64,000 nucleotides of DNA. Source: Helicobacteraceae bacterium. GTDB taxonomy: Bacteria; Campylobacterota; Campylobacteria; Campylobacterales; Sulfurimonadaceae. The translations under genes and the position numbers were made by a program. Where the stretch lies: positions 1-64,000 of the forward strand of contig JALVUF010000062.1 of assembly GCA_027023805.1 (NCBI GenBank), written 5' to 3'. The notes beneath the pieces are model-generated. The model was not told where the DNA came from and ran no database searches. It saw only the letters and a list, made by a program, of their open reading frames with translations. Within the stretch, counting starts at the first letter, position 1, and every line of letters starts with the position of its first letter. Shown here one piece after another: positions 1 to 64,000 of the stretch.

Positions 1-2
1 AA

Positions 3-440
3 ATGTCCCAGTCTTGTCCGATATCATTGTTTAAAGTCGATGCTAAAATAGCTAGAGTCAATGCTGTCTTTATCACACTGTTGCTTATAGCTTTTTTATT
101 GACTTTTAATCGCATTATTTTATATTTTTTATTTTATGATTTTTTTGTTAGATTGTTTTTAAATAAAAGATATAGTCTTGTGTATCATCTCTCAAAAGCA
201 ATTAAAAAAGTTTTACACTTAAAAACCGAGATGGTTGACGGGGGAGCAAAACGGCTGGCAACATATTTTGGATTTGTCTTTGTATCGCTTTTAATTATAC
301 AAACGTGGCTACATTTATCTGTTTTTTTGTATTTAACAGCAGCGATATTGTTTACATGTACAACATTAGAGGTACTTTTTAATTATTGCGTAGGATGTAA
401 AATATACTATTTGATAAAAAAAATATATCCAGATTTTTAA
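3..440 (+). CDS. DUF4395-type small membrane protein
   Basis: Predicted inner-membrane protein of 145 residues with about four hydrophobic segments (near 20-45, 85-105 and 107-125). The pattern of an N-terminal SCPIS, the block YDFFVRLFLNKRYS, and a C-terminal NYCVGCKIYY matches my memory of the DUF4395 family, whose function is unknown. The conserved cysteines at both ends could be redox or metal related, but that is inference. The ATG lies two bases into the window, so its ribosome binding site cannot be seen and a longer protein is not excluded. It is followed 13 bases later by the HDOD gene on the same strand. Confidence 0.7.
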   Translation: MSQSCPISLFKVDAKIARVNAVFITLLLIAFLLTFNRIILYFLFYDFFVRLFLNKRYSLVYHLSKAIKKVLHLKTEMVDGGAKRLATYFGFVFVSLLIIQTWLHLSVFLYLTAAILFTCTTLEVLFNYCVGCKIYYLIKKIYPDF

Positions 441-453
441 ATAAAGGATGATT

Positions 454-1254
454 ATGAATCGTGAAATTGTACAAAATATAAATTCTCTGCCTGCTCTTTC
501 AAAAAGTATTGTTAAAATACAAAAAATTTACAATGACCCTAATTCCAGTGTATCTGATCTTGTAAAAGCAATAGGTGATGATCCTATGATAGTCGCCAAT
601 CTTTTTAAAGAAGTTAATTCACCGATTTATAATTTTGATAAAAAGATAGATACGGTGGCTCAAGCCGTTGCAATGCTCGGTATGAGTATGACTAGATCGA
701 TAGTATTTGCAAACAGTTTGAAGCAGCTGCTCAATATCGACATGGAGCCATACGCTATTTCGTCAGACGAGTTTGCCGATATATCATCCAAGCAAGCACG
801 TTTAATATATAATTGGTACAAGCAAATAGACAAAGTAAAAGCTGATAAACTTTTTTTGAGTGCTCTTTTGCAAGAAACTGGAAAAATTTTGATCGCAAGT
901 CAAATCATTAAAAATAATGAGCTTTTACCGTTTAAGTCCGAAATAGAGACAAGTTATAACATAGCTTTGGTTGAAAAATCTTTTGTCCAGACGACAACAG
1001 CTGAGGTAACTGCTGAAATCTTTAAGCATTGGGGATTTGATCAAGAATTAATACAGATGATACGATATAGCGATGAATCGGCTGGTGCACCACAAGATAT
1101 TAAAGAATTTTCTACGGCATTAAATATTGTTAAAACGGTTATCGCCGTAAATCATCCTTTTAGTGAGACGGCAATAAATTATGGACTAAAAAAAGCCCTA
1201 GATGCAGGATATGAATATGAAATCTTAGAAGACGTTATAGATGATATGCTATGA
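454..1254 (+). CDS. HDOD domain signalling protein
   Basis: A stand-alone HDOD-type protein (266 residues). The N-terminal signature INSLPALSKSIVKIQKI followed by DLVKAIGDDPMIVANLFKEVNSP is typical of HDOD domains, which resemble HD phosphohydrolases but lack the full metal site and usually act in signalling output. The ORF track starts at 448, but AAAGGA at 443-448 is placed correctly for the second ATG at 454, so I chose that start. The stop overlaps by six bases the end of the convergent FIST-GGDEF-EAL gene. A regulatory link to c-di-GMP signalling is plausible from this neighbour but not shown. Confidence 0.85.
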   Translation: MNREIVQNINSLPALSKSIVKIQKIYNDPNSSVSDLVKAIGDDPMIVANLFKEVNSPIYNFDKKIDTVAQAVAMLGMSMTRSIVFANSLKQLLNIDMEPYAISSDEFADISSKQARLIYNWYKQIDKVKADKLFLSALLQETGKILIASQIIKNNELLPFKSEIETSYNIALVEKSFVQTTTAEVTAEIFKHWGFDQELIQMIRYSDESAGAPQDIKEFSTALNIVKTVIAVNHPFSETAINYGLKKALDAGYEYEILEDVIDDML

Positions 1255-4200
1255 ATATTTTTTTATAAATACTCTTAATTCGTTGATTGCAATCGGGCGT
1301 GAATAATAGTATCCTTGGATTAAATGACATTGATGTTGACGTAAAAACTCATTTTGCTCTTTTGTTTCAACGCCTTCGGCTATAACTTCTAGATTTAAAC
1401 TGTTTGCCAACGCAACTACTGCTTTTATGATAGTACAATCATCCTCATTGCCCGGTATATCATCTATAAAAGACTTATCTATTTTTAACTTTTTAACAGG
1501 CAGTCGTTTTAAGTATGAAAGTGATGAGTGCCCTGTACCAAAATCATCAATCGATATTTTAATGCCCATTTGATTTAATAAATTAAGTTTTTCTATAGCC
1601 GTGTCAGGATTTTCCATCAGCTGAGTTTCCGTGACCTCAAACTCAAGCCATGTCGGGTCAAACCCGCTTTGTTGAAGTGTTTGTTTTAAATGTGTGATAA
1701 AATCTACAGAATTTAAGACCTTTGTAGAGAGATTTAACGATAGTTTGCCTGGATTTAGTCCGCTGTTATATGATGATACGTAGTCACTCATGGCACGCTT
1801 CATAACATAGTTATCGATCAAAGTGATAAGGCCATTAGCCTCAGCTAGCGGTATAAACCGATCAGGAGAGATAAATCCAAGTGTGGGATGCTGCCATCTT
1901 ACCAGTGCTTCAGAGCCTATGATTTTATTTTTATTTATATCTATTTGAGGTTGATAATATACTAAAAACTGCTCATCCTGCACGGCTGTACGCATGCTGT
2001 TTTCTAGCTCAATTGTCTCAACCGCGGATTTGGTCATATCTGTTGAATAAAATCTATAAGTATTTCTTCCTTTTGATTTTGCATGATACATCGCACTGTC
2101 GGCGTATTTAATAAGATCGTCTTTATCAAGCGTATCGTTTGGTGCCATGCTGATGCCTATTGAGCAGGATGTATAAAGTGTCGTATTGTTTAAAATAATT
2201 TTTTCAGCTATAAGTTTTATGATCTTTTTGGCAATTTTTGCCGCCATATTGATATGCTTGATATCTTGAAGTATGATAGTGAACTCATCGCCTCCAAGTC
2301 TTGATAGCGTATCTTGTTCTCTTATGCATGTTTTTAGTCTTTGCGCTGATGTTTTTAAAACTTTATCTCCAATGTTGTGTCCTAAGGTGTCGTTAATCTG
2401 TTTAAAATTATCCAAATCAATAAACAAAAGTGCAAACATTTTTTGATTTCGTTTTGTCTGGGCAATGGATTGTGTGAGTCTGTCATAAAAAAGAGATCTG
2501 TTTGGAAGTTTTGTTAAATCATCGTGAAAAGCTTGAAATGCAAGCTGTCTTGTTTTTGATTTTAGCTCCTCTTGCGCCTTTATGCGTTTTGTTATATCTT
2601 TGGAAATTCTTGCTATTGCCGTAATATCATCTTGTTCATCTTTTAATGGGATAAGTACCACTTCAGTAATGATAATATCGCCTGTTTTGGTGATTTTTTG
2701 TATCTCGTCATGATAAAATTGATTGCTCAGGGCATATTGTTTTATCTGATGCGCTTTTTGTAGCTCATGTTTTGGATATAGCATATAGATATTTTGATTT
2801 ACCATTTCTTCTTTTGTGTATTTGTGCATAATTGTAGCACTGGTGTTGCAGTAATGAATAGTATCGTTTAAATCAGTAATAATAACAGAGTCATGAAGCT
2901 GCTCTATGATGTCGGCTTGTTGCTTTGTTAGTTTTTTTATCTGAGTTAGCTCAGTAATATCAAAAGTAGTGCCAATAATTTTTTCTGCTTCGTTTTGTTC
3001 ATTAAAAAATATTTTAGCATTTATCAAAATATTAATAATTGAACCATCGGCTTTTTTTGCACGTAAAGATATGGTGTGTGTTTTGCCGTCGTTTAACAGG
3101 TCTATAAAATTTTTAACTTTAGGTTTGTCTTCATCTACAATGTTTTGCAGAAATTTATCAAGTGTTGGAGTGTATGTTGCCTTGTCTTGTCCATAGATAG
3201 AGTACATCTCATCAGACCAGGTCGATATGCCGCTTTTAACATCAACTTCGACACTGCCCATGTGACTGACGGCCTGAGCTCTTTGGAGTGATTCTTCCCT
3301 GTCTTTTAAAATTGTATATCTTTTATTTAACTCGGCGATAGTGTTGTTTAACAGATTGGAGAGCGCTTTTAAGGATTTATCAATCTGCTTATGTTTTGTC
3401 TCTTGTGAGATAACAACCTTTGACGAATTTGTTGGATGTTGCGACTCGCTAAGAGTTAGTATGGTCATAGTCTGATTTAGCAATTCATTGGAGTTTTTAA
3501 GCGAGGAAAACTCTCCGTATGTGAAAAAGCCTGCGGTATCTGCTATTTTACTAAGCGGTTGTATCTCTTGTAAGATTTCATTTTTTAAAAATTTATATCT
3601 TGCGACGCATGAATAGATAAAAATCGATTCTATCGGTTTGCTTAGCATCTTTTTAGATTCAAGATTTGACTGCTTAATCATCTCAAATGAGTTGCCGTAA
3701 CCAAATTTTACGAGGTCTCCCACATTAAAATTCCCTCCAAATGTCAAAGAGCCGTCTTGGTGTTTTGAAAGAACCGACCTGGCTAGTTTATTGTGTGGTT
3801 TTTGTATGACAAGAGGATAGTGAAGTCCTATCTCCGGCAGTTCTGCGGCTATCTCTTTACCTAGATATTTTGCATATATATCATAAGCCGGGATATTATC
3901 TATGGTGTAAATGCGGTTTTTGTCAACTTTTGTGATGGTCATATCTATTCCAACATCTATCCAGTTAAAAAGTGAATCGGTAAATATTTGCAGTTGATTG
4001 TTATGCAGTCCGACTCCCACGGCACCTTTTGAAGATATGTGATCTTTTGTAAACACATAAGTTGATTTAAACTGTTTTGGATCAGACGCCATGCCCCCTG
4101 CAACTATTATGTCGGCATTTTCTCGCCAAATGCCCGAGAGATACTCCTGTGCGTTGCAGTGCAGTCCGTTTGTAAATGTGATAAGCAGTTTAGTATTTTC

Positions 4201-4542
4201 TTGGCTTAGTTGCCTTGTTATTCGCCGGCCCGCATCAAAAGCATTTTTACATATTTGTGTAAAAGCAGTTGTAATTTTAGTATTGTTAAATTGTGTAATT
4301 GATATCACGGTTTTATCATGTGATATGTTTTTGTCACATATTTCAATCTCACTGGTCGCACCTACAAGATAAGCACTTGGCAGTAATGAAGAGATCTCTG
4401 CTAGCATTGATATTATCTCTTGCTTTTTAGTCAGTGATGTAAAAATCTGAATTAATAATTTTTCATTATCGTAAATAGAATTGTTTTTGATAAATTTATT
4501 TAATGTGTTAAAATCGGTGAAATATGTGTTATATGTTTTCAT
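1249..4542 (-). CDS. FIST-PAS-PAS-GGDEF-EAL c-di-GMP turnover protein
   Basis: A 1097-residue sensory protein with, in order: FIST_N (about 30-210, with IVAGGMASD), FIST_C (about 215-370), a likely coiled coil (about 385-425), two PAS domains (about 420-530 and 540-655), GGDEF (about 670-840) and EAL (about 845-1095). The cyclase motif GGDEF is intact, and REQD five residues before it matches the RxxD product-inhibition site. The EAL domain keeps EALVRW and DDFGTGHSSLSYLKRLP, so both synthesis and breakdown of c-di-GMP look possible. There is no clear signal peptide or membrane segment, so it is probably cytoplasmic. FIST domains are thought to bind small ligands such as amino acids; the ligand here is unknown. 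It is divergent from polA across a 59-bp gap. Confidence 0.93.
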   Translation of the reverse strand: MKTYNTYFTDFNTLNKFIKNNSIYDNEKLLIQIFTSLTKKQEIISMLAEISSLLPSAYLVGATSEIEICDKNISHDKTVISITQFNNTKITTAFTQICKNAFDAGRRITRQLSQENTKLLITFTNGLHCNAQEYLSGIWRENADIIVAGGMASDPKQFKSTYVFTKDHISSKGAVGVGLHNNQLQIFTDSLFNWIDVGIDMTITKVDKNRIYTIDNIPAYDIYAKYLGKEIAAELPEIGLHYPLVIQKPHNKLARSVLSKHQDGSLTFGGNFNVGDLVKFGYGNSFEMIKQSNLESKKMLSKPIESIFIYSCVARYKFLKNEILQEIQPLSKIADTAGFFTYGEFSSLKNSNELLNQTMTILTLSESQHPTNSSKVVISQETKHKQIDKSLKALSNLLNNTIAELNKRYTILKDREESLQRAQAVSHMGSVEVDVKSGISTWSDEMYSIYGQDKATYTPTLDKFLQNIVDEDKPKVKNFIDLLNDGKTHTISLRAKKADGSIINILINAKIFFNEQNEAEKIIGTTFDITELTQIKKLTKQQADIIEQLHDSVIITDLNDTIHYCNTSATIMHKYTKEEMVNQNIYMLYPKHELQKAHQIKQYALSNQFYHDEIQKITKTGDIIITEVVLIPLKDEQDDITAIARISKDITKRIKAQEELKSKTRQLAFQAFHDDLTKLPNRSLFYDRLTQSIAQTKRNQKMFALLFIDLDNFKQINDTLGHNIGDKVLKTSAQRLKTCIREQDTLSRLGGDEFTIILQDIKHINMAAKIAKKIIKLIAEKIILNNTTLYTSCSIGISMAPNDTLDKDDLIKYADSAMYHAKSKGRNTYRFYSTDMTKSAVETIELENSMRTAVQDEQFLVYYQPQIDINKNKIIGSEALVRWQHPTLGFISPDRFIPLAEANGLITLIDNYVMKRAMSDYVSSYNSGLNPGKLSLNLSTKVLNSVDFITHLKQTLQQSGFDPTWLEFEVTETQLMENPDTAIEKLNLLNQMGIKISIDDFGTGHSSLSYLKRLPVKKLKIDKSFIDDIPGNEDDCTIIKAVVALANSLNLEVIAEGVETKEQNEFLRQHQCHLIQGYYYSRPIAINELRVFIKKYS

Positions 4543-4576
4543 GACTATTATTTTATCAAAAAAACATAAAATCTGC

Positions 4577-4582
4577 TATAAT
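4577..4582 (+). promoter_or_regulatory. polA -10 box TATAAT
   Basis: A perfect TATAAT lies 19 bases before the polA ATG in the 59-bp divergent gap to the FIST gene, and AGGA follows it as a ribosome binding site. No -35 TTGACA is visible, which is usual for Campylobacterota sigma-70 promoters. Confidence 0.6.
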
Positions 4583-4601
4583 CACGATTTTAGGATAATA
4601 T

Positions 4602-7307
4602 ATGTCAAAAACAATAACCATCATTGATACTTTTGGGTTTTTTTTTCGAAGCTTTTATGCTCTTCCCCAGCATCTAAGCAATAAAGAGGGGTTTCCTACC
4701 GGACTTTTAACCGGATTTGTAAATTTTATCTCATCTTTACAAAAAGATTACGACAGTGATTATCTGGTATTTGCTATTGATTCTAAAGGTAAGACTTTTA
4801 GAAATGATATAGATAAAAATTATAAAGCTAACAGACCGCCGCCACCGCAGGAGTTATCTCAACAACTCCCTGTAGCCATCTCATGGATAGATAAAATGGG
4901 TTTTAAAACGCTAGGGCTTAACGGTTATGAAGCAGATGATATTATAGCTACGGTTACGCATCTTGCGTTAAAAAAGGGCTTACATGTAAAGGTTGTATCA
5001 CACGATAAAGATCTTTATCAACTAATAGATGATAGCAGGGTCGTGCTTGTTGACGCGATTAAAAAAAGAGATATCAACGAAGATGAGTGTATCAAAAAAT
5101 ATGGAGTTTCACCAAAACAGTTTATAGATTTTCAAGCGCTTTTAGGCGACAGTGCCGATAATGTACCCGGAGTAAAAGGTATAGGTAAAGTAACTGCACA
5201 AAAATTAATTGCCGCATATGAAACAATAGAGAATCTGTACGAGCATATAGATACCGTAATGCCGCTAGGCGTACGAAAAAAACTGCAGCAAAACAGGGAT
5301 AATGCTTTCATGTCAAAGCAACTTGTCACTCTAAAAGACGATGTATTTAGCGAAATTGATTTTAGTGAATATGAGATGCATAATGATAATCCGTTTAGTT
5401 TGATTTATGATGAACTCGTACAGTATGATATGCGAGCTATTTTACGCGTTTTAGATGCTAAGCAAAAACAACAGGCAGTTAGTCAAGATATTATAAACTC
5501 TACAAGAGATGAGTCCTCTTTGCGATCATTTAAAACAACTCTTATAACAGATGCAGATGTTTTATTTAGTGTGCTTGACAAATTGGATAAGAAAAGTATC
5601 GTAGCTTTTGATACTGAGACTACAGGACTAAGTCCTTATGAAGACAATCTTGTCGGATTTAGCTTTAGCTTTGATGAGAATGAGGGTTTTTATGTGCCGG
5701 TTGCTCACACATATCTTGGAGTTGACAAACAGATAAGCATGGATAATGCCGTAAAAGCCTTAAGGAAATTATTTACATGTAATATAGTAGGTCACAACAT
5801 TAAGTTTGATCTGCATTTTGTATCAAAGCTTTTAGATGGTAAACTACCTGTTTTTGCAGATACCATGGTGCTGGCATGGCTGCTTGATTCTCAAAGTAAA
5901 CTTTCATTGGATTATCTTTGCCTAAACCTGCTGGGTCATAAAATGATAGCTTTTAAGCAGACAGTTAAAAAGGGTGAGACTTTTGCATCTGTAATATTGG
6001 AAGATGCCTGTAAGTATGCAGCCGAGGATGCTGTAATTACTTTAAAACTGTATAACAAACTTATAAAAAAATTTGAGACTAATGATTTGCGGCCTCTTTT
6101 ACAAGAGGCTAGGGAGGTTGAGTTTCCGTTTATAACGACTTTGCTTATGATGGAGCAAAACGGGATTATGGTCGATAGCGACTTTTTATTCCGGTTTTTA
6201 GGTGACGCAAATAAGAAGTTAAATATTTTTCGCAAAAAAATCTATGAGATAAGCGGTTTTGAGTTTAACATAAATTCTCCAAAACAGCTGGGAGAAGTGC
6301 TGTTTGAAAAGCTAAATCTGCCAAAAGGCAAGAAAACAAAAACAGGTTACAGCACGGATGAAAAAGTTTTAACATCTTTAATTCATGAGCATGAAATTAT
6401 CAGGTATTTGTTAGATTACAGAGAGATGCATAAGCTGGTCTCAACATATATTGAGCCATTATTAAAACTATCCAAGCACAGTAAAGATGGTAGAGTCCAT
6501 ACATCTTTTGTGCAAACAGGAACGGCTACGGGACGTCTAAGCTCTAAAAATCCAAATCTCCAAAATATTCCTGTTAGAAGCGATTTGGGTGTAAAAATCA
6601 GAAGAGGGTTTATAGCAGGAGCCGGTAAAAAACTTATAGGCATAGATTATTCTCAGATAGAACTTAGGCTTCTTGCGCATTTTAGTAAAGATAAGGTACT
6701 AGTTGATGCGTTTAGGCATGACAGAGATATTCATTTGCAAACTGCGATTGTTTTATTTGGACAAGAGGAAGCAAAAACTAAGCGCAATATTGCCAAAACG
6801 GTTAATTTTGGACTTTTATACGGTATGGGACAAAAAAAGCTCGCAGATACTCTGCACATAAGCACAAAAGAGGCAAAAGAGATAATAGGCAGATATTTTG
6901 AAAATTTTCCAAGTGTTAAGAGTTATTTTAACTCTGTCGTAGAAGCATCAAAACAAAACGGTTATGTACAGACATTGCTTAAAAGAAGAAGATATTTTGA
7001 TTATGCCAAAGCTTCACCAATGTTTAAAGCGGCATATGAGCGAGAAAGCATTAATACTCTTTTTCAGGGAAGCGCATCTGATCTTATCAAATTATCTATG
7101 AATAAAATCGATAATATTATAAAAAATGAATGCTTAAACGCTAAGATGTTGTTGCAGATCCATGATGAGTTGATTTTTGAGGTAGATGAAGAGTCTGCCG
7201 TCATGCTTGGCAAGAGGTTTAGAGATGTTATGGAAACTGTTTATAAGCTAAATATTCCACTTAAGGCATCTTTAAATATTGGAGATCATTGGGATGAGTT
7301 AAAATAA
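4602..7307 (+). CDS. polA: DNA polymerase I
   Basis: Full-length family A polymerase of 901 residues for gap filling and primer removal. The 5' nuclease domain covers about 1-290 (TFGFFFRSFYALP, YEADDIIAT, GDSADNVPGVKGIG). The 3'-5' exonuclease domain (about 310-500) keeps its acidic motifs DTETTGLSP, GHNIKFDLHF and YAAEDA, so proofreading is probably active. The polymerase domain carries motif A DYSQIELRLLAH, motif B RNIAKTVNFGLLYGMG and motif C QIHDELIFEV. A run of nine T encodes the FFF near residue 13 and is a possible slippage point. A weak intergenic region of 114 bp separates it from ccsBA. Confidence 0.97.
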   Translation: MSKTITIIDTFGFFFRSFYALPQHLSNKEGFPTGLLTGFVNFISSLQKDYDSDYLVFAIDSKGKTFRNDIDKNYKANRPPPPQELSQQLPVAISWIDKMGFKTLGLNGYEADDIIATVTHLALKKGLHVKVVSHDKDLYQLIDDSRVVLVDAIKKRDINEDECIKKYGVSPKQFIDFQALLGDSADNVPGVKGIGKVTAQKLIAAYETIENLYEHIDTVMPLGVRKKLQQNRDNAFMSKQLVTLKDDVFSEIDFSEYEMHNDNPFSLIYDELVQYDMRAILRVLDAKQKQQAVSQDIINSTRDESSLRSFKTTLITDADVLFSVLDKLDKKSIVAFDTETTGLSPYEDNLVGFSFSFDENEGFYVPVAHTYLGVDKQISMDNAVKALRKLFTCNIVGHNIKFDLHFVSKLLDGKLPVFADTMVLAWLLDSQSKLSLDYLCLNLLGHKMIAFKQTVKKGETFASVILEDACKYAAEDAVITLKLYNKLIKKFETNDLRPLLQEAREVEFPFITTLLMMEQNGIMVDSDFLFRFLGDANKKLNIFRKKIYEISGFEFNINSPKQLGEVLFEKLNLPKGKKTKTGYSTDEKVLTSLIHEHEIIRYLLDYREMHKLVSTYIEPLLKLSKHSKDGRVHTSFVQTGTATGRLSSKNPNLQNIPVRSDLGVKIRRGFIAGAGKKLIGIDYSQIELRLLAHFSKDKVLVDAFRHDRDIHLQTAIVLFGQEEAKTKRNIAKTVNFGLLYGMGQKKLADTLHISTKEAKEIIGRYFENFPSVKSYFNSVVEASKQNGYVQTLLKRRRYFDYAKASPMFKAAYERESINTLFQGSASDLIKLSMNKIDNIIKNECLNAKMLLQIHDELIFEVDEESAVMLGKRFRDVMETVYKLNIPLKASLNIGDHWDELK

Positions 7308-7421
7308 AATTATATTACAAGATTTAATAAAACTTAATGATTAAAGCCCCTAAAGAGCGTTAATTAATAACTTTATTATTTTACACTACAATATCAAAAT
7401 TAAAATTTATGAGGTGTTTAT

Positions 7422-10400
7422 ATGAAAAGTCTTATCTCCATCATGGGATCTATGAAAACCATGATTGTTTTAGTGTTTGTTTTTGCTTTTTCAATCGGTT
7501 ACGCAACTATTATTGAAAGGATGTATAGCACATCTACTGCGCGTGCTATCGTTTATAATGCTGCATGGTTTTATATACTGTTAGGACTGCTTGCTATCTC
7601 ATTGATATTGCACCTAATTAAGTTTAAGATTAGGCAAAAGCCGTTAGTCTTTATATTGCACTTTTCATGGCTTGTGATTTTACTAGGTGCCGCATTAACA
7701 CATTATGTAGGCTATGAGGGGCTAATGCATATACGTGAAGGTAAGACAGCCTCGACTATAGCTAGTACAGTGCCTTATTTTGAAGTGTCAGTTGACGATG
7801 GAGCTAAGAAAGTCACAAGTGATCATGAGCAGTTTCTTTCTTATATGTCTCATAATAGCTATAGCAAAACTCTTACAATAAACGGTAAAAAAGTTCATAT
7901 AAAATTAACGCAGTTTATACCTAATGTCATACAGGCTATTGTAGAGAGTAAAAACGGAGCACCTATAGCTAATATGATGATTACTTCACAGGGCAAAGGA
8001 CATCAGACAAAGTTATCACCGGGACAGTTTTTTATGTCCGATAGCCTGATACTAGATTTTAACTCTAATCATCACTTCACAAAACCTGTTATAAAATTAT
8101 TTGAAATAGGCAAAAAACTGTATATGAGCCACTCTGTACCTCTTACATACCTAAAGATGGACACAAGAAAATCTGGGATATTGCCTCCAAACAAAAAAGA
8201 ACTTGTATTTAGTAGAACGTTGTATTCATATAAAGCCACTCATTTTGTTTTGCGTTCATTTTATCCGCATGCCAATATTAAGCTAATTAGCAATCCGCAT
8301 GCCAATCCTCTAAATCCTGCAATGGGTGCTTTGCGCTTTAAAATAAGCAGTGGCGGGGTTAGTAAAAATGCGTTAGTTTATGGTGAATCAGGAATGACGG
8401 GGAGCCCGGCGACCGTAAATCTAAATGGTTTGAGAGTGACTGTAAATTACGGATCAAAGATTATTCACTTGCCGTTTAAAGTAAAATTAGATAAATTTCA
8501 ATTAACTAGATATCCCGGCTCTATGGCCCCTGAGACATATTCAAGTTATGTGACTTTAATAGATACTAGACATAATGTTACAATACCGTATAGGATACAC
8601 ATGAATCATATTTTAGAATATAGGAATTTTAGATTATTTCAATCATCTTTTGATCCTGATTTAAAAGGGACAATCTTATCGGTTAATATGGATCCGGGTA
8701 CGGATATTACATATCTTGGATATTTGTTGCTGGCAATCGGCTTTTTTGGTTCATTTTTTGCGTCCAATGGAAGATTTGCACAGCTTAGCAGACTTGCCAA
8801 AGCCGCAAGTGCTAAAAAAAGCACCTTAGCGGTGCTAGCACTGGCACTTATGTTTCATTATACAAACACATACGCAGATACGCTAAATCCAATTATTAAA
8901 ACTATCACCTCCTATAACAAAACAACTGCCAATAAATTTGGCAGTCTAATAGTACAAAGCAGTGCCGAACGCGGGCGTATGGAACCGTTAAATACTTTAG
9001 CTATTCAGATTATGGAGAAGATTCACGGTTCGCAGTCAATACTTGGCTTAAGTGCCAATCAGATTGTTTTAGGCATGTTGACTCGTCCTGACTATTGGCG
9101 ACAAATCAAGATGATTAAAACTGGAAATAGCTTGGTTAATAAACTTATCGGTGTTGCTCCAAAGACAAAATATGTATCATTTTCTCAATTTTTTACCGAT
9201 CCAAATACAATGAGCGGATATAAACTGGCCGCTGAAGTAGATAAAGTGATGAGATTGGACCCTAAAAAAAGAGGTGTTTATGACAGAGCCGTCTTTACAG
9301 ATAATGATAAAGTAAATGTTGCTTATATGGTTTATACCGGCTCTATTTTTAAATTGTGGCCGGAGCCTAATAGCGCTAGTAGAAAGTGGTTTGGTACTGT
9401 AAATGCATTAAAACATTTTCCAAAACAAGAAGCAAATAAAGTTCATAATCTGGCTTTGGGATTTTTCCTAAGTGTTAACAAAGCTTTAAAAACAGGTAAC
9501 TGGAAACCTGTAAATAATGCAATTTCAACAATATCTGAGTATCAGCGATTTTACGGTGCATCTGTTTATCCATCTGGCGGAAGAATTAAAGTGGAATTGA
9601 TTTACAATCAATTAAATATTTTTGAGAGATTATGGCCTCTATACTTTTTTGTAGGTTTTGCTTTACTTATTTTATCGTTTATTAAGATTTTAAGACCAAA
9701 ATTTCCTTTAAATATCTATAGCCGTATATCTATGGTTTTATTGATACTCTTTTTCATCGCTCACACCTTAGCTCTTATCATGGTTTGGTATATATCAGGA
9801 CATGCGCCGTGGGCAGATGGTTTTGAGTCTATGACCTATATCGCATGGGCATCAGTGCTCGCCGGTTTTATCTTCGCAAAGCATTCTCCTATCACGCTGG
9901 CAGCAACATCGATACTAGCTGGGCTTATCTTATTTGTTGCTCATTTAGCATGGATGAATCCGGCTATTACAAATCTTGTACCGGTGTTAAATTCATATTG
10001 GCTTGATATACACGTATCAATGATTACGGCTAGTTACGGTTTTATGGCTCTTGGCGCTTTGCTGGGTTTTATAACTCTATTGCTTTTTATTCTTAAAAAT
10101 AAAAGGAATGAACAGCGTATAAGCCTAGCGATTATTGAGCTTAATTCAATAAATGAAATGAGTATAATGATAGGACTTGCTATGTTGTCTGTGGGCACAT
10201 TTTTAGGTGGCGTTTGGGCAAATCAAAGCTGGGGTCATTACTGGGGATGGGATCCAAAAGAAGTTTGGGCGCTTGTATCTATGCTTGTGTATGTTATAGT
10301 AGTGCATATTAGATTTATTAAACCAATATATACGCAATTTAATTATAGTGTAATTTCTTTATTATCGTTTACATCGATTTTGATGACGTATTTTGGAGTC

Positions 10401-10556
10401 AATTATTATCTTGGCGGTTTGCATTCATACGCCAAAGGAAATCCGGTACCTATCCCTGCATTTGCTCCGATATCATATCTTGTTATATTTATAGTTATAG
10501 CTATTGCGTTTAGAAATAGAAAGTTGGCTATAGATATTAAGTCTTTAGAGTCGTAA
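7422..10556 (+). CDS. ccsBA: Fused cytochrome c biogenesis protein CcsBA
   Basis: A 1044-residue fusion of ResB/CcsB (N-terminal half, four or so membrane segments and a large periplasmic region) with CcsA (C-terminal half, about 790-1040). It carries haem across the membrane and ligates it to apocytochromes c (system II). The haem-handling WWD region is seen as SWGHYWGWDPKEVWAL. The fused arrangement is normal for Campylobacterota. GAGGTG stands 7 bases before the ATG. It appears monocistronic and ends in front of a hairpin that it shares with the convergent dUTPase gene. Confidence 0.95.
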   Translation: MKSLISIMGSMKTMIVLVFVFAFSIGYATIIERMYSTSTARAIVYNAAWFYILLGLLAISLILHLIKFKIRQKPLVFILHFSWLVILLGAALTHYVGYEGLMHIREGKTASTIASTVPYFEVSVDDGAKKVTSDHEQFLSYMSHNSYSKTLTINGKKVHIKLTQFIPNVIQAIVESKNGAPIANMMITSQGKGHQTKLSPGQFFMSDSLILDFNSNHHFTKPVIKLFEIGKKLYMSHSVPLTYLKMDTRKSGILPPNKKELVFSRTLYSYKATHFVLRSFYPHANIKLISNPHANPLNPAMGALRFKISSGGVSKNALVYGESGMTGSPATVNLNGLRVTVNYGSKIIHLPFKVKLDKFQLTRYPGSMAPETYSSYVTLIDTRHNVTIPYRIHMNHILEYRNFRLFQSSFDPDLKGTILSVNMDPGTDITYLGYLLLAIGFFGSFFASNGRFAQLSRLAKAASAKKSTLAVLALALMFHYTNTYADTLNPIIKTITSYNKTTANKFGSLIVQSSAERGRMEPLNTLAIQIMEKIHGSQSILGLSANQIVLGMLTRPDYWRQIKMIKTGNSLVNKLIGVAPKTKYVSFSQFFTDPNTMSGYKLAAEVDKVMRLDPKKRGVYDRAVFTDNDKVNVAYMVYTGSIFKLWPEPNSASRKWFGTVNALKHFPKQEANKVHNLALGFFLSVNKALKTGNWKPVNNAISTISEYQRFYGASVYPSGGRIKVELIYNQLNIFERLWPLYFFVGFALLILSFIKILRPKFPLNIYSRISMVLLILFFIAHTLALIMVWYISGHAPWADGFESMTYIAWASVLAGFIFAKHSPITLAATSILAGLILFVAHLAWMNPAITNLVPVLNSYWLDIHVSMITASYGFMALGALLGFITLLLFILKNKRNEQRISLAIIELNSINEMSIMIGLAMLSVGTFLGGVWANQSWGHYWGWDPKEVWALVSMLVYVIVVHIRFIKPIYTQFNYSVISLLSFTSILMTYFGVNYYLGGLHSYAKGNPVPIPAFAPISYLVIFIVIAIAFRNRKLAIDIKSLES

Positions 10557-10564
10557 TCTTTGCG

Positions 10565-10590
10565 GCTTCTCATATAACTATATGAGAAGC
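10565..10590. terminator. Bidirectional hairpin between ccsBA and dut
   Basis: An almost perfect inverted repeat, GCTTCTCATATA / TATATGAGAAGC, lies in the 35-bp gap between the two convergent genes. It is followed by TTTATT on the plus strand, which fits an intrinsic terminator serving mainly ccsBA. Confidence 0.7.
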
Positions 10591-10591
10591 T

Positions 10592-11068
10592 TTATTCTCC
10601 GGTGCTACCAAATCCTCCTGTTCTTTGTTTGTGGGAGTGAATATTAAACATAAAACCTAAATGCTGCAACATGGCTATCTGTGCTACTCTGTCGCCTTTG
10701 TTGATATGTTTTGCAGGCATATTGGCAGGATTGTGAATACGTATCATAATCTCATCAGTATAATCTAGATCTATTACTCCAACACCGTTTGCAATTATTA
10801 GCTGTTTTGATAAAGAACTTCTAAGCATTAACTGCAAATAGTGAGTTTTTAAAAATAGCTCATAATTAGATATGCCTATTTGATCAAAATAGTACTTATT
10901 TATATTGAAATTCTCTTTTAATTTTTCAACATCAATACACACACCTAAGGGAATTAGCGTTGTTTGCGCCTGGGCAATTATCATGGTTTTGTTGGCATAT
11001 AGATCTACACAGGCTGAGTATTTACTTCCTCGCGATGGTAGTATTCCACCATTTATACTTTTAAACAT
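10592..11068 (-). CDS. dut: Trimeric-type dUTPase
   Basis: Hydrolyses dUTP to dUMP and pyrophosphate, keeping uracil out of DNA and feeding dTMP synthesis. The five motifs of trimeric dUTPases can be seen: SACVDLYA, LRSSLS, GVIDLDYTDEI, GDRVAQIA and the C-terminal RTGGFGSTG arm. I moved the start from 11155 to the ATG at 11068 because GGAG sits 7 bases before it and MFKSINGG gives the normal N-terminus; the longer form would also run into the proA promoter. At 158 residues it is longer than common because of a roughly 30-residue insert (LKENFNINKYYFDQIGISNY...) between motifs 1 and 2. Confidence 0.88.
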   Translation of the reverse strand: MFKSINGGILPSRGSKYSACVDLYANKTMIIAQAQTTLIPLGVCIDVEKLKENFNINKYYFDQIGISNYELFLKTHYLQLMLRSSLSKQLIIANGVGVIDLDYTDEIMIRIHNPANMPAKHINKGDRVAQIAMLQHLGFMFNIHSHKQRTGGFGSTGE

Positions 11069-11146
11069 CTTAACTCCATAATTATTTTTTAATATGTTAT
11101 ATGTTATCCTAAAACTACAAATTTTTTGATAAAATAGGGCATACAC

Positions 11147-12382
11147 ATGGAACAATTTTTACAAGAATCAAAAAAAGCAAGTACCTGTTTTAATCAGCTA
11201 AGCGGTGCAGATAAAACGAAGGTTTTAATGCAAATGGCGCAGGCTATAAGGGATTTTAAAAAGAGCGTTATCGCGGCTAATCAAAAAGACATGCAAGAAG
11301 CAGACAATAACAATCTTACATCAGCTCTAAAGGATAGACTTTATATTGATGAGAGTAGAATCGAAAATATGGCGCTTGCAATTGAGCAAATAGCATCTTT
11401 AAAAGAACCTATCGGTAAAGTTCTTGATGGCTGGGTAACACAAAACAATCTAAAAATAGAAAAGGTATCAATACCGATAGGAGTTATAGGCATTATATAT
11501 GAATCCCGTCCAAATGTAACTAGCGATACGGCGGCACTTTGCTTTAAAAGCTCTAATGTCTGTGTGTTAAAAGGTGGAAAAGAGGCTCAAAATTCAAATA
11601 TTGCTATTGCTAATATTTTGCGCGGCGTATTGCAAAAAAATGGTATTCCCCCTTCATTAATATCTTTATTACCTGATTCATCAAGAGAGGGAGTGTCAAA
11701 GCTTATTAAAATGGATAAATATGTTGATTTAATCGTGCCCAGAGGAGGTGAGGGGTTGATAAAGTTTGTAAGTCAAAATGCAACGGTTGCTGTAGTTAAG
11801 CACGACAAAGGACAGTGTCATACATACATAGATAAAGATGCCATTATGCAAGATGGTATAAATATTGCGGTAAATGCAAAAACAGACCGCCCGGGAGTAT
11901 GTAACGCTATGGAGACTCTTTTGGTTGACGAGAGTATCTCTAAAGAGATTCTTCCTATGCTCAAAGAGGCTTTTGATAAGACACAAACATTGCTTAAAGG
12001 ATGTGCGAAAACTACCGAAATAATATCCATAGCAGATGCTAAGGAGGATGATTTCGATACCGAATATCTTGCAAATATTTTAAATATCAAAATAGTAAAA
12101 GGTGTTGACGGTGCGATAGAACATATTGCCAGGTTTGGTTCCGGGCATTCTGAAGCAATTATTACACAAAATGTAACAACTGCTGAAAAGTTTTTAAACA
12201 CGGTTGATGCCGCTGCTGTTTACTTAAATGCCTCGACAAGATTTACAGACGGGGGTGCATTTGGATTTGGTGCGGAGGTAGGAATAAGTACAAATAAGCT
12301 ACATGCCCGCGGTCCTATGGGGATTGAAGGACTTACGACATATAAATATAAGATCTATGGTTCAGGGCAGATACGCCAATAA
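11147..12382 (+). CDS. proA: Gamma-glutamyl phosphate reductase
   Basis: Reduces gamma-glutamyl phosphate to glutamate semialdehyde with NADPH in proline synthesis. Its 411 residues match the family length. It shows the ESRPNVTSDTAALCFKSSN cofactor region, the catalytic cysteine in DRPGVCNAMETLLVD, and the C-terminal TDGGAFGFGAEVGISTNKLHARGPMG signature typical of ProA. No proB is seen nearby. It converges with plsC with only three bases between the stop codons. Confidence 0.97.
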   Translation: MEQFLQESKKASTCFNQLSGADKTKVLMQMAQAIRDFKKSVIAANQKDMQEADNNNLTSALKDRLYIDESRIENMALAIEQIASLKEPIGKVLDGWVTQNNLKIEKVSIPIGVIGIIYESRPNVTSDTAALCFKSSNVCVLKGGKEAQNSNIAIANILRGVLQKNGIPPSLISLLPDSSREGVSKLIKMDKYVDLIVPRGGEGLIKFVSQNATVAVVKHDKGQCHTYIDKDAIMQDGINIAVNAKTDRPGVCNAMETLLVDESISKEILPMLKEAFDKTQTLLKGCAKTTEIISIADAKEDDFDTEYLANILNIKIVKGVDGAIEHIARFGSGHSEAIITQNVTTAEKFLNTVDAAAVYLNASTRFTDGGAFGFGAEVGISTNKLHARGPMGIEGLTTYKYKIYGSGQIRQ

Positions 12383-12385
12383 AAT

Positions 12386-13081
12386 CTAGTTGGATTTGGT
12401 ATTATTACTGTAAACATCATATGTTTGTTGCATTTTTATCCGAAGATTATTTAGCCAGTCTTTATCACGTTTATCTGCTGTAAAAGATTCTAGGAATATA
12501 GCTTTTATTTTCTTTGGTTTATAATAGTGTTTTTTTATATTATAACACGAAGAAGTTGCAATTAAAACAATTGGTTGCACTCTTAATTTATATTTATCGG
12601 CCACTATTTTTGCTCCGGGTTTAAAAGGTAATATTTTTTGTGTTGTGCTCCTTGTACCTTCAGGAAATATGGTGATAACTCTACCTTTGTCAATTCTTTC
12701 TTTGCTTGCTTTGAGTAATTTTAAAAGTGAGCTTTTATTTTCTCGCTCAATTGGAATATCATCAGGCAAACTAAGTGTTAGACCAAAAAAAGGTATATCA
12801 AAGAGTTCCTTTTTTGCCACCCATGCTAAATCTCTTTTTGTTATTAGCTCCACAACACCTATATCCAAATCGCTTTGATGATTAATAAGAAACATCTCAG
12901 CTTCCGGATCCTCTTGACCTAAAACTTCATATGACCAAAATGTACAAAGTTGAATCAGTTTTGCTGAAATCTTTTGTGCTTTAGGAGGCTTTACGAATTT
13001 AAAAATTATTATCATAAATGTCATGGAAGCAAATATTACAAATGTTGCATATGCCCAGCTAATTCTTGCAAATATCTTCAT
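12386..13081 (-). CDS. plsC: 1-acyl-sn-glycerol-3-phosphate acyltransferase
   Basis: Adds the second acyl chain to lysophosphatidic acid to make phosphatidic acid at the inner membrane. It has an N-terminal membrane segment (about 8-28), the catalytic HX4D block NHQSDLD and the substrate-binding FPEGTRS. The 231-residue length is normal. The start lies 23 bases inside the end of the upstream SH3 protein gene, so it is probably the last gene of the ctpA-pur operon and translated by coupling. Confidence 0.92.
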   Translation of the reverse strand: MKIFARISWAYATFVIFASMTFMIIIFKFVKPPKAQKISAKLIQLCTFWSYEVLGQEDPEAEMFLINHQSDLDIGVVELITKRDLAWVAKKELFDIPFFGLTLSLPDDIPIERENKSSLLKLLKASKERIDKGRVITIFPEGTRSTTQKILPFKPGAKIVADKYKLRVQPIVLIATSSCYNIKKHYYKPKKIKAIFLESFTADKRDKDWLNNLRIKMQQTYDVYSNNTKSN

Positions 13082-14159
13082 TTTTTACCCATCCTACCTT
13101 ATTTTTGTTAAGTTCAATTCTTGTATATTTGTTTCTCTTGTCCAGCACTTTAAACTTACGGTTTGTCTTTGTTTGTTTAAATACAATACCTTGCCCAATA
13201 GGTAATATTTGTATTTTTGAACCACTTTTTATGCATACCGTATCAGGCGGAAGTAGTAGATACATAATGTATGCGCCAACTATTAAAGCCAGTAGTATAT
13301 AAAATAATTTTCGTCTAAATATTACTACTATGATAAGAATAAACAACACAGCAGCTGCAGCTGCCAATTTTATAACGGTGTGTTGGTCTGTTACCGGCGA
13401 GATGTTTGTTTGTGTGCTTACCGTATCGCTTATCACCTTTATGGGAATGGAGATTTTTTGATAATTTTGATTATTCAAATTAAAATAAGTAAAATTAAAA
13501 TTTTCAAGATTTTTGTTAATAATTAAATAATATATGGCAGTAGATTCCCCCGATCTATTTTCATCAAGAGATTCTAATCCTTGTTTTGTAATATTTTTAA
13601 AGTGGATTACTTTTAAGTTTGAATGAAGCGCTTTTGCAAAAAATAATAAAATATTAGATTGGTTATCATATGTCGTTGTTTTGTAATTTGTTACTTTAAA
13701 ATTATCTGCGATAACTCCTGAAAAATTTTTAGGTGGATTAAGCGTGATTACGTTTAGTCGTTGTGGCTGTAGTTGTGCTGTTGTAGGATATGATGAATTT
13801 GTTTCTCTATTGACAGCTGTTGCAGTGATTGGGGGAGTGTATTGACTATTGTTAGAATCATACAGATAAAGAGTATCTATGTGATAAATACCGGATTGGG
13901 AGCGTATAGGAGTTAGTGTTGCGTGTGTTTGGTTTAATGTGTATCGCAAAGATGTAAATTTTGGGTTAGTGATAATATATTTAATTGAGACAGGATATAT
14001 TTGTCCGTTAATGATACGCTTTGGGATAGAATTGTAAGACCAATAGATAATTTTTGTATTAGAAATATTGATGTCATTTATATTGCCCGTAGCCACCGAT
14101 GCTGACTGGGCATATGAGATGGCAGTAAAGAATATAAAAGAGATAAAAAATCTAATCAC
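13059..14159 (-). CDS. Membrane-anchored SH3-like domain protein, unknown role
   Basis: A 366-residue envelope protein that I do not recognise as a named family. Visible parts are an N-terminal signal peptide (RFFISFIFFTAISYAQS), a periplasmic beta-rich region of about 230 residues, two close membrane segments (about 265-285 and 288-306), and a C-terminal domain of about 60 residues (SKIQILPIGQGIVFKQT ... RIELNKNKVGWVKNEDI) that reads like a bacterial SH3 domain. The layout resembles BatD-like proteins, but I cannot confirm that. It overlaps purQ by four bases (ATGA) and plsC by 23, so it is co-expressed with purine and phospholipid genes. Confidence 0.65.
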   Translation of the reverse strand: MIRFFISFIFFTAISYAQSASVATGNINDINISNTKIIYWSYNSIPKRIINGQIYPVSIKYIITNPKFTSLRYTLNQTHATLTPIRSQSGIYHIDTLYLYDSNNSQYTPPITATAVNRETNSSYPTTAQLQPQRLNVITLNPPKNFSGVIADNFKVTNYKTTTYDNQSNILLFFAKALHSNLKVIHFKNITKQGLESLDENRSGESTAIYYLIINKNLENFNFTYFNLNNQNYQKISIPIKVISDTVSTQTNISPVTDQHTVIKLAAAAAVLFILIIVVIFRRKLFYILLALIVGAYIMYLLLPPDTVCIKSGSKIQILPIGQGIVFKQTKTNRKFKVLDKRNKYTRIELNKNKVGWVKNEDICKN

Positions 14160-14830
14160 GCGTTAAAAAAACCCTCTAGCATTTTAACTCCATCGTCACT
14201 GCCAAGGAGTTTTTCCACAGCACGTTCAGGATGCGGCATTAAGCCGTATATATTTTTATTTTTATTGCATATGCCTGCAATTGAGTCGGTAGAACCGTTT
14301 GGACTTGTATCATGGTTATTTTGATCAACATATTTTAGTAAAACCTGATCATGATCATATAGCTCTTTTAAAGATGCTTCATCTATATAATAACTCCCGT
14401 CATGATGCGCTATAGGTATATTTACAGTCTCATTGATTTGGAATTTATTTAAAAAACTATTGTTATTAGATATAACCTTGAGTTTATGATGACGAGATAT
14501 AAAATGAAGCTTATCGTTACGCTTCAAAGCACCGGGCAAAAGACCTATCTCTGTTAGTATTTGAAAACCATTACATATACCAAGTATATGTCCGCCGTCT
14601 TTGGCAAAATCTATCACACTGCTCATAATCGGAGAAAACTTTGCAATGGCACCGCATCTTAGATAATCTCCGTAACTAAATCCACCGGCTAATACAATAA
14701 AGTCGGTATTTTTCGGTAAAACGGTATCTTTATGCCATACTATAGCTGTTTGCGCACCCAATTTATTTAGAGCATATTGCGTATCGTACTCACAGTTGGT
14801 ACCTGGAAACTGTAAAATTGCTGCTTTCAT
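14156..14830 (-). CDS. purQ: FGAM synthase glutaminase subunit PurQ
   Basis: Glutamine amidotransferase subunit of phosphoribosylformylglycinamidine synthase; it supplies ammonia to PurL in purine synthesis. A class I glutaminase with nucleophile cysteine in GICNGFQIL and the catalytic His-Glu in GLMPHPERA. The N-terminus AAILQFPGTNCEYDT is the usual PurQ start. It overlaps purS by four bases. The partner purL is not in this window. Confidence 0.97.
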   Translation of the reverse strand: MKAAILQFPGTNCEYDTQYALNKLGAQTAIVWHKDTVLPKNTDFIVLAGGFSYGDYLRCGAIAKFSPIMSSVIDFAKDGGHILGICNGFQILTEIGLLPGALKRNDKLHFISRHHKLKVISNNNSFLNKFQINETVNIPIAHHDGSYYIDEASLKELYDHDQVLLKYVDQNNHDTSPNGSTDSIAGICNKNKNIYGLMPHPERAVEKLLGSDDGVKMLEGFFNA

Positions 14831-15069
14831 TTTATATTTTCTATCTTATAATTTTCGATAACCGTATTTGCAAGAAGTTCTTCACACATTTTAGTTACAT
14901 CTTCCTTAGCTTGATTGTAATCTTGTGTATCAAGATCAAGAATAATTCGTTTTCCTATTTTAACATCCTGTATTGTATCAAAATGCAGTGATTTTAGTGC
15001 ATGAAACACAGCTTTGCCCTGCGCATCAAGAACGCCTTTTTTTAAAAAAATATTTATTGTAGCAGTCAT
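14827..15069 (-). CDS. purS: FGAM synthase subunit PurS
   Basis: Small dimeric subunit (80 residues) that bridges PurL and PurQ in the multi-subunit FGAM synthase. The sequence VFLK-like start ATINIFLKKGVLDAQGKAVFHAL and the end IENYKIE are typical. It stands between purC (four bases upstream) and purQ (four-base overlap), the usual order for the small-PurL type of the enzyme. Confidence 0.93.
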   Translation of the reverse strand: MTATINIFLKKGVLDAQGKAVFHALKSLHFDTIQDVKIGKRIILDLDTQDYNQAKEDVTKMCEELLANTVIENYKIENIK

Positions 15070-15073
15070 AGTT

Positions 15074-15784
15074 TTATCCTAGTATTCTATTTAGAACTTC
15101 TTGATAAGCCATACTTAAACCGCCAAGACCTTGTCTGAAACGATCTTTATCAAGCTTCTCTTTTGTTGTCATATCCCAAAAACGACAATTATCGGGCGAT
15201 ATTTCATCGATAACAATAATATTTCCGCTACTGTCTTTTCCAAACTCTAATTTAAAATCAACAAGATTTAGATTTTTTTTGGCAAAATATGGACGAAGTA
15301 TATCATTTATCTGTTTAGCCATTCTACGCAGTTTGTCTAGTTCATCTTGAAAATCAACAAGACCCAAAAGTAAAGCATGTTGATCATTTAACTTTGGATC
15401 TCCTAATGCATCATTTTTATAATCAAATTCTACAAGAGTAAAAGGCAAAATTGTACCGTCTTTTATGCCTAGGTTTTTGCTTAAACTCCCTGTGGCAATA
15501 TTTCTGACAATCACTTCAATTAAAATTACATCAGTCTTTTTATGAAGCATATGATTATCGTCTATCATTTTCACAAAGTGGGTAGGAATGCCATGACTTT
15601 GTAGTAACTTAAACAGTTCAACGGATATTTTATTGTTTAACGCACCTTTGCCTATTTCACTAGATTTTTTCTCACCGTTAAATGCAGTTAAATCATCTTT
15701 AAACTCAGAAATTAATAATTCATCATCATCTGTAGAAAAAAGCTTTTTGGCTTTTCCTTCATAAACAAGTTTTCCTTTTTGCAT
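15074..15784 (-). CDS. purC: SAICAR synthase
   Basis: Joins aspartate to CAIR to form SAICAR with ATP in purine synthesis. The 236-residue length, the start [18 protein letters not shown], the [21 protein letters not shown] block and [12 protein letters not shown] are all characteristic. It follows ctpA with no intergenic base and precedes purS by four bases, so it is in one transcript with both. Confidence 0.97.
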
Positions 15785-17128
15785 CTAATGTGTTCCTTTG
15801 GTTATTATTAGCGCTTTCATAATATCAACTGCAACTTGGAGTTGAGCATCTTTTCTTAGCTGTTGTTGCGTAATTATTTTTATTTTTTTATTGCTATCTT
15901 TTTTCTTAATGCTTTTATTATGGTCATGGTCTAATTTATATTGTTTGGAATCTTTAAGTAATATAGCTTTGAGATGATCTTGTAGGTCAACCTCTTTTAT
16001 ATCAAATCCGCCTTTATAGGTTTTAATTTCTCCGGGTTTGACCTCTACATCAGGTGTAATACCGATATTTTGTATCGTTCTTCCGCTTGGTAAGTAATAT
16101 CTCGCAATAGTTAATTTGACAGCCTGATCTTTAGCAATAGGCAGTACAACCTGCACGCTTCCTTTGCCGAAACTTTTTTGTCCAATAATGATTGCGCGTT
16201 TATGGTCTTGAAGTGCGCCTGATGTGATCTCTGCAGCACTTGCCGTGCCTCCGTTAATTAAAACAACAATAGGTAAATTTGTCATAAATTTTGCAGGATT
16301 TGCTTTATATATCTCATCTTCAGATTTAAGTCGCCCTTTTTGTGAAACAATAATGCCATGTTTTACAAACATATTTACAAGTCCGACTGCTTGATTTAGC
16401 AATCCGCCAGGGTTGTTTCTAAGATCTAAGACGATACCCTTGTCCGTATGTCCGTATTTGTTTAGAGCTTTTTTTACACTCGGTACGACATGTTGATCAA
16501 AGCTTGTTATTTTTATATATAAAATATTTTTACCTATTTGTCTGGTATAAACAGATTGTATTTTGATTAATCCGCGAATAATATGAATTTTGATAGGTTT
16601 TGCTGCGCCTTTTCTATAAACGGTTATATTAATAGGAGTACCTATTTTTCCGCGCATTAGTTTAACTGCATTATTGATATTCATACCAATGGTAGATTTA
16701 TTGTTTATCATTAAGATGATATCACCGGGTTTGATACCTGCTTTATACGCAGGAGTGCCTTGTATAGGCGCAATGACTGTAAGCATGTGGCTCTTCATGC
16801 CCACACTAATTCCCAAGCCTCCAAATTCACCGCTGGTTTCTGTTTGTAGATTTTTATAGCTTTGCTTTATTAAAAATGCAGAATGGGGATCAAGATTTGT
16901 CATCAATCCTTTTAGAGATTTGTTTATTATTGTATTTAAAGATTCTTTATTAACATAATATTTTTGGACAATATTGACAACACGCGTAAACTTTTCCAAT
17001 GCCTTCAAGCGGGCGGTCTCTTTTAATTGTTGTTGTGAAACATTTGCATATAATGAAGAAGGCATAGCCAAACCAAAGGCAACCATAACGGATGCTAGAG
17101 TAAGTAGATAAAATTTTCTTTTGAACAT
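15785..17128 (-). CDS. ctpA: Carboxy-terminal processing protease (S41)
   Basis: Periplasmic tail-specific protease of 447 residues. It has an N-terminal signal/anchor (LLTLASVMVAFGLAMPSSLYA), an N-terminal helical region, a PDZ domain (about 95-185, FGGLGISVGMKS ... GIKPGDIILMINN) and the S41 catalytic domain with the serine in GGTASAAEI and the lysine in GQKSFGKGSVQ. The C-terminal tail after about 385 is rich in lysine and aspartate. It is the first gene of the minus-strand purine operon and shares a 172-bp divergent gap with clpB. Confidence 0.95.
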   Translation of the reverse strand: MFKRKFYLLTLASVMVAFGLAMPSSLYANVSQQQLKETARLKALEKFTRVVNIVQKYYVNKESLNTIINKSLKGLMTNLDPHSAFLIKQSYKNLQTETSGEFGGLGISVGMKSHMLTVIAPIQGTPAYKAGIKPGDIILMINNKSTIGMNINNAVKLMRGKIGTPINITVYRKGAAKPIKIHIIRGLIKIQSVYTRQIGKNILYIKITSFDQHVVPSVKKALNKYGHTDKGIVLDLRNNPGGLLNQAVGLVNMFVKHGIIVSQKGRLKSEDEIYKANPAKFMTNLPIVVLINGGTASAAEITSGALQDHKRAIIIGQKSFGKGSVQVVLPIAKDQAVKLTIARYYLPSGRTIQNIGITPDVEVKPGEIKTYKGGFDIKEVDLQDHLKAILLKDSKQYKLDHDHNKSIKKKDSNKKIKIITQQQLRKDAQLQVAVDIMKALIITKGTH

Positions 17129-17241
17129 AAAAGACCCATTTTTTAAATTTAATTTTTATATCATTTGAATTATACTAAAAACTCATTAATAAGACAATAT
17201 ATTCAAAATAAATTATTACTTATATAAATAGACTCACAAGA

Positions 17242-17262
17242 CTTGACATTAATAGACTCAAT
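17242..17262 (+). promoter_or_regulatory. HAIR-like HspR operator overlapping the clpB -35
   Basis: CTTGACA-N7-ACTCAAT matches the HspR HAIR consensus CTTGAGT-N7-ACTCAAG at 11 of 14 positions with the exact seven-base spacer. It overlaps the TTGACA -35 at 17243-17248 and the spacer to the -10, a position expected for repression. A direct repeat AATAGACTCA (17227-17236 and 17251-17260) shares the right half. Confidence 0.55.
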
Positions 17263-17272
17263 ATGATATAAT
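17243..17272 (+). promoter_or_regulatory. clpB sigma-70 promoter
   Basis: TTGACA at 17243-17248 and TATAAT at 17267-17272 with an 18-base spacer form a near-consensus promoter, unusual here because most promoters in the window lack a -35. The clpB ATG is 29 bases downstream behind AAAGGA. Confidence 0.75.
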
Positions 17273-17300
17273 CTAACTATTAAATTTAAAGGAAAACATT

Positions 17301-19886
17301 ATGGATAATATTTTTGAAAAATTAACACACAATATGACAGAAGCGATAGAGTCGTCTGTATCACTGGCTTTGCACAATAAAAATATGGAAGTCGATCCGA
17401 TTCACTTTTTATGGGCTTTACTTACTAATTCCAATTCAGCATTAAATCAAGCATTAAATAAAATGAATATTGACAAAACGGCAATTGAGCTTGATGTTAG
17501 GAGCATGGCAGAAAAACTACCAACTTCATCATCAGTTACAAAAGAGAGCATTAGACTTTCTAAGAAATTTGCAGATTCCCTGCAACGTGGAGCTGCCCAG
17601 ATGACTAAAAACGGCGATTCGTTTTTGGCGGTGGATAGTTACTTAATAGGTAATATAGATGAAGTCCCGTTTAAAGAGATATTGGGTAAATATGTGGATA
17701 CCATGGAGCTTGCTAAGACTCTTGAATCATTTCGCGGTGGTCAAAAGATAGAGTCTCAAACTGCTGATGAGAATCTTGAAGCATTATCAAAATATGGCAT
17801 AGACTTAACCAAGCAGGCAACTGAGGGTAAACTCTCACCGGTCATTGGACGTGATGAAGAGATAAATCGTACTATGCAGATATTAATAAGAAAGACAAAA
17901 AACAATCCGATTTTACTAGGTGAACCGGGTGTAGGTAAAACTGCCTTAGTAGAAGGATTGGCTCAGAGAATTTTCAATAAAGAGGTTCCGCTTTCTTTAC
18001 AAAACAAGCGATTAATAGCTTTGGATATGAGCTCATTGATAGCCGGTGCAAAATATCGCGGTGAGTTTGAAGACAGATTAAAAGCTGTCGTTGATGAAGT
18101 GAAAAAAAGTACGAATATAATACTTTTTATAGATGAGATACATACTATAATTGGTGCTGGTGCCAGTGAAGGAAGTATGGACGCGGCAAATATCTTAAAA
18201 CCTGCATTAGCCAGAGGAGAGTTGCGAACTATAGGAGCCACGACTTTAAAAGAGTATAGAAAATATTTTGAAAAAGATGCAGCTTTGCAAAGACGTTTTC
18301 AGCCTATTAGCGTAGATGAGCCAAGTGTTAATCAGGCACTGCAAATATTACGCGGTATCAAAGATAATTTAGAGACATTTCACAATATTACGATATCTGA
18401 TTCAGCATTGGTTGCAGCTGCAAAATTGAGTCATCGTTACATCTCAGACAGATTTTTACCCGATAAAGCTATAGACTTGATTGATGAAGCCGCAGCTGAA
18501 CTTAAAATGCAGATTGAAAGTGAACCAAATGCGCTTGCATTTGTTAAGCGTAGAGCTCAGGAATTGCAAGTGGAAAAAGAAGCATTAAAGATGGAAGAGT
18601 CCGAAAACCATGAAAAACGTCTGCAAGAGATAGAGCAAGAGCTTGCTGATGCAAAAGAAAAACAGCGTGAGCTTGAGTCTCAATTTGAGCATGAAAAAGA
18701 GATATTTGAAAAAATAGCTTCCACTAAGTCGGATATAGAAGCAAAAAAACGTGAAGCTGATTTGGCAAAAAATAACGGCGAATACAATAAAGCAGCAGAG
18801 ATTGAATATGGAGTGGTGCCTAAATTGATCCAAGAGGAGCAATCACTTCAGGAAAAATGGAAAAAGATGCAAAGTGAGGGTACTTTGCTAAAAAATAGCG
18901 TAGATGAAGATGCGATAGCTTCAATCGTCAGTAGATGGACTGGAATTGCAGTAAGTAAAATGCTTCAAAGCGAAAAAGATAAAATCATACATGTAGAAGA
19001 GGAACTAAACAAGTCTGTCATCGGCCAAGAACGCGCTACACATGCAGTCTCAAGAGCGATTAAGCGAAACAAAGCAGGCCTGAGTGATCAAAATAGACCA
19101 ATAGGCAGCTTTTTATTCTTAGGACCTACGGGCGTGGGTAAAACCCAGACGGCTAAAACACTGGCAAAATTTTTATTTGACAGTGAAGATGCAATGATAA
19201 GAATTGATATGAGTGAATATATGGAAAAACATGCCGTGTCTCGTCTTGTCGGTGCGCCTCCAGGATATGTCGGTTATGATGAAGGCGGACAGTTAACGGA
19301 GGCTGTCAGGCGAAAACCATACAGCGTAATTTTGCTTGACGAGATTGAAAAAGCTCATTCTGATGTTTTTAATATACTGCTACAGGTACTAGATGATGGA
19401 CGTCTAACTGATAACAAGGGTGTTACAGTCGATTTTACAAATACCATTATTGTAATGACCAGCAATATAGCAAGCGATAAAATAATGTCGTTAAATGATA
19501 ATTATGATAAGATGCAAGACGCTGTTATGGGAGATTTAAAGCTCGCTTTTAAACCTGAGTTTTTAAACAGACTGGATGATATTATTATATTTAATCCTTT
19601 AGGCAGTAAACAGATCGAAGGTATTGTGGATATCTTCTTTAAAGATATTGAGCAAAAAGTAAAAGAGCGCGACATCACTTTAATATTGACGCCTAGCGCT
19701 AAAGAGTTTATCGCTAAAGCCGGATTTGATCCGGTGTATGGTGCAAGACCGTTAAAAAGAGCTTTGTATGAGATTGTTGAAGATAGATTGGCTGATCTTA
19801 TCTTAAGTGGAGAAGTAATTGAAGGCTCACAAGTAACGTTTGATGCTAAAGATGGTGTAGTGGAAGTTGTGGTTGCGCATAAATAA
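17301..19886 (+). CDS. clpB: ATP-dependent disaggregase ClpB
   Basis: Hsp100 chaperone of 861 residues that pulls proteins out of aggregates with DnaK. It has the N domain (1-150), AAA1 (Walker [16 protein letters not shown], Walker [10 protein letters not shown]), the long coiled-coil middle domain (about 400-525, rich in E and K) and AAA2 ([15 protein letters not shown]). The substrate-binding loops show [13 protein letters not shown] and [13 protein letters not shown]. It lacks a ClpP-binding loop signature, fitting ClpB and not ClpA/C. A HAIR-like operator in its promoter suggests heat-shock control by HspR. A weak stem with a T run follows the stop. Confidence 0.97.
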
Positions 19887-19949
19887 ACAACTAAAGTGTT
19901 GCATTTTTTACATAAGGTATGCTTAACAAGCATTTAAGCAAAATTTTAC

Positions 19950-19955
19950 TATAAT
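19950..19955 (+). promoter_or_regulatory. rpmH operon -10 box TATAAT
   Basis: TATAAT lies 31 bases before the rpmH ATG, preceded by an AT-rich stretch typical of Campylobacterota promoters. It probably drives rpmH-rnpA-yidD-yidC-jag-mnmE. Confidence 0.65.
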
Positions 19956-19986
19956 TTCAGACTTAAAATTTAATAGAGGATTTGGC

Positions 19987-20121
19987 ATGAAAAGAACGTA
20001 TCAGCCACATAATACGCCGCGTAAGCGTACTCATGGTTTTAGAACCCGCATGGCTACTAAAAACGGACGTAAGATTATCAATGCGCGTCGCCGTAAAGGG
20101 CGTAAGTCATTGACTGTATAG
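19987..20121 (+). CDS. rpmH: Ribosomal protein bL34 (too short for the ORF track)
   Basis: A 44-residue basic protein of the large ribosomal subunit. Translation from the ATG at 19987 gives [18 protein letters not shown] and ends GRKSLTV, the classic bL34 pattern. GAGGA stands upstream (19976-19980). It is the first gene of the conserved rpmH-rnpA-yidD-yidC-jag-mnmE cluster. Its last codons overlap the likely start of rnpA in another frame. Confidence 0.97.
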
Positions 20122-20450
20122 GTCGTTTTGCTCTAATAAAAGAGCATAAAGAGTTTCAATATATTTACAAAAGGGGCAAGCGGATCCATTTTATTGGATT
20201 TCTCCTCTTTTATCTTCATAAAAAACATACCCTTAAAGTCGGTTTTACTGCATCAAAAAAAGTTGGAGGAGCTGTTATTAGAAATCGCCTCAAGCGAAGA
20301 ATGAGAGCGCTTTTTTATCAATATTCAGAATCACTTCAAGACGGATATTATGTTTTAGTGGCAAAGAGTGAACTAAAAGATATAGATTTTACTAAATTGG
20401 AAGCTAATTTTACAGCAATATCAAGAAAAGTCGGTTTGGTAAAAAAATGA
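20109..20450 (+). CDS. rnpA: Ribonuclease P protein component with a non-standard start
   Basis: Protein subunit of RNase P, which matures tRNA 5' ends. The frame ending at TGA 20448-20450 reads [16 protein letters not shown], then [26 protein letters not shown], the RNR signature of RnpA, and [12 protein letters not shown]. The frame has an upstream stop at 20103-20105 and no ATG, GTG or TTG before the internal ATG in KRRMRAL, which would delete the core. I propose ATT at 20109, because AAAGGG (20095-20100) is eight bases before it; ATA at 20118 is the alternative. It overlaps rpmH by 13 bases and yidD by four (ATGA). Identity is firm; the start is not. Confidence 0.85.
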
Positions 20451-20791
20451 TTCGTAATTTTTTACTTTCTGTTTTAGCTCTTTATCAACGCTTTTTTACT
20501 CTGCTAGGCTTTGGAAGCTGTAGATTTTATCCTACATGTAGCGAATATGCTAAGTGGGAATTTGAAAATAATTCACTTTCAAGTGCTTTTTATCACTCTT
20601 TTACTAGAATACTGCGTTGTAATCAATTTTTTGAGGGCGGTATTGAATATCCAGTCTTAAACAATCTGAACCTTTGTCCTAAAAAGATGGATATTTGTCT
20701 AATTAAATATTGGCTGGTACCAAACAAGAAGAATCGTTATTATATAATTAAAAATTTTAAGTATAAAGGCAAAAAGTGTTTGAAAAATTAA
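20447..20791 (+). CDS. yidD: Membrane protein insertion efficiency factor YidD
   Basis: A small protein (114 residues) encoded between rnpA and yidC in most bacteria and thought to assist YidC-dependent membrane insertion. It shows the family core LALYQRFFTLLGFGSCRFYPTCSEYAKWEFE and RILRCNQFFEGGIEYP. The start codon overlaps the rnpA stop (ATGA) and the end overlaps yidC by 16 bases, so it is translationally coupled on both sides. Confidence 0.93.
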   Translation: MIRNFLLSVLALYQRFFTLLGFGSCRFYPTCSEYAKWEFENNSLSSAFYHSFTRILRCNQFFEGGIEYPVLNNLNLCPKKMDICLIKYWLVPNKKNRYYIIKNFKYKGKKCLKN

Positions 20792-22371
20792 CGTCAAATC
20801 AAAGATTAATCCTGGCTGTAGCAATTTCATTTGTTTTTTTTATTGGTTATGGTTATTTGTTTCCTTATAAAGCAACAAAAACCGTACATAACACCGCTAA
20901 ACAAAGCCTGCAAACGAAACATACGAGTTTATTTTCTGAAGCTAAAGCGTTAGCTACAAACAGCGGTTTAAAAAAAGTACATGTAACTCCAAGCAAATCT
21001 GATACCTTAGTGGTCGTAAAATCAAAAAGATATATACTAAAAATCGATACACTAGGGCGAATATCTTCGATGGTTTTACTGGCTAAAAAGTATATCACTA
21101 AAAAAGGCAATCCGACTCAATTAATAGAACAAAATGGCGAAAAACCTTTGGTAATACGTTTTGATAATGCGGCTTTAAATAAACAGGCAGCAAAAATTGC
21201 ATATGAAGCCACAGCGCATGAGATTGATGTAAAAAATGGAGCAAAATCGGTTACGCTTATTCAACAGTTACCATCTTTGACGGTCACAAAAAAGATAACC
21301 TTTTATAGTAACGGACATTATAGTGTTGATGTTGCTTTATCAAAAGATATAAAATACTCTATCGGTCTTGGACAGCGTCCGATGGTAAAAGCTAAAATGA
21401 TGACCGTAGAGGGCACCATGATATATTACGGTGACGGTAAGAATAAAATTTTTGAGGATGGCGATGCTAAAGTTAAACATATTTTTCACGATGTTCATTT
21501 TGTATCGGCATTTGACCAATATTTTGGCGACATTTTTTATAATATCAAAAAAAATGCAATTGTTACCGTTGTACCGGGAGTAAAAAATAATCCACTAGTT
21601 TATATAAGTGGTTCAAAAAAAATGCAACTACAAGGGTATTTAGGTCCTAAAAACTATGAAACTCTAAAATCTTTAAATCCGCTTCTTGTAAATACTATAG
21701 AGTATGGATGGTTTACTTTTGCAGCACGTCCTTTATTTTTAGTGCTTGCATGGCTTTATTCTATCTTTGGCAACTGGGGATGGGCGATTGTAGCTCTTAC
21801 TGTTTTAGTCCGTCTTGTATTGTATCCGCTAACATATAAAGGGATGGTTTCAATGCAAAAAATGAAACTGGTAGCCCCAAAAGTAAAAGCGTTACAAGCG
21901 AAATATAAAGGAGATGCTCAAAGGGTTAACGCAGCTGTAATGCAGGAGTATAAAAAACATGGAGTAAACCCTCTTGGGGGTTGTTTGCCTATGGTTTTAC
22001 AGATACCGATATTTTATGCCATGTATAGACTAATATTTAACACGCCTGAACTTCAGGGAGCTCCTTGGATTTTGTGGGTGCATAACTTAGGGCAGATGGA
22101 TCATTTTTATATTTTGCCGATTTTGATGGGCGCTACAATGTTTTTTCAGCAACATATTACACCAAATAATTTTACAGATCCGCTTCAGGCAAAAGTATTT
22201 AAATATATACCGGTAATTTTTACATTTTTCTTCATAACTTTTCCTGCTGGATTGGTGCTTTACTGGTTAACAAACAATCTTGCATCTATCGCTCAACAAT
22301 ATATGGTAAATAGAAAGTTTGCAACTTTTAAGCAACCTGATGATGAGAAGTCTGTGGAGAAACTAAAATGA
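20776..22371 (+). CDS. yidC: Membrane protein insertase YidC
   Basis: Inner-membrane insertase of 531 residues, working with or without SecYEG. It has an N-terminal membrane anchor (LILAVAISFVFFIGYGYLFPY), a large periplasmic domain (about 30-315) and the conserved five-helix core (LVLAWLYSIFGNWGWAIVALTVLVRLVLYPLTYKGM) with the conserved positively charged residue in VRLVLYP. The start is GTG at 20776, preceded by AAAGG and located inside yidD. Confidence 0.97.
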   Translation: MFEKLTSNQRLILAVAISFVFFIGYGYLFPYKATKTVHNTAKQSLQTKHTSLFSEAKALATNSGLKKVHVTPSKSDTLVVVKSKRYILKIDTLGRISSMVLLAKKYITKKGNPTQLIEQNGEKPLVIRFDNAALNKQAAKIAYEATAHEIDVKNGAKSVTLIQQLPSLTVTKKITFYSNGHYSVDVALSKDIKYSIGLGQRPMVKAKMMTVEGTMIYYGDGKNKIFEDGDAKVKHIFHDVHFVSAFDQYFGDIFYNIKKNAIVTVVPGVKNNPLVYISGSKKMQLQGYLGPKNYETLKSLNPLLVNTIEYGWFTFAARPLFLVLAWLYSIFGNWGWAIVALTVLVRLVLYPLTYKGMVSMQKMKLVAPKVKALQAKYKGDAQRVNAAVMQEYKKHGVNPLGGCLPMVLQIPIFYAMYRLIFNTPELQGAPWILWVHNLGQMDHFYILPILMGATMFFQQHITPNNFTDPLQAKVFKYIPVIFTFFFITFPAGLVLYWLTNNLASIAQQYMVNRKFATFKQPDDEKSVEKLK

Positions 22372-23285
22372 TTAAAATTGAAGCTAAATCACTAGAAGAT
22401 GCTTATCAAGAAGCAACTGCACATTTTAAATGCTCCTTAACCGAGGTTACGGTAGAAGTCATACAATATCCAAGCCGAGGGATTTTCGGTTTATTTAAAA
22501 AGCCGGTAATTATTATAGCGTCTAAAAAAGAGCCAGCAAGAGAAGAAGAGGCAAAGCAAGAGCACCCCGAACAGGAGCCAAAAAGACAAGAGCAGCCAAA
22601 GCAAAACAAGCCAGAGCAAGAAGATCCAGAGCAAAAAGAGCCTAAAAGATTGGTATCTAAAAAGGAGATAAAAGCAAAAGCATCCGATACTCACAAAGAG
22701 CATTTCACAGACACTATCTTACCTGTCTCTTTTGTTAGCGGACAAGATGATGACTTGGATGATGATTTGGGTGAGCTTTATCTGACACCTCAAGATGATG
22801 AACCTGATGATGAGCTGCGCTATAAGCAGGTGGCAGTTATTATTAAAAAGGAGATCAACAGCCTTTTTTCTAAAATTTGTTTTGATATTGGACCAGTTGA
22901 AGTTAGAATGTACAATGAAGACACTTTGCTAGTAGAATTTAACGGCGAAGATGCTGCACTTCTTATAGGAAAAGAGGGGTATAGGTATAAAGCACTCTCA
23001 TATATGATATTTAACTGGATAAATTCAAAATATCAGCTCCAACTTCGCTTAGAAATAGCAGAATTTTTAACTAATCAAGAAGATGCGGTCTCAAGGTATT
23101 TGTCAGGTGTTTGTGCCATAATAGACAAGCAAGGGCATGCTCAGACAAAAATACTAGACGGCGTATTGATTCAAATCGCGCTAAAGCAGTTGCGTCTTAG
23201 CTATCCAGATAAATATATATCCGTTCGTACTACTCGTGATAATCTAAAATTTATTGTTATAAATGACTATCATAGTCAATATTGA
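22368..23285 (+). CDS. jag: Jag/KhpB RNA-binding protein with degenerate R3H
   Basis: RNA-binding protein of 305 residues next to yidC, as in many bacteria. It has a Jag_N domain (1-50, EAKSLEDAYQEATAHF ... GIFGLFKK), an acidic and proline/glutamine-rich linker (about 55-100) and a KH domain with the GKEGYRYKAL loop (about 205-245). The C-terminal region is where R3H should be, but the RxxxH signature is not visible (QIALKQLRLSYPDKYISVRT). It overlaps yidC by four bases. In Gram-positives KhpB acts with KhpA in RNA control and cell division; its role here is inferred only. Confidence 0.85.
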   Translation: MIKIEAKSLEDAYQEATAHFKCSLTEVTVEVIQYPSRGIFGLFKKPVIIIASKKEPAREEEAKQEHPEQEPKRQEQPKQNKPEQEDPEQKEPKRLVSKKEIKAKASDTHKEHFTDTILPVSFVSGQDDDLDDDLGELYLTPQDDEPDDELRYKQVAVIIKKEINSLFSKICFDIGPVEVRMYNEDTLLVEFNGEDAALLIGKEGYRYKALSYMIFNWINSKYQLQLRLEIAEFLTNQEDAVSRYLSGVCAIIDKQGHAQTKILDGVLIQIALKQLRLSYPDKYISVRTTRDNLKFIVINDYHSQY

Positions 23286-23291
23286 CATGTT

Positions 23292-24635
23292 ATGAATGAA
23301 ACGATATGTGCCGTTGCCACTGCACACGGAGTAGGCTCTGTGTCTATCATTCGCATAAGTGGCATCAACTCTTTAGATATTGCAAAAAAATTATCACATG
23401 CAGACACTTTTGCTCCAAGATATGCTACTTTACTACCTGTTTATGCAGCTGATAACAGCATTATAGATGAAGCTATTTTTTTATATTTTAAAGCACCGCA
23501 CAGCTTTACCGGTGAAGATATTGTCGAAGTGCAGTGCCATGGAGGTTTTATAGTAGCCCAGCTTGTTTTAAAAACCGTGTTGGGCTATGATGCTCGCTTA
23601 GCTAACCCGGGCGAATTTAGCAAGCGCGCATTTTTAAATAATAAAATTGATCTAAGTAAAGCAGAGGCTATTGCGGCGTTAATAGAAGCAAAAAGCGATG
23701 ATGCCGTAAAAATTTTAGCTACACAATTAAGAGGCTCACTTGGGAGATATGTTGATAATATACGAGATGAGCTGCTATACGTTTTAGCATATTCTGAGGT
23801 AAGCATAGATTACGCGGAAGAGGATTTGCCAAAAGATTTGATAGAGCAGATGATATCTAAACTAAACGCCCTACATGCAAGTTTAGCCGACACTCTGCAG
23901 GCGAGTAAATCAAGAGAAGGTCTTATGCAGGGCTTTAAAGTATCCATTGTCGGTCGTCCAAATGTGGGTAAAAGCTCACTTCTTAATATGCTTTTAAATT
24001 ATAATCGTGCAATTGTCAGCGAGATAGCGGGGACTACCCGTGATACTATTGAAGAGTCGGTCAAAATCGGTACACATCTTGTTCGTATCATAGATACCGC
24101 AGGTATTAGAGAGGCAGATGATGAAATAGAGCGCATCGGCATAGAGCGCTCTATTGAGGCGATAGATAAGAGTGATATCGTTATCGCCTTGTTTGATAAT
24201 TCCAGAGCTTTTGATGATGAAGATGTACAGATACTGCGTATCTTAAAGCAGTATAAAACAAAAAAAGAGATAATCGCTATTTTGAATAAGATAGATCTTG
24301 ATAACCATTTTGACCTAAGTAAATTATCCGAGTTTGATTATATAAAGCAAAATTCTAAAGAAAATGCAAGAAAACTAATAGATAAGCTGCAAGCGATACT
24401 AGATAAAAATAATTTCTCAGATGAGACTATGCTTGTTTCTTTACGTCAGATTGAGGCTGTATCAAAAGCAATGCAGGCAATTACAGATGCCAAAGGGCAT
24501 TTACTTGATCAAGAGTTGGAAATCTTTTCATTCTGCATTACCGAAGCCATTCATGCTATAAGCTCAATTACTAAGGCATTTGAAAACGATGAGATGCTTG
24601 ATAAGATGTTTGGCAGTTTTTGTCTTGGAAAATAG
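23292..24635 (+). CDS. mnmE: tRNA modification GTPase MnmE
   Basis: With MnmG it makes the cmnm5 modification at wobble U34 of certain tRNAs. All parts are present: an N-terminal folate-binding domain (ETICAVATAHGVGSVSIIRISG), a helical domain, an embedded G domain (GRPNVGKSSLLNMLL, IAGTTRDTIEE, DTAGIRE, NKID) and the C-terminal catalytic cysteine in FGSFCLGK. The 447-residue length is normal. Stop of mnmE and start of ruvX are directly adjacent. Confidence 0.97.
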   Translation: MNETICAVATAHGVGSVSIIRISGINSLDIAKKLSHADTFAPRYATLLPVYAADNSIIDEAIFLYFKAPHSFTGEDIVEVQCHGGFIVAQLVLKTVLGYDARLANPGEFSKRAFLNNKIDLSKAEAIAALIEAKSDDAVKILATQLRGSLGRYVDNIRDELLYVLAYSEVSIDYAEEDLPKDLIEQMISKLNALHASLADTLQASKSREGLMQGFKVSIVGRPNVGKSSLLNMLLNYNRAIVSEIAGTTRDTIEESVKIGTHLVRIIDTAGIREADDEIERIGIERSIEAIDKSDIVIALFDNSRAFDDEDVQILRILKQYKTKKEIIAILNKIDLDNHFDLSKLSEFDYIKQNSKENARKLIDKLQAILDKNNFSDETMLVSLRQIEAVSKAMQAITDAKGHLLDQELEIFSFCITEAIHAISSITKAFENDEMLDKMFGSFCLGK

Positions 24636-25028
24636 ATGAAGTATATAGCGATAGATCTTGGCTTAAGGCGCATAGGTGTTGCGTGTTGCGTATCTAAAGA
24701 CTTAGTAATTCCTCTTGATGCCATACAAAGAAAAAATAGAAATCAAGCTGCCGGGGAGGTTGATGATATTCTTAAGAAGTACGGAGCAGATATTTTGGTT
24801 GTAGGCATACCAATGGGAGGAAGCGCGCAAGAGGAGATGCAAAGACGGGTGAATCATTTTGTATCGCTGTTAAGCTTTAAAGGTAATGTTATTTTGCAAG
24901 ATGAAAGCGGTACATCTGTTGAAGCAAAAGAGATACTAAAAGGCAAGATAAAGCAAAAGCGAGACGGCAGGATAGATTCCATCTCGGCTCAGATTATATT
25001 ACAAAGATTTTTGCAGACTGTTTTGTAA
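24636..25028 (+). CDS. ruvX: Putative Holliday junction resolvase YqgF/RuvX
   Basis: RNase H-like fold nuclease of 130 residues that has been linked to pre-16S rRNA processing and recombination. It opens with YIAIDLGLRRIGVACC, has the middle acidic residue in LQDESGTSVEA and the last in DGRIDSISAQIIL, as the family requires. It starts on the base after the mnmE stop, so it is read from the same transcript. Confidence 0.9.
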   Translation: MKYIAIDLGLRRIGVACCVSKDLVIPLDAIQRKNRNQAAGEVDDILKKYGADILVVGIPMGGSAQEEMQRRVNHFVSLLSFKGNVILQDESGTSVEAKEILKGKIKQKRDGRIDSISAQIILQRFLQTVL

Positions 25029-25075
25029 AATTGATATGCTTTTTTATTTATATATCTTTATAAGAGTTTACGTGA

Positions 25076-25081
25076 TATAAT
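25076..25081 (+). promoter_or_regulatory. -10 box TATAAT before the DUF2018-argH run
   Basis: TATAAT lies about 27 bases before the DUF2018 start in the 74-bp gap after ruvX. It may start the long plus-strand transcript that runs to osmC. Confidence 0.55.
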
Positions 25082-25102
25082 TATCAAAAAAATGGATTAA
25101 TG

Positions 25103-25381
25103 ATGTATAATATCTTTGAGGATGAAGATGATATTTTTATGGGTTCTCCTAGAAGTAAGTTTTTAGATATAGTTTTTAATGCCAATCGTGGTTTAGTAGA
25201 ATCTGAGCTTGAGCGGTTAATCGAGAGATTAGCTATTTTGGAGTTGATGCAACAAGAAGATCCTGAGCTTATTGATAAAAAGTTGTTAGAGTATCGGTTT
25301 AAAAATCAAGATGATGTTGATACTAAAATGAAGAGCTTATTTATAGAATCTATGGGCAATATTTTAACCCAAAACGAATAA
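25103..25381 (+). CDS. DUF2018 family protein (HP0242-like)
   Basis: A 92-residue acidic helical protein. The pattern YNIFEDEDDIFMGSPRSKF ... LIERLAILELM ... MGNILTQNE matches DUF2018, a family restricted to Campylobacterota; the Helicobacter member HP0242 is known to fold as an intertwined (knotted) dimer. Its function is unknown. Two ATGs are possible (25100 and 25103); GGA at 25094-25096 favours the second. It is followed three bases later by a secreted hypothetical protein. Confidence 0.82.
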   Translation: MYNIFEDEDDIFMGSPRSKFLDIVFNANRGLVESELERLIERLAILELMQQEDPELIDKKLLEYRFKNQDDVDTKMKSLFIESMGNILTQNE

Positions 25382-25384
25382 TAC

Positions 25385-25798
25385 ATGTATTCTTTTCTAT
25401 CAATTTTTATTATGTTAATACTGCTTGGAGGTCGTTTAGATGCCCAGATGTATAAATTTAAATATAAATTTGAGTTAAAAAAGAATCAGACTCAGGAAAT
25501 TGTTGTAAAATATGCCTCTTTTAAACATTTGTTAAGATTAAGATGGACGCTTTTTAAAGGTCATAGGATAGTTTTGTTTATGACATATCGCAAAAAGAGC
25601 AACCAATATCTTTTAAGAGATGATGACTATAATCAAAATAGCATAAAATTAGATCTAAGTAATGTAGCCGTGGGCTATAATGTTTTACCATATATAATTT
25701 TACAGTTTAAAAAGTTTAATGAGATGACGCATAAGGCTATATTTTTCTTTTATCTATTTGATAAAACCGATATGGTTAGATTGAAGTTTGTAAAATAA
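25385..25798 (+). CDS. Hypothetical secreted protein
   Basis: A 137-residue protein I do not recognise. It has a signal peptide (FLSIFIMLILLGGRLDAQ) and a predicted beta-rich mature part rich in lysine, phenylalanine and tyrosine, ending in DMVRLKFVK. It contains no cysteine in the mature part. It sits three bases after the DUF2018 gene and 15 before the polyprenyl synthase gene, so it is probably in the same transcript and exported to the periplasm. Confidence 0.65.
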   Translation: MYSFLSIFIMLILLGGRLDAQMYKFKYKFELKKNQTQEIVVKYASFKHLLRLRWTLFKGHRIVLFMTYRKKSNQYLLRDDDYNQNSIKLDLSNVAVGYNVLPYIILQFKKFNEMTHKAIFFFYLFDKTDMVRLKFVK

Positions 25799-25813
25799 GG
25801 AAGCAAAAGCGAT

Positions 25814-26704
25814 ATGATCGAACAAGTTGATAAAGAGATAAACAAATTAGTCAAAGAGATTAATTATGAAGAGATAAACCATCATCTACCCGTCTTGATG
25901 GGCGGTAAACGTCTGCGCGCTAAACTTATATTAACTATCGCTAAAGACAATCCGCACGCACCCTTGCTTGGCGCAATTGTCGAAATGATACACTCTGCCA
26001 GCTTGTTGCACGATGATGTTATAGATGAAGCAACTATTAGACGCGGCAGGAGTTGTGTAAATGCAACCGATGGAAGTAAAAAGGCAATCATGTTAGGGGA
26101 TATATTGTATGCTAAAGCTTTTTCTTCGCTGACATTTTTTTCACATGAGATTGCTTATACATTGTCATCAGCCGTTGTTTTATTGTCTGTTGGTGAGATG
26201 ATGGATGTAGAACTTGCAAAATCTTTTAACGATAATGAACAGAAATATCTTGAGATGCTTTATCTTAAAACAGCCTCGCTTATTGAAGCGTCAACTGCTT
26301 CAGCTGCTTTACTAATGGGTGATGATAAAGATGCTTACGGATTATATGGAAAAAACCTTGGACTTTCTTTTCAGATTATCGATGATATTTTAGATATTAC
26401 ATCTGATGAAAAAACATTGGGTAAGCCGGTTATGAGTGATTTTAAAGAGGGTAAGTGTACTTTACCTTATATATATCTGTATAAAGCTTTGGATGATAAG
26501 GCAAAAGAGCGCTTAAAATCATTACATGCAAAAGAGTTAAGCCCTGATGAGTCGTTGTGGATTTTAAATGCTATGAAAAAACATCATGCTATTGATAAGT
26601 CGTTTGAGTTGGCAAAGCGTCTGACAAAAGAAGCCGGCGAAGCGGTTTTTGATAATGTGGAACTAATCAACATTTTAGATAAAATGATACAAAGAAGCTA
26701 TTGA
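25814..26704 (+). CDS. Polyprenyl diphosphate synthase
   Basis: Trans-isoprenyl diphosphate synthase of 296 residues, condensing isopentenyl diphosphate with allylic substrates. The two aspartate-rich motifs are DDVIDEATIRRGR and DDILD, and the N-terminal GGKRLRAKL is also present. Position five residues before the first motif is in the stretch SASLLHDD, with small residues that suggest a long product (octaprenyl type, for menaquinone), but chain length is inference. It overlaps hemA by one base. Confidence 0.88.
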   Translation: MIEQVDKEINKLVKEINYEEINHHLPVLMGGKRLRAKLILTIAKDNPHAPLLGAIVEMIHSASLLHDDVIDEATIRRGRSCVNATDGSKKAIMLGDILYAKAFSSLTFFSHEIAYTLSSAVVLLSVGEMMDVELAKSFNDNEQKYLEMLYLKTASLIEASTASAALLMGDDKDAYGLYGKNLGLSFQIIDDILDITSDEKTLGKPVMSDFKEGKCTLPYIYLYKALDDKAKERLKSLHAKELSPDESLWILNAMKKHHAIDKSFELAKRLTKEAGEAVFDNVELINILDKMIQRSY

Positions 26705-27987
26705 TGCATTATTTAATTATTAGTTTTAGTTATAAAAATTCGGCTATTGGCATAAGAGAGAAATTATCGTTTTCACAAGAAGAACAATTAGACTGTCTTG
26801 AGAAACTAAATAGCTCCTCAAGTGTTAATGAAAGTATTTTGATATCTACATGTAATCGTATGGAAATTTTTGTCAGTTGCAGCAGCATTATGTCCGCAAC
26901 CCAGCATATCTTTATGCTTATAAATAAAAGAACCAATATAGCGATCGAGGAACTAGAAGGCAGAGCCGATATATTTGATGATCAAGGAGCTATTCACCAT
27001 CTCTTTAGTGTTGCTTCCTCTTTAGATTCTTTGATTGTGGGTGAGACACAAATCACAGGTCAGCTCAAAGATGCATTTAGAACATCTTTTGATTACGGGA
27101 TGTGCGGGCAAAAACTCTCACGTGCTATGCACTTTGCTTTTAAATGTGCCGCTGAGGTGCGAAACGGTACCAATATATCCGTTAGGCCTGTATCTATTGC
27201 CAGCGTGGCGGTTGCAACTTTGCAAAATGCATTACCCAAACTATATGGCAAAAAGGCTTTAGTTGTCGGAGTAGGGGAGATGTCTGAGATCACCATTAAG
27301 CATCTAATAGCGCATAATGTTAAAGTTTATCTCACAAACAGAACTTATGAGCATGCAATAAAATTGGCATCTAGGTATGAGATAGAGGTTATAGAGTTTG
27401 AGCATTTTTTATCCGTATTTAATGATTTTGAGATTATATTCACTGCTACATCATCTTCTGAAGCGTTAATTACCGATAAAGATATCAAGGAGTGTCCATA
27501 TAAGCGTTTTTGGTTTGACATGGCTGTTCCAAGAGATATAAATTGTCAAAAATTGAAAAACATACGACTCTTTCATATTGATGATTTGAAATCTATTGTA
27601 GATAATAATATTCATAAGCGTGAGGATGAAGCACAAGTGTCTTATAGGATAATCGGTCGCAAGACTATGGAATTTTATGAATGGCTGAAGACATTATCTA
27701 TAGAACCTATCATTAAACATCTTTACTTAAAAGCTGAATATGCAGCAGTAGCAGAGACATCACGCGTTATAGATAAAAAATATATCCCAAAAGAGTACCG
27801 ACGAGAACTTTTGAAGATGAATAGGCAAGTGTTAAAAAGATTTTTGCATGACTTTACATGTAGGCTTCGAGAAATTTCTTATCAAAGCGATGCCGATACT
27901 ATTATTGAGTCTATGAAATATCTATTAAATGAAGATGATGCGGTACTTTTAAATGAGTATAAATGTGAACATATGTTAAAAGGTTAA
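26704..27987 (+). CDS. hemA: Glutamyl-tRNA reductase
   Basis: First enzyme of the C5 route to haem: reduces glutamyl-tRNA(Glu) to glutamate-1-semialdehyde. The catalytic cysteine is in LISTCNRMEIF, followed by SSLDSLIVGETQITGQLK and an NADPH-binding domain (KKALVVGVGEMSEITIKHL). The track begins at TTG 26701, but ATG 26704 (TGATG with the previous stop) gives the usual start HYLIISFSYKN. hemC lies four genes downstream in the same run. Confidence 0.96.
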   Translation: MHYLIISFSYKNSAIGIREKLSFSQEEQLDCLEKLNSSSSVNESILISTCNRMEIFVSCSSIMSATQHIFMLINKRTNIAIEELEGRADIFDDQGAIHHLFSVASSLDSLIVGETQITGQLKDAFRTSFDYGMCGQKLSRAMHFAFKCAAEVRNGTNISVRPVSIASVAVATLQNALPKLYGKKALVVGVGEMSEITIKHLIAHNVKVYLTNRTYEHAIKLASRYEIEVIEFEHFLSVFNDFEIIFTATSSSEALITDKDIKECPYKRFWFDMAVPRDINCQKLKNIRLFHIDDLKSIVDNNIHKREDEAQVSYRIIGRKTMEFYEWLKTLSIEPIIKHLYLKAEYAAVAETSRVIDKKYIPKEYRRELLKMNRQVLKRFLHDFTCRLREISYQSDADTIIESMKYLLNEDDAVLLNEYKCEHMLKG

Positions 27988-27989
27988 TG

Positions 27990-29690
27990 ATGAAAATGTC
28001 AAATTTATATGCACCTACAAGCAAAGAGGCTCCATCAGATGCAGTGCTTGCTAGCCATGCATTATTGATACGTGGCGGTTTTATAGCACAAGTTGCTAGC
28101 GGATTGTATAATCTTTTACCGCTAGGCAAGATGGTATTAAATAATATAGAAACTATTATTAAAGAAGAGCTTGGGCATATAGGTGCTCAAGAGGTTGAAC
28201 TTAGTTTTGTAACTCCTGCAGAACTTTGGGGAGAGAGTGGTAGAATTGAGAAGTTTGGAAAAGAGCTTTTACGTTTTAAAGACAGAAAAGATAATCTTTT
28301 TGTCCTTGGTCCGACGCATGAAGAGATGATGGTTAATCTTATACGCAATAAAGTGACAAGCTATAAACAACTTCCTCTGCATTTGTATCAGATAAAAACA
28401 AAATTCAGAGATGAGGCCAGACCGCGTTTTGGTCTTATGAGAGGTCGCGAATTTGTTATGCAAGATGGTTACAGTTTTCATCAGAGCTATGAGGATTTGG
28501 ACCATGAATTTGATGCTGTTGAAGCATCATACAAAAAAATTTTAGATAGGCTTGAGTTATCCTACCGTGTTGTTGAAGCCGATAGCGGAGCAATAGGCGG
28601 AAGCGGCTCTAAAGAGTTGATGGTTTTAGCTGACAGCGGAGAAGATACCTTGGTGGTGTGCAGTAGTTGTGAGTACGGGGCAAATATAGAAGCCGCCACA
28701 AGAGCTAAAAGCTCAATTGATAAAAGCCAATCATCTATAAAACTGCAAAAAGTTCATACGCCAAACATCAAAACAATAGATGAATTAAGTACCTATTTTA
28801 AAACCACTCCAGGTCGTATTGTTAAAACGGTCGCAAAAAAGATTATTTTTGATGATAATGAGGAGATTGTTTTATTTTTTCTAAGAGGAGATGACACTCT
28901 GCAAGAGAGTAAAGCGCTTAATGCTGTTGGTGGATTAGATATTGTTGATGTAGATGAAGATGAGCTTAAGGCTAAAGAGTTGTCTGTCGGATTTATGGGT
29001 CCTATGGGGGAATTAAAAATACGCATGATAGTCGATAATGATTTGATGAGTGAGACGGATATGATCTGTGGAGCTAATGAGGTAGATTATCATTACAAGG
29101 GCATGGATATGTCAATTTTTAAAACCGACGTATATGCCGATATCATTGAGGTAAAAGAGGGTGATAAATGCCCTAAATGCGGTGGTGTTTTAGGGTATAA
29201 AAAGGGTATAGAAGTAGGTCATATTTTTAAACTAGGCACAACATACTCTAAAGCTTTAAAAGCAGAATTTTTAAATAGTAACGGACAGTCAGAATTTTTT
29301 ATAATGGGCACATACGGTATGGGTGTGAGCCGATTAATTGCTGCCATTATTGAACAACATCATGATGAAAAAGGTATGATTTGGACTAAACAAAGTGCTC
29401 CTTTTGTTGTCAATATAATGGTATCAAATATTAAAAATCAGGAGCAGTTGAATTTTGCAGAACAGTTGTATAAATTTTGCCAGAAAAATGGTATCAATGT
29501 TTTACTAGATGATACAAAAGAGAGGTTTGGCTATAAAATGAAAAATGCGGAGCTTATAGGATTTCCATACACGGTTATAATAGGTAAAGAGTTACAAAAT
29601 GGTTGTGTTCAGCTCTTAAGGCGTGAGTCATTGCAAAAAACAGATATTAAAAAAGAGGAGATATTTGATTATCTGCTTAAAGAGATATAG
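27990..29690 (+). CDS. proS: Prolyl-tRNA synthetase
   Basis: Class II synthetase of bacterial type (about 566 residues) with an editing INS domain (about 240-370) between motifs 2 and 3. Motif 2 is RFKDRKDNLFVLGPTHEE with RPRFGLMRGREFVMQD, and motif 3 is GTYGMGVSRLIAA. The C-terminal anticodon domain ends with KKTDIKKEEIFDYL-like sequence. Three close ATGs exist (27987, 27990, 27996); AGG at 27981-27983 favours 27990. It is tightly packed with hemA and fxsA. Confidence 0.96.
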   Translation: MKMSNLYAPTSKEAPSDAVLASHALLIRGGFIAQVASGLYNLLPLGKMVLNNIETIIKEELGHIGAQEVELSFVTPAELWGESGRIEKFGKELLRFKDRKDNLFVLGPTHEEMMVNLIRNKVTSYKQLPLHLYQIKTKFRDEARPRFGLMRGREFVMQDGYSFHQSYEDLDHEFDAVEASYKKILDRLELSYRVVEADSGAIGGSGSKELMVLADSGEDTLVVCSSCEYGANIEAATRAKSSIDKSQSSIKLQKVHTPNIKTIDELSTYFKTTPGRIVKTVAKKIIFDDNEEIVLFFLRGDDTLQESKALNAVGGLDIVDVDEDELKAKELSVGFMGPMGELKIRMIVDNDLMSETDMICGANEVDYHYKGMDMSIFKTDVYADIIEVKEGDKCPKCGGVLGYKKGIEVGHIFKLGTTYSKALKAEFLNSNGQSEFFIMGTYGMGVSRLIAAIIEQHHDEKGMIWTKQSAPFVVNIMVSNIKNQEQLNFAEQLYKFCQKNGINVLLDDTKERFGYKMKNAELIGFPYTVIIGKELQNGCVQLLRRESLQKTDIKKEEIFDYLLKEI

Positions 29691-30101
29691 ATGGTTTATT
29701 TTTTAGTATATCTTTTTTTAGAAGTTTTTGTCACTGTTGAAATAGCATCTTTTATAGGTCCAATATGGACATTTTTAGAGATTATAGCCTCGGCTGTTGC
29801 GGGGTTTGCTATTTTGCTTAACTTTAAAAATGTATTTATACAGAATTTACGGACTGTATCATACAGCAGTATAGATTGGGAAGAGTTTGAGCGACTTAAT
29901 CTGTTTAGCATCATAGGTGCAATTTTGCTTATTTTGCCCGGTTTTTTATCTGATATGATAGGCATAGCTTTGCAATTTCCGCTTTTTACCGCGATACTGG
30001 TTAATTATTTTAGTGTAAAATCGTGCAAGTCAAATCTAAATACAAAGGAAGATGATGTTATCGATGTCGAAATTATTAACAAGCATAATTCTAGCAAGTA
30101 G
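29691..30101 (+). CDS. fxsA: FxsA family membrane protein
   Basis: A 136-residue integral membrane protein with about three to four helices (2-40, 62-85, 90-108). The pattern LFLEVFVTVEIASFIGP and LLILPGFLSDMIGIAL matches FxsA, first known for relieving phage T7 exclusion when overproduced; its normal role is unknown. It starts right after the proS stop, and its last 47 bases overlap the start of the DsbC/G-like gene. Confidence 0.85.
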   Translation: MVYFLVYLFLEVFVTVEIASFIGPIWTFLEIIASAVAGFAILLNFKNVFIQNLRTVSYSSIDWEEFERLNLFSIIGAILLILPGFLSDMIGIALQFPLFTAILVNYFSVKSCKSNLNTKEDDVIDVEIINKHNSSK

Positions 30102-30921
30102 TTTGCTTTTAAGCAGTGTGTATGCACAGAGCCGGGATATTCAAACTAAGCAGGTGCTCTCTTTTTTAAAAAACAGAATTAGCCACAATCCAAACATCAG
30201 TGATTTAAGTATCAAGATAGTTGGTCACAAAGCACTAAGTCATCCTAAAGGCTGGACTGCTTACATGGTTGCTTTTCATGCTAAGGCAAAGGTAAGAGGT
30301 CAAGAGAAAACTGTTACACAAAGATCCGTTTATTTTGCTAAAGACGGTTATCTAACTACACAGTTTATAAGCCTCAAAAGTGGAGAAAAGATAAATTATC
30401 TCATTACTCCAAAATTTAAAAACAGCTATTATGCAAAAAGCAATTTGTTGTACGGTGATGCAGATGCAAAATATAAAGTAGCTATTTTTTCAGATCCACT
30501 ATGCCCATTTTGTAGAGAATTTGTACCGCCTGCGCTTAGATACATGAGTAAGTATCCAAAAACATTTGCGGTTTATTATTACAATTTTCCCCTAACGCTG
30601 TTGCACCCCGCATCGCCTACTATTGTAAAAGCGGCGATATATCTTGAGTTACGCGGAGATAAATCAATTATTTTACGGTTATACGGACTGAAAATGAATA
30701 TCGACCAAACAAATCAGCAAAAGATTTTAGATGAATTTAATAAACAACTAGGTGTACATGTAACTTTACAAGATATTAGCTCCGTTATGGTTAAAGATGC
30801 CCTAAAGCATGATGAGCATTTGGGTGCGAAGCTAATGGTAAGAGGTACTCCGACATTCTTTTTTAACGGTGTTATGGATCCCACTAAAAATAGATATAAA
30901 GAAGTGAAGGTGGTTGAATAA
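30055..30921 (+). CDS. DsbC/DsbG-like thiol:disulfide isomerase
   Basis: A periplasmic thioredoxin-fold protein of about 288 residues. It has a signal peptide (TSIILASSLLLSSVYAQS), an N-terminal dimerisation-like region (about 25-130) and a thioredoxin domain with active site DPLCPFCREF and the cis-proline loop VRGTPTFFFNG. CPFC differs from the CGYC of E. coli DsbC but occurs in related Campylobacterota proteins. AAGGA before 30055 supports the second ATG. The start lies inside fxsA, giving a 47-base overlap in another frame. It may serve c-type cytochrome or other envelope proteins. Confidence 0.85.
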   Translation: MLSMSKLLTSIILASSLLLSSVYAQSRDIQTKQVLSFLKNRISHNPNISDLSIKIVGHKALSHPKGWTAYMVAFHAKAKVRGQEKTVTQRSVYFAKDGYLTTQFISLKSGEKINYLITPKFKNSYYAKSNLLYGDADAKYKVAIFSDPLCPFCREFVPPALRYMSKYPKTFAVYYYNFPLTLLHPASPTIVKAAIYLELRGDKSIILRLYGLKMNIDQTNQQKILDEFNKQLGVHVTLQDISSVMVKDALKHDEHLGAKLMVRGTPTFFFNGVMDPTKNRYKEVKVVE

Positions 30922-31868
30922 TGCAAGAGTTCATCATTGCTACGCGAGGAAGCAAGTTGGCTCTTTGGCAGTCAAACCATATAAAAGATATTTTAAAGAG
31001 GCAAAATCCGAATATTGATATATCACTTAAAGTTATCATAACTACAGGCGACAAGATTGTAGATAAACCACTATCAGCAATTGGAGGAAAAGGGTTGTTT
31101 TTAAAAGAGCTTGAAGAAGCTATGCTGCGAGGCGAAGCTCATTTGGCTGTCCATTCTTTAAAAGATGTTCCGACTATTTTGCCTGATGGATTTACTTTGG
31201 GCGCTATTACCAAACGCGAAGATTGTCGTGACGCACTTTTGTCATTTAAATATCCCAATATCAGCTCTTTACCGCAAGGTGCGGTAATTGGCACATCATC
31301 TCTTAGGCGTAAAATGCAAATATCTGCCATGCGTTCGGATCTTATTATAAAAGATTTACGCGGAAATGTAGATACGCGAATTAAAAAGCTTCAAAACGGT
31401 GAATATGACGCTATTATTTTAGCCAGTGCGGGCATAAATCGTCTAGGCTTTAAAGATAGCGTAAAATATTTATACAATATTCCGCTAGATGAGATAGTGC
31501 CTTCAATGGGGCAGGGAGCGTTAGGTATTGAAGCTGTTAATGATGCAAAAGTCTTAGAGATTATCGCTAAATTGGCAGATGAAGATTCTATGATAGAAAC
31601 TACTATTGAGCGTGATTTTGTTGACCGTCTTGAGGGCGGATGTCAGGTTCCAATAGGTGTGAACGCATCATTTTTAGATAGTGATACATTGCAAGTGAGA
31701 GCCGCTTTAGGCTTGCCCGACGGCTCTGAGATTTTACATGATAAAAAAGTAATTAAAAAGCAGGATTTTAAAACTATCGGCACGGCTTTAGCAGATGAGT
31801 TTATAGACCGAGGCGCAAAAGAGCTTTTACGTCGCGCAGAAATCATGGCATCAGATATGAGTTTATAG
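30921..31868 (+). CDS. hemC: Porphobilinogen deaminase
   Basis: Polymerises four porphobilinogen units into hydroxymethylbilane in haem synthesis. The N-terminus ATRGSKLALWQSNHIKD, the HSLKDVPT block, GTSSLRRKMQI and the cofactor-binding cysteine in EGGCQVPIGV are all typical. Its 315 residues match the family. It shares one base with the upstream gene and belongs with hemA in this transcript. Confidence 0.97.
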   Translation: MQEFIIATRGSKLALWQSNHIKDILKRQNPNIDISLKVIITTGDKIVDKPLSAIGGKGLFLKELEEAMLRGEAHLAVHSLKDVPTILPDGFTLGAITKREDCRDALLSFKYPNISSLPQGAVIGTSSLRRKMQISAMRSDLIIKDLRGNVDTRIKKLQNGEYDAIILASAGINRLGFKDSVKYLYNIPLDEIVPSMGQGALGIEAVNDAKVLEIIAKLADEDSMIETTIERDFVDRLEGGCQVPIGVNASFLDSDTLQVRAALGLPDGSEILHDKKVIKKQDFKTIGTALADEFIDRGAKELLRRAEIMASDMSL

Positions 31869-31880
31869 GGTAAGTTTTAC

Positions 31881-33692
31881 ATGCAACAAACCATACAGAT
31901 ACTAAAAATGCATAATGAAGTGCAAATCATAGACAAACCGGTTGATATCTATCTTGAAGCAGCGCATATAGCGTATGCTGAGGTTAAAAATCATAATGGC
32001 GGCAAAGCGCTGCTTTTTACAAATGTTACAAACAAAGAATACCGGTTTAGTGAGCCTGTTTTGATGAATTTGTTTGGCTCTTATGAGAGATGTAAATTGC
32101 TTTTTGGAAGAGATATAGAATCTGTTGCAGATGAGATAACAAAGCTTTTGCATTTAAAACCGCCAAAGGGATTAAAAGATAAATTCTCAATGGCTACAAA
32201 TCTGTTTTCATTAAAAAATATATTTCCAAAACGGTTAAAATCACAAGGCGAATGTCAAGAGGTTAAATATCTAGGCAAAGATATCGATCTTTTTAAATTG
32301 CCGATTTTAACTACTTGGGAACAAGACGGCGGAGCGTTTATCACAATGGGACAAGTTTATACGCAAAGTCTTGATGGGGATATGGTCAATCTTGGAATGT
32401 ACAGATTGCAGATTTATGATAAAAACCATTTAGGTCTGCATTGGCAGATTCATAAAGATTCATCTCACTTTTTTGATCAATATAAAAGAGCTAACGTCAA
32501 AATGCCTGTTAGTATCTGTATAGGCGGAGATCCGCTTTATACATGGTGTGCCACGGCTCCGCTTCCTTATGGTGTTAATGAGCTTCTGATGTATGGACTT
32601 ATCACAAAAAAATCGGCAAAGCTTGTAAAATCTATGACAACACCGTTATATATTCCGCGTGACGTTGATTATGTTATAGAGGGCTGGGTTGATCCGCAAA
32701 AGATGCAAATCGAGGGTCCTTTTGGTGATCATACCGGATACTATACACTAAAGGAACCATATCCCGTACTTGAAGTAAGCGCTATAACTACTAAAAAATC
32801 TCCCGTTTATCTAGCTACGGTTGTGGGCAAGCCGCCTTTGGAAGATAAATATATGGGCTGGGCTACAGAGCGGATATTTTTACCACTTTTAAAAACGAAT
32901 GCCCCCGATTTATTGGATTATCATATGCCTGAAAATGGCGTGTTTCATAATCTCATACTGGCAAAAATACAGCCACACTACAAGGGTCATGCAAAGCAGT
33001 TTATGCATGTATTTTGGGGAGCAGGGCAGATGAGCTTTGTAAAACATGCTATTTTTGTAGATGAGAAGGCTCCAAAATTAACGGAATATGAACTGTTGGC
33101 GACATATATATTAGATAGGTTTTCACCAAAATCCATGCTTATAACTCAAGGCATTACAGATGCGCTCGATCATTCATCACCAGAGGCACTAGTGGGTGGA
33201 AAACTAGGCATTGATGCTACAACGCCTTATGAGATTTCATTACATATAAAGCTTTTAAAAGATGATGAGCTGTTTGGGCTATGTAGAGAGTTATGCACCG
33301 ATATAGTTGCACTTAAGCAGTATATGACTCATACGAAAAATCCGATAACTGTTATATCGCTTTGTAAAACTAAGCCCGTAAAAGAGTGTTTTGATAAATT
33401 AAAGAGTTTAGATAAACATATTAAAATCGCGGTATTTGTAGATGAAGAGGGCAACGATATTGCAAATGTTTATATGCTTATTTGGAGAGTCGTTAACAAT
33501 ATCGACGCAAACCGTGATATTTTTATCTTTAATGAAACGGTTGGAATTGACGGTACAAATAAAAATAGTTTAGACGGCTTTACAAGAGAGTGGCCTGATG
33601 ATGTTTTATGCAGCAAAAGTGTTGTCAAAAGCTTAAAAGAACGTGGTCTTTGGAGCATTGATGATAAGACTTACGATAAGTTTTACATGTAA
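31881..33692 (+). CDS. UbiD-family decarboxylase, probably menaquinone pathway
   Basis: A 603-residue UbiD-type (de)carboxylase using prenylated FMN. It has the conserved WEQDGGAFITMGQVYTQ region, the metal and cofactor-binding GMYRLQIYDKNHLGLHWQIHKD, and the glutamate of EGPFGDHTGYY. Campylobacterota make menaquinone by the futalosine route, where a UbiD homologue of this length acts late in the pathway; that assignment is family knowledge plus context (polyprenyl synthase nearby), not proof. 4-hydroxybenzoate decarboxylase is the alternative reading. Confidence 0.85.
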   Translation: MQQTIQILKMHNEVQIIDKPVDIYLEAAHIAYAEVKNHNGGKALLFTNVTNKEYRFSEPVLMNLFGSYERCKLLFGRDIESVADEITKLLHLKPPKGLKDKFSMATNLFSLKNIFPKRLKSQGECQEVKYLGKDIDLFKLPILTTWEQDGGAFITMGQVYTQSLDGDMVNLGMYRLQIYDKNHLGLHWQIHKDSSHFFDQYKRANVKMPVSICIGGDPLYTWCATAPLPYGVNELLMYGLITKKSAKLVKSMTTPLYIPRDVDYVIEGWVDPQKMQIEGPFGDHTGYYTLKEPYPVLEVSAITTKKSPVYLATVVGKPPLEDKYMGWATERIFLPLLKTNAPDLLDYHMPENGVFHNLILAKIQPHYKGHAKQFMHVFWGAGQMSFVKHAIFVDEKAPKLTEYELLATYILDRFSPKSMLITQGITDALDHSSPEALVGGKLGIDATTPYEISLHIKLLKDDELFGLCRELCTDIVALKQYMTHTKNPITVISLCKTKPVKECFDKLKSLDKHIKIAVFVDEEGNDIANVYMLIWRVVNNIDANRDIFIFNETVGIDGTNKNSLDGFTREWPDDVLCSKSVVKSLKERGLWSIDDKTYDKFYM

Positions 33693-33710
33693 GTAAATCA
33701 AGGAGAGATA

Positions 33711-35099
33711 ATGGAAAAAATGTGGTCAGGTCGCTTTAGTAAGGGTGCTTCATCCTTGCTTGATGAGTTTAACGCTTCGGTGATGTTTGACAGGGAGTTG
33801 TATGTCGAGGATATCGAAGGCTCAATCGCTCATGCCATTATGCTAAAAAGCGTTGGTATTTTAACTGGTAGTGAGACGGAGCAGATTATAAACGGTTTAA
33901 ATGAGATAAAAAAAGAGATTGAAGAGGGTGCGTTTGAGTGGAGGCTTTGTGATGAAGACCTTCATATGGCTATTGAGAAACGTTTGACAGATAAAATCGG
34001 ACAAGCCGGCAAGAAACTTCACACCGCAAGAAGTAGAAATGATCAAGTCGCGGTTGATTTTAGAAAATTTGTTTTGCGTCAAAACAAAGAGATAAAAGAA
34101 CTGATTTTAGATCTTATGCAAACTACTCTTGATATAGCTTTTAGGCATACAGATACTTTGTTGCCGGGTATGACGCACCTACAACATGCACAGCCTGTTA
34201 ATTTTGCTTTTCATTTAGGTGCATATTTATCAATGTTTAAGCGTGATATTGCAAGATTTGAGGATTCATATACTAGAAACAATATCTCACCTCTTGGCTG
34301 TGCGGCACTAGCTGGAACGCCTCATAAGATAGACAGGAAGCAGACCGCAAAGCTTTTAGGTTTTGACGGGGTAAGCCTTAACTGCTTAGATACGGTAAGT
34401 GACCGTGATTTTGCCCTAGAGATACTTTTTAATATATCAACACTTATGATGCATATTTCAAGACTCTCTGAAGAGCTTGTATTGTGGTCTAGCTATGAGT
34501 TTGGTTTTGTTGAGTTAAGTGATGAGTATTCAACCGGTTCTTCTATTATGCCGCAAAAGAAAAATCCCGATGTACCTGAGCTTTTACGCGGAAAAACAGG
34601 TAGAGTATATGGTGCATTAATAGGACTTTTAACCGTTATGAAAGGATTGCCTCTTGCATACAATAAAGATACGCAAGAGGATAAAGAGGGTGTTTTTGAT
34701 GCGGTTAAAACCGCTAAAATCTCTCTTATTATTTTAACGCAGGCTATTAAAACTATGACGGTAAAAAAAGATAATATGCAAGCTGCATGTAAAAAAGGGC
34801 ATCTAAGTGCAACAGATTTGGCGGATTATCTGGTTGAGGAGTGTGATATCGCTTTTAGAGAGGCGCATTTTATTACAGGTAAAGCAGTCGCAAAGTGTGA
34901 AGAGTTAGGCATAGATTTAAGTGATATTTCATATGATGAACTTTATGCAATCGATAATAGAATTAAAAAAGATGTTATGAAATATCTTGCGATTGATCAC
35001 TCAATGAACGCCAGAGATTCGCAAGGTGGGACATCAACAAATCAAACAAAACAACAGTTAAAATATTTTAAAGATTATTTAAAAAGGAGTCAGGTATGA
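33711..35099 (+). CDS. argH: Argininosuccinate lyase
   Basis: Splits argininosuccinate into arginine and fumarate. All landmarks are present in 462 residues: WSGRFSKG at the start, [25 protein letters not shown] and the fumarase-superfamily loop [26 protein letters not shown] stands before the ATG. It overlaps osmC by four bases (ATGA). Confidence 0.97.
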
Positions 35100-35560
35100 A
35101 AGTAGAGGTTAGTCATCTTGAGGCTATGAGATTTGAGGCAAAAACAGCAAAAAGCAGTTTTATTATAGATTGTCCCATTATCTCACCTGTTGAGTATTTT
35201 TTAAGCGGAATGATTACATGTAGCGCGACAGATATCATCATGCTGCCAAAAAAGAAAAATATAACCGTTACAAATTTAAAGGTAACAGGCGATGCTTTAA
35301 GAAACGAGAGTTATCCTCAAAAATTTAATGAGCTTGATCTTATTTATGAATTTGATTCAGATACCGATGACGAATCGGCGGCAAGATATGTTATGGCGTC
35401 TTTGGAGACATACTGCTCAACTATAAACACGGTAAGAAGTGATGTTAAAATACGTTACACGGTCATACATAACGGTAAAATTATTAAAGATAAAGTTGAG
35501 CTTATCTCAGGCGGCGGGGCACAAATAGATATGGGAGAGATACAAAGTTGTCCATCATAA
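35096..35560 (+). CDS. OsmC/Ohr family protein
   Basis: A 154-residue OsmC-like protein. The family is known for thiol-based peroxide reduction with two cysteines; here they appear in [10 protein letters not shown] and [11 protein letters not shown] at the expected places. A glycine-rich tail ([12 protein letters not shown]) is odd. The start overlaps argH by four bases, so it is the last gene of the long plus-strand run. Substrate is unknown. Confidence 0.82.
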
Positions 35561-35587
35561 AGGGATTGGTATAAAAACCTTTAAAAA

Positions 35588-35611
35588 GAATATGACGTTT
35601 GTGTCATATTC
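35588..35611 (-). terminator. Hairpin between osmC and the HIT gene
   Basis: GAATATGAC-GTTTGT-GTCATATTC is a perfect nine-base-pair stem in the gap between the two convergent genes. On the minus strand it is followed by a T tract (TTTTTAAAGGTTTTT), so it fits an intrinsic terminator of the HIT gene. Confidence 0.7.
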
Positions 35612-35619
35612 TCAAATGA

Positions 35620-35976
35620 TTATAAAAAATCCTTAGGATCTGCATCGCTTAGATGATCAAATTTTAATTTTGCACCGCCTAGCACATGCCAGTGAAGATG
35701 CATAACTTCCTGTCCGCCATTTTCTCCGATATTGCAGATGAGTCTATATCCTGATTGTTTAATATCCAGTTTTTGAACCAAAGTTTGTATAAACGGTGTG
35801 ATATCCGCCATAGTTTGAGCATCAACTTCATTAAAGCCGGCTACATGTTTTTTAGGTATTACCAAAATGTGCACAGGTGCTTTGGGGTTAATGTCGTGAA
35901 AAGCTAAAAAATTCTCATCTTCAAGTTCGATATTTGCAGGGATCTCTTTATCTACAATTTTACAAAACAGACACAT
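35620..35976 (-). CDS. HIT family nucleotide-binding protein (HinT-like)
   Basis: A 118-residue histidine triad protein. The start CLFCKIVDKEIPANIELED and the catalytic motif MHLHWHVLGG identify the family, which hydrolyses nucleoside phosphoramidates and related compounds. The CxxC near the N-terminus is typical of zinc-bearing members, though the second zinc ligands are less clear. It appears to be a single-gene unit, divergent from pheS. Confidence 0.92.
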   Translation of the reverse strand: MCLFCKIVDKEIPANIELEDENFLAFHDINPKAPVHILVIPKKHVAGFNEVDAQTMADITPFIQTLVQKLDIKQSGYRLICNIGENGGQEVMHLHWHVLGGAKLKFDHLSDADPKDFL

Positions 35977-36085
35977 GATTACCTCTTTTTTATATTTTTT
36001 ACAATTTTATCATAAGTTTTGCCTTTTTTATATTTAAAATAATTCTTTACACGCCGCATCAAGCTTTTTATAATTGAGATGTGAG

Positions 36086-36091
36086 TATAAT
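36086..36091 (+). promoter_or_regulatory. pheST operon -10 box TATAAT
   Basis: TATAAT sits 31 bases before the proposed TTG start of pheS in the divergent gap to the HIT gene. I see no tRNA-Phe attenuator-like leader peptide or T-box in the gap. Confidence 0.6.
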
Positions 36092-36122
36092 TTCCTAAAA
36101 ATTGGATATTGGAGACTCTAAC

Positions 36123-37115
36123 TTGAAAGAGTGGTATCAAAAAATACAGTCAGCTGGTTGTATGCAAGAATTAGAAGAGTTACGTATTGCTATACTTGGA
36201 AAAAAAGGTGTTTTAGCAGAGCAATTTGCGAAAATGAAAGATATTGAAAATAAACAAAAAGCCGAGTTTGCAAAGCGGCTAAATATCGCAAAGAGTGAAT
36301 TTAACAAACTATTTAATGAGCAAAAGACGATTTTGCAGGCTCGCGAACTGGAGAGTTTGTTAAAATCACAACAAATAGACGTATCTCTTTACAGTGCAAC
36401 GTCAAATTCAGGAGCATTGCATCCTGTTATGCAGACCATGGAAAAAATAGTGGAGTATTTTACTTCTATGAACTTTTCTATTGAGATGGGCTCAATGATT
36501 GAAGATGATTTTCACAATTTTGAAGCCCTAAATCTTCCAAAATATCATCCTGCACGCGATATGCAAGATACCTTCTATTTTAAAGATGAGATGTTGCTTC
36601 GCACGCACACCTCGCCTGTGCAGGTAAGAACAATGCTTCACGCCAAACCTCCAATACGCATGATATCTCCGGGCGCGGTTTTTAGACGCGATTATGATAT
36701 CACCCATACTCCTATGTTTCACCAGGTAGAGGGACTTTTAGTAGATAAAGAGGGTACGGTATCTTTTGCAAATCTTAAGTTTATATTAGAGGATTTTTTG
36801 AAGTATATGTTTGGGGAGGTTGATGTGCGTTTTCGTCCAAGTTTTTTTCCTTTTACCGAACCGTCAACCGAAGTTGATATATCTTGTGTATTTTGCAAGG
36901 GAGAGGGGTGCCGTGTTTGTTCTCATACCGGATGGCTTGAGGTTTTAGGTTGCGGGATTGTGGATGAAAATGTTTTTAAGGCAGTGGGCTATAAAGATGT
37001 AAGCGGTTATGCTTTTGGTTTAGGAGTTGAGCGTTTTGCCATGCTTATACACCATATAGGGGATCTTCGTTCTTTATTTGAGGGTGACATTAGATTATTG
37101 GGGCAGTTTGTATGA
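36123..37115 (+). CDS. pheS: Phenylalanyl-tRNA synthetase alpha subunit (TTG start)
   Basis: Catalytic subunit charging tRNA-Phe. Motifs 2 and 3 are seen in [14 protein letters not shown] ... [23 protein letters not shown] and [13 protein letters not shown]. The track starts at TTG 36102, but TTG at 36123 has GGAG (36111-36114) eight bases before it and gives [12 protein letters not shown], the usual short N-terminus, so I chose it (330 residues). No ATG is available near the start. It overlaps pheT by four bases. Confidence 0.95.
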
Positions 37116-39448
37116 TTATAACTAGAAGTTGGCTTAGCGAATATATTAATTTGGATGATATATCAAATGAGCAGTTGTGTGAAACATTAAATTCAATCGG
37201 TTTAGAAGTCGGAAGAGTTGTCAGGTATGATATACCTGAGGATATAGTTTTTGGGTATGTAAAAGAGTGTAAAAAACATCCCAATGCGGACAAATTAAAT
37301 ATCTGTCAAGTAGATGTGGCAGATGAGGTGCTGCAGATTGTATGCGGTGCATCAAATGTTCGCAAAGGCTTACATGTAGCCGTTGCTCTTGAGGGCGCTG
37401 TGATGCCCGGCGGCATGAGAATATCTGCGGTTAAGTTGCGTGGGGTTGAAAGCCATGGAATGATATGTTCTGCCTCGGAGTTATCTTTAGTAAACATAAA
37501 TGACGGGATAATTGAGTTTGATCAAAGTATAGGCAATATTGTACTAGGCACAAGATTACGGGACAACCATTATCTTCAAGACACACTCATAGAGATTGAA
37601 TTAACCGCCAACAGAGGTGACTGCCTGAGTATTTATGGTGTAGCAAGAGATTTATGCGTTGCGTTTGACAGAAGCATTAAATCAAAAAGTAACAAAAATA
37701 CAGATGAAACATCAATAGGAATCGGTAAGGTTTTACAATTAAAACATCCAGCTTCAGTAGATGCCAATTTGAAATTTAAAGTCTTAGATATTAAAAATAT
37801 ATCACTTGCATTTCTTATCTCTTTACGCTTAGCGCAAATAGAGTATAAGTCGCTAAATACTGCTGATGCGTTTACCGCTTATACTACGCATGAGTGTGGA
37901 GTCATTTTACGTTTATACGATTATGAATACTTTAAAGCACAAGGACAAAATGATAAGGCAATTGTATCACTTGAATCAGATACCAATGGATTTTTATGCG
38001 TACAGGGCAAAGGGCGGGCATCTATTGTGGGCGTTATGCAGGAGAAAGATTCTTTATTTAATAAAAATGAAGGATTAGCGATAGCTGAAGCATCCTACGT
38101 GGCACCAGGTTTAATATCAGATCAGATGTCTAAAAGTAAAATAGAAAGATCATCATCTTTTTATTTGTCATCAAGAGGCAGTAATCCTGATTTGAAAATG
38201 GGTTTGAAGCTTTTATTTTTACTTTTACAATCATATGGAGATATTGATATATTTGGTGGTACTGCCGAGGTGCTAAATCATAAAGAAGAGAAAGTTGTAG
38301 TTTTAAAGTTACATGAGATTTATGATATTATAGGCGCTAAAATAGATAAAAAAAAGATAGTAAATATCCTACAAAAACTTGATTTTAATCTTGAAAAATC
38401 ACAAGGTGATACATTTATTGCAGCGGTACCAAAATTTCGTCATGATATATCAAACAAGCAAGATATTGTTGAAGAGATACTGCGTTTTACGGGCATTGAC
38501 AATATTGAGCCAAAACCATATCTGCTTAAAGAAGCAAATCGCCTGTCTGAGGGATATTTTAGATTTAAAAAATTAAAACATTATCGCCACAAAGCCGCAT
38601 ATAACGGTTTTTTTGAAACAATCCATTTTATATTTGCCCATAAACAAGAGTTGGTAAAATATAACTTTGATACCGTACAAAATAAGTTGGACATTGTAAA
38701 TCCTATAGTAACGACGATGGATACCCTGCGTACAACACTGATGCTTGGCTTATTAAATTTTGCAGGACAAAATAAAAAAGTAGGCAACCAAAATATGGGC
38801 TTATTTGAGATTGGTTCGGTATTTACAGACAAAAGAGAAGAAGTTGTCAAGGCAGCATTTTTATATACCGGTAGCTTTGAGCAGGAGGGAATTATAAACA
38901 GTGCAACATCAACTATTATGGATTTTGGGCATTTTGTTCAATTGATCTCTAATATTATAGGTGAAGTTACACTTAGTAAAGCTACATGCAAGCATAGTTT
39001 AGGACACCCGTACCAATGCGCTGATATATTGCAAGATAATAGGGTTATAGGCTCTGCATTTAGGCTTCATCCTACGGTGCAAGATAATTTTGATCTACAA
39101 GACACCTATATGTGTGAGATAAATTTTGAAGCACTTTCTTATGAAACAGTGCATGTAAAAGCGTATTCAAAATATCAGTCATCTTTTAGAGATTTGAGTC
39201 TGCTAGTACCAAAAACCATGGAATATGCAACAATCAAAAAGATTATACAACAGAGTAAACCAGGTGAGATTATACGCTTTTACCCCGTTGATAAATATGA
39301 AGATAAATCTCTTAAAAATTTATCTAGTTTAACTATCCGTTTTGTGTTGCAATCAGATGAGAAAACTTTGCAAGATGAAGAGATTGTCTCATGCATGGAT
39401 ACGATAACATCATCTCTTAAAGATAAGCTTGGCTTGGAGTTAAGATGA
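37112..39448 (+). CDS. pheT: Phenylalanyl-tRNA synthetase beta subunit
   Basis: Structural, tRNA-binding and editing subunit (778 residues). Parts: N-terminal B1 and a tRNA-binding EMAP-like domain (about 40-150, [14 protein letters not shown] ... GASNVRKG), B3/B4 editing region, B5, a catalytic-like core without activity, and the C-terminal ferredoxin-fold anticodon domain ([21 protein letters not shown]). It is joined to pheS by an ATGA overlap and to aroA by another. Confidence 0.96.
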
Positions 39449-40728
39449 GCAGGGCAGAGATTGCAGCAGTTGAGAGTTTTACTTTCTCATCCTCTAAAAT
39501 AGCACCGGATAAATCCATCTCACATCGTGCGGTAATATTTAGCATGCTAGCGCGCGGAACTTCTGAAATTACAAACTTTTTACGGGCTGAAGATACTATG
39601 AATTCGCTTAGTATTGTAAAAAATCTTGGCGCAAAAGTAGAGGACGACGGAAAAACAATCAAAATAAGTGCAGATAAGATCCGTGAGAGTGCAACTGTTT
39701 TAAATTGTGGCAATTCAGGTACGGGGATGCGTTTGTTTTGCGGATTTTTAAGTTCTGCGGATGGTCATTTTGTGTTAAGCGGAGACGAGTATCTCTCATC
39801 TAGACCAATGCAAAGAGTAGTTTTGCCGCTTAAGAGTATAGGTGCATATATTGACGGTAGAGAAAATGGAAATTTAGCCCCTTTGTGTATTCGCGGCATG
39901 AAGTTAAAAGCATTTGATTATACCGGTAAGATAGCATCAGCGCAGGTTAAAAGTGCTATGATTTTAGCTGCATTAAAAGCAGATGGAGAGTGTAGATATA
40001 CCGAGCCTGAACTCAGTCGTGATCATAGCGAGAGGATGTTGCGTGGTATGGGAGCAAAGCTTAGCAGGGATAATTTAACAACCATTATAAATCCGCTAAG
40101 TGCACCGTTGGAGCCACTAAAAATTCATATCCCGTCAGATCCTTCAAGCGCCTTTTTCTTTGCGGTAGCTGCCGCTATAACCCCAAATGCTACAGTCAAA
40201 TTAGAGAATATTACATTAAATAAAACGCGTATAGAAGCGTATGAAATTTTAAAAAAAATGGGTACAAGTGTTGAGTACGAACTGCTAGAAGACAAGTATG
40301 AGCCCATAGGAAACATCATGATTTCATATCGCCCATTAAAGGCCGTGACAGTTGAAGATAATATCTCCTGGCTAATTGACGAACTACCTGCTTTATCTAT
40401 TGCCTTTGCCTGCGCTAGCGGAGTAAGTGTGATAAAAAATGCAAGAGAGTTGAGAGTTAAAGAGAGTGATAGAATATCAACTGCTATATCAGGGCTTAAT
40501 GCATGTGGGATTAAGACAGATGAAACAGAAGATGGGTATAGCGTGTATGGAGGTCGTTTAAAAAAGGCTGTGATTAATAGTCATGGAGATCATAGGATAG
40601 CTATGAGTTTTATAATAGCGGGTTTAAAATGTGGTATGATTGTAGATGATATAGAGTGTATCAACACCTCTTTTCCAAACTTTTTTAAGTTAATGCAACA
40701 AATCACACGAGTCAAAATCGAGCATTAA
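39445..40728 (+). CDS. aroA: EPSP synthase
   Basis: 3-phosphoshikimate 1-carboxyvinyltransferase, sixth step to chorismate. It shows PDKSISHRAVI, the GNSGTGMRLF substrate loop, KSAMILAALKADG and RVKESDRI. Its 427 residues match the family. It overlaps pheT by four bases, and its TAA stop shares its last base with the first ATG of the 82-bp tandem repeat. Confidence 0.97.
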   Translation: MSRAEIAAVESFTFSSSKIAPDKSISHRAVIFSMLARGTSEITNFLRAEDTMNSLSIVKNLGAKVEDDGKTIKISADKIRESATVLNCGNSGTGMRLFCGFLSSADGHFVLSGDEYLSSRPMQRVVLPLKSIGAYIDGRENGNLAPLCIRGMKLKAFDYTGKIASAQVKSAMILAALKADGECRYTEPELSRDHSERMLRGMGAKLSRDNLTTIINPLSAPLEPLKIHIPSDPSSAFFFAVAAAITPNATVKLENITLNKTRIEAYEILKKMGTSVEYELLEDKYEPIGNIMISYRPLKAVTVEDNISWLIDELPALSIAFACASGVSVIKNARELRVKESDRISTAISGLNACGIKTDETEDGYSVYGGRLKKAVINSHGDHRIAMSFIIAGLKCGMIVDDIECINTSFPNFFKLMQQITRVKIEH

Positions 40729-40973
40729 TGTTAAAATTTCTTGCCCTCAGGCATAGCTTTAGTGATAGGAATTTTAGCTGGACTTTGTTCAGATAAAAGG
40801 AGACAATTAATGTTAAAATTTCTTGCCCTCAGGCATAGCTTTAGTGATAGGAATTTTAGCTGGACTTTGTTCAGATAAAAGGAGACAATTAATGTTAAAA
40901 TTTCTTGCCCTCAGGCATAGCTTTAGTGATAGGAATTTTAGCTGGACTTTGTTCAGATAAAAGGAGACAATTA
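40728..40973 (+). repeat. Three perfect 82-bp tandem copies, each a mini-ORF plus RBS
   Basis: Copies at 40728-40809, 40810-40891 and 40892-40973 look identical base for base. Each starts with ATG, encodes a 22-residue peptide beginning MLKFLALRHSFS and ending in TAA after 69 bases, then has AAGGAGACAATTA, a strong ribosome binding site, directly before the next ATG. After the third copy comes ATA in place of ATG and then the ispH ATG, so ispH uses the RBS of copy 3. In another frame the unit reads LPSGIALVIGILAGLCSDKR, like the hydrophobic end of a membrane protein. Because 82 is not a multiple of three, frames do not continue between copies. Confidence 0.97.
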
Positions 40974-40976
40974 ATA

Positions 40977-41801
40977 ATGAAACTTGAACTTGCAGAAAAT
41001 TACGGCTTTTGTTTTGGTGTAAAGCGTGCTATTAAAATTGCTGAGGAAAATAAAAATTCATCCACATACGGCTCTTTGATCCATAACACTAAAGAGATAC
41101 ATAGATTACAGCAAGATTTTAATGTTAGCTTAAAAGAAGATATATCAGAATTTAAACAAGGCGATAAAGTAGTAATCAGGACTCACGGCATCCCAAAAAA
41201 TGAATTAGAGTTTTTAAAAAGAAGTGATATTGACGTCATTGACGCAACCTGTCCTTATGTTACAAAGCCACAGCGGATATGTGAGCAGATGAGCAAAGAA
41301 GGGTATGATGTGGTTATCTACGGTGATGAAGCACATCCTGAGATTAGAGGAGTGAAAAGTTATGCACAAAACGGTGCTTATGTTGTTACCTCTTTAGATG
41401 CCCTAAAACAGCTTAATTTAAAAGAGAAAATCGCATTGGTTGCTCAAACAACAAGAAAGATAGAAGACTATGCTAAAATGGCAAGTTATCTAATTCCAAA
41501 GTACAAAGAGGTGCGCGTCTTTAATACTATCTGTAACGCTACTTTTGAAAATCAAGACGCAGTGCGTAAATTGGCTAAAAAAGTAGATATTATGATTATT
41601 ATAGGAGGCAGCAACTCCTCGAACACTAAGCAGCTTTTTAACATAGCCAGAGAATATTGCACCGATAGTTATCATATAGAGGACAAAGATGGACTAGACC
41701 CTAAATGGTTTACGGCAAAGACCCATTGCGGTATTAGCGCAGGAGCTTCTACGCCTGATTGGATTATACAAAATGTAATAGATTCTATACAAAAGTTGTA
41801 A
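40977..41801 (+). CDS. ispH: HMBPP reductase IspH (LytB)
   Basis: Last step of the MEP isoprenoid pathway, giving IPP and DMAPP. The three [4Fe-4S] cysteines are in YGFCFGVKRAI, DATCPYVTKPQ and NTICNATFENQD, and the catalytic glutamate region and GGSNSSNTKQL are present. The track start at 40905 lies inside the tandem repeat; the ATG at 40977 gives the standard MKLELAENYGFCFGV, with AAGGAG ten bases before it. Length 274 residues. Confidence 0.96.
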   Translation: MKLELAENYGFCFGVKRAIKIAEENKNSSTYGSLIHNTKEIHRLQQDFNVSLKEDISEFKQGDKVVIRTHGIPKNELEFLKRSDIDVIDATCPYVTKPQRICEQMSKEGYDVVIYGDEAHPEIRGVKSYAQNGAYVVTSLDALKQLNLKEKIALVAQTTRKIEDYAKMASYLIPKYKEVRVFNTICNATFENQDAVRKLAKKVDIMIIIGGSNSSNTKQLFNIAREYCTDSYHIEDKDGLDPKWFTAKTHCGISAGASTPDWIIQNVIDSIQKL

Positions 41802-41840
41802 GAATAATTTAAATTAATCTAGTTATTACCCTTTTTTTGA

Positions 41841-41846
41841 TACAAT
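41841..41846 (+). promoter_or_regulatory. Probable rpsA -10 box TACAAT
   Basis: TACAAT after a run of seven T lies 32 bases before the rpsA ATG in the 77-bp gap after ispH. It suggests rpsA has its own promoter within the pheS-serA run. Confidence 0.5.
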
Positions 41847-41878
41847 TGCATAATATTTATGTAACAAGGGAAATTTGT

Positions 41879-43534
41879 ATGGCAATCGATAATGAACCAT
41901 TAGAAGAGGAAAATTTTGCTGAAATGTTTGAAGCTTCGCTGAAAAAGCAGGAATCAAATCGTGTGACTAAGGGTGAAATAGTAGAGATACAAGAGGAAGA
42001 AAACAGGGCATTGGTAGGAGTGGGCGATAAGCTTGAAGGTATTTTAAGTTTAGATGAGCTAAAAGATGAAGAAGGTAATCTGATCTTTAAAGTCGGTGAT
42101 GAGATTATGGTAATGGTCACAGGACATTATAATGAACGACCCAAAATCTCATATAGAAAAGTTTTGCAACAGCAAAAAACTTTAGAATTTGTTGAGAAAT
42201 ACAAAGATAATTTTGAAGATTTGGTTATTGAGGGCATTATAGCTAAGAAAAATAAAGGCGGTTATATTTTAGAAGCCGATGGTGTCTCATTTTTTATGCC
42301 CGCTTCATTAGCCGTTGTCAAAGACAATGTAAATGTGATAGGAAAAACTTTAAAAGCACAGGTTATTAAAATAGATCCTAAAGATAACTCGATAGTAGTC
42401 TCCAGGCGCAAACTGTTCAACGAAGAACGCAAGCACAAAAAAGAGATGATTGATGCTCTTATGCAAGATGATGTTATCGTTGAAGGTGTTATTAAAAAGA
42501 TTACAAGTTACGGTATGTTTGTAGATGTAGGCGGCGTTGATGGGCTTGTTCACTATAACGAGATATCTTACAAAGGTCCTGTAAACCCTTCAAAACTTTA
42601 TAAGGAGGGTGATAAAGTTACGGTTAAAGCTATATCGTATGATAAAGACAAAAGGCATCTTTCACTGTCCATAAAAGCAGTACATCCTGATCCATGGGTT
42701 GAGGTTGAAAATGAATTAGATGTAGGCGATACTATAACAGTTACTGTAAGCAATATAGAGCCATATGGCATATTTGTAGATCTAGGTAACGATATAGAGG
42801 GATTTTTGCATATCTCAGAGATAACTTGGGATAAAAATATAAAAAATCCAAATAATTATCTGAGTGTCGGAGATGAGATCGATGTTGAAGTAATCGAAAT
42901 TAATTCAGAAACACACAAATTACGAGTCTCTTTAAAGCGACTGTTGCCAAAACCTTTTGATGAATTTATAAAACAATATAAAGAGGGGGACACTGTTAAA
43001 GGTACTGTCGTGTCTCTTACTGATTTTGGTGCTTTTGTTAAGGTTGGGTCAGTTGAGGGATTACTTCATAATCAAGATGCTTCTTGGGATAAAACTGTTA
43101 AATGTAAAGATTTCTTACATTCAGGCGACGAAGTCGAAGTAAAGATAACTAAAATCAATGAAGATGAGCAGAAGATATCATTAAATTCAAAAGTACTACA
43201 AGAGAGTCCTATTGATAAATTTGCTAAAGAGCACAAGGTAAACGATATTGTAGCAGGTAAAATTAGAGATATCAAAGATTTTGGTATTTTTGTATCTTTG
43301 CAAGGCGGTGTTGACGCACTGATTCGCGATGAGGATTTATCACCTTTAGTAAAAGATGAACTAGAAACAGGTTTTGAAATAGAAGCTGCTATAGCAATGA
43401 TCGATACCAGAAAAGACCGAATACGATTATCGGTAAAAAAATTAGATTATTTAAAAAATCAGGAAATTATGCATAATATAAATGATGATGAATCTAACCT
43501 GTTAGGCGATTTGATAAAAGACAAATTTAACTAA
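41879..43534 (+). CDS. rpsA: Ribosomal protein bS1
   Basis: mRNA-binding protein of the small subunit, 551 residues with six S1 repeats; typical S1 blocks are VIKKITSYGMFVDVGGVDGLVHYNE, SNIEPYGIFVDLGNDIEGFLHISE and VVSLTDFGAFVKVGSVEGLLH. The first two repeats, which bind the ribosome, are more diverged as usual. I moved the start from 41837 to ATG 41879, preceded by AAGGG, because the added residues in the track have no S1 similarity. Confidence 0.96.
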   Translation: MAIDNEPLEEENFAEMFEASLKKQESNRVTKGEIVEIQEEENRALVGVGDKLEGILSLDELKDEEGNLIFKVGDEIMVMVTGHYNERPKISYRKVLQQQKTLEFVEKYKDNFEDLVIEGIIAKKNKGGYILEADGVSFFMPASLAVVKDNVNVIGKTLKAQVIKIDPKDNSIVVSRRKLFNEERKHKKEMIDALMQDDVIVEGVIKKITSYGMFVDVGGVDGLVHYNEISYKGPVNPSKLYKEGDKVTVKAISYDKDKRHLSLSIKAVHPDPWVEVENELDVGDTITVTVSNIEPYGIFVDLGNDIEGFLHISEITWDKNIKNPNNYLSVGDEIDVEVIEINSETHKLRVSLKRLLPKPFDEFIKQYKEGDTVKGTVVSLTDFGAFVKVGSVEGLLHNQDASWDKTVKCKDFLHSGDEVEVKITKINEDEQKISLNSKVLQESPIDKFAKEHKVNDIVAGKIRDIKDFGIFVSLQGGVDALIRDEDLSPLVKDELETGFEIEAAIAMIDTRKDRIRLSVKKLDYLKNQEIMHNINDDESNLLGDLIKDKFN

Positions 43535-43535
43535 A

Positions 43536-43985
43536 ATGCTTTTTGCAATAAAACGATTGCTCTTTATACATACATTTGAGGCTATTGTTTTTATTGTGAT
43601 AATGCTATATGGTAATTATTTATATGCTTCTGGTTTTGTTAGTTTTACTGATGCGCCATGGATAAAACACCTTGCCGGACAAGGTACGGTGCAACATTCA
43701 TTTACATATCCCGTAAATGAAATAGATATTCATATTGATCTTAATCCTAGCGCACCTAACAATAGAGTATATACGCTAAGCGCTTATATACCAGATTTGT
43801 ATCATCTTTTTTGTTTAAAAGAAGTTTTAAAACAACAAAAAATAAAGTATTATCTAAAAAAGAAAAATAATGATGTAAAATTACTGGTGTATTTATCTAA
43901 GAAACAAAACATAGAACTTTTACTAAAATCATTAAAGGCTTATCGCCTTAAAATAAAAGTTTTGTCTAAACAAGAGGAGAAATAA
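43536..43985 (+). CDS. Hypothetical protein between rpsA and serA
   Basis: A 149-residue protein I do not recognise. It has an N-terminal membrane segment (FEAIVFIVIMLYGNYLYASGF), then a presumably periplasmic region and a lysine-rich C-terminal part (KIKYYLKKKNNDVKLLVYLSKK). It starts one base after the rpsA stop and its own stop overlaps the serA ATG by one base, so it is translated from the same transcript. Nothing visible indicates a catalytic role. Confidence 0.65.
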   Translation: MLFAIKRLLFIHTFEAIVFIVIMLYGNYLYASGFVSFTDAPWIKHLAGQGTVQHSFTYPVNEIDIHIDLNPSAPNNRVYTLSAYIPDLYHLFCLKEVLKQQKIKYYLKKKNNDVKLLVYLSKKQNIELLLKSLKAYRLKIKVLSKQEEK

Positions 43986-45574
43986 TGGAAAAAAGTACAG
44001 TTATTGTTTGTGATTATATTCACGAAGCTGGTTTAAAAATGCTGGAGGATGACGAAAATATAAATTATATTTTTGCTGCTGATGTTGATAAAAAAGAACT
44101 GTTATCAATGTTAAGTGATGCTGATATTGCAATTACACGAAGTTCAACCGATGTTGACGATAGGTTTTTAGATGCGGCGACAAATCTTAAAGCAATTGTG
44201 CGTGCAGGTGTCGGCGTAGATAATGTTAATCTTAAAAGATGTTCAAAAGAGGGCATTATAGTGATGAATGTCCCAACGGCAAATACGATTGCGGCAGTTG
44301 AGCTTACATATGCTCATATGCTCTCGTGCATGAGAATGTTTCCATATTCTCATGACCATCTTAAAAATCAGCGCATTTGGAAGCGTGAGAAATGGTATGG
44401 TTATGAGCTAAAGGGTAAAAAACTGGGTATTATAGGCTTTGGCAATATAGGTTCACGAGTTGCAAAGCGCGCTATAGCATTTGAAATGGATGTATTAGCA
44501 TATGATCCTTATGTGCCTGCCAGCAAGGCTACTGACATTGGTGTTGATTACACAAAAGACTTTGACGAACTTTTATCAACATGTGATATCATTACAATAC
44601 ATACGCCTAAAAATTCTGAAACAATAGATATAATCAGTAGTGAAGAGATTGCTAAAATGAAAGATGGTGTTGTGCTGGTAAACTGTGCACGCGGCGGTTT
44701 GTTTAATGAAGATGCTTTATATGATGGTTTAAAATCAAAGAAAATCCGTTTTGCGGGTATCGATGTTTTCGTAAAAGAGCCGGCTATTAATAATAAACTT
44801 TTAGATTTAGATAACATAGTCGTATCGCCTCACTTAGGGGCAAATACCTATGAATCACAATACAATATCGGAACCCAGGCAGCCTCTCAGGCTATACAGG
44901 CTGCTAAAAAGATAGCATATCCAAATGCTTTAAATTTACCGATAGATGAAACTAAAATACCGTCATTTGTTAAACAATATATGGAGATGGGGCAAAAGTT
45001 AGGATTTTTAGCTTCACAAATAAACCGCTCTGCCATAGTGTCTATAAAAGCAAGTGGTCAGGGAGAGATAGCAAAATATATTGATTCACTTTTAACTTTT
45101 GTAACAGTCGGTGTTTTAGCACAAAACAGCGGTGAAACTATAAACTATGTAAATGCTGAGTTTGTAGCTAAAGATAAAGGAATTGAATTAGAAGCTAAAT
45201 CACTTGCAGATTCATCTGTGTATAAAAATGTAATAACTATTAAGCTTACAACGCAAAAATGTGTTACGACTATAAAGGCCACTATTTTTGATGATGATGT
45301 TCAAAGAATTGTAGAGATAGACGGTTTTAATATTGATGTTGTCTTAAGTGGAAATATGATATTTTTTAAAAATACTGATGTGCCTGGTGTTATTGGAAAT
45401 GTCGGTATGATATTAGCTAACAATAGTGTCAATATTTCTGATTTTAGATTAGGACGTAACAACAATAATGAGGCTTTAGCAGTCATTATAGTAGATAATA
45501 CAGTTAAAAGTTCCACTTTAAAAGAGCTAGAAGGTCTAGATGCATGTATAAGTGTAGGCTACGCTACACTTTAG
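43985..45574 (+). CDS. serA: D-3-phosphoglycerate dehydrogenase
   Basis: First step of serine synthesis. The 529-residue long form has substrate and NAD domains (KLGIIGFGNIGSRVAKRA, catalytic histidine in VSPHLGANTYESQ), an intervening ASB domain and a C-terminal ACT domain (about 455-529, VPGVIGNVGMILANNSVNISDFRLGR) that usually allows feedback by serine. GAGGAGA stands before the ATG. Confidence 0.97.
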   Translation: MEKSTVIVCDYIHEAGLKMLEDDENINYIFAADVDKKELLSMLSDADIAITRSSTDVDDRFLDAATNLKAIVRAGVGVDNVNLKRCSKEGIIVMNVPTANTIAAVELTYAHMLSCMRMFPYSHDHLKNQRIWKREKWYGYELKGKKLGIIGFGNIGSRVAKRAIAFEMDVLAYDPYVPASKATDIGVDYTKDFDELLSTCDIITIHTPKNSETIDIISSEEIAKMKDGVVLVNCARGGLFNEDALYDGLKSKKIRFAGIDVFVKEPAINNKLLDLDNIVVSPHLGANTYESQYNIGTQAASQAIQAAKKIAYPNALNLPIDETKIPSFVKQYMEMGQKLGFLASQINRSAIVSIKASGQGEIAKYIDSLLTFVTVGVLAQNSGETINYVNAEFVAKDKGIELEAKSLADSSVYKNVITIKLTTQKCVTTIKATIFDDDVQRIVEIDGFNIDVVLSGNMIFFKNTDVPGVIGNVGMILANNSVNISDFRLGRNNNNEALAVIIVDNTVKSSTLKELEGLDACISVGYATL

Positions 45575-45595
45575 ATATCTTTTGCATTATATCTC

Positions 45596-45624
45596 TTGAT
45601 TAGATGCAATTTGCATCTAATCAA
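45596..45624. terminator. Long hairpin between serA and the RND operon
   Basis: TTGATTAGATGCA-ATT-TGCATCTAATCAA is a perfect 13-base-pair stem between the convergent serA and RND genes and overlaps the RND stop codon. No clear T tract follows on either strand, so it could end transcription or just protect 3' ends. Confidence 0.55.
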
Positions 45625-47335
45625 AATCTGGGTCTTCAATGGATACCACTTTTTTATAATGACAATTAAAGAGAGTTTTTAAATCTATCATATATAACAG
45701 TATCGGCACAACCATTAGTGAAGCAATAACAGCAGCTATAGTACCAAAAATTAGGGCTACTCCCAATCCTCCAAATACAGGATCGCTAGCAAGAAGCGTT
45801 GATGCCAGTATGATAGCGACCGCGGTTAAAAATATAGGCTTTGCTCTTGTTACCGTTGCAAATGCGATAGCATCCGCTTTTTTCATGGCCTTCTCCTTCA
45901 TAAGAGATCTTGTAAAGTCTATAAGCAGGAGCGAATTTCTTGAACTGATACCTATGAGCGCGATAAATCCAATTAACGATGTAGCTGTTAAAAAGAATGT
46001 ATCTGTGGTAAATAAGTTCATGACAAAGTGACCAAATACAACTCCTGGAAAAGATAAAAAACTGCCAAGTAAAACAATAGAACTTAGTTTATAGCTTTTA
46101 TAGTAAACAACCATTAGTAAAAATATCAGTATTAATGCCGCGATAAAAGCTGTTCCTAACTGTTCAAATGTTTGAAGTGTGACTTTCATTTCACCACCCC
46201 ATTTTAAATTATAGATCTTACCTGTTTGTTTGCTGACTAGCCTAAGGTTAAATAAGCCTGTTTTAGTTATATGATATCGGCCTGATAGTTGTTTTAGTAT
46301 TTTATCTCTTGCCTTCATTAAAGGATAAATTTGCGAAACCATATCAGTGCTTGCCATAACATTTGTCATCTGTTTTAGGTTTTTACTAAGTATCATGGGG
46401 TCAGAATCCACAGGTTTAATCGTAATTAATGATATAAGAGGAACCATCATGCCTTTTGAATTCATAAGAGAAAGACTCGAGAGTTTTGATGTTACAGCAT
46501 GTAGGCTTTGGTTATTAAAAGGCTTTGTTTGATTACTTAACACCATAAATAGCGGTATTTGATAATTATATTTATTTGAATTTTTTACAGCAACAATTTT
46601 GCCTTTAAATGCCAAATATAAAATATTATTTATTTGCTTAACGCTTATTCCCGATAGTTGCGCTTTATCTGTATTTATTTTAATGCCATATTGTTTATAT
46701 ATCTTTTGCTCCATAGTGGAGATATCTACAAGACCTTTTGTGTGCCTAAATATATTTTTAACAGATGATGCTAAATGTCTTATACCTTTAGCGTTATTGC
46801 CATAAATCTCAGCAACTACAGAGTCAAGCACCGGAGGTCCGGAGGGAGGTTGCACAAAGGCTATATTTGTGTTTTTGATAATATTATCACACTTACCGTG
46901 AACTAATGGGCGCATATTGTGTACTATCGTAAATGATGGAGTATCTCTTTTATGTTTATTTGTTAGATTTATAACAAGTTGTGCATAGTTTTCACTATTT
47001 TGAAACTGAGAGCCTTTTATGAGCCCGGCAAAATCCAGTGGAGATCCCATGCCGGAATAAAGTTCAATATTTTGTACATATTTATTTTGTTTTGCAACAT
47101 TATAAACACATGTAGAAACTCTCTTTGTTTGGTAAATCGAGCTTCCGGCGGGTAATTTTATATATATATTAAAGGTATTGCTATCTTTTTCGGGAAGCAT
47201 TTTTACACGTACCAAACCAGTAGGGATCATGGCTACAGATGCAATAAAGGCTATAAGCGTAAATGCTAAAATAAGCCATCTTGTTTTAGCATTTACAATT
47301 CCGGCTCTTATGGCATGTTCAAATTTTTTAAACAT
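45617..47335 (-). CDS. RND efflux pump, C-terminal half
   Basis: A 572-residue half of an RND permease. It has TM7 (about 19-37), a periplasmic porter half equivalent to PC1/PC2 (about 40-390) and TM8-TM12 (from about 400). TM10 carries GISSRNSLLLIDF, in the place where AcrB has its key lysine. The start overlaps the stop of the N-terminal half by one base (TAATG), and AGGAG lies ten bases before the ATG, so it has its own ribosome binding site. Together the halves total 1100 residues, close to a normal single RND protein. Last gene of the efflux operon. Confidence 0.85.
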   Translation of the reverse strand: MFKKFEHAIRAGIVNAKTRWLILAFTLIAFIASVAMIPTGLVRVKMLPEKDSNTFNIYIKLPAGSSIYQTKRVSTCVYNVAKQNKYVQNIELYSGMGSPLDFAGLIKGSQFQNSENYAQLVINLTNKHKRDTPSFTIVHNMRPLVHGKCDNIIKNTNIAFVQPPSGPPVLDSVVAEIYGNNAKGIRHLASSVKNIFRHTKGLVDISTMEQKIYKQYGIKINTDKAQLSGISVKQINNILYLAFKGKIVAVKNSNKYNYQIPLFMVLSNQTKPFNNQSLHAVTSKLSSLSLMNSKGMMVPLISLITIKPVDSDPMILSKNLKQMTNVMASTDMVSQIYPLMKARDKILKQLSGRYHITKTGLFNLRLVSKQTGKIYNLKWGGEMKVTLQTFEQLGTAFIAALILIFLLMVVYYKSYKLSSIVLLGSFLSFPGVVFGHFVMNLFTTDTFFLTATSLIGFIALIGISSRNSLLLIDFTRSLMKEKAMKKADAIAFATVTRAKPIFLTAVAIILASTLLASDPVFGGLGVALIFGTIAAVIASLMVVPILLYMIDLKTLFNCHYKKVVSIEDPDFD

Positions 47336-48921
47336 TACTTATGCTCCTGTTTATGCTTTGGTTTTTTCAATATCCGCAAAGCAAGATATGGTATAAAGAT
47401 ATATGCGACAAATAACGAAGCTATGAGCGCAATAGGAACATTTTCAGGTATCGGCGCCATAAATTGTCCCATCATATGCCCAACAAAAAGCATAGGTATC
47501 ATAGTTAAGATAATTGCAAATGTGGCAATGTTTGTAGGTGCGCCTATCTCATCAGCTGCTTCTATCATCAAATCGACCTCACTATGATGATGTAAATCGA
47601 TGGAATGAAAGTGCCTGTGTATATTTTCTATAACGATTATTGCCGCATCGACTAAAAGCCCAAGACTTAGTAAAAAAGCAAATAGAGTAATTCTATTCAT
47701 ACTCTGATGTGTGAGATATGCTACAAATAATGTAATAGAAAATATAGCAGGTACTGTAAATGTTACAATAAGAGATTCTCTCCATCCGAGTATAAATATT
47801 AAAAGCACGGCAATAATAATAATTGAAATAATAAGATGTTTTACAAGTTCATTTACTGCCGAATTTGCACGTTTACCGTAATTTCTAGTTATAAGATAGC
47901 TGATGCCTTCTTTGTTTAACATCGTTTTATACCGGCTTAGTGTTTTTTTGATTTGATTTGCAATAATAACGGCATTTGTACCTTTAAGTTTTGAAACTGT
48001 TAGTGTTACCTGGTTTTTAAGTGGATCAAATTTACCGTTTTTACCTCTTATGCTTATTTGAGCAGACCTAAAATTTTGATAATTATATCCATTGCTAACA
48101 GAAGCTATCTGTTTTAGATAGATAGGAGACCCACCATATTTAGCGACTATAATATTTTGGATATCTTTTATGCTGTCAACAGCATTTTTAATTCCAAAAA
48201 TAACTATTTTCTTATTTTTAGTTTGATTTTTAATCTTTGGCACATCATAAGCAAGCGATTGTACTGATTTTACAATTTGACCCAAAGAGATGTTGTATGC
48301 TGAGAGTTTATGCAGATTAACTTTGATATTAAACTGATGCTTATGACCGCCTTTTATGTGCGTAACGGCAACATTTGGGAGAGCATTGATGATATTTTGA
48401 AAATGTGTTACTTTATCATAAAGATATGTTTGCGAGTGATGTTTGTTTTTATTAAAAAACGCAATTGTGACTATCGGTATAACTGTATTTATGTTTAATG
48501 GCTTGATTATAGGATACATCGCTCCTTTTGGTAAAATATCCATATTTTGCATAATTTCATTATAAATTTTAAGGTTTGAAATCTCTTGAGGCTGACCTAT
48601 ATAAAATGAAGCCGTAACGATACCTACATTTTTTAAAGCACGACCATAGATATACTCTACGCCCTTAACCTCTTTGATTTTTCTCTCAAGCGGCTTAACG
48701 ATAACACGCTCCACTTCCTTAGCAGACGCACCCGGTAGAGCTACTATTATATTTGAGCCGCTGACTACCATTTGAGGATTTTCCTGCCTGGGCATACTTA
48801 CAAGAGAGATATACCCTATAACTAAAATAAAAACTCCAAGTACCAATGTCAGGGGGTTATTGATAAAGACTTTCGCAAGTTTTCCGGCTACATTTTTTGG
48901 ATTGTATGGATGAACACTCAT
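47335..48921 (-). CDS. RND efflux pump, N-terminal half
   Basis: A 528-residue half of an RND permease with TM1 (about 26-46), the PN1/PN2 porter half (about 50-365) and TM2-TM6. TM4 contains LGLLVDAAIIVIENIHRH, the proton-relay segment with one aspartate, as in heavy-metal RND pumps, where AcrB has DD. It ends in a basic, histidine-rich tail (KKPKHKQEHK), which corresponds to the central cytoplasmic loop of a full RND pump. Located two bases after the adaptor gene. The substrate is unknown: drugs, bile-like compounds or metals are all possible. Confidence 0.85.
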   Translation of the reverse strand: MSVHPYNPKNVAGKLAKVFINNPLTLVLGVFILVIGYISLVSMPRQENPQMVVSGSNIIVALPGASAKEVERVIVKPLERKIKEVKGVEYIYGRALKNVGIVTASFYIGQPQEISNLKIYNEIMQNMDILPKGAMYPIIKPLNINTVIPIVTIAFFNKNKHHSQTYLYDKVTHFQNIINALPNVAVTHIKGGHKHQFNIKVNLHKLSAYNISLGQIVKSVQSLAYDVPKIKNQTKNKKIVIFGIKNAVDSIKDIQNIIVAKYGGSPIYLKQIASVSNGYNYQNFRSAQISIRGKNGKFDPLKNQVTLTVSKLKGTNAVIIANQIKKTLSRYKTMLNKEGISYLITRNYGKRANSAVNELVKHLIISIIIIAVLLIFILGWRESLIVTFTVPAIFSITLFVAYLTHQSMNRITLFAFLLSLGLLVDAAIIVIENIHRHFHSIDLHHHSEVDLMIEAADEIGAPTNIATFAIILTMIPMLFVGHMMGQFMAPIPENVPIALIASLFVAYIFIPYLALRILKKPKHKQEHK

Positions 48922-48923
48922 AT

Positions 48924-49721
48924 TTATTTACCATCTATTGTTATAGTAGCATACATTCCGGGATATACCTTATGAAACTGGTTTTTAAAAGATATCTTGA
49001 CTCTAAATGTATGTGTCATAGGGTTGGAACTTGGAATGATAGATGACACGGTACCGATAGTCTTGATACCGATAGAAGGAATGTTAACCACCACTTTTTT
49101 CCCTGCACTAATCATTTTAAGATCATTTGCAGCAACAGGTACTACTATCTTTAAGTCCTGTAAATCTGAGAGTACCATAGCCGGCATTCCCGGCATTGCC
49201 ATGTCGCCTACGCGAATATTGTTTTTGATAATAACACCGTTACTTGGTGCTTTGATAGTTAGATATTTGTATTGGCTTTGAACTGATTTTAACCTAAGTG
49301 AAGCCTGCAAAAGCTGTTTTTTTGCAATATATATCATATTTTTAAGGTTGCTAGCTGCTAGTTGTAGATTTTCAACATCATATTTTGATACCATATTTTT
49401 TTTATACAAGTACTCATATCTATGCAGATTTAGTATAGTGTTGTTGTACCTGTTTTCATACATTTGAAGCGATAATCTAGCTTCCCCAATTGCTAATTTT
49501 ACCTGCTGCGTCATGAGATTTATATCTCTTGAGTCTATTTTATAAAGTAGTTGACCCTTATGTACATGTTCTCCTGCTGAGACATATAGATGTGTCACAA
49601 AACCCATATTTCTGCTTGTAATAATTTTTTGATTATTTGAAATAACATTACCGGATAATGTTAAACTGTTTGCAAAAAGACCTGAGACTAGCAGTAGTAA
49701 AGTTATGAGTATTTTTTTCAT
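48924..49721 (-). CDS. RND periplasmic adaptor (membrane fusion protein)
   Basis: A 265-residue HlyD/AcrA-type adaptor with a signal peptide (ILITLLLLVSGLFANS), barrel-sandwich halves (VTHLYVSAGEHVHKGQLLYKID and IKAPSNGVIIKNNIRVGD), an alpha hairpin between them (about 70-150) and a beta-barrel domain (VVVNIPSIGIKTIGTVSSIIP). It is short compared with AcrA (about 400) and seems to lack the membrane-proximal domain. It overlaps the TolC-like gene by four bases. Confidence 0.9.
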   Translation of the reverse strand: MKKILITLLLLVSGLFANSLTLSGNVISNNQKIITSRNMGFVTHLYVSAGEHVHKGQLLYKIDSRDINLMTQQVKLAIGEARLSLQMYENRYNNTILNLHRYEYLYKKNMVSKYDVENLQLAASNLKNMIYIAKKQLLQASLRLKSVQSQYKYLTIKAPSNGVIIKNNIRVGDMAMPGMPAMVLSDLQDLKIVVPVAANDLKMISAGKKVVVNIPSIGIKTIGTVSSIIPSSNPMTHTFRVKISFKNQFHKVYPGMYATITIDGK

Positions 49722-51091
49722 GATTGTCCTTGATTTGAGATCTGTTCGAGTTTAAAGATACTGTTGTTTCGTTTATTTCTTATTTTTTGAAGTTTTAAAA
49801 CTATTTGTATCTTTTTTGTCTGTTTTATAATCACATCATTTATAGATACAAGTTTTTCATGATATCGACCGACATAATTATTGTAAATTGCAGTTGCCAG
49901 TTTTACACCTTGCTTTAGTGAAGCTATCTCATAATTATCAGATTTTATCTGCGTTTTAATCTTCTCCACCTTGAGCAGCATTGCTTGTTTTGCAAGATCG
50001 AGTCCTGTGCTGGCTTTTAACTGCTCAATCTCTGCTTTTTGTATCATGGCACTGTCAGCCCCGCCGTTAAATATATTCCATGTTAATTTAGCTCCGATTG
50101 TATAGGCTTTATGTTTGTCGGCATCTCCTAAAAAAGTATTATCTGCGGTAGATACCTGAGCGAATGCGCCGATTGCTGGGTAGTAAGAAGCTTTACTTAT
50201 GGTTACGAGATTGTGCCCGATAGCTAGGCCGTTTTTTGCTTTTTGAATATCTATATTGTGTGCCAATATCTCTTTATCCGTTAGATGTATCATAGTAACG
50301 TCTTGAGGTGGCAAAACGATAGAGGTGACTTTTTGATTCAGTAAAAAACTAAGATATTGGTACAGTAGTGTTTGATTTGCTTGCATCTGATTTATAAGAC
50401 GCAGTACATTTGCAAGTTTGGCCTGTACTTCTAAAACATCAATATTTGTAGCATAACCCTCTTTGACCATGGCTTTTGACGTGTCTTCAAGTCTTTTTAT
50501 ATTTTTTAGTATAATGTTCATCTGCGCTATGGTATGTGAAAGCAATGACAGGCTGTAGTAGGTTTTTTTGATTTGAAAAATCTTTTCATGAGTAAGCTGA
50601 GTTTTATCAAGATTTTTCATCTTCTCAATAGCTTTTTCTATGTGTTTATAGCTTGTTAGTTTAAAACCTGTAAAAAGAGGTACTTCATAACGAAGGGAGC
50701 TTTGAAAAAAGTTATAATCACCTGGATAGTTGAGATTATTAGGAGGAGCTGTGTACGTATTTGGATTATTGGTAGCAAGTGAGCGCATAAACTGCTGGGC
50801 ACCAAAATCTCCAAAATTCGCTTTTCTTGATGTAAGCTTAAACCCAAACACACTCAGTGCGTTATCACTTCTGGCAAATTTTTGTATAAAGTTAAGCGTA
50901 CCGAAATTTTGAGCTTCTGCTTTTTTGATGTTAGCGTTTGCGATCTCTTGATCAAAATTAGCCATTTTAATCTGAAGATTGTTTTTTTTGACCAATAAGA
51001 TAGCGTCTTGTAGTGTTAATTTTGAGATTGATTTGACATTTTCAGCATTTAATAACATTATTGAACATAAAATAATCATCAATATCTTCAT
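49718..51091 (-). CDS. TolC family outer membrane efflux protein
   Basis: A 457-residue outer membrane channel of the TolC/OEP family with signal peptide (ILMIILCSIMLLNAEN). Two repeated halves are seen, each with long helices (about 35-60 and 160-250; 275-290 and 350-430) and strand regions such as LRYEVPLFTGFKLTS and AKLTWNIFNGGADSA. First gene of the minus-strand efflux operon, with AGGAGTGG just before the ATG. No regulator gene is adjacent. Confidence 0.9.
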   Translation of the reverse strand: MKILMIILCSIMLLNAENVKSISKLTLQDAILLVKKNNLQIKMANFDQEIANANIKKAEAQNFGTLNFIQKFARSDNALSVFGFKLTSRKANFGDFGAQQFMRSLATNNPNTYTAPPNNLNYPGDYNFFQSSLRYEVPLFTGFKLTSYKHIEKAIEKMKNLDKTQLTHEKIFQIKKTYYSLSLLSHTIAQMNIILKNIKRLEDTSKAMVKEGYATNIDVLEVQAKLANVLRLINQMQANQTLLYQYLSFLLNQKVTSIVLPPQDVTMIHLTDKEILAHNIDIQKAKNGLAIGHNLVTISKASYYPAIGAFAQVSTADNTFLGDADKHKAYTIGAKLTWNIFNGGADSAMIQKAEIEQLKASTGLDLAKQAMLLKVEKIKTQIKSDNYEIASLKQGVKLATAIYNNYVGRYHEKLVSINDVIIKQTKKIQIVLKLQKIRNKRNNSIFKLEQISNQGQS

Positions 51092-51182
51092 GCCACTCCT
51101 TTGTTAGGCTTTTAATAAAATTATTGTAATTATAACCAATTATACTTATAACTTTATTATATAAAAGTCATAAGAATATGTG

Positions 51183-51671
51183 CTAATAAACACTTTTTTG
51201 TGATAATATTTCTTTCAATTTATGTTTAATTTCTTTAATTTTAGCTGTTGTGAGCTTATATATAGCAGTAGAATTGAGATAGGCAATGGCATGTGATATT
51301 AATTTGTAACTATAATTAAACCAGCTAAAGCTAGTTAAGATATCTTTTGCAAATGAAAATATCCAAAATGAAAAACTAGCTATTACAATTTTTAAAATAT
51401 ATATCGCAACTCCTAAGACGATAAAGCCTTGCGCTAGAGCAATAACTGAGACTATATCTATGCTCTCTGCTATTAAAAACGGCAACAAAAATATCATTAA
51501 AACAACATATCGGTTTTGTTTTAAGATAATCTCTTTTGATTTTTGAACAATATTAAATTTTAATACAAAAGCTCTGATTTTGACAACAAAAAGGTTCCAG
51601 ATAATCTCTTCGAGTATGATATATATTATAATCAATATAATTTTGAAAAAATTGATAATTTTATTGTTCAT
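51183..51671 (-). CDS. Hypothetical membrane protein
   Basis: A 162-residue protein I cannot name. It has two or three hydrophobic stretches (about 8-28, 55-70 and 78-100) and a basic C-terminal tail (KLTTAKIKEIKHKLKEIL). EEIIWNLFVVKIRA after the first helix resembles a motif I have seen in small inner-membrane proteins of Proteobacteria, without a known role. It lies 91 bp upstream of the TolC-like gene and divergent from galE. Confidence 0.6.
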   Translation of the reverse strand: MNNKIINFFKIILIIIYIILEEIIWNLFVVKIRAFVLKFNIVQKSKEIILKQNRYVVLMIFLLPFLIAESIDIVSVIALAQGFIVLGVAIYILKIVIASFSFWIFSFAKDILTSFSWFNYSYKLISHAIAYLNSTAIYKLTTAKIKEIKHKLKEILSQKSVY

Positions 51672-51768
51672 TTAATGCCCTGTTTTTATAAAAGTTTATC
51701 ATAACTTTTAGATTTTAAGTCAAAAAAGGCTAAAATATCAATACAAACATCTTTAAAGGCGATTATCT

Positions 51769-52782
51769 ATGGATATATTTTTAACAGGCGGAGCGGGATA
51801 TATCGGAAGCCATACATGCGTAGAGCTTTTAAATGCAGGATATAATGTAACTGTTTATGATAATCTAAGCAACTCATCACAAGAGTCTTTAAAGCGGGTG
51901 GAAAAGATCACTTCAAAGAAGATTAGGTTCATTCGCGGTGATATCAAAGATGAGCAAAAACTTATATCTTCGCTTAGCGGCATGGACGCAGTTATCCATT
52001 TTGCAGGATTAAAGGCTGTTGGAGAGTCTGTTTTAAAGCCGCTTGAGTATTATGACAATAATACAGCAGGAACTATTACGCTTTTAAAAGCGATGCAAAA
52101 AAAGGAGGTTAAAAAGATAGTTTTTAGCTCGTCTGCCACCGTTTACGGCGAGCCTTTGTTCTTACCGCTAACTGAAGAGCACCCTTTAAGAGTTACAAAC
52201 CCGTACGGTCAAACAAAGCTGATGATAGAAGAGATATTAAGGGATCTATATAAATCTGATGATAGTTGGGCTATATCAATACTTAGATATTTCAATCCCG
52301 TAGGAGCTCATAAAAGCGGTATTATAGGCGAAGATCCACAAGGGGTGCCAAATAATCTTATGCCTTTTATATCTCAAGTAGCTGTAGGTAAGCGCGATGA
52401 ATTAAATGTTTTTGGAGATGATTATGATACGCCTGACGGTACAGGTGTTAGAGATTATATACATGTAGTAGATTTAGCAAAAGCACATGTAAAAGCGCTG
52501 CAAATATTAGATAAGCCAAAGTGTGAGGCAATCAACATAGGAACAGGCAACGGTTACAGCGTTTTGGAGATGGTAAAAGCTTTTGAGAGGGCGTCAGGTA
52601 AAAAAATCGCCTATAAAATCATGCCAAGAAGAGATGGAGATATAGCCACTTGTTACGCCAAAGCACAAAAAGCAAAAGAGATGCTTGGGTGGACGGCTCA
52701 AAAAGGCATAGAGGAGATGTGTGAAGACACATGGAGATGGCAGATAAACAATCCGGACGGATATAAATCCACAAATGCATAG
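51769..52782 (+). CDS. galE: UDP-glucose 4-epimerase
   Basis: Interconverts UDP-glucose and UDP-galactose for surface polysaccharide. Short-chain dehydrogenase fold with NAD site TGGAGYIGSHTCVELL, catalytic SSATVYGEP and YGQTK. 337 residues, usual length. In Campylobacterota GalE-type enzymes may also act on the N-acetyl sugars. AAAGGCG stands before the ATG; cysQ follows after nine bases. Confidence 0.95.
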   Translation: MDIFLTGGAGYIGSHTCVELLNAGYNVTVYDNLSNSSQESLKRVEKITSKKIRFIRGDIKDEQKLISSLSGMDAVIHFAGLKAVGESVLKPLEYYDNNTAGTITLLKAMQKKEVKKIVFSSSATVYGEPLFLPLTEEHPLRVTNPYGQTKLMIEEILRDLYKSDDSWAISILRYFNPVGAHKSGIIGEDPQGVPNNLMPFISQVAVGKRDELNVFGDDYDTPDGTGVRDYIHVVDLAKAHVKALQILDKPKCEAINIGTGNGYSVLEMVKAFERASGKKIAYKIMPRRDGDIATCYAKAQKAKEMLGWTAQKGIEEMCEDTWRWQINNPDGYKSTNA

Positions 52783-52791
52783 GAGTTTTAA

Positions 52792-53562
52792 ATGAGTAAA
52801 ACCGTTACATTGGAAAATATATCTTTAAAAGATATAAAAATGATTGCCTTATGTGCCGCAGATGCTGTGATGCAGATTTACAGACAGGATTTTTCAGTTG
52901 TGTACAAAGAGGACAATTCTCCACTTACTAAGGCTGATATTGCGTCAAATGAGATTATATGCAACGCATTGCAAAAACTCTATCCGACAATCCCGATTCT
53001 CTCGGAAGAAAACAAAGCCATAGATTACCGGATAAGAAAAAGCTGGCAATACTATTGGTGTATAGACCCTATCGACGGCACAAAAGAGTTTATCAAAAAA
53101 AACGGTGAATTTACTATAAATATTGCTCTCATACATAAAAATAAACCGGTGCTTGGTATTGTTTACGCACCGGCAACAGGTGATATGTATAGTGCAAAAC
53201 AAGGCGAGGGGGCATATAAAAATGGACAAAAACTTCCTTTACATGTAAACAGTGATACATCAAAAAGAGTAACCGTAGTTGCTTCAAGATCGCATCTTAG
53301 TCTTGAGACTCAGGAGTTCATAGATGCTCTTGATGCCAAAGAGGTAATAAAAATAACCAAAGGAAGTTCGTTAAAGCTTTGCATGGTGGCAGAAGGCGTG
53401 GCAGATATATATCCCAAACTCGGACCAACGATGGAGTGGGACACAGCAGCAGCTGACGCTGTTGTAAGAGAAGCTGGAAAAATGACATACCAGTTTAACT
53501 CAGACAAAGGGCTCGTGTATAATAAACAAAATCTTTTAAACCCTTGGTTTGTGGTAAAGTAA
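52792..53562 (+). CDS. cysQ: 3'(2'),5'-bisphosphate nucleotidase
   Basis: Inositol monophosphatase-superfamily enzyme of 256 residues, recycling PAP to AMP. Metal-binding motifs: SEENK, the signature WCIDPIDGTKEFI, and MEWDTAAADAVVREAG. It follows galE by nine bases with AGGAG inside the gap, so the two are co-transcribed. CysQ is the best fit because of GTKEFIKKNGEFTINIAL, but a related phosphatase is possible. Confidence 0.92.
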   Translation: MSKTVTLENISLKDIKMIALCAADAVMQIYRQDFSVVYKEDNSPLTKADIASNEIICNALQKLYPTIPILSEENKAIDYRIRKSWQYYWCIDPIDGTKEFIKKNGEFTINIALIHKNKPVLGIVYAPATGDMYSAKQGEGAYKNGQKLPLHVNSDTSKRVTVVASRSHLSLETQEFIDALDAKEVIKITKGSSLKLCMVAEGVADIYPKLGPTMEWDTAAADAVVREAGKMTYQFNSDKGLVYNKQNLLNPWFVVK

Positions 53563-53601
53563 ATAGCATACTAATAGAAATTTTAAATACTCTTTATGAT
53601 T

Positions 53602-54468
53602 TTAAGATTTTTTTATAATTTTTAAACACTCATCTAAAGAATCTTTATAATATGGTATGGTGATGCTAAAATCTTTTTTTATTTTTGATTTATCCAGTAC
53701 GCTGTAGTGCGGTCTTTTTGCAGGCGTTGGATACTCTTTTGTTAAAATCGGAACTACCCTACATGTAAGCTTTGCCATGCGCATAATCTCTTTTGCAAAA
53801 TCATACCAACTACAGACTCCTTCGTTTGAGTAGTGATAAATTTCTGTTTTTTTATTTTCTATTTTTGGTAAAATATTCATTATGGTTTTTGCTAAATCTT
53901 TTGCATATGTCGGTGTTCCTATCTGATCAAAGACAACTTTGAGCCTTTCTTGTTCTTTTCCTAATCGCAACATTGTTTTTACAAAGTTTACGCCATGAGA
54001 GCTATATACCCATGATGTACGGATGATGATTGAGTTTTTAGGGCTTACATGTAAAAGTGCTTTTTCTCCTGATAGTTTGCTGAGTCCATAAACTCCGTCT
54101 GGATTTGTTGCATCATCTTCACGGTAAGGTTTGTAGTTTTTACCGTCAAATACATAATCAGTTGAGATATGAATGAGTTTAATGTCATATATTTTTGCAA
54201 GTCTTGCAAGATATGAAACTGCCAAATGGTTTATATCATCGGCATGTATCGGGTCTTGTTCGGCTTTATCTACCGCCGTATATGCCGCACAGTTGATGAT
54301 GGTGTCTATACTGTTTTGATTTATAAACTTTTTTATCTCTGACTCGCTTATGATATCCAAAGTTGTTTTATCCGTAAAAAAAAAATTATAATTATATGAC
54401 TTTGAAATATCTCTAATCTCAGAGCCCAATTGACCGTTTGAGCCTGTAACTAAGATATTGTTACTCAT
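53602..54468 (-). CDS. rfbD: dTDP-4-dehydrorhamnose reductase
   Basis: Last step of dTDP-L-rhamnose synthesis (RmlD). 288 residues with the NAD(P) site VTGSNGQLGSEIRD, STDYVFDG and the catalytic YGLSK. A run of ten T (plus-strand A at 54376-54385) encodes part of NFFFTDK near residue 32 and could permit slippage. It overlaps rfbC by eight bases and is the last gene of the rmlACD set. Confidence 0.94.
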   Translation of the reverse strand: MSNNILVTGSNGQLGSEIRDISKSYNYNFFFTDKTTLDIISESEIKKFINQNSIDTIINCAAYTAVDKAEQDPIHADDINHLAVSYLARLAKIYDIKLIHISTDYVFDGKNYKPYREDDATNPDGVYGLSKLSGEKALLHVSPKNSIIIRTSWVYSSHGVNFVKTMLRLGKEQERLKVVFDQIGTPTYAKDLAKTIMNILPKIENKKTEIYHYSNEGVCSWYDFAKEIMRMAKLTCRVVPILTKEYPTPAKRPHYSVLDKSKIKKDFSITIPYYKDSLDECLKIIKKS

Positions 54469-55036
54469 AATAATTTATCCCGTATTCAAATAAATCATTA
54501 GTTTGTAAAAGTGTAGGCTGTTTTTTGTCTTTGTCTGAGAGAATGAGCTTTTTTTTTGGCACTATCCAGTCAATACCAAGCGCTTTATCATCAAAAGCTA
54601 TACCTCTGTCGCTATTAGCTGAGTAATAGCCATCCACCTTGTAAGCAAACACGGTATCATTTTCTAGTACTACAAACCCATGCGCAAAACCTCTTGGGAC
54701 GAGGAGTTGTTTTTTGTTATCACTACTTAACTCGACTGCCACATGTCTGCCAAATGTCGGGCTGTTTTTTCTTATATCTACTGCCACATCTAAAACGCGC
54801 CCCTGTATAACGCGTACAAGTTTTGTCTGTGCGTTTGGAGGGAGTTGATAATGCAAACCTCGAAGTACTCCCAGACTGCTTTTTGACTCATTATCTTGGG
54901 TGAAGTTTATCTTATATCCTAAAAATTCTTCAAGCTTATCTGTGCGAAATGTTTCCATAAAATATCCACGTTCATCACCGTGTACTTTTGGTTTGATTAT
55001 AACCACATCTGAAATATCTGTTTTTGTAAATGTCAT
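54461..55036 (-). CDS. rfbC: dTDP-4-dehydrorhamnose 3,5-epimerase
   Basis: RmlC, converting dTDP-4-keto-6-deoxyglucose to the rhamno form. 191 residues of a cupin fold with [13 protein letters not shown], the catalytic histidine in LRGLHYQ, and [14 protein letters not shown]. It overlaps rfbA by four bases and rfbD by eight. Confidence 0.95.
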
Positions 55037-55926
55037 CTGTCTGTCTCTCTTGGTTTTAGTGCTCTGTTTAGCAGATATTGCCCGTATTGGTTTTTACTAA
55101 GCGGTTTGGCTAACTCTAAGAGTTTCTCTTTATCTATATATCCCATTTCATAAGCTATCTCTTCTATACATGCCACTTTCAAGCCTTGCCTGTTTTCAAT
55201 GGTTTGTATAAATGTACTAGCATCAAGCAAACTCTCATGTGTTCCAGTATCAAGCCATGCGTAACCTCTGCCCATAAGCTCTACTTTTAATCTTTTTTCA
55301 TTTAGATAGATCTGGTTTAGGGTAGTTATTTCAAGCTCGCCTCTTTTAGATGGTTTTATCTTGCAGGCTTTATCGACAACATCATTTGGATAAAAATAAA
55401 GTCCAACTACTGCGTAATTGCTTTTTGGCTCTGTCGGTTTTTCTTCTATGGATATTACGTTATTATTTTTATCAAACTCCGCAACACCGTATCGCTGGGG
55501 ATCTTTTACGTAATATCCAAATACCGTGGCACAGTTTTGTTTTTTTGCATGTTGTATGCTTTTGCTAAGAAGCTGCGTTAAGCCATGCCCGTAGAAGATG
55601 TTATCGCCTAGTATCAAACATGCGTCATCACCGCTTAAAAACTCTTTTGCAAGTATAAATGCCTGGGCTAGTCCATCAGGGGAGGGTTGTGGAATGTATG
55701 AAAACTCCATACCAATATCGCTACCATTGCCTAAGAGTTCCTCAAATCTTGGAAGGTCATGGGGTGTTGAGATGATAAGAACCTCTTTTATACCGGCTAA
55801 CATCAAAACAGACAGCGGATAATATATCATAGGCTTGTCATAGATGGGAACAAGCTGCTTACTCACCCCTCTTGTTATAGGGTAGAGCCTTGTTCCGCTG
55901 CCACCGGCTAGTATGATGCCTTTCAT
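55033..55926 (-). CDS. rfbA: Glucose-1-phosphate thymidylyltransferase
   Basis: RmlA, first step of dTDP-rhamnose synthesis: glucose-1-phosphate + dTTP to dTDP-glucose. The nucleotidyltransferase signature is [19 protein letters not shown], with [10 protein letters not shown] and [16 protein letters not shown]. 297 residues, normal. First gene of rmlA-rmlC-rmlD. The dehydratase gene rmlB is not in the window, so the pathway must be completed from elsewhere. Confidence 0.96.
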
Positions 55927-55978
55927 AGATATACCTTTTGAGTTAGATCGTGTTTGTTGTATTTTATCAAAGTTTGCG

Positions 55979-56902
55979 TTAAATGCCGCTTTTTTTGTTA
56001 CCTAGTTTATCATATAAAACAAGCATATTTTTATACTCCTGATGAAGTGTCGTGTTTATCAAAAACTCTGTCCCCTTTAAGATGCCAATCGCCTTATCTA
56101 CCCGCTCTTTAGTAAAAACATCACATAAAGCCTCTTGATAATCTTCAAAATTAAGTCCCATATCTTCAAGACGAGCCAATTCTACAATAAGATGACCGAG
56201 TAAATTTGTGCCATACTCTAACAGCTCAAGCGCTTCATCATATTCGCCTAAGCGTAGATGTATCTGTGCTTTAAACTCAGCCATAGTAAAATTTTATTCA
56301 AAAATAACGCCGATATATTTTTCAATATTGAGTGAAGCTTCTAAAGACTCGATACTGGATATAATCTCTTGTGGATCATATTGTGTAAAGTTTAAAACCA
56401 TATCACGGATGAGTTTGCTGTTTGAATCTACAAAATGTGACTCAAGATTAAAACTCTCAGCGATAAGATCCATATCAAAAGTAGGCACTTCAAAGCTATC
56501 AAGATTTTCTAGCGAACGCCCCTTCATAAGCTCTGTCATGGTTGGCTCAAGTGAGATTTCCAAAACAGGGTGCGCGCCAAAAGAGACAAAAAGTGTTGCA
56601 TTTTTTGGATTTATAAGCGAGATGGCTGTAACAGGAAACTCTCCGCCAAGAGAAGCATTCAGTACCTCTATTTTGTAGCCAAGTTTTTGTAGTGCCTGGA
56701 TTTTTGCTTTAAGCGGTGTGTTTCCTGTTGCCAAACCGTTGCTCACATATAGATTACTTAAAATATTTAGCGAAATACCAACATGCTGTTTGTTTGATTG
56801 TTGGATGAAAGGAAGAGCTGCAATCTTGTCTTTATAGTCACTGTTAAAATCTACTAAATCTTCAGGTGATAAATTACCTTCTTCATGGTAGATATAGACT
56901 GT
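55979..56902 (-). pseudogene. ycaO: Decayed ycaO (S12 methylthiotransferase accessory-like) gene
   Basis: Two track ORFs (56294-56746 and 55979-56284) are pieces of one broken YcaO gene. They are in the same frame, parted only by TAA and three codons: GVIFE-stop-NFT-MAEFKAQIHL, which reads through as normal YcaO sequence. The frame is also open 52 codons upstream of the GTG used in the track, giving GNLSPEDLVDFNSDYKDKI and VGISLNILSNLYVSNGLATGNT, up to a stop at 56903-56905; everything before that is lost. Inside, SNGLATGNTPLKAKIQALQ joins LGYKIEVLNASLGGEFPV directly, with the SEIFER region missing, and FVDSNSK joins LIRDMVLNF with another block missing. About 300 of the roughly 550-590 family residues remain, so it is not functional. 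Lost block limits are recalled from E. coli-type YcaO, not aligned. Confidence 0.85.
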
Positions 56903-56967
56903 TTAAGCGGAACCTCTTTAGATAGATAATTATTCTTTGGTTATTTATTGCTATGATATCTAATTTG

Positions 56968-57447
56968 TCAGCTTAATACCTCTTTGTATCTGGCAAATTT
57001 TTCTTCAAATGTCATGCTTGCATGTGCAGCAGAAGTGGAGGGTAGTAAAATCTTTTGTATGTTTAAATCTTTGTATTTTTTGTTAAAAATTTGCTCCGCT
57101 TTTTTGCCTGTAAATAAAATAGTTTGAATGTTTGGGTATTTGCTTAAAAGCTTCTCAAAATCATTAACCTCGATATCTTTCAAATTTGCATCACTGGAGT
57201 TATTTGCCTCACGGTGCAGACTTGCAGCACTGTCAAAAAGAGCGATGTGATACTTTTTACACAGTGCAATCTTATCTTCTTTGGTTTGTATATCTTCGTT
57301 AAATATTTGACTTAAAATAGTCCAAAACTGATTGCGCGGATGAGCATAATAAAATCCTTCTTCTAAAGACTTGATACTAGGAAATGAACCAAGAATAAGT
57401 ATTTTTGAATCAAAAAATATAACGGGCTCGATAGTATGAAGTTCCAT
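56968..57447 (-). CDS. DNA-deoxyinosine / uracil glycosylase family protein
   Basis: A 159-residue member of the uracil-DNA glycosylase superfamily, subtype related to hypoxanthine-DNA glycosylase (family 6). Seen: ILILGSFPSIKSLEEGFYYAHPRNQFW near the N-terminus (residues 16-42) and the C-terminal LLPSTSAAHASM. Such enzymes remove deaminated adenine from DNA. It lies eight bases after katG on the same strand, so it may be expressed with the peroxide genes. Exact base preference is not decidable from sequence. Confidence 0.85.
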   Translation of the reverse strand: MELHTIEPVIFFDSKILILGSFPSIKSLEEGFYYAHPRNQFWTILSQIFNEDIQTKEDKIALCKKYHIALFDSAASLHREANNSSDANLKDIEVNDFEKLLSKYPNIQTILFTGKKAEQIFNKKYKDLNIQKILLPSTSAAHASMTFEEKFARYKEVLS

Positions 57448-57455
57448 GAAACATA

Positions 57456-60154
<2,699 letters not shown>

Positions 60155-60310
60155 AATATAATCCTTGTCTTTAATATAAAGGAAAAAATTTATCCTTTGA
60201 AAAAGTATATCTTTATTTATCTTAAAGGAAAATTATTATTATTTAAATAATGAGTATCTCTAAAATGTGTGATGATTTGATTTTGTAAGCTTTAAAAGGA
60301 AGAGTTGTTT

Positions 60311-60684
60311 TGGTGGAGCTGTGGAGAATCGAACTCCAGTCCAAAACTTGGATACTTATGACATCTACATGCTTAGAGAGATTGTTTAGTTTAACTTTGC
60401 TTCATACAATCTGCAAAACTACACAAAGCGAGTCCTATGAATTCATCTTGCGCTAAGACTCACGCAAGATATATCTAAAAAAGGGTTATACTTCAAATCT
60501 TGCTTATTTAGAATCGGCAAGTGAAGCAGCCCGCCTCTTACGAGGGGTTAAAACTTAAGCTACTGCTAAAGCTGGGCGGTAATTTGTATTGTTTGCGTTT
60601 AAGCAAGTTGAGCCGCGTAACGGAAGTGCTCAGTCCGGCATGCAATCATAAGCTACCAAATCCTGTCGAAACCAGGTCAGCCCC
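60311..60684 (-). ncRNA. ssrA: tmRNA
   Basis: Transfer-messenger RNA for rescue of stalled ribosomes, 374 nt. The 5' end GGGGCTGACCTGGTTTCGAC and the 3' tRNA-like end with GGAGTTCGATTCTCC ... GCTCCACCA form the Ala-type acceptor domain, with CCA encoded. The tag reading frame starts at GCA and encodes ANNTNYRPALAVA before TAA, close to tags of Sulfurimonas-type bacteria. Coordinates come from reading the ends; base pairing of the pseudoknots was not modelled. Confidence 0.96.
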
Positions 60685-60694
60685 ATAGAGTGAA

Positions 60695-60700
60695 ATAATA
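60695..60700 (-). promoter_or_regulatory. ssrA -10 box TATTAT
   Basis: On the minus strand TATTAT is followed by ten bases and then the GGGG 5' end of tmRNA, a proper distance for a -10 element. Confidence 0.55.
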
Positions 60701-61264
60701 CCATATTTTTTGTTTCTTATACCAATCCCCATTAAAAAGATGATTTTCACTGTTCAAGAATTCAGTCATACCCACAAAGATTTTGAGTTTTATCAGTGTC
60801 ACTCATCCACTTCACAACTTCCTCTTCAATAATATCTTTTTGAATATCAATGTTTTGAAAAAGATGTAAAAAACGGAAGGCAAAAAGTGAAAGGGGTGGA
60901 AGAATGTTTATGAAATTTACAGTTGAGCGCTTTAGTCGTTATCCGATATGTTACTTTATCAAACTCTCTAAAAGTATTATAGCTTTTTAGATATGAGTCG
61001 TTATGTAAGCTAATGAGAAAAAATCTACTTTAAGAAATAATTGTTGATGATCAAAAATTAGATAGTGAGACACAGTAACATTTTTTGTCGTTAATATTTC
61101 TCATATAATAGCAATTAAACTATCATAATCTAGAGAATTAAATACAAAGAGCATATCGGACAAACCCTAAATCAGCTTTTTTCTTAAACGAAAATATTAG
61201 TTGAACTCCCTTAAAGTGGTATAAATAAAGACCATGAAGAGAAATACGGACTGCTGTGTGTTAT
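60701..61264. other. Intergenic stretch without an intact gene
   Basis: About 560 bp between the tmRNA promoter and a small ORF. Minus-strand frames show coding-like fragments without a start codon, for example one ending IQKDIIEEEVVKWMSDTDK... at TGA 60762-60764 (open for 58 codons back to a stop at 60239+1000, i.e. 60939-60941), and another open stretch at about 61150-61257 reading KKADLGFVRYALCI. They may be remains of a lost gene, or chance. I recognise no family, RNA or repeat. Confidence 0.35.
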
Positions 61265-61387
61265 CTATTTTGAAGCGATTTTAAAAACTTCAATTATAAT
61301 ATAAAGATTAAATATCACCGCGGCTACTATTAGGGCAATGTTAAATAAATTAAAGAGACTTTTACTAAGTTTGTTGGTTTCTTTCAT
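61265..61387 (-). CDS. Possible 40-residue single-helix membrane peptide
   Basis: A short ORF below the track cut-off. It translates as MKETNKLSKSLFNLFNIALI... with one hydrophobic helix (residues about 11-34) and a charged N-terminus, ending FKIASK. AGGAAAAAGAT stands directly before the ATG, a good ribosome binding site, and TAAAAT upstream could be a -10. It is isolated between ssrA and trpG. It could be a small membrane protein or a toxin-like peptide; there is no other support for a function. Confidence 0.4.
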   Translation of the reverse strand: MKETNKLSKSLFNLFNIALIVAAVIFNLYIIIEVFKIASK

Positions 61388-61732
61388 ATCTTTTTCCTGA
61401 TTACATAATTACACTGTACGAAATTTTACAAGATTTTAGCTTATGGACTTTTAAATAAAAAATATTAAAGATAGTGTAAATATCTTGGCAAATGATTTTT
61501 TGTAGCTGATGGATAATAAAATTGTTGGATAAGTTTAAACAGTACACTAATATTAAATTTGATATAATTCCCATAAGAGTTTTGTGCTACCCTAATCGTG
61601 CTACCCAAAATAGTATAAAGATGTACAAAAAATACGAAAATGGGCAGCTATAGGGCAGCACAATTGATAATAATTTAGAAGATATATTTAGTTAGTCCCT
61701 TAAAATAGGGCTTTAAAGATGGTGGAAAATAG
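61388..61732. other. Intergenic region upstream of trpG
   Basis: About 345 bp, AT-rich with no ORF of note. It contains the GTGCTACCC / GGGCAGC motif cluster at 61584-61661, listed separately, a TATAAT at 61562-61567, and AGTCCCTTAAAATAGGGCT at about 61695-61715, which may fold as a short hairpin before the trpG ribosome binding site GGTGGA. No trp leader peptide with repeated Trp codons is visible. Confidence 0.5.
61584..61661 (+). repeat. Short repeated motifs GTGCTACCC x2 and GGGCAGC x2
   Basis: GTGCTACCC occurs at 61584-61592 and 61598-61606; GGGCAGC occurs at 61642-61648 and GGGCAGCAC at 61653-61661. GGGCAGCAC is nearly the reverse complement of GTGCTACCC (one mismatch), so the cluster is a set of paired direct and inverted copies. 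Such layouts occur at protein-binding or recombination sites; the role here is unknown. Confidence 0.6.
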
Positions 61733-62302
61733 ATGATATTAATGATAGATAACTATGACAGTTTTACATATAATATTGTTCAGTATTGCCTTGAGTTAGG
61801 CGCCAAGCTGAAAATTATCCGTAACGATGAACGTTCTTTAGATGAGATTATAGCATTGAATCCATCAAAGATTATACTCTCGCCCGGACCTGCTACTCCA
61901 GATGATGCTGGTGTAACATTGGATGTTATAGAGCATTTTAAAGATTTTGTTCCTATATTTGGCATCTGTCTGGGTCATCAAAGTATTGCGCAGGCGTTTG
62001 GTGCAAAAATCATAAGGGCAAAAACTATGATGCATGGTAAAACATCTATTGTTCAGTTACAGCAAAAATCACCAATTTTTTCAAAAATTCCACAACAGTT
62101 TCGTGCCACAAGATACCATTCTTTAGTTGTAGATGATACAACGATAGACAACGAGATTCAAATTTTAGCTAGAAGCATGGATGATGAAGAGATTATGGCT
62201 TTACAAATTAAAAATAAGCCTATTTACGGTGTTCAGTTTCATCCTGAGTCAATTATGAGTGAATTTGGTTATGAGATATTAGATAATTTTTTAAAGCTAT
62301 GA
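61733..62302 (+). CDS. trpG: Anthranilate/aminodeoxychorismate synthase glutaminase
   Basis: Class I glutamine amidotransferase of 189 residues that delivers ammonia to TrpE or PabB. Seen: LMIDNYDSFTYNIVQY at the start, the nucleophile cysteine in GICLGHQSIAQAFG, and YGVQFHPESIMSE with the catalytic His-Glu. No trpE or pabB is adjacent, so it could serve folate (PabA), tryptophan or both. It overlaps the next gene by four bases. Confidence 0.92.
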   Translation: MILMIDNYDSFTYNIVQYCLELGAKLKIIRNDERSLDEIIALNPSKIILSPGPATPDDAGVTLDVIEHFKDFVPIFGICLGHQSIAQAFGAKIIRAKTMMHGKTSIVQLQQKSPIFSKIPQQFRATRYHSLVVDDTTIDNEIQILARSMDDEEIMALQIKNKPIYGVQFHPESIMSEFGYEILDNFLKL

Positions 62303-63483
62303 GACTTTATCTGATTTTATCTATCATTTTAGGGGTAGATATAAGCGCATTGTTGTATGAGACACATGAACTCTCTATAGGATATAGTGAAATAACCTTG
62401 TTACATAGCCATTTTTCAGCCGTACAATGTTTAGTTAATTTGTCACTTCATATTTTTGGAAATAACAATTTTGCCCTGAGAGTGCCTATGATTATGCTTC
62501 ATGTTGGAAGTGTAATTCTGATGTTTATATTTAGTGCGAATTATCTTAAAAAAGAGAGTGACAGATTATGGCTTATAGGTATATTTGTCTTGTTGCCTGG
62601 TGTTATGAGTGCGGCAATAGTAGTAAATAATGCTGGATTTGTTATTTTTGGATTATTATTATATTTAATTCTTTATAATAAAAATATTATTTTTAAGTAT
62701 TTGTTATTGCCTATCTTATTGGTTTGTGGTCAGAGTTTTATGCTATTGTTTTTGGGCTTATTTATCTATGCTATACGAATAAAAGATAAAAAATTTGCAA
62801 TTTTTAATCTTTTATTGTTTGTGTTATCGTTTTACATGTATAGATTTAATGTCAGTGGATTGCCAAAAGGACATTTCTTAGATACTCTTGCAGTTTATTC
62901 AGCAATATTTACACCGTTTGTTTTTATATATGTATTCTATGTGCTTTATAGGCGCTATATTACTTCTAAAACAGATATTGTTTGGTATTTAGCTTCAACA
63001 GCTTTTATTGTATCGCTAATACTTTCATTTAGACAGAAACTTCAACTTGAGATGTTTGCCCCATATCTAATAATAGCTCTACCTCTGGCTGCCGCGACCT
63101 TTTTTTCATCATACAGAGTACGTTTACCGCAATTTAGAAAAAGATACAATATATTATTTATAATCACATTTATTTTTTTATTATTAAACGCACAAGCTGT
63201 TGTTTTTAATAAATATCTTTATCTGTTTCTTAAAAATCCAAAAGAAAATTTTGCATATAATATGCAAATTGCAAATAATCTGGCGATAAAATTAAAAACA
63301 TTAAACATTAATTGCGTAAATGCTAACAACTATAAGATGCAAGCGAGGCTGAAATTCTATAACGTTAACTATTGCTCTAACGCATATCTTACAAAATTTA
63401 GGCAGAAAAATTCACATAAAGTTACCATAAGTTACATATCTAAGCCAGTATATATACGGTATGTTACAAGACTACACAATTAA
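62299..63483 (+). CDS. Polytopic membrane protein, GT39-like
   Basis: A 394-residue protein with about nine to ten membrane helices and a short soluble C-terminal part (about 320-394). The N-terminal loop after helix 1, with EITLLHSHFSAVQCLVNLSLHIFGNNNFALRVPMIMLH, resembles ArnT/PMT-type (GT39) glycosyltransferases, in which the loop carries the catalytic aspartate; here no clear DE motif is present there, so activity is uncertain. It is translationally coupled to trpG (ATGA). The tail is lysine-rich. Confidence 0.6.
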   Translation: MRLYLILSIILGVDISALLYETHELSIGYSEITLLHSHFSAVQCLVNLSLHIFGNNNFALRVPMIMLHVGSVILMFIFSANYLKKESDRLWLIGIFVLLPGVMSAAIVVNNAGFVIFGLLLYLILYNKNIIFKYLLLPILLVCGQSFMLLFLGLFIYAIRIKDKKFAIFNLLLFVLSFYMYRFNVSGLPKGHFLDTLAVYSAIFTPFVFIYVFYVLYRRYITSKTDIVWYLASTAFIVSLILSFRQKLQLEMFAPYLIIALPLAAATFFSSYRVRLPQFRKRYNILFIITFIFLLLNAQAVVFNKYLYLFLKNPKENFAYNMQIANNLAIKLKTLNINCVNANNYKMQARLKFYNVNYCSNAYLTKFRQKNSHKVTISYISKPVYIRYVTRLHN

Positions 63484-63538
63484 CTTCTTTAAAACAAGCC
63501 AAGCACCCTGCTGGTGTAAAGTGTCAGTTGAGATATGA

Positions 63539-63544
63539 TATAAT
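63539..63544 (+). promoter_or_regulatory. aclB -10 box TATAAT
   Basis: TATAAT lies 31 bases before the aclB ATG, with AAGGAG as ribosome binding site at 63565-63570. CACCCTGCTGGTG upstream (about 63513) is a short inverted repeat of unknown use. Confidence 0.65.
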
Positions 63545-63575
63545 TTGAGTTAAATTATTAAATCAAGGAGTTGCA

Positions 63576-64000
63576 ATGGCTCAAAGAGCGATTCGTGAGT
63601 ATGATGGCAAAGCAATTTTTTCTAAACATTGGGAAGAATATTTTAGCGGATTTCATTATGAATTTAAATCTGTTTTGGTAACTAGCGGTGCTAAATTAAA
63701 GGAAAAATCTAAGGAGCATGGTTTTGAGTGGCTTACGCAAGAACCATTAGTAGTTAAGCCGGACATGTTGTTTGGTAAGCGTGGAAAAAATAATTTGGTT
63801 TTATTTAAAATAAACAAACCAGGTGATGTAACTCTAGACGATGCTGCGGCTTGGATTGATGAAAAAAACTCACATGTGACAACGCTTTTATCTGGACAGC
63901 AAGGTCAATTAACTCATTTTATTATTGAGCCATTTACTCCACACACACAGGATCAGGAATATTATATTTCAGCAACTACAGTTGGTGAAGATGATGTGCT
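63576..64000 (+). CDS. aclB: ATP-citrate lyase beta subunit, 5' part
   Basis: The gene runs off the right edge and so is missing from the ORF track. The 141 visible codons begin MAQRAIREYDGKAIFSKHWE and contain PLVVKPDMLFGKRGKNNLVL and HFIIEPFTPHTQDQEYYISAT, matching the ATP-grasp part of ATP-citrate lyase (compare VVKPDQLIKRRGK and LIEPFVPHSQAEEFYV in the animal enzyme). In Campylobacterota it is the aclB subunit, with aclA usually next. It cleaves citrate in the reductive TCA cycle, so the organism is probably an autotroph. Confidence 0.93.
   Translation, partial: MAQRAIREYDGKAIFSKHWEEYFSGFHYEFKSVLVTSGAKLKEKSKEHGFEWLTQEPLVVKPDMLFGKRGKNNLVLFKINKPGDVTLDDAAAWIDEKNSHVTTLLSGQQGQLTHFIIEPFTPHTQDQEYYISATTVGEDDV

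Follow-up and report, generated by a model that had tools for sequence, protein, structure and literature searches.

Introduction

In Enterobacteria, ERIC/IRU elements are small structured repeats that are co-transcribed between genes; their orientation matters, and a ribosome-dependent effect on RNA cleavage has been proposed for them (PMC2229807). The Correia/NEMIS repeats of Neisseria are dispersed and transcribed stem-loop repeats with a proposed role in RNA processing (PMC2229807). The BOX elements of Streptococcus pneumoniae are dispersed, vary in tandem copy number, are transcribed as operon extensions and can create short reading frames (PMC3049150).

Here we describe an element that lies three times in tandem between aroA and ispH in a stretch of 64,000 nucleotides (hereafter the window) from a Helicobacteraceae bacterium, whose source genome (G000) is a draft assembly of 1.64 Mb in 73 contigs. 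Like ERIC/IRU, the element is a small, structured, intergenic repeat, and like the MITE-type repeats (ERIC, NEMIS, RUP) it forms a dispersed multi-copy family. However, the 127-bp ERIC repeat carries terminal inverted repeats and a target-site duplication, whereas the element has two independent hairpins, unpaired ends, an invariant core, a Shine-Dalgarno sequence (SD) and an open relay frame. Terminal inverted repeats, 24 bp long in NEMIS, are absent from the element. It resembles BOX in being dispersed with varying tandem copy number, but BOX is modular (boxA-boxB-boxC) and boxB alone varies in number, while the element repeats as a whole unit with its SD; at the sequence level, the comparison consists of the absence of any Rfam match to the element. 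As in riboswitch-like cis-regulatory RNAs, a covarying structure and a conserved core stand just upstream of the SD, but the genes downstream are functionally unrelated, copies are found ahead of 16S rRNA as well, and Rfam 15 contains no matching family. Finally, as in coupling by overlapping stop and start codons (ATGA/TAATG), a mini-ORF overlaps the upstream stop and often, by ATGA, the next start; the difference is that coupling would here run through an inserted, folded and mobile-looking element.

Results

By scanning the window with Tandem Repeats Finder, we found a single 82-bp array at 40724-40975 (period 82, 3.1 copies, 100% matches, 0% indels). Its score of 504, against only 59 for the runner-up array in the window, indicates that it is not due to chance. 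Searched with the 82-bp unit, the 1.64-Mb assembly gave exactly three matches at 100% (40728-40809, 40810-40891 and 40892-40973) and nothing elsewhere. The perfect tandem triplication in front of ispH (40728-40973) that was first read from the sequence is thus confirmed. The same search gave no support for a parent gene of the hydrophobic frame of the unit, which the original prediction had tentatively linked to the end of a membrane-protein gene: the unit has no second site in the genome, and a conserved RNA core, read in one of its frames, simply yields this hydrophobic sequence. Each unit consists of an ATG, 21 further codons and a TAA, followed by AAGGAGACAATTA. As had been noted, the aroA stop and the first mini-ORF ATG share one A (TAATG). 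The last SD of the array lies 9 nt upstream of the ispH ATG at 40977. After the third unit the sequence reads ATAATG instead of ATG, so that the third SD serves ispH directly. The features of the locus are as follows.

39445-40728, + strand: aroA, the upstream cistron (ORF list); its TAA overlaps the first mini-ORF ATG
40724-40729, + strand: ATTAAT, left short direct repeat (sequence)
40728-40809, + strand: element copy 1 (covariance models R1/R2, 91-95.5 bits; repeat and unit searches)
40728-40796, + strand: mini-ORF of copy 1, encoding MLKFLALRHSFSDRNFSWTLFR and a stop (sequence)
40740-40756, + strand: hairpin P1 of copy 1 (family consensus structure)
40757-40771, + strand: conserved core of copy 1 (family consensus structure)
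40772-40798, + strand: hairpin P2 of copy 1 (family consensus structure)
40799-40803, + strand: SD GGAGA of copy 1 (sequence)
40810-40891, + strand: element copy 2, identical to copy 1, with SD GGAGA at 40881-40885 (repeat finder, unit search, covariance model)
40892-40973, + strand: element copy 3, identical, with SD GGAGA at 40963-40967 serving ispH (repeat finder, unit search, covariance model)
40977-41801, + strand: ispH, the downstream cistron (ORF list and protein search)

What the first reading had missed is the nature of this small unit, which is a member of a dispersed structured RNA family. Compared with 299 genomes of the order, the 82-bp unit gave many significant matches beside other genes and in other genera. 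With covariance models, which were short-calibrated and give rough E-values, we found the family in 129 of the 399 sampled Campylobacterales genomes, with up to about 20 copies. A family-level sample contained 17 carriers among 61 genomes; in a sample of the phylum, the 35 carriers out of 249 genomes all fell within Campylobacterales. A deeper scan of four genomes counted 20, 18, 16 and 2 copies. One copy lies between two genes on a Sulfurovum mangrovi plasmid, and none was detected among phage records and viral contigs. A weak match (37 bits) also falls inside an RNase P RNA gene (L178:1501-1581 in G072, gene at 1299-1705), and is perhaps derived from the element or merely a similar variable stem. 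Rfam 15 gave no relevant match at permissive thresholds, and the open-licence literature on the core sequence and related repeats yielded nothing relevant, the Arcobacter motifs of PMC6429828 being outside this comparison. A structured RNA family with very strong covariation, reaching about 20 copies per genome, seems to be undescribed in a well-sampled order.

The aligned matches share P1 (CU-NNNN loop NNNN-n-AG), the invariant core AGCUUUAGUGAgAGGAAUUUU, P2 and the end AAAAGGAGAC with the SD. RNAalifold recovered P1 and P2 unaided, and the consensus fold contains these two separate hairpins only, with no terminal inverted repeats or closing helix. Pair counts exceeded shuffled and slid controls by far. 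In a MAFFT alignment, which is free of the covariance model, 93.3% of the pairs could form. In alignments fitted to the covariance model, and therefore biased towards its structure, 97.1% of the cells were paired among 52 distinct sequences and 96.4% among 89 further ones; the first set held 245 double changes vs 67 after shuffling, the shuffles for these pair counts keeping the relatedness among sequences in place. At the orthologous aroA-ispH site alone, 94.7% of the pairs were kept and 30 double changes were counted vs 10.8. In addition, G-U pairs outnumbered A-C mismatches in the stems (170 vs 31, and 89 vs 11 in a held-out set), which argues for folding as RNA of the mRNA-sense strand rather than as a DNA hairpin. 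Together, the compensatory changes at one orthologous site and the G-U bias indicate that the RNA fold is kept by selection.

An extra 5' helix, P0, is variable, pairs only with the upstream flank and was not predicted by RNAalifold in a 12-sequence subfamily, while inverted repeats directly 5' of P1 are enriched. At L096, L110, L255, L165 and similar loci, a long inverted repeat (ATGAAACCCT...AGGGTTTCAT) with a similar loop stands just 5' of P1, which suggests that the element exists in an extended form in this subfamily. Pairing of the core with 16S or 5' 23S rRNA was no better than with shuffled sequences.

Then, we looked at the genes around the copies, taken from simple ORF calls: 135 of 191 unique copies lie between same-strand genes, 22 precede a gene with a divergent neighbour, and nearly all are in sense orientation. 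The next start codon follows GGAG at a median distance of 7 nt. First, GGAG is present in 92/101 copies with an adjacent start vs 30/90 others (odds ratio 20). Second, a held-out replicate gave 45/58 vs 12/28 (p=0.003). GGAG thus being commoner beside a start, the SD is under selection at the places of its use. The downstream genes, named by eye from their start sequences, are unrelated (ispH, aroC, argF, rimO, gcvH, nadC, hslV, hslU, trpB, rpoC, rplJ and others), and a ligand-specific riboswitch was dropped as an explanation for this reason. At L193 (G044) and L161 (G361), rplJ is preceded by four tandem copies, and further copies separate rplJ from rplL and rpoB from rpoC. In several genera (L120, L180, L122, L128, L127, L346), the element follows the 3' end of lepA and, in the cases compared, the final 20-30 bases of this gene recur downstream of the element.

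Copies are also found in rRNA operons. In one genome (G354; L206, L207, L208, L209), the element directly precedes 16S rRNA at four places and occupies the spacer that follows 16S at two, and a second genome (G313, L124) has it just upstream of 16S; in these operons the SD-like end has degenerated (GGAAA, GAAGA). Copies ahead of 16S or within the 16S-23S spacer cannot be translation relays. They would fit an RNA-processing or stability signal, in which an endonuclease would cut the core between the hairpins and these would shield the new ends, P1 the 3' end on the upstream side and P2 the 5' end on the downstream side, translation being secondary. Two stable hairpins flanking an invariant core agree with such a signal, and a comparable action has been reported for ERIC RNA in Yersinia (PMC2229807). 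Nevertheless, this explanation predicts neither the link of GGAG to an adjacent start nor the open relay frame described below, and we regard it as improbable.

In 41 of 190 copies, vs 12.6 in shuffled flanks, a short frame begins at an ATG just 5' of P1 and stays open until the element ends. As a sharper test, we took all ATGs overlapping or almost touching the upstream stop, whether or not their frame was open (junction ATGs). This pattern was noticed after the fact and then replicated on new loci. First, in the initial set, 24/24 junction ATGs avoid the core frame that contains UAG-UGA. Second, among 80 new held-out loci, 14/14 junction ATGs open frames of 26-75 codons, one of them, with an altered core, being scored closed by the frame test alone. 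Third, in the combined data the junction-ATG frame reaches the end of the element in 45/45 copies from 39 distinct upstream contexts, vs 15/90 for the other two frames at these loci. ATGA overlaps were seen in 21 copies at the first junction, with the upstream stop, and in 15 at the second, with the next start; the triple array of G148 is crossed by a single 75-codon frame.

These data bear out the view of the unit as a translation cassette between two genes. In contrast, the idea that the mini-ORF peptide has a role of its own found no support: both open core frames are used, which makes the peptide itself an improbable function, and, of the 6 codons in which the window genome and its closest relative (G002) differ, 4 change the amino acid. 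A junction ATG is present in just 45 of 277 copies, so that the relay is not a general property of the family and applies directly to this subset only, the window locus with its TAATG included. The RBS-ORF units therefore characterise part of the family, in which the translated bridge would matter and not a particular peptide.

To place the triplication in time, we compared the window with its nearest relatives. Among eight genomes of the genus, the closest is G002 (MAG Helicobacteraceae S009_32), whose ispH is 90% identical and differs at 24% of third codon positions. It carries one copy at exactly the same aroA-ispH position, with 9/82 sites different from the window unit. Three identical copies beside this divergence indicate a triplication that is young or homogenised, unless it is an assembly error, in line with the recent origin that had been among the options raised. 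ATTAAT flanks the single copy of G002 on both sides and also lies at the unit boundary in the window, so that slippage or unequal exchange there would yield the 82-bp unit; this suggests that the duplication arose between two ATTAAT repeats.

It is quite improbable that the three copies are an assembly artefact and that the locus really contains a single copy, like that of G002, a question independent of what the element does. The perfect identity of the copies, the 73-contig draft and the single copy of the nearest relative would agree with an artefact, but arrays of 2-4 copies occur at 24 of 158 distinct places, with adjacent identity of 54 to 100%, and some are on single-contig assemblies (G044, G321). 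The recurrence of tandem arrays makes the window triplication credible, and the window array is therefore the young and perfect end of a common tandem pattern.

In most relatives, aroA and ispH overlap or sit within about 2 nt, whereas in carriers, several Sulfurimonas MAGs among them, a gap of 75-150 nt is filled by the element. On an ispH tree of 71 genomes, the 9 intact aroA-ispH carriers require 8 changes (mean of 8.7 with shuffled labels), which indicates that the element comes and goes at this site and is dispensable there. Remnants without the second hairpin P2 were found in G003, of the same genus, and at L042. One aroA-ispH copy (L039:2911-2995) has an extra hairpin of about 35 nt within the core. 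In some Sulfurimonas genomes (L034, L021, L071), the gap holds other palindromic repeats, of the TCCTGAATCAAGTTCAGGATGAC type, which marks the aroA-ispH junction as a hotspot for small insertions.

Elsewhere, four operons of one genome (G304) carry copies that are nearly identical across more than 100 nt, and flanking direct repeats scoring at least 11 accompany 12% of single copies vs 1.6% of controls, with variable lengths of 10-37 nt. From these sequences we infer that the element may move. A transposase partner was not found. A REP/RAYT origin was rejected: ten loci around Y1_Tnp genes contain no element, and G000 has no Y1_Tnp match.

The patchy gain and loss at aroA-ispH, the near-identical copies within one genome, the flanking direct repeats of up to 37 nt and the decayed remnants would all suit a selfish small repeat like ERIC, NEMIS or BOX, spreading and kept, with no host function, only where harmless; the SD and open frame would then be present since only such insertions survive. 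However, compensatory changes at one orthologous site together with the G-U bias show a fold under selection, nearly all copies are in sense orientation, and no transposase partner accompanies them. We hold a purely selfish repeat to be somewhat unlikely.

Discussion

The reading that we favour, and to which we give about an even chance, is that the array is a recent local triplication of a dispersed intercistronic RNA element of Campylobacterales that acts as a translation relay, the relay being what we infer from the anatomy of the element and the constraint on its frame. A single copy was probably tripled through the ATTAAT repeats at its ends. Ribosomes finishing the upstream gene would restart at the overlapping ATG and translate the element, which would thereby be unfolded; they would then terminate at the following start or close to it and begin anew there, aided by the element's SD. 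Two cistrons now separated by the element would thereby stay coupled, and in the window three relays would stand in series ahead of ispH, whose expression they may affect. When ribosomes are absent, the folded hairpins and the core would be exposed, perhaps as a signal for RNA processing or stability, a role that would likewise fit the copies directly preceding 16S rRNA.

A broader version of this reading, which we consider unlikely as it stands, is that the element is a mobile RNA module. Such a module would insert between overlapping genes and couple them through its own start site, through-translated frame and SD; without ribosomes it would double as a folded processing signal, and hence work in rRNA operons. 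If this were true, tandem copy number would be a natural dial on downstream expression.

The element links three subjects that are usually separate, namely small mobile repeats, structured leader RNAs and translational coupling. Its relay frame offers a sharp and testable reason why an insertion between overlapping genes may be tolerated, and the natural series of one copy (G002), three copies (the window genome) and four copies (G044) is suited to a direct test of copy number against expression of the next gene.
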